Of a DNA stretch of 15,918 nucleotides, positions 1 to 15,918 are shown piece after piece; position 1 is the stretch's first letter, and every line of letters begins with the position of its first letter. Under the pieces are notes generated by a model. That model was given only the letters and a program-made list of their open reading frames with translations, made no database searches and had not been told where the DNA came from. A program made the translations under genes and the position numbers. Source of the stretch: Candidatus Poribacteria bacterium (GTDB taxonomy: Bacteria; Poribacteria; DTPJ01; WJIO01); assembly GCA_014730235.1 (NCBI GenBank), contig WJIO01000308.1, positions 1 through 15,918 of the forward strand. The letters run 5' to 3'.

Positions 1-120
1 GCCTTAGCAGTATCCGGGAAAGAAGAGCTTAAGGGTCATGGTTATGGTGTGATTGTGCAGGGGGCATTTCTTTTGATTTTTGATGGGATAAATTACTTCC
101 TTATTCCTGCAGATGATTAG
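1..120 (+). CDS. C-terminal fragment of an unrecognised protein
   Basis: Frame 1 is open from the left edge to a TAG at 118-120, giving 39 residues of which the last 20 or so include a hydrophobic run (GVIVQGAFLLIFDGINYFLI). The 5' end lies outside the window. I do not recognise a family. The hydrophobic run could be a membrane segment or the buried core of a small beta domain. It is followed directly by the repeat-rich intergenic region and I see no T-rich terminator hairpin right after the stop. The fragment is short, so being a real gene end is likely but not certain. Confidence 0.5.
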   Translation, partial: ALAVSGKEELKGHGYGVIVQGAFLLIFDGINYFLIPADD

Positions 121-159
121 AAGCTTCTGATGAAGCAGTTGAAGATAAAGGTAATAATT

Positions 160-482
160 GGCTTTTCCGTCTTGAGTGTGGTAATAATTTGAAAATTTTC
201 TCAGCTTGTCATTCCTGCGAAACTTTTATTCCTTTTTGCTCAAGCTTTTTCAAAAAGCTTGAAGCAGGAATGACAAATGGAGGATGTTTTTTATACTTCC
301 ACGCTCAAACTGGATGAGCCAAAACTTCTGATACAGACTAAAAACTTTATTTATTACTCCGTTCTTCGCAATAACACAGGGATGTAAAATTTATGCTTGG
401 TCAAGCTTTTGAAAAAGCTTGAATCAGGAATGACAAGCTGAGAAAATTTTCAAATTATTACCACACTCAAGACGGAAGAGCC
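160..482. repeat. Composite palindromic repeat (locus A) with 58-bp inverted arms
   Basis: Positions 160-217 and 425-482 are inverted copies of each other, identical at 57 of 58 positions by eye. The 207-bp interior holds two further perfect palindromes, CAAGCTTTTT-C-AAAAAGCTTG at 241-261 and TCAAGCTTTT-GA-AAAAGCTTGA at 401-422, plus GGAATGAC-type core sequence after each. A decayed third copy of the arm end (CCACGCTCAA...GAGCC) lies near 299-320. The simplest reading is two hairpin units of one repeat family, where the first has a decayed right arm and the second has lost its left arm. No transposase is present. Related copies lie at 9408, 12803 and 13531. This structure occupies most of the 440-bp gene-free stretch between 121 and 559. 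Confidence 0.9.
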
Positions 483-517
483 AGATATATTAATTCAACT
501 TAATAAAATATGGAAAG

Positions 518-553
518 ATATTAATCAATGAATATATATTCATTGATTAATAT
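518..553. other. Perfect 36-bp AT-rich palindrome downstream of the minus-strand operon
   Basis: The half-site ATATTAATCAATGAATAT is followed immediately by its exact reverse complement. It lies 6 bp beyond the stop codon of the secreted-protein gene (stop at 560-562), where a terminator would be expected for the PBP/permease/MobB operon. No run of T follows it on the minus strand, so it is not a classical intrinsic terminator. A cruciform, a transcript 3'-end stabiliser or a protein binding site are alternatives. Confidence 0.6.
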
Positions 554-559
554 TATAAA

Positions 560-1222
560 TTAAAACTTCATTTCTCCCCAAACTGTAAATATTTTCCCAC
601 CAGGTTTTACTGATGTTTCCTGACCGAATATTTCTTCTTCGGGGCCACCCTCAAAGAACCTTATATCGTCAATCCAGAAGCTGACGTCTGATCCTGCGAC
701 GGCCAACCCTATCCACATGTCCTCCTTGATATGCCGGTCAACTATGAAGGTATGCTTATATTCCTTCCATTCAATGCCGTCCAGGACAATTGTTTCTGCG
801 TGAAATCCAGGCCAGGGATCGTTTTCCATCTGGGCGCTTATATCTATTTCCCTTGTTAAACCTTCTGAGGAATCTACTTTAGCCCAGAAAGCTACAGTGA
901 ATATATCGGCATCCAGCGTAGGTACAAGATTATGCTGTACCTGAGTATGCCAGGGAATACCAGTGCTTGCTATACCTACGACCTTTAAACTTTTACTACC
1001 GGAATAGGCTTCTGTGTCATCTACTACCAAGCGATACTCGCTTGCGTCGCATCCTCACCCGCCTTTTTGGGTTGCCCATTCAATAGGTTCTTCTCCAACG
1101 ATGTCAGACTCAAAATCGCTGTTTCTTAACCTATTTTCACCTCTTTCAAATACCTGGGCTGAAGCTGTAAAATTTGATAAAACTAGTAATAATAGGGTTA
1201 AATATAAAAATGCAAATCTCAA
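560..1222 (-). pseudogene. Small secreted protein (possible carbohydrate-binding-like domain) interrupted by one in-frame TGA
   Basis: The reading frame runs from TTG at 1222 to TAA at 560-562 and is broken only by a TGA at 1055-1057. There is no frameshift. The N-terminus (MRFAFLYLTLLLLVLSNFTASA) is a clear signal peptide with probable cleavage after ASA. The text NRLRNSDFES, then DDTEAYSGSKSLKV, then SFWIDDIRFFEGG follows the usual order of the jelly-roll CBM4/9-like fold (N-terminal NSDFE, central GxKSLKV, C-terminal WIDDI), so an extracellular carbohydrate-binding-like domain is inferred. The TTG start is preferred to the upstream ATG at 1267 because AGGAGG lies 9 bases before it and it starts 4 bases after the mobB-like stop. 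The TGA falls between GG and GCD, before the core of the domain, so truncation would leave only about 55 residues. A nonsense mutation, an assembly error or UGA readthrough are all possible. Confidence 0.7.
1028..1044 (-). other. Hairpin 10 nt downstream of the in-frame UGA
   Basis: On the coding strand the sequence CAAGCGA-GTA-TCGCTTG forms a perfect 7-bp stem beginning 10 nt after the UGA at 1055-1057. The spacing and 17-nt length resemble the short upper stem-loop of bacterial SECIS elements. The bulged U and GGUC-type loop of the E. coli fdhF element are not present, so this is suggestive geometry only. Confidence 0.35.
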
Positions 1223-1226
1223 ATAA

Positions 1227-1952
1227 TTATTCCTCCTCGATTTTAATCTCAACATCTCCGCCTTCAAAGCCTTTTAATGCCGACAACATGCCCTTTATGG
1301 TATTTCTGAATAATTTCGATACAAAAGGATTAACGGGGATCACCTGTCCTTTAACTTTAATCTGTATATCGGAATAAAGGGATTTACAATTCTGTATAGT
1401 TCTATTACCTGAAACTATCTGCTTTGCCAGTTCATAGCATGTATCAAAACCACAAGCCCCGCAGTTAAGGTCCGGAAGTTTAAAGGCTTTTTCTTCGGCA
1501 ATATCTGCGATCATGACAATATCTTTTTCCTTATCCAGAACCGGAACTTTTATATCATCAACCGAGTTTATGGATGAACCAATAATACATATTTCCAGAC
1601 CATCCAGAAGATCATGGGGATCTTCATTGGGTTTTAAACATACTATTTTTGGAAAAGTCTTTTTTGATTTAAATCCCTCTATCAAAACAAAATCGGACTT
1701 CATATATGATAACATATCCTCAAGGCTTAAAGATTCCCTGAAAAATATGGCGGATTCGTCATCAGATACAGCGGCTGCCTGATATGCGTGTTGACGATGC
1801 AAAGTCGTATCTGTTCCCGGCAGGTCGAGTTTGCATGAAACGTGCTTAACCGATGATATTTGAATCCTTCTTTTGCTCAGTTCCTTTGCCAGGTTTATCA
1901 GCAATGTGGTTTTGCCGCTGTTTTTATAGCCTGTTATGCCAACTGCTTTCAT
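1227..1952 (-). CDS. mobB: MobB-type P-loop GTPase fused to a 4Fe-4S domain
   Basis: The N-terminal 150 residues match MobB, the GTP-binding helper of molybdenum cofactor guanylylation. They carry a Walker A loop GYKNSGKTTL (residues 8-17), the SVKHVS segment near 34-39 and the DFVLIEGFK Walker B-like strand near 87-95. Residues 164-189 hold Cys164-x2-Cys167-x4-Cys172-x16-Cys189, the pattern of the 4Fe-4S 'Fes' domain seen in RnfB and corrinoid/CODH subunits. About 50 residues follow. At 241 residues it is longer than plain MobB (about 170), consistent with the fusion. ATG at 1952 has AAGGAG about 10 bases before it, and that ribosome site overlaps the stop of the upstream permease. No molybdoenzyme or other cofactor-synthesis gene is in view, so the target is unknown. 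A general Fe-S GTPase function is the alternative. Confidence 0.85.
   Translation of the reverse strand: MKAVGITGYKNSGKTTLLINLAKELSKRRIQISSVKHVSCKLDLPGTDTTLHRQHAYQAAAVSDDESAIFFRESLSLEDMLSYMKSDFVLIEGFKSKKTFPKIVCLKPNEDPHDLLDGLEICIIGSSINSVDDIKVPVLDKEKDIVMIADIAEEKAFKLPDLNCGACGFDTCYELAKQIVSGNRTIQNCKSLYSDIQIKVKGQVIPVNPFVSKLFRNTIKGMLSALKGFEGGDVEIKIEEE
1232..1237 (-). promoter_or_regulatory. Ribosome binding site fixing a TTG start
   Basis: AGGAGG on the minus strand lies inside the last codons of the mobB-like gene, 9 bases before TTG at 1222. It decides the start of the secreted-protein gene in favour of TTG 1222 over ATG 1267. Confidence 0.75.
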
Positions 1953-1966
1953 GGTTTATGTTCTCC

Positions 1967-3325
1967 TTAGCTTTCCAGTTCCAGACCAGCCTTCCGGACA
2001 TCTCGCTCTGCGCTGATTTCACCTGAAACTTTAACAATAGCCCGGAATATTACCACACCGGGAATTGCCAGTATTGCACCCCATATACCGATCAGGCTTA
2101 CAGCTAAAAGCATGGCAAACACAACAACCAGGGGGTGAACTTCTACTGCTGCGCTCAATATCCTGGGTGAGATCAGGGAATTATCAAGAAGCTGTATACC
2201 AATAGCTGCGCTTATAACAAGAACTATCTGTATTAGCAAATAATTAATACCGATTGTACCGGTAAAAAAGCCTGTAAGACAAGCCAGCACAGCTATAAAG
2301 CCGCCAATTATAGGTCCTACGCTGGGTATTGCATTGCTTAAACCGGCGATTATTCCCACCATAAGGGCAAAAGGCACCCGGATTATACTGTATGCTATGG
2401 CCGATAATACCGCCAGGGTAAAAATGACTGTTGTTTGCCCCTTAAGAAATCCTCGCATGTTGACATCAATTTCATTGATGTAACGGGCTATATTTTCCCG
2501 ATGCTCTTCAGATACGATATTCTGAAGCTTCTGAATATGTTGTTTAAAGGGACCTACAGCATAAATAAATACGATAAAGGTAAAGAATATATTAGATATT
2601 TGCCCCACTGTTCCCAGAAGTCCTGAGGATAATCCACCGAATATATTTGTCAAAATTTCACTGGCATTTCTTGCCAGGTTTGGTATTCTCTCCTGTATAT
2701 ATACGCCCAGTTTTTCTATATTATCCTCCACAACGTCCTGCCAAGATTCAGGCAGACGATTTTTGAAAGGATATTCACCTTTTTCCTCCCAGTCCTGAAT
2801 CAGCTTTTCTGTGCCGAGTTTTACCTTGTTGTAAAAATTAACTATGCCCTTGCGCATTCCGGCTGCCTGGTCTATAAGTTGGGGAATTATAATGAAAGCG
2901 AATAATAAAATAATACCGATGATCAGGACGATAATTATGGCCACAGCGGCGATCTTTGGCAGAAATAAAGTCTTACCTTTTGGTAGAGGTATTGGCAGTT
3001 TTTGCAGGCCGGAAATTGCAACGTTTACCACATAGGCAAGGGAAAAGCCAACAATAAAAGGTATAAATACAGTCTGAAGCCGGGCTAGAGTCCATATGCT
3101 TATTAAAACAATGGCAACGTTTGTCACCCGGTTTATTGAATCATCTCCTCTGAAACCCGCCAGAAGAAATATAAGTATTATAGGTATTGAGGGATGAACG
3201 ATCATCCGCTGGGATTCTGTTCCCATAGCAAAGGCCAATCCTATCCAGGCGTAGGATATAACAAAAACAAATATTGTAATACAGGTATTAATATGCGGCG
3301 CGTCTTTGAAATTTGGTCTGTTCAT
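1967..3325 (-). CDS. AI-2E transporter family permease
   Basis: A 452-residue integral membrane protein of the AI-2E/TqsA/PerM family (PF01594). Hydrophobic segments fall near residues 13-34, 43-58, 67-100, 122-148, 240-258, 296-350, 362-380 and 395-428, with a soluble, charged loop near 150-235 as usual for the family. Family landmarks include FLKGQTTVIF (293-302), NAIPSVGPIIGG (331-342), LLDNSLISPRI (379-389) and HPLVVVFAML (397-406). Family members export small molecules such as the AI-2 signal, or act as ion/proton antiporters, and the substrate cannot be read from sequence. The first two hydrophobic segments seem to be an N-terminal addition to the core. It starts 18 bases after the PBP stop with a weak AGGA-type site and is probably co-transcribed with it. 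No luxS or AI-2 gene is visible. Confidence 0.9.
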   Translation of the reverse strand: MNRPNFKDAPHINTCITIFVFVISYAWIGLAFAMGTESQRMIVHPSIPIILIFLLAGFRGDDSINRVTNVAIVLISIWTLARLQTVFIPFIVGFSLAYVVNVAISGLQKLPIPLPKGKTLFLPKIAAVAIIIVLIIGIILLFAFIIIPQLIDQAAGMRKGIVNFYNKVKLGTEKLIQDWEEKGEYPFKNRLPESWQDVVEDNIEKLGVYIQERIPNLARNASEILTNIFGGLSSGLLGTVGQISNIFFTFIVFIYAVGPFKQHIQKLQNIVSEEHRENIARYINEIDVNMRGFLKGQTTVIFTLAVLSAIAYSIIRVPFALMVGIIAGLSNAIPSVGPIIGGFIAVLACLTGFFTGTIGINYLLIQIVLVISAAIGIQLLDNSLISPRILSAAVEVHPLVVVFAMLLAVSLIGIWGAILAIPGVVIFRAIVKVSGEISAERDVRKAGLELES

Positions 3326-3343
3326 ATTCCATATCCTGAATAG

Positions 3344-5671
3344 CTATTCAACAGGTTCATTACCTTTGATAAAGGCCTCTTTTATTGCATGATTAGATCT
3401 TTCTGATGCCAGAAGTCCTGTATCCGCATCAACTGTCTTGAATACAATTCCTTCTGGCACTGGAAAATCCTTGACGGGGCCATCCACAACCGAATCCATG
3501 AAAAAATACCATATAGGTAGCGCACCCAAAGCACCGGTGTGCCGACAGCTTTTGCCGAATTCATCGAAGCCTACCCATACACCGGTTACTAGATCAGGAA
3601 CATATCCAACGAACCAGGCATCGGTTTCGTCATTTGTTGTTCCGGTTTTTCCGGCAGCCGGTCTCTCAAAACCAAATCTTCTTACGTTTCTGCCCGTGCC
3701 CTCTTCAACAACCCCCTGCATGAGATAGGCCATCTGATAGGAAACTTCTTTGCTCAATACGCGTCGGACCGGGGGCGTGTTTTCTTCAAGAATACTGTCC
3801 TCCATATCCAGAACATATTTTATACATATAGGCTTAGCCCTTATTCCCTGATTAGCCCAGACACCATAGGCTGATGTAATCTCCAGCAAGCTCACAGCAG
3901 AAGCACCCAGGGCCAGGGATGGGACAGGATCTAACGGGCTTGTGATTCCCATTGAGTTTGCGAGGGCGATTACTCTTTCGGGCCCTACCTGCTCGTTGAA
4001 AAATCTTGCTGTTGCAACGTTTATGGATTTTGTAAGCATCTTGCGTATGGTAACCTGGCCATAAAAAGTCTTGTAGAAATTCTGGGGTCTCCAGAAACCT
4101 CCGGGGACGCTAATACCCCAAGGTTCGTCCACAACTATAGTCGTCGGTTTGGCCAGTCCATTTGCCAGGGCGGCACAGTAAATGAAGGGTTTAAAAGCCG
4201 AACCGGGTTGTCTGTGGGGATGAACTGACCGATTAAATTGGCTGATGTAAAAATCCCGGCCTCCGATCATAGTCCTCACACATCCTGTAGCTGGATCTAT
4301 GGAAATTAAAGCTCCCTGTATATATGTATCAGGTCTTCTGACATCCTTGCGTTCGCCTGAATACCACTTGACTTTGTTTTCATCATAGGGGGAATACCTG
4401 AGGTTTTTGTCCAGTATACCAAGACCTTTTTGCACTGCGCTATTGGCTTTAAGCTGCATGGACATGTCCAGGGTTGTATATACTTTGAGACCGCTTCTGT
4501 AAAGCGCTCCCGGCTCGTATTTTTCCACCAGCTTGTTTCGAACATATTCCAGGAAGTGCATAACTTCCTTATTGGATGTACGTTCCTGAGGTGAAACTGT
4601 CATTAATGGGGATTCGTAGGATTCCTTAAACTCTACTTCGTCTATGAATCCCAGTTTACGCATCTGTCTCAGGACTATCTGTCGCCGCCTGTGGGAACTT
4701 TCCGGGTTTCTGATAGGGGAATACCGGGGGGGATCTTTGGGGATCGCCGCCAGGGTTGCGGCTTCATGTATACTAAGTTCCGATAAATCCTTATTGAAGT
4801 AATATTGGGCGGCTTCAGCCACGCCGTAAATCTCTCTTGCGCCGTATCTTCCAAGGTTGACCCTGTTCAGGTATCTTTCAAGGATTTCATCCTTTGTATA
4901 AACACTTTCGATTTTTATGGCCAGAAGTCCCTCTTTGATCTTCCTAACCAGAATTTGATGCCTGGTCAGAAACAGGTCTTTTGCAAGTTGCTGGGTTATG
5001 GTGCTGGCCCCCTGGAATCTATGGTATTTCCAGCTATATTTTATATTCCACCACATTGAGCCAACAATTCGGTATAAATCAAATCCCCAATGGTCATAGA
5101 AGCGTTTGTCCTCAATGGCCAGGAATGCGTTAATAACGTTGTCGGGTATTTCCGAAAGGCTTGCCAGTTCCCGATCAGTGCCCTCGCTTCCATAGAATTC
5201 AGCTATTACCTCCGGTTCAAGGATGAATTCGTTAATAAATTCCTGCTCTGATTCCATCATACGAGTGATTTTACCATCAGTAACCTGAATATTAATAATG
5301 CGTTCCGCTATTCTCATCCTCGGGTAATTCACTTCTCTTAGATATAATACCATCTCATTATTAGGGCTTTTTTCATCTTGCTTAAGGTGATACTGACCGG
5401 GGTTTTCTGGAATATAATTTGTCTGTATATATTCAAGCCGCTCAAGTCTTCTAAGTAAGTTGCTAAAGGTAGTCTTCGTTCTTACGCGAAAAAAGTCAGA
5501 ATAGACTTTGGTGGGATAATGCCACGCCTGAGTTTCATATTCCAAAGGTTCAAGGGAAGGTAGATCATCCCAATACGCTATGATCATACCCACAGGTATA
5601 CCAGCACATATAAAAAATATAACCATGAAAACCAGCAAAAGAATCCGCAATATTTTTTTCAATATTTTCAT
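3344..5671 (-). CDS. Bifunctional class A penicillin-binding protein, PBP1B-like with UB2H-type domain
   Basis: A 775-residue peptidoglycan synthase anchored by an N-terminal membrane segment (about residues 7-32). Residues 55-138 (PTKVYSDFF...LRRLERLEYI...PGQYHL...MVLYLREVNYP) match the UB2H domain of PBP1B rather than PBP1A. The glycosyltransferase (GT51) domain follows, with catalytic EDKRF at 187-191 and QGASTITQQLAKDLFL at 220-235. The transpeptidase domain carries SAFK (491-494, acyl-enzyme Ser491), SIN (549-551) and KTGT (675-678). All catalytic residues are present, so it should polymerise and cross-link peptidoglycan outside the inner membrane. It is the first gene of a minus-strand operon, with AGGAGAAA before ATG 5671 and a strong promoter just upstream. 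In E. coli UB2H binds the outer-membrane activator LpoB, but no LpoB-like gene is seen here. Confidence 0.95.
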   Translation of the reverse strand: MKILKKILRILLLVFMVIFFICAGIPVGMIIAYWDDLPSLEPLEYETQAWHYPTKVYSDFFRVRTKTTFSNLLRRLERLEYIQTNYIPENPGQYHLKQDEKSPNNEMVLYLREVNYPRMRIAERIINIQVTDGKITRMMESEQEFINEFILEPEVIAEFYGSEGTDRELASLSEIPDNVINAFLAIEDKRFYDHWGFDLYRIVGSMWWNIKYSWKYHRFQGASTITQQLAKDLFLTRHQILVRKIKEGLLAIKIESVYTKDEILERYLNRVNLGRYGAREIYGVAEAAQYYFNKDLSELSIHEAATLAAIPKDPPRYSPIRNPESSHRRRQIVLRQMRKLGFIDEVEFKESYESPLMTVSPQERTSNKEVMHFLEYVRNKLVEKYEPGALYRSGLKVYTTLDMSMQLKANSAVQKGLGILDKNLRYSPYDENKVKWYSGERKDVRRPDTYIQGALISIDPATGCVRTMIGGRDFYISQFNRSVHPHRQPGSAFKPFIYCAALANGLAKPTTIVVDEPWGISVPGGFWRPQNFYKTFYGQVTIRKMLTKSINVATARFFNEQVGPERVIALANSMGITSPLDPVPSLALGASAVSLLEITSAYGVWANQGIRAKPICIKYVLDMEDSILEENTPPVRRVLSKEVSYQMAYLMQGVVEEGTGRNVRRFGFERPAAGKTGTTNDETDAWFVGYVPDLVTGVWVGFDEFGKSCRHTGALGALPIWYFFMDSVVDGPVKDFPVPEGIVFKTVDADTGLLASERSNHAIKEAFIKGNEPVE

Positions 5672-5691
5672 ATATTATTTCTCCTATGGAT

Positions 5692-5720
5692 ATTATAGCG
5701 TCCCAGGCAATAATGGTCAA
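5692..5720 (-). promoter_or_regulatory. Sigma70-type promoter of the PBP operon
   Basis: Reading the minus strand, TTGACC (5715-5720), a 17-bp spacer and a perfect TATAAT (5692-5697) lie just before the PBP ribosome site AGGAG (5681-5685). This places the transcript start only about 15 bases from the ATG, so the leader is very short. It is the only strong promoter seen for the four-gene operon ending at 560. Confidence 0.8.
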
Positions 5721-5775
5721 GGATGAGTATATCAATTTTCATAACGTTTTTCATGGTGATTTGGGATTACATAAA

Positions 5776-5793
5776 ATTATTCAAATGAATAAT
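5776..5793. promoter_or_regulatory. Perfect dyad, possible regulator site 1
   Basis: ATTATTCA-AA-TGAATAAT is a perfect 8-bp inverted repeat in the 405-bp divergent region 5672-6076, about 150 bp upstream of the -24 element at 5942. I see no gene in this region; the short plus-strand frame at 5686-5880 has no coding features and overlaps the PBP promoter. Confidence 0.45.
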
Positions 5794-5800
5794 ACATTTT

Positions 5801-5823
5801 GTCGTTGTTTGTCATACAACGAC
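5801..5823. promoter_or_regulatory. Perfect dyad, possible regulator/enhancer site 2
   Basis: GTCGTTGT-N7-ACAACGAC is a perfect 8-bp inverted repeat with a 7-bp centre, 7 bp from the first dyad. It lies about 120 bp upstream of the -24/-12 promoter-like site at 5942-5957, the usual place for an upstream activating sequence bound by a sigma54 enhancer-binding protein. No such regulator is encoded in the window. It is also roughly 80 bp upstream of the divergent PBP promoter and could serve that instead. Confidence 0.5.
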
Positions 5824-5941
5824 GTTATGTGTTACCCAACGGTAATTCAAAGCTCTGTTTGTCTTTTATTACCTGGTTAAAAAACCTCATAGAAGGCATA
5901 GTGTAAGCTTATAAGGATACTAACTCGATTTTATATCATTA

Positions 5942-5957
5942 TGGCATGTTTGTTGCA
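5942..5957 (+). promoter_or_regulatory. Putative sigma54 (-24/-12) promoter of the rubrerythrin operon
   Basis: TGGCAT-GTTTG-TTGCA matches the sigma54 consensus TGGCAC-N5-TTGCA with one difference, and keeps the invariant GG-N10-GC spacing. A transcript would start near 5968-5970, leaving a leader of about 108 nt before the rubrerythrin ATG. No well-spaced sigma70 -35/-10 pair was found nearer the gene; TTGACG at about 6020 lacks a proper -10. Confidence 0.55.
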
Positions 5958-6076
5958 CTTTATATTTTGAAATTCCTCTGAATAATTCCAAATAAAAACA
6001 AAAGGTTTTTCGATTGTATTGACGTTATGTTGTTGCAAAAAACTTCGAAACTATAGAAACGAGGAGAAATATAAAA

Positions 6077-6625
6077 ATGCGAGACATGGTAGCAGCAGAT
6101 CTTAGATCTGCTTTCGGAGGAGAAAGTCAAGCTCATATGCGATATGTGATATATGCGCAAAAAGCAAAGGATGAAGGATTTGACAATATTTCCCGGTTGT
6201 TTACTGCCATAGCTGATGCTGAGCGAATACACTCTACAAATCACTTCAGTACAATGGCTGACGTAGGTGGAGCATTTTTGGTTGCAAGCATTGCTGGTTT
6301 TGGATTGGGAAGCACCTCTGAAAATCTGGACGTAGCTATAGAAGGTGAAACCTTTGAGATAAACGAAATGTATCCGGCATATAGAGCCGTAGCTAAAGCT
6401 CAAGGGGAAGACGAAGCTGAAAAAAGCTTTAAATGGGCTTATATGGCAGAGAAAACCCATGCTGTGTTTTTCAAAAAAGCCAAGAAGGCTTCGGAAAAAG
6501 GGAAAGATGTAGAACTTGGTGTTATGTGGATATGTCAAACCTGCGGACACACCGTCGAAGGAGAACCACCTGATCAGTGTCCCGTATGCCAGGAGCCCAA
6601 AGAAGTTTTTAATTCATTTGAATAA
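6077..6625 (+). CDS. rbr: Rubrerythrin
   Basis: A 182-residue cytoplasmic peroxide-reducing non-haem iron protein. The N-terminal four-helix domain carries the diiron ligands Glu16 (GGES), Glu49 and His52 (DAERIH), Glu94 and Glu97 (EINEMY), and Glu125 and His128 (AEKTH). The C-terminal rubredoxin-like domain has Cys153-x2-Cys156-x11-Cys168-x2-Cys171 for the electron-transfer iron. Family members reduce hydrogen peroxide with electrons from NADH-linked reductase/rubredoxin, protecting anaerobes from oxygen stress. The ATG at 6077 follows GAGGAG by 10 bases. It is the first gene of a plus-strand set with an aldo/keto reductase 33 bp downstream. A sigma54-like promoter and two dyads lie upstream. 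Confidence 0.96.
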   Translation: MRDMVAADLRSAFGGESQAHMRYVIYAQKAKDEGFDNISRLFTAIADAERIHSTNHFSTMADVGGAFLVASIAGFGLGSTSENLDVAIEGETFEINEMYPAYRAVAKAQGEDEAEKSFKWAYMAEKTHAVFFKKAKKASEKGKDVELGVMWICQTCGHTVEGEPPDQCPVCQEPKEVFNSFE

Positions 6626-6658
6626 ATTATTTAGTATACAAAGAAAGGAATAGGAGTA

Positions 6659-7660
6659 ATGGAATATAGAAGATTAGGACGTACAGGAGTAAAGGTAAGT
6701 AAATTTTGTCTGGGATGTATGACTTTTGGTGGGCGCACTGAAGAAAAAGATGCAATGGATATTATAGACCGGGCTATTGATGGAGGTATAAATTTTCTGG
6801 ATACAGCGAATGTTTACAATCGTGGTCTAAGTGAACAAGCGGTTGGTAAAGCACTCAAAAGAAATTGCAAACGGGATCGCATTGTGCTGGCGACAAAGGT
6901 ACATGGAACAATGGACGATGATGACCCAAATGGCGAAGGAAATCACCGCCGCCATATTATACAACAATGTGAGGCGTCCCTGAAACGCCTGCAAACGGAA
7001 CATATTGACCTGTATCAAATACATCGCCCTGATTCGGAAATACCAATTGATGAGACGCTTCGCGCTCTGGATGATCTGATACGCGCAGGTAAAGTTCGCT
7101 ACATCGGTACCAGCACTTTTGCGGCATGGCAGGTTATGGAATCCCTTTGGATTTCAAAGGAACTGGGGCTTAATCGTTTTATTTGTGAACAGCCGCCCTA
7201 TCATCCCCTGGATCGACGTATTGAGAGGGAGTTAATTCCTATGGCCAAAACGTATGGCATAGGCTTGATACCCTGGTCACCCCTCGCTGGTGGATTTTTT
7301 ACCGGCAAGTATAGCCGCGATGAGGAACCGTCTGAGGGAACAAGATTTCATAACAGCGGCGGCAGAGAGGGCCTTTTCAGTGATGAAGCTTTTGATGTCC
7401 TAGATGTTATTGAAGAAATCGCCAAGGATAAAGGATGCACTCCAAGTCAATTGGCTTTAGCCTGGTGCGCCCATCAATCGGGAATTACCAGTCCAATAAC
7501 AGGGCCGCGCACTATGGAACAGTTAGAGGACAATTTAGGGGCTGCTGACGTGGAAATTACTGAGGAAGATTGTGACAAAATTGATGAGGTATCACCATCC
7601 GGTCACGTTATAGCGCCTTTCTACAAAGCTGATTTTGGACCACATGAATTTGGATGGTAA
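6659..7660 (+). CDS. Aldo/keto reductase
   Basis: A 333-residue TIM-barrel NADPH-dependent oxidoreductase. The catalytic tetrad is visible as Asp48 (NFLDTA), Tyr53 (NVYNRG), Lys80 (VLATKVHG) and His122 (YQIHRPD). The GKVRYIGTS strand (144-152) and IPWSPLAGG (204-212) are further family landmarks, and the C-terminal region 260-310 fits the nucleotide-binding part. It is closest in style to the Tas/YajO-type subgroup that reduces aldehydes and ketones, and the substrate is unknown. ATG at 6659 is preceded by AAAGGAA with 8 bases between. Its place behind rubrerythrin suggests a role in clearing reactive carbonyls formed during oxidative stress, which is inference from context. Confidence 0.94.
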   Translation: MEYRRLGRTGVKVSKFCLGCMTFGGRTEEKDAMDIIDRAIDGGINFLDTANVYNRGLSEQAVGKALKRNCKRDRIVLATKVHGTMDDDDPNGEGNHRRHIIQQCEASLKRLQTEHIDLYQIHRPDSEIPIDETLRALDDLIRAGKVRYIGTSTFAAWQVMESLWISKELGLNRFICEQPPYHPLDRRIERELIPMAKTYGIGLIPWSPLAGGFFTGKYSRDEEPSEGTRFHNSGGREGLFSDEAFDVLDVIEEIAKDKGCTPSQLALAWCAHQSGITSPITGPRTMEQLEDNLGAADVEITEEDCDKIDEVSPSGHVIAPFYKADFGPHEFGW

Positions 7661-7661
7661 A

Positions 7662-8357
7662 ATGAGTATGAAACAGGAAATGGCTAAAGTCTTTGATTTA
7701 CCCAGGATGCGAGACAAGATCAGGGTTTTTCGCGATCGGAATGATGCCGGTAAGGTGCTGGCTGGCATGATGGAATCATATCGCCGTAGTAATTCCATTG
7801 TGCTGGCTATTCCTGCTGGTGGAGTACCAGTGGCGTCAGTTATAGCGGGAAAGTTGAATCTGGTGTTAGATTTGGCCGTGACCAGTAAAATCATCTTGCC
7901 CTGGAATTCTGAGGTTGGTTACGGCGCGGTGACCTTTGATGGGACTGTTAAATTGAACGAGGAATTAATATCCAATTTAAAACTTACTCCCCAGACTGTT
8001 GAAGAAGGAATTAAGAATACCCAGGAGAAGGTGCAAAGACGGATTGATAATCTGCGGGGTGATCTTCCGATTCCGGCAATATCCAAACATACGGTAATAT
8101 TGGTGGACGATGGGCTTGCATCCGGATTCACCATGAAGACCGCGGTAGAAGCTGTTCGCAAGCTGGAAGCTGAAAGGATAGTTGTAGCTGTACCAACTGC
8201 ACATTATGAATCCATGCAATCTTTAATCCAGAAAGTGAACGAGGTCTATTGTCCCAACATACGAAAAGGCTGGAGATATGCTGTGGCTGATGCTTATAAG
8301 TACTGGTCAGACATAGAGGAAAAAGAATTAGAGATGATGCTGGATAAAGTTATGTAA
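7662..8357 (+). CDS. Phosphoribosyltransferase-fold protein (COG1926 type)
   Basis: About 231 residues from the ATG at 7662. Landmarks are FRDRNDAGKVLA near 23-34, the substrate-loop motif AIPAGGVPVA near 49-58, and the type I PRPP-binding signature VILVDDGLASGFTM at 135-148. Proteins of this kind are often annotated only as 'phosphoribosyltransferase' and their substrate is generally not established. The frame is open upstream to TTG 7635 and ATG 7644, which overlap the aldo/keto reductase, and ATG 7668 and 7680 are also possible. I chose 7662 because it lies one base past that gene's TAA, typical of translational coupling, but no strong ribosome site separates the choices. It converges with the dehydrogenase gene, whose stop is 11 bp away. 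Confidence 0.88.
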   Translation: MSMKQEMAKVFDLPRMRDKIRVFRDRNDAGKVLAGMMESYRRSNSIVLAIPAGGVPVASVIAGKLNLVLDLAVTSKIILPWNSEVGYGAVTFDGTVKLNEELISNLKLTPQTVEEGIKNTQEKVQRRIDNLRGDLPIPAISKHTVILVDDGLASGFTMKTAVEAVRKLEAERIVVAVPTAHYESMQSLIQKVNEVYCPNIRKGWRYAVADAYKYWSDIEEKELEMMLDKVM

Positions 8358-8368
8358 AGCCCCTCCGG

Positions 8369-9388
8369 TTAAGATGAAGAATCAGCCATAGTAAGAACAA
8401 CAGCTCCCTCAACCTTTCCCTGACGTAAATAATCGAGGGCTTCGTTAGCCTGTTTAAGGGGAAAGGTTTGCACCTCTGTTTTTACAGGGACTTTCGGTGC
8501 GATCTCCATTAATCCATCCCCATCCTGCCGTGTAAGGTTTGTTACTGATCGAATGACTCTTTCCTCCCACAATATATTATAAGGAAAAGAAGGTATATCG
8601 CTCATATGTATGCCTCCACAGACGACGCTTCCGCCTTTATCAATTGCTTTCAATGCTGCCGGAACCAGAGAACCCACAGGCGCAAAGATAATTGCTGCAT
8701 CCAGCTTTTCCGGCGGCGGTTCCGTTGATGAGCCTGCCCAGACCGCGCCAAGGCTACAGGCAAATTCCTGGGCCTTTGTGTCATCGGGTCTTGTAAATGC
8801 GTAAATCTGTTTATCTTCATATATTGCTATCTGGGCGATAATATGTGCTGCTGCTCCAAAACCATAGATGCCAATACGATTCATATCTTTCTTAACCATG
8901 CGATACGATCTATATCCTATTAGTCCCGCGCACAGCAACGGCGCGGCTTCAACATCCTCGTAGCTGTCATGTATTTTGAAGCAGTATCGGTGGTCGGCGA
9001 TGGTATATTCGGCATAACCACCGTCAATTGTGTATCCAGTAAAGAGGGCATTATCACATAAGTTTTCCTGATCTCTCAAACAAAAACGACAATCTCCATC
9101 TGTATAACCCAGCCAGGGAACGCCAACCCTTTCTCCCACACTAAAATTTTTAACGTTATCACCCACCTTAACCACTTTACCAACTATTTCATGACCGGGT
9201 ATAAGGGGTAATTTAGGTTCGGAGAGTTCACCATCAACTATATGTAAATCCGTACGGCATACACCGCAGGCATTGACTCGTATTAATATTTGCTCGGGAT
9301 TTGGTTCTGGAACAGGAACTTTCTTGACAATCAAGGGCTTTTCCTGTTCTTCCAGTACCATTGCCAGCATTTTTTCCGGGATCTGCAA
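8369..9388 (-). CDS. Zinc-dependent alcohol dehydrogenase (MDR family)
   Basis: A 339-residue medium-chain dehydrogenase. The catalytic zinc ligands are Cys44 (GVCRTDLH), His66-Glu67 (PGHEIVG) and Cys153. The Rossmann loop is GFGAAAH (176-182), followed by YAFTR, a form common in YahK/AdhA-like relatives. The structural zinc lobe reads Asp97-x2-Cys100-x2-Cys103-x7-Cys111: the first of the usual four cysteines is an aspartate. An acidic residue at this place is known in Sulfolobus solfataricus ADH (Glu), so the site may still bind zinc. It oxidises alcohols or reduces aldehydes with NAD(P); the substrate is unknown. TTG at 9388 is preferred to ATG 9370 because AAGGAA lies 9 bases before it. 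A palindromic repeat ends 19 bp upstream of the start, so any promoter of its own would have to be in or beyond the repeat. Confidence 0.93.
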   Translation of the reverse strand: MQIPEKMLAMVLEEQEKPLIVKKVPVPEPNPEQILIRVNACGVCRTDLHIVDGELSEPKLPLIPGHEIVGKVVKVGDNVKNFSVGERVGVPWLGYTDGDCRFCLRDQENLCDNALFTGYTIDGGYAEYTIADHRYCFKIHDSYEDVEAAPLLCAGLIGYRSYRMVKKDMNRIGIYGFGAAAHIIAQIAIYEDKQIYAFTRPDDTKAQEFACSLGAVWAGSSTEPPPEKLDAAIIFAPVGSLVPAALKAIDKGGSVVCGGIHMSDIPSFPYNILWEERVIRSVTNLTRQDGDGLMEIAPKVPVKTEVQTFPLKQANEALDYLRQGKVEGAVVLTMADSSS

Positions 9389-9397
9389 TTTATTTAT

Positions 9398-9403
9398 TTC
9401 CTT
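9398..9403 (-). promoter_or_regulatory. Ribosome binding site for the TTG start of the dehydrogenase
   Basis: AAGGAA on the minus strand with a 9-base spacer to TTG 9388. The alternative ATG at 9370 has no comparable site. Confidence 0.6.
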
Positions 9404-9407
9404 TCTT

Positions 9408-9527
9408 GGTTCTTCCGGGTTTAGTGTGGTTATAATTGAAAACTCCCTCAGCCTGTCATTCTTGCGAAATCAGGAATGACAGCATAAAGAAGTTTCTTAT
9501 CTTTAATCCACTTCATCCGGAAGAACC
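9408..9527. repeat. MITE-like palindromic repeat, locus B (most complete copy)
   Basis: The 120-bp element starts with GGTTCTTCCGG (9408-9418) and ends with its exact reverse complement CCGGAAGAACC (9517-9527). Inside, the left half GTGTGGTTATAATTGAAAA matches the arm of locus A, and the centre holds an inverted TGTCATTC/GAATGACA pair around 9454-9481. The right half (GCATAAAGAAGTTTCTTATC) is nearly the same as that of locus C. It fills the gap between the histidine kinase stop and the dehydrogenase start. No obvious target duplication flanks it. Confidence 0.85.
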
Positions 9528-9548
9528 ATAATTATTATAGAAAATTGC

Positions 9549-12500
9549 TTATGAGGATGTATTTTGATCTGACAGTTGCTTTCGGATTGATTTAACCAGA
9601 TTTTTCATTCCTACTGGCTTGCTGATATAGTCGTTAGCACCTGCTTCAAGGCATTTTGCTCGGTCACCGGGCATGGCGAGGGCTGTGAGGGCGATGATGG
9701 GTGTGTCGTTTATATGAGGGTCTTCACGAATGATTCGGATGGCCTCTAAACCATCCATACCGGGCATCTGGATGTCCATCAGGATCAGATCGGGTTTTTT
9801 TTCCCTGACCAACTGGATAGCCTCTTTGCCATCTGTTGCGATAATAATCTGAGCGTCGCTGGCCGAAAGATAGGCTGAAATAGACTTGATGCTTATCTCG
9901 TTGTCCTCCACAAGTAGGATAGCCGGCGGTTTACCGGTTGGATTGGAAATTTTCATGAGCGAAGCTAAGTTGGCGGTTGCAGGTTCTGAGGTATCTGATT
10001 TAGTCTCATCAGGTTCTATATTCTGAATTGCTGTTCTCCAGGGCAGTGAGAAGCTAAAACGCGAGCCTTTAGCCTTTTTGCTTTCAACTGAGATGGACCC
10101 GTTGTGCATATGAACTAACTGCTTAACCAGAGCCAGACCCAGGCCCGTTCCTCTATGTCTGCGAGATAGCTTGCTGTCCAGTTGGACGAACGGTTCAAAA
10201 AGTTTTGGTATCTGGTCTTCCGGTATACCTATACCTGTATCCCATACTGTGAAGTCCACTTTCTCCCCTTCACTATCTCCGACTACCTCAAGGCCCACAG
10301 AACCACCTTCGGGGGTGAACTTGACTGCATTGCTCAGAAGGTTTACGAGTATTTGTTTCAGCCGACGCTCATCAGCCAGTATAAAAGTAACAGTGCTGTC
10401 AAAGCTGGATGATAACTTTAGCTTTTTCATCCGGGCGTCACGTTCCACAAAGCGAAGACTGGCTTTGCAGACCTGCTTTACGGGGATATGCTTCAGTTCC
10501 AGATTCACTTGACCTACCTCGATCTTCGAGACGTCCAGTATATCGTTGATCAAACTCAGGAGATGCTGTCCGCTTTCCTCAATGGCAGTCACAGAGTCTG
10601 TCTGTTCCTCGTTGAGCTGTCCGTAGACACTGAATTTCAGGACTTCTGCCATGCCCAGTATGCCGCTTATAGGTGTGCGCAGTTCGTGGCTCATGGCGGC
10701 GAGGAATTCATCCTTCATGCGATCTGCCTTGGCAAGATCCATGTTGACTTCACGCAGTTTGGAAGTCTGATGCTGGACGCGCTGGGCAAGTGACTTCCTT
10801 TCTTCTGCCAGTTCATCCTCCATCTGTTTTCGTTCGATTATACCAGCAAGTATTTTAGCGATGGATTCCAGGAACTCCTCCTCTTTTTTATTATACTTTT
10901 GACCATCTTTCAGGTTCAGTTTCATCACCCCGATTACCCTATCATATGATATTATTGGGACGACGTAAAATCCATGGGATTTAAAATTTTCGTATTTGAT
11001 TTCGTGGAGGTTTTCTGTGCCGTCTGAGAACAGTGTTTTTTGCTCTAAGGCTGCTCGTCCGCAGACACATTTGCCAAAGGGTATGCGCTTGCATGTCTGC
11101 TGATGTTTTTCCGAGATGCCGCTGTGGGCTGTCAGAACAAGATTATCCGAGTCCTCTTCCGTCAGGAATATAACGGCTTGCGGCTTTGAAGATAGCCAGG
11201 GGGTGGAAAAGATAATATCCAGAGCGTGGTTGAGTATATCTTCCAGTGAGGTATCCTTCAGGGACATCTCCATGAGTGAGTTTACTGCCTTCTGTATGTC
11301 ATAGCTTCTCTGGAGCTTTTTGTTGACTTCCGCCAGATCGGATGTCCTCTCGTCCACCATACCCACCAGATGGTTGCGGTCTTTTTGTAATTCGCTCATC
11401 GCGAGCTTCTGCTGTGTGATATTCTTAAATATAGCTTCAAACGTAAGAATATTTCCGTCTTCACCTCTATCCACTGCAACGCTGGATATTAAATAGACCG
11501 GTGATCCGTCTTTCTTTTTGGCTTTTACTTCATAGTTCTCATATAAGTCTTTATTCGCTAGTATCTCAAGGATCGATTGCAGGTCTGCTGGATTTATATA
11601 TAATTCTTCGACACTCTTTCCCACCAGTTTTTCCGCTTTTTCGTAACCCAGTATCTTTGTACCTGCCGGATTTATGGACTTTATTATACCGACATTACTG
11701 ATGGTTATCACCCCATCGGGTGTTAGCTTGAACAGGTGTGTATATTTTCTCTCAAGATCATCCAGCTTTTCTTCTGCGAGTCTGAATTCAGTCAAGTTTA
11801 TGGCTATGGTTGTTAGGCCTGTAATATTTCCTGATGCATCTCTAAGCGGCTCGATAGTAACATCATAAATCTCAGTTCCAGTAGTCAGATCGAACTGTTG
11901 TTCGAATTTTTCACCAATCCCGGTTTCCAGAACTCTCTGATAGATTAACAGCATCTTTTCCCCGACGGGACCGGGTATTATTTCATCAATTCGCTTGCCC
12001 AGGGTTTTCTCAGGTACAAAGTCGGGATGGGTATTATAAACCCAGGTGTATTTTAGATCGGTATCCATATAGCTTGCGGTTATTGAGGCATTTTCCAGCA
12101 CTGCATGCAGGCGTTTATCACTCTCCTGATGCGCATTCTGCGCGTGTCTTCGAGTGGTTATGTTGGTTAGGACTGTTCTGTATTGGTTATGGCCTTCGTC
12201 ATTGTTCTCTATGACGATGCTTTCCAGTTGCGCATAAAACTCAGTATTATTGTTTCTCACCAATCTCAACTCACAAGTTTGCGGGTCTTCCTCTGCGAAA
12301 ACATCCTTGCGATGCTGATAAAACTTATCATGGTCATGCTTGGTGACGAAACTGGAGAATGGCTTACCGATCAGAAAACTTTTCTCAAGTCCAAGCATTT
12401 TAACGCTGGTGAGATTAGCTTTTTGAATTATACCCTCCTCGCTGACTATAAGATATCCAACCGGGGCGAAATCATAGAGATCATAATACTTACGCCGGGA

Positions 12501-12710
12501 CTGGTCAAGTTCCTGTTGGACGCGGCGAAGCTCCTCGTTCTGCATCTCCAGCTCAATCTGGTGTACCTGCAGTTCATGGATAAGATCGAGCATGTCCTCA
12601 GATGACATTTCATCCAGATTTTTATTTAGACGTAGATGTCCCATTTTTTTCTCGGCTTTTTGGCGAAGCTTAGAATAATTATCCGGATTGCCTTTATCAT
12701 CTTTTTTCAT
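9549..12710 (-). CDS. Soluble hybrid sensor histidine kinase (PAS-PAS-PAS-GAF-HisKA-HATPase-REC)
   Basis: About 1053 residues with no membrane segment, so a cytoplasmic sensor. After a coiled coil (about 35-75) come three PAS domains (about 73-190, 196-310, 318-435), a coiled coil, a GAF domain (about 480-627) with the cysteine-rich stretch Cys540...Cys548-Val-Cys550, another coiled coil, HisKA with phosphoacceptor His675 (SHELRTP), HATPase with N box Asn794, G1 DTGIG (824-828) and G2 GTGLGLA (854-860), and a C-terminal receiver with Glu935/Asp936, phosphoacceptor Asp979, Thr1009 and Lys1031. No HPt or output domain is attached. ATG 12710 is chosen over the longer frame to 12800 because AAGGA lies 9-10 bases upstream and the extra residues are not domain-like. 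It has repeats on both sides and no cognate regulator beside it. The ligand is unknown. Confidence 0.94.
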   Translation of the reverse strand: MKKDDKGNPDNYSKLRQKAEKKMGHLRLNKNLDEMSSEDMLDLIHELQVHQIELEMQNEELRRVQQELDQSRRKYYDLYDFAPVGYLIVSEEGIIQKANLTSVKMLGLEKSFLIGKPFSSFVTKHDHDKFYQHRKDVFAEEDPQTCELRLVRNNNTEFYAQLESIVIENNDEGHNQYRTVLTNITTRRHAQNAHQESDKRLHAVLENASITASYMDTDLKYTWVYNTHPDFVPEKTLGKRIDEIIPGPVGEKMLLIYQRVLETGIGEKFEQQFDLTTGTEIYDVTIEPLRDASGNITGLTTIAINLTEFRLAEEKLDDLERKYTHLFKLTPDGVITISNVGIIKSINPAGTKILGYEKAEKLVGKSVEELYINPADLQSILEILANKDLYENYEVKAKKKDGSPVYLISSVAVDRGEDGNILTFEAIFKNITQQKLAMSELQKDRNHLVGMVDERTSDLAEVNKKLQRSYDIQKAVNSLMEMSLKDTSLEDILNHALDIIFSTPWLSSKPQAVIFLTEEDSDNLVLTAHSGISEKHQQTCKRIPFGKCVCGRAALEQKTLFSDGTENLHEIKYENFKSHGFYVVPIISYDRVIGVMKLNLKDGQKYNKKEEEFLESIAKILAGIIERKQMEDELAEERKSLAQRVQHQTSKLREVNMDLAKADRMKDEFLAAMSHELRTPISGILGMAEVLKFSVYGQLNEEQTDSVTAIEESGQHLLSLINDILDVSKIEVGQVNLELKHIPVKQVCKASLRFVERDARMKKLKLSSSFDSTVTFILADERRLKQILVNLLSNAVKFTPEGGSVGLEVVGDSEGEKVDFTVWDTGIGIPEDQIPKLFEPFVQLDSKLSRRHRGTGLGLALVKQLVHMHNGSISVESKKAKGSRFSFSLPWRTAIQNIEPDETKSDTSEPATANLASLMKISNPTGKPPAILLVEDNEISIKSISAYLSASDAQIIIATDGKEAIQLVREKKPDLILMDIQMPGMDGLEAIRIIREDPHINDTPIIALTALAMPGDRAKCLEAGANDYISKPVGMKNLVKSIRKQLSDQNTSS

Positions 12711-12751
12711 GTATGTATATCCTTTTTTGATATTTGAAGCTGATAATTCTA

Positions 12752-12768
12752 AAAAAGCTTTGCTTTTT
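12752..12768 (-). terminator. Weak hairpin with T-run in the histidine kinase leader
   Basis: On the minus strand AAAAAGC-AAA-GCTTTTT followed by one more T lies 42 bases before the kinase ATG. The stem has only two GC pairs, so it would be a weak terminator or attenuator at best. Confidence 0.3.
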
Positions 12769-12802
12769 CCGGATTTAGCGTGAGAATGAAGAAAAATCAC
12801 AA

Positions 12803-12927
12803 CTTATACATGAAAACCCCACTTTGCCTGTCATTCCTGCTTCAAGCTTTTTTAAAAAAAGCTTGAAGCAGGAATGACAGCATATAGAAGTTTCTTATCT
12901 TTATCGCACCAAACCCGGAAGAACCAT
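12803..12927. repeat. MITE-like palindromic repeat, locus C
   Basis: The core at 12828-12880 is a 26-bp perfect inverted repeat around a single base; it starts CTGTCATTCCTGC and continues TTCAAGCTTTTTT. The right half GCATATAGAAGTTTCTTATC and the end CCGGAAGAACC (12915-12925) match locus B almost base for base. The left half is eroded (TTATACATGAAAACCCC against TTATAATTGAAAACTCC in B), and the left GGTTCTTCCGG end is missing. It lies between the stop of the Spy-like gene and the start of the kinase. Confidence 0.85.
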
Positions 12928-12932
12928 ATATT

Positions 12933-13505
12933 TTATTTCTTTTCCAGGGTTTGAGGTTGGTGTTTCATCCTTTGTTCCCGAAGATTATTCAGGTCCTGTA
13001 GATTTTTGAGCAGTCTTCTCATATCTCTTCTGTATTCATCCTGAAAAACAATAAACTTTGCTCTTTGCTCTACAGTAAGTTTTGAATAAAGCTCATCAGA
13101 TAATTCCCGGTATTCCTTAAAAAAATCCATTTCTGATTCTCTATATTTCGCTATCATTTCCTCCAACTGTATATCCGTGGCGTTTGATTCCAGAAGAACT
13201 TTAGTATCCTTTATATAATTATGCCTGTTTCTGTAATAATTTGATATTAGTTTATCATATTTTTTGAATCTTGGCAAAAAAAATGTTAGTTGATCTTCTT
13301 CCAGATCCAATTCATCAACCATTTTCCATATTCTTATTATTTCTACAAGACGTGGCATATCCTCTTTTGAGATATTTATATCTATAGGTTCAGGTTGTCT
13401 TTTTTTTGTCTTATCACTCGTTTGAGCTTCCAGGGCAATCAATAAACCCAGAGCAAAGATTAATATTATAGAGGTCAATATTATATTTATGGTTCTTCTC
13501 GCCAT
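12933..13505 (-). CDS. Periplasmic Spy/CpxP-like stress protein
   Basis: A 190-residue protein with an N-terminal signal or anchor segment (about residues 7-26) and a long, charged, all-helical remainder. The LTVEQRAKF motif at 143-151 is the LTxEQ signature of the Spy/CpxP/ZraP-like family, and LDLEEDQLTFFLPRF near 66-80 fits the first helix of such proteins. Family members act in the periplasm as chaperones or as sensors of metal or envelope stress. ATG 13505 follows GGAGG by 5 bases. It lies downstream of an ECF sigma factor and its anti-sigma factor, an arrangement often seen for such proteins, which suggests it is an effector or modulator of that response. No metal-binding histidine cluster is visible. 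Confidence 0.8.
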   Translation of the reverse strand: MARRTINIILTSIILIFALGLLIALEAQTSDKTKKRQPEPIDINISKEDMPRLVEIIRIWKMVDELDLEEDQLTFFLPRFKKYDKLISNYYRNRHNYIKDTKVLLESNATDIQLEEMIAKYRESEMDFFKEYRELSDELYSKLTVEQRAKFIVFQDEYRRDMRRLLKNLQDLNNLREQRMKHQPQTLEKK

Positions 13506-13530
13506 TTTGTCCTCCAGATCAAATTTTTCT

Positions 13531-13607
13531 GGTTTTCGGGGTTTCGTGTGGTAGTAATTTGAAAATTTTCCAGGTTTGTCATCCCCGCATTTGCGGGGAT
13601 GACAAAC
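13531..13607. repeat. MITE-like palindromic repeat, locus D (half copy with GC-rich hairpin)
   Basis: The left half GTGTGGTAGTAATTTGAAAA (from 13546) and following TTTTCCAGG match the arms of loci A and B. The core is a perfect 15-bp hairpin, GTTTGTCATCCCCGC-ATTT-GCGGGGATGACAAAC, at 13574-13607. Compared with the other copies, the core changed from ATTCCTGC to ATCCCCGC on one side and by the matching complement on the other, so pairing is preserved. The right half is absent, because the anti-sigma gene's stop codon is only 3 bp further on. The hairpin could act as a terminator-like or RNA-stability element between the anti-sigma and Spy-like genes. Confidence 0.85.
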
Positions 13608-13610
13608 AGA

Positions 13611-14285
13611 TTAATCATAATATTCAGAATCTGTTATTGAGCTTCCACCTATATCCTCAAATCCATTTTCCAGCATAAATTCTATGTAACCTTCGTTATT
13701 ATCGGTATTTATTTTATCCTGATTTTTATCAGATATTTTTGTGGAATATTCCTCTTCATGTTGAAACGGAAAAATAGGTTCTGTATAAGTAAAATCTTCA
13801 AGTTTTTCTATTTCAGCGGCTTCTGATTCGGTTATAAGTATCCTGGAAATTTCACCTGCTATAATAACGGATTCAGGCGGTGTACCCTTGCTTTCACTGG
13901 TATATATTCGCTGAATTTTCATTGGAGCAGTATCTTCATTATTCCATAACATAGCAGAGGCGAGTATTGTCAAAACCAGTATTGCTGTACTGGCTAGCCA
14001 CCCCGGTAAAAGGTATAAACGTTGTTTTTGCTGCTTATTAAATGCTATAACAGCTTCTTTTTGTATCCGTTTATGCAGATCGGGCAAAAAGTTTTTCCAT
14101 ATTACCTCGGGAGGGTATTCTACTTTTAATTCTTCTATGAGCTGGAGGATATGCTCCGTTTCTCTTAGTTCCTGAAGGCAATCTTCACATTCTGCTATAT
14201 GTTCTTTAAACTTCCGGATTTTTTTGGGTTCCAGGAAACCGTTTACATAATCTGCAATCAATTTTCTGCTTCTTTTGCAATTCAT
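13611..14285 (-). CDS. Membrane anti-sigma factor with zinc-finger (ZAS/zf-HC2) domain
   Basis: About 224 residues. The N-terminal cytoplasmic domain has Cys3, then His29-x3-Cys33-x2-Cys36 (HIAECEDC), the zinc-binding anti-sigma signature. A single membrane helix follows at about 90-114. The C-terminal periplasmic part (about 110 residues) is acidic, of low complexity and unlike any domain I know. The protein should hold the ECF sigma factor inactive until an envelope signal arrives. ATG 14285 is chosen over GTG 14294 because AAGGGAG lies 8 bases before it and overlaps the GTG. The gene is 75 bp downstream of the sigma factor stop, and the hairpin of repeat locus D sits right behind its own stop. 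Confidence 0.9.
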   Translation of the reverse strand: MNCKRSRKLIADYVNGFLEPKKIRKFKEHIAECEDCLQELRETEHILQLIEELKVEYPPEVIWKNFLPDLHKRIQKEAVIAFNKQQKQRLYLLPGWLASTAILVLTILASAMLWNNEDTAPMKIQRIYTSESKGTPPESVIIAGEISRILITESEAAEIEKLEDFTYTEPIFPFQHEEEYSTKISDKNQDKINTDNNEGYIEFMLENGFEDIGGSSITDSEYYD

Positions 14286-14360
14286 TTCAAACACTCCCTT
14301 ACCTGATTGGTCAATAACACAAATAATTTAGAATCTATAAAACGCCTCCTTTAATATTGT

Positions 14361-14924
14361 TCATTCTTTCAGATATGGATCAAGTATATCCATAAGCTTG
14401 TGTGTTGCATGGGACAAATGGGCCTTTATTGTGCCTACTGAGCGACCTAGAGTTTGGGCTATTTCTTCCAGGGATAAGCCTTCCTGACGTTTCATTATAA
14501 ATACAGCCCGTTGTTTTGGTGGCAACTGTTTTATGGCCTGATTTATCTGTTTCTTCAGTTCCTTAAGTTCCAGCATTGCTTCAGGAGAATAACTTGGCTC
14601 TGTATGCAGTTCCTCCTGAGGTGGAAGCCATTCCTCCATGGATATCGATCTGATTTTTTTGGCTTTGCGGCTGTAATCAATACAGGCGTTTACAGTTATC
14701 TTGTATAGCCATGTATAGAACGAAGATTTTTTTCTAAAACGTCCAAGAGCCTTAAAAACCTTTTCAAAAACCTCTTGTGAAAGATCGTATGCATCCTCTG
14801 GGTCATGGGTATACCGATAGGCAATATCATATACCCTGTCCTGGTATTTTTTTACCAGTATATCGAAGGATTCTATTTCACCTTTTTGAAAGCTTTCAAC
14901 AAGCTCGAGGTCCTCATTAGTCAA
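14361..14924 (-). CDS. ECF-type RNA polymerase sigma factor
   Basis: A 187-residue sigma-70 family protein of group IV. Region 2 spans about 20-87 (FDILVKKYQDRVYDIAYRYT, DAYDLSQEVF, FYTWLYKITVNACID) and region 4 about 125-178, with the helix-turn-helix LSLEEIAQTLGRSVGTIKAHL at 150-170. Regions 1 and 3 are absent, as in ECF factors. The start is TTG at 14924, with AGGAGG 5 bases before it; no in-frame ATG fits region 2. It directs polymerase to a stress regulon under control of the zinc-finger anti-sigma factor encoded next. I could not find a convincing autoregulated ECF promoter in the 157 bp upstream (14925-15081), which otherwise holds no gene. Confidence 0.95.
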   Translation of the reverse strand: MTNEDLELVESFQKGEIESFDILVKKYQDRVYDIAYRYTHDPEDAYDLSQEVFEKVFKALGRFRKKSSFYTWLYKITVNACIDYSRKAKKIRSISMEEWLPPQEELHTEPSYSPEAMLELKELKKQINQAIKQLPPKQRAVFIMKRQEGLSLEEIAQTLGRSVGTIKAHLSHATHKLMDILDPYLKE

Positions 14925-14929
14925 ATTGG

Positions 14930-14935
14930 CCTCCT
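14930..14935 (-). promoter_or_regulatory. Ribosome binding site fixing the TTG start of the sigma factor
   Basis: A full AGGAGG with a 5-base spacer to TTG 14924, the only plausible start in frame. Confidence 0.75.
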
Positions 14936-15081
14936 ATATCGCTTAGACGGTGAGATACAGGAAAGGTTTATTAAAGTTGATCCGGGATGTTTTTTATGGA
15001 TCGATGTTGAGTTGTTGATAGTAATTGAATAAGTCTGGAAAAACGCTGGCGGAAATAATAGAAAAGTATAATATAGCGGGA

Positions 15082-15156
15082 TGGAGCCGGCGAGAGGAGT
15101 TGAACCTCCGACAAGCTGATTACGAATCAGCTGCTCTGCCTCTGAGCTACGCCGGC
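15082..15156 (-). tRNA. tRNA-Thr (anticodon CGT)
   Basis: The minus strand folds as a complete cloverleaf: acceptor GCCGGCG/CGCCGGC, D arm GCTC...GAGC, anticodon arm GCTGA-TTCGTAA-TCAGC with anticodon CGT, T arm GGAGG-TTCAACT-CCTCT, discriminator T and an encoded CCA. It reads codon ACG. It lies 14 bp behind tRNA-Phe and is probably co-transcribed with it. Confidence 0.95.
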
Positions 15157-15170
15157 AAGCGGCATAGAAA

Positions 15171-15246
15171 TGGTGCCGAGGGGCAGAGTCGAACTCCCGA
15201 CACGTGGATTTTCAATCCACTGCTCTACCACCTGAGCTACCTCGGC
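15171..15246 (-). tRNA. tRNA-Phe (anticodon GAA)
   Basis: The minus strand gives acceptor GCCGAGG/CCTCGGC, D arm GCTC...GAGC, anticodon arm GTGGA-TTGAAAA-TCCAC with anticodon GAA, T loop TTCGACT, discriminator A and an encoded CCA. The T stem GGGAG/CTGCC contains one G-G mismatch at its middle pair, which is unusual; all other stems are perfect. Confidence 0.94.
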
Positions 15247-15259
15247 ACCGGTGATATTA

Positions 15260-15288
15260 AGCTTAACAAAATATAGGTTTCATGTCAA
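15260..15288 (-). promoter_or_regulatory. Probable promoter of the tRNA-Phe/tRNA-Thr transcript
   Basis: On the minus strand a perfect -35 TTGACA (15283-15288) is followed after 17 bp by TAAGCT (15260-15265), a weak -10 match. Transcription would begin about 6-7 bases before the mature tRNA-Phe end at 15246, typical of tRNA genes. Confidence 0.55.
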
Positions 15289-15309
15289 GCTTTTTTTGGC
15301 TATTTTCAG

Positions 15310-15918
15310 TTACATTGTTTTGTTTATTACAGGCACAACTTGTGTCAATGATTTTATTGTCTTATTTGGTTCTTCACAATTTTTCGTCATGTCGTTAATA
15401 TCGCAATACATAAGCTCTGCGCTATTTTCGTATATGTATTTCTGACGTAAAACTTTATATACATGTTGTAGTGTTTCTGCATTTGTTGGGAGGCCTTTAT
15501 GTATTACTTTTGGGCCGACATTATATGCCGCAATGGCATCTATAGGATTATCAAATGTATCCATCAAAGACCTGAGGTATTGTATACCGGCCTCTAGATT
15601 TTTAACCGGGTTCAGCCGCTCGTCAATGGGGCCATCTACCACAAGTCCTAAATTCCTTGCCGTTTCGGGCATTAACTGCATAAGTCCCATGGCCCCTGCC
15701 GGTGATATGGCCTGGGGATTAAATTCTGATTCTACTTTTATCAAAGCCATTACCAGGGGTAAATCCACCTTGTATAGCTTTGAGTATTTTTCGAGAACCA
15801 TCTCCATATCTGTAACTTCAGGTACTTTTTTATGGATGGGTTCTTTTATTTTACCAATTTCTTTGTATACGTTTTCCTCTTTTATTTTTGGATAAGCCTC
15901 TTTAATTGTAGGCTCAAC
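15310..15918 (-). CDS. Lytic transglycosylase, Slt/MltC-type GH23 (5' end outside window)
   Basis: The frame is open from the right edge of the window to a TAA at 15310-15312, giving 202 visible residues. The first 37 or so are a Lys/Glu-rich linker (KIKEENVYKEIGKIKEP), so the true start and a likely signal peptide lie beyond 15918, and the internal ATG at 15807 is not the start. The catalytic domain has KVESEFNPQAISPAGAMGLM with the catalytic Glu in VES, then QLMPETA, NPVKNLEAGIQYL and IAAYNVGP, the standard order of GH23 motifs. It cleaves the MurNAc-GlcNAc bond of peptidoglycan to give anhydro ends, acting in the periplasm or on the outer membrane. The C-terminal tail of about 50 residues past the domain is unremarkable. 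It is upstream of the tRNA genes on the same strand. Confidence 0.93.
   Translation of the reverse strand, partial: VEPTIKEAYPKIKEENVYKEIGKIKEPIHKKVPEVTDMEMVLEKYSKLYKVDLPLVMALIKVESEFNPQAISPAGAMGLMQLMPETARNLGLVVDGPIDERLNPVKNLEAGIQYLRSLMDTFDNPIDAIAAYNVGPKVIHKGLPTNAETLQHVYKVLRQKYIYENSAELMYCDINDMTKNCEEPNKTIKSLTQVVPVINKTM

Follow-up and report, generated by a model that had tools for sequence, protein, structure and literature searches.

The window, by which we mean the whole stretch of 15,918 nucleotides analyzed here, carries a three-gene operon encoding a rubrerythrin, an aldo/keto reductase, and a phosphoribosyltransferase (PRTase)-like protein (Table 1), the last of which could alternatively start upstream at position 7635. 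An intergenic gap of 405 bp with a G+C content of 30% lies between the rubrerythrin gene and a divergently oriented PBP1A-family gene, and contains a -24/-12 (sigma54) promoter element, two dyads, and a sigma70-type promoter on the opposite strand. For the convergent alcohol dehydrogenase gene, the nearest genomes showed no close orthologue, so conservation of gene order was uninformative.

Table 1. Features of the rubrerythrin locus (window coordinates).
Feature	Position	Strand	Remarks
PBP1A-family gene	3344-5671	-	Divergent neighbor
Sigma70-type promoter of the PBP1A-family gene	5692-5720	-	TTGACC-N17-TATAAT, 11/12; divergent
AT-rich dyad	5776-5793	.	ATTATTCA-AA-TGAATAAT; perfect 8-bp arms; may be chance
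Perfect dyad	5801-5823	.	GTCGTTGT-TTGTCAT-ACAACGAC (N7); candidate activator site, putative function
-24/-12 (sigma54) promoter	5942-5957	+	TGGCATG-TTTG-TTGCA (TGGCATGTTTGTTGCA); start predicted at ~5968
Ribosome-binding site	6061-6066	+	GAGGAG before the rubrerythrin start; read directly
Rubrerythrin	6077-6625	+	C-terminal rubredoxin-like domain; nearest solved relatives, rubrerythrins 3mps/1nnq
Aldo/keto reductase	6659-7660	+	Operon gene 2; 33-bp gap after rubrerythrin
PRTase-like protein	7662-8357	+	Operon gene 3; relative of TT1426 (PDB 1wd5)
Zinc alcohol dehydrogenase	8369-9388	-	TIGR02822 (adh_fam_2); convergent, outside the transcript
Large hybrid histidine kinase	9549-12800	-	PAS, GAF, HisKA, HATPase, and receiver domains; near the operon

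The -24/-12 Element in Front of the Rubrerythrin Gene

The original prediction of a TGGCAT-N5-TTGCA element with GG-N10-GC spacing was confirmed by reading the letters of the window: the GG at 5943-5944 and the GC at 5955-5956 are exactly 10 nucleotides apart, and the site matches the consensus TGGCAYR-N4-TTGCW with its invariant GG-N10-GC. It is located upstream of the gene in the right orientation at a distance of 108 nt. Taking C5956 as -12 places +1 at 5968, which predicts a leader of 109 nt up to the ATG of rubrerythrin. The accompanying claim that no good sigma70 promoter is present holds on the plus strand, where the best sigma70-like sites match at 9/12 positions, which is the noise level (e.g., 5959-5986), but not on the minus strand, where the well-matched promoter of the divergent PBP1A gene is found. 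A Fur/PerR-box reading of the promoter region was rejected, as the best match to the PerR box TTATAATNATTATAA covers 11/14 positions; no convincing box was found for the window's rubrerythrin gene, and no perR gene is adjacent. The two Fur-family genes of the genome are both on contigs other than that of the window.

Genome-Wide Distribution of Sigma54-Type Promoters

The genome assembly (5.53 Mb, 451 contigs, 91.6% complete) contains one rpoN gene (E 1e-60), as a sigma54-dependent operon would demand, and rpoN is present in 38/39 genomes of the phylum set. Our promoter census rests on pattern searches of the genome. The exact pattern TGGCAYNNNNNTTGCW was found 32 times, against 10-15 matches expected from Markov models of order 1-3; a control with the reversed pattern (3 matches) was rejected in favor of these models as too lenient, because the pattern contains CpG. 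The raw excess is thus only two- to threefold, and this figure, together with the 9/12 sites on the plus strand and the sigma70 promoter of an orthologous gene (L090, described below), is what favors the alternative that a sigma70-type or ECF promoter drives the operon, the -24/-12 match having arisen by chance. The context of the sites argues otherwise. Among 30 sites read in context, 25 are noncoding or intergenic and five lie inside long reading frames (L066 was counted as noncoding by manual curation, the real FlgB start being taken downstream of the listed ORF start). Since the noncoding expectation is 2.3 per Mb, or ~2 in all, the 25 noncoding sites represent an approximately tenfold excess. 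Furthermore, a purine follows TGGCAY, at a consensus position outside the search, in 23/25 noncoding sites versus 1/5 coding sites. In a leave-one-out scoring, the window site reaches 26.1 bits and ranks second of 25 (best, 26.5 bits). We consider a chance match unlikely and, given the high score, the intergenic excess, and the unsearched purine, we regard the window site as very probably a genuine sigma54 promoter.

Most of the sites face a gene located ~30-200 nt away. The targets of other sites in this genome include groESL, clpB, PRC-barrel genes, an operon of three hsp20 genes, a response regulator gene followed by dnaK, and flgB; the last is a classic sigma54 target and is found among the -24/-12 targets both in this genome and in its relatives. 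The window promoter appears to be an ordinary but real sigma54 promoter with an unusual target. Two further observations concern individual sites. A strong site of 26.5 bits (L086, on contig C361 of this genome, G000) faces away from an activator gene and points into ~550 bp in which no reading frame is obvious and which may encode a small RNA. Two other promoters, L061 and L067, resemble each other over an unusually long stretch (TTTTTTGACA followed by ACGTTTGGCAYGTTTGTTGC); one precedes a PRC-barrel gene and the other a gene of unknown function.

The Upstream Dyads

Both perfect dyads of the original prediction are present in the window sequence. The dyad at 5801-5823, with its perfect 8-bp arms, spans -145 to -167 (center, -156) relative to the predicted start. 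When the 405-bp gap was shuffled with a first-order Markov model, 19% of the shuffles contained at least one perfect dyad with 8-bp arms and 2.1% contained two, while a dyad whose arms each contain four or more G/C appeared in 0.6% (P about 0.006), a somewhat flattering value given that the G/C threshold was picked after the dyad had been seen. On these frequencies, the AT-rich dyad carries no evidential weight, whereas the GC-containing dyad stands out and can fairly be considered a candidate activator site. A terminator reading of the 5801-5823 hairpin was rejected, since it is not located at the end of any gene and its T tract is weak, and a direct repeat (GACGTTATGT, at 5821 and 6021) was left as chance.

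The expectation that the dyad would recur before other -24/-12 promoters or beside an NtrC-family regulator gene was not borne out by the genome search: no second copy of GTCGTTGT-N7-ACAACGAC exists in the genome with up to two mismatches allowed, and relaxed matching in the retrieved loci gave nothing convincing near sigma54 promoters. Because the dyad is unique, no activator can be assigned to it. It could be that the promoter is real and that the dyads either serve a regulator acting on the divergent PBP1A gene or arose by chance; both lie in the shared divergent gap, the GC-containing one lacks a second genomic copy, and the AT-rich one is unremarkable. Against this, the GC-containing dyad is infrequent among the shuffles, its position fits that of activator sites, and its distance from the PBP1A promoter, more than 100 bp on the upstream side, is large for a repressor. 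We give this alternative somewhat short of an even chance.

Candidate Activators

The genome encodes about 25 sigma54 activators. Judging from domain layouts read by eye, nearly all complete ones begin with a receiver domain; three combine a receiver with a GAF domain, another contains a pair of PAS domains, and two truncated proteins, forming one pair, are RtcR-like. As nearly all complete activators carry a receiver domain, a two-component activator is the likeliest kind, and that of the operon is probably of the response-regulator type, receiving its signal via a two-component system.

The original prediction had envisaged a dedicated sigma54 activator, for example one sensing redox or nitrosative stress. 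The dedicated part finds no support in a dyad that is unique in the genome and adjoins no activator gene. Control by a sensor of nitric oxide or redox state resembling NorR might be suggested by the GT-N7-AC within the 5801-5823 dyad, which is the NorR core spacing, and by rubrerythrin being a redox-stress protein. However, there is only one such site, and no activator with the NorR layout (GAF-AAA-HTH) was seen by eye among the complete activators of this 91.6% complete genome, a few activators being truncated. A NorR-like sensor is accordingly improbable, and a dedicated redox activator is a conjecture.

Rubrerythrin Genes in Related Genomes

The nearest rubrerythrins match at 67% within the same order and at 57-60% beyond it. 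Among 83 rubrerythrin genes searched with a relaxed pattern over at most 450 bp upstream (less at some loci), only that of the window is preceded by a -24/-12 site, the other 82, those from the nearest genomes among them, having none. In the nearest named relative, a Candidatus Poribacteria MAG (L090), the rubrerythrin gene is instead preceded by a textbook promoter, TTGACA-N17-TATAAT. In genome G016, the rubrerythrin gene lies between a Fur/PerR-type gene and a peroxiredoxin-like gene (assigned by eye), and the second rubrerythrin of the window's own genome (L202, contig C423, 1480-2950) is likewise found behind a Fur/PerR-type gene, with a desulfoferrodoxin-like gene (family assigned by eye) after it. 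As the relatives and the second rubrerythrin are arranged otherwise, the predicted sigma54 arrangement is particular to the window operon. The PRTase of the operon is absent from the other 38 phylum genomes sampled, and, as the operon does not recur in any close relative, there is no phylogenetic footprint, which counts against the sigma54 reading.

A Probable Sigma54 Heat-Shock Module

The dnaK, hsp20, and groESL promoters of this genome (L072, L082, and L087) have in common a TGYCA-N3-TGRCA dyad, which lies upstream of the -24 element at a distance of 89-181 bp. Genomes G001 and G016 retain both promoter and dyad at the response regulator-dnaK operon. A search of 84 phylum genomes for this dyad and a promoter 60-90 bp apart yielded 39 matches in 25 genomes, against none for a reversed control that is itself lenient. 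Of 30 module loci whose targets were assigned by eye from protein starts (among the phylum loci are L191, L172, L219, and L223-L251), 24 precede dnaK (with or without a response regulator), clpB, groES, hsp20, or dnaJ operons. A single-domain response regulator gene with its own sigma54 promoter stands directly before dnaK in several genomes of the phylum, at L191, L172, L072, L228, and L249 (at L249 the gene after the response regulator was not seen). In this genome and its phylum, chaperone genes thus appear to be transcribed from sigma54 promoters that carry another control element, and this module is better supported than the rubrerythrin finding and arguably more interesting.

The occurrence of -24/-12 promoters before dnaK, groESL, hsp20, and clpB in the same genome raises the possibility that the rubrerythrin operon belongs to a sigma54 heat-shock regulon. 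The TGYCA-N3-TGRCA dyad is absent from the window promoter, however: its best score there is -10.4 bits (P 0.89), as opposed to 18 to 22 bits for the dnaK, hsp20, and groESL promoters. The heat-shock dyad reading was rejected on this basis, membership of the operon in such a regulon is highly improbable, and the activator of the operon probably differs from that of the heat-shock genes.

A Model and Its Relation to Known Systems

Taken together, the idea of a sigma54 switch for the operon stands as regards the promoter (rpoN, genome-wide enrichment, and position) and the placement of the dyad, and lacks support as regards the dedicated redox or nitrosative activator. The promoter rests on sequence statistics, and the role of the dyad and the activator are inferred. 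It seems likely, at a confidence only slightly below that for the promoter itself, that a genuine sigma54 promoter drives the operon only upon the action of an upstream AAA+ activator, most likely at the 5801-5823 dyad. In a feasible model, sigma54 would transcribe the three-gene stress operon from ~5968 after an AAA+ enhancer-binding protein, most likely bound at that dyad, has remodeled the closed complex; this activator, probably of the response-regulator type, would relay a signal from a two-component system. If sigma54 control is strictly activator-dependent, rubrerythrin would be made only upon a specific signal.

It is also tempting to speculate that sigma54 is the main stress sigma factor of the phylum, with one activator using TGYCA-N3-TGRCA to drive the chaperone genes and another, belonging to a two-component system, using GTCGTTGT-N7-ACAACGAC to drive the oxidative-stress operon, whose rubrerythrin would have escaped PerR control; this broader scheme is tentative. 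If chaperones are indeed expressed from sigma54 promoters that share a conserved enhancer dyad, the heat-shock circuit would not follow the usual logic of heat-shock sigma factors.

As a rule, rubrerythrin genes are linked to repressors of the PerR type. The C423 rubrerythrin matches such PerR-linked operons, whereas that of the window has a sigma54 promoter instead, with neither an adjacent regulator nor a convincing PerR box. In the literature, as far as it was covered, no precedent was found for rubrerythrin in connection with sigma54 or rpoN, nor, with the same partial coverage, for the TGYCA-N3-TGRCA dyad and its spread in the phylum. In Chlamydia, a tandem sigma66-sigma54 promoter precedes hrcA-grpE-dnaK (PMC8762339). 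Sigma54 control of chaperone genes has been predicted in Planctomycetota and Bacteroidota, where, as in the genome studied here, GroEL/GroES/DnaK/DnaJ/Hsp20 genes have -24/-12 promoters; no upstream dyad is given in the passages covered and Poribacteria are not mentioned, and, compared with the genes described there, the rubrerythrin operon is another kind of target and has a dyad of its own (PMC12316311). The study of the sigma54 regulome of Desulfovibrio vulgaris does not mention rubrerythrin (PMC4641369). The -24/-12 promoters with enhancer-binding proteins mapped in D. vulgaris share their consensus and spacing with the window site, and the candidate dyad upstream and the many response-regulator activators in the genome are likewise features in common with that organism (PMC4641369).
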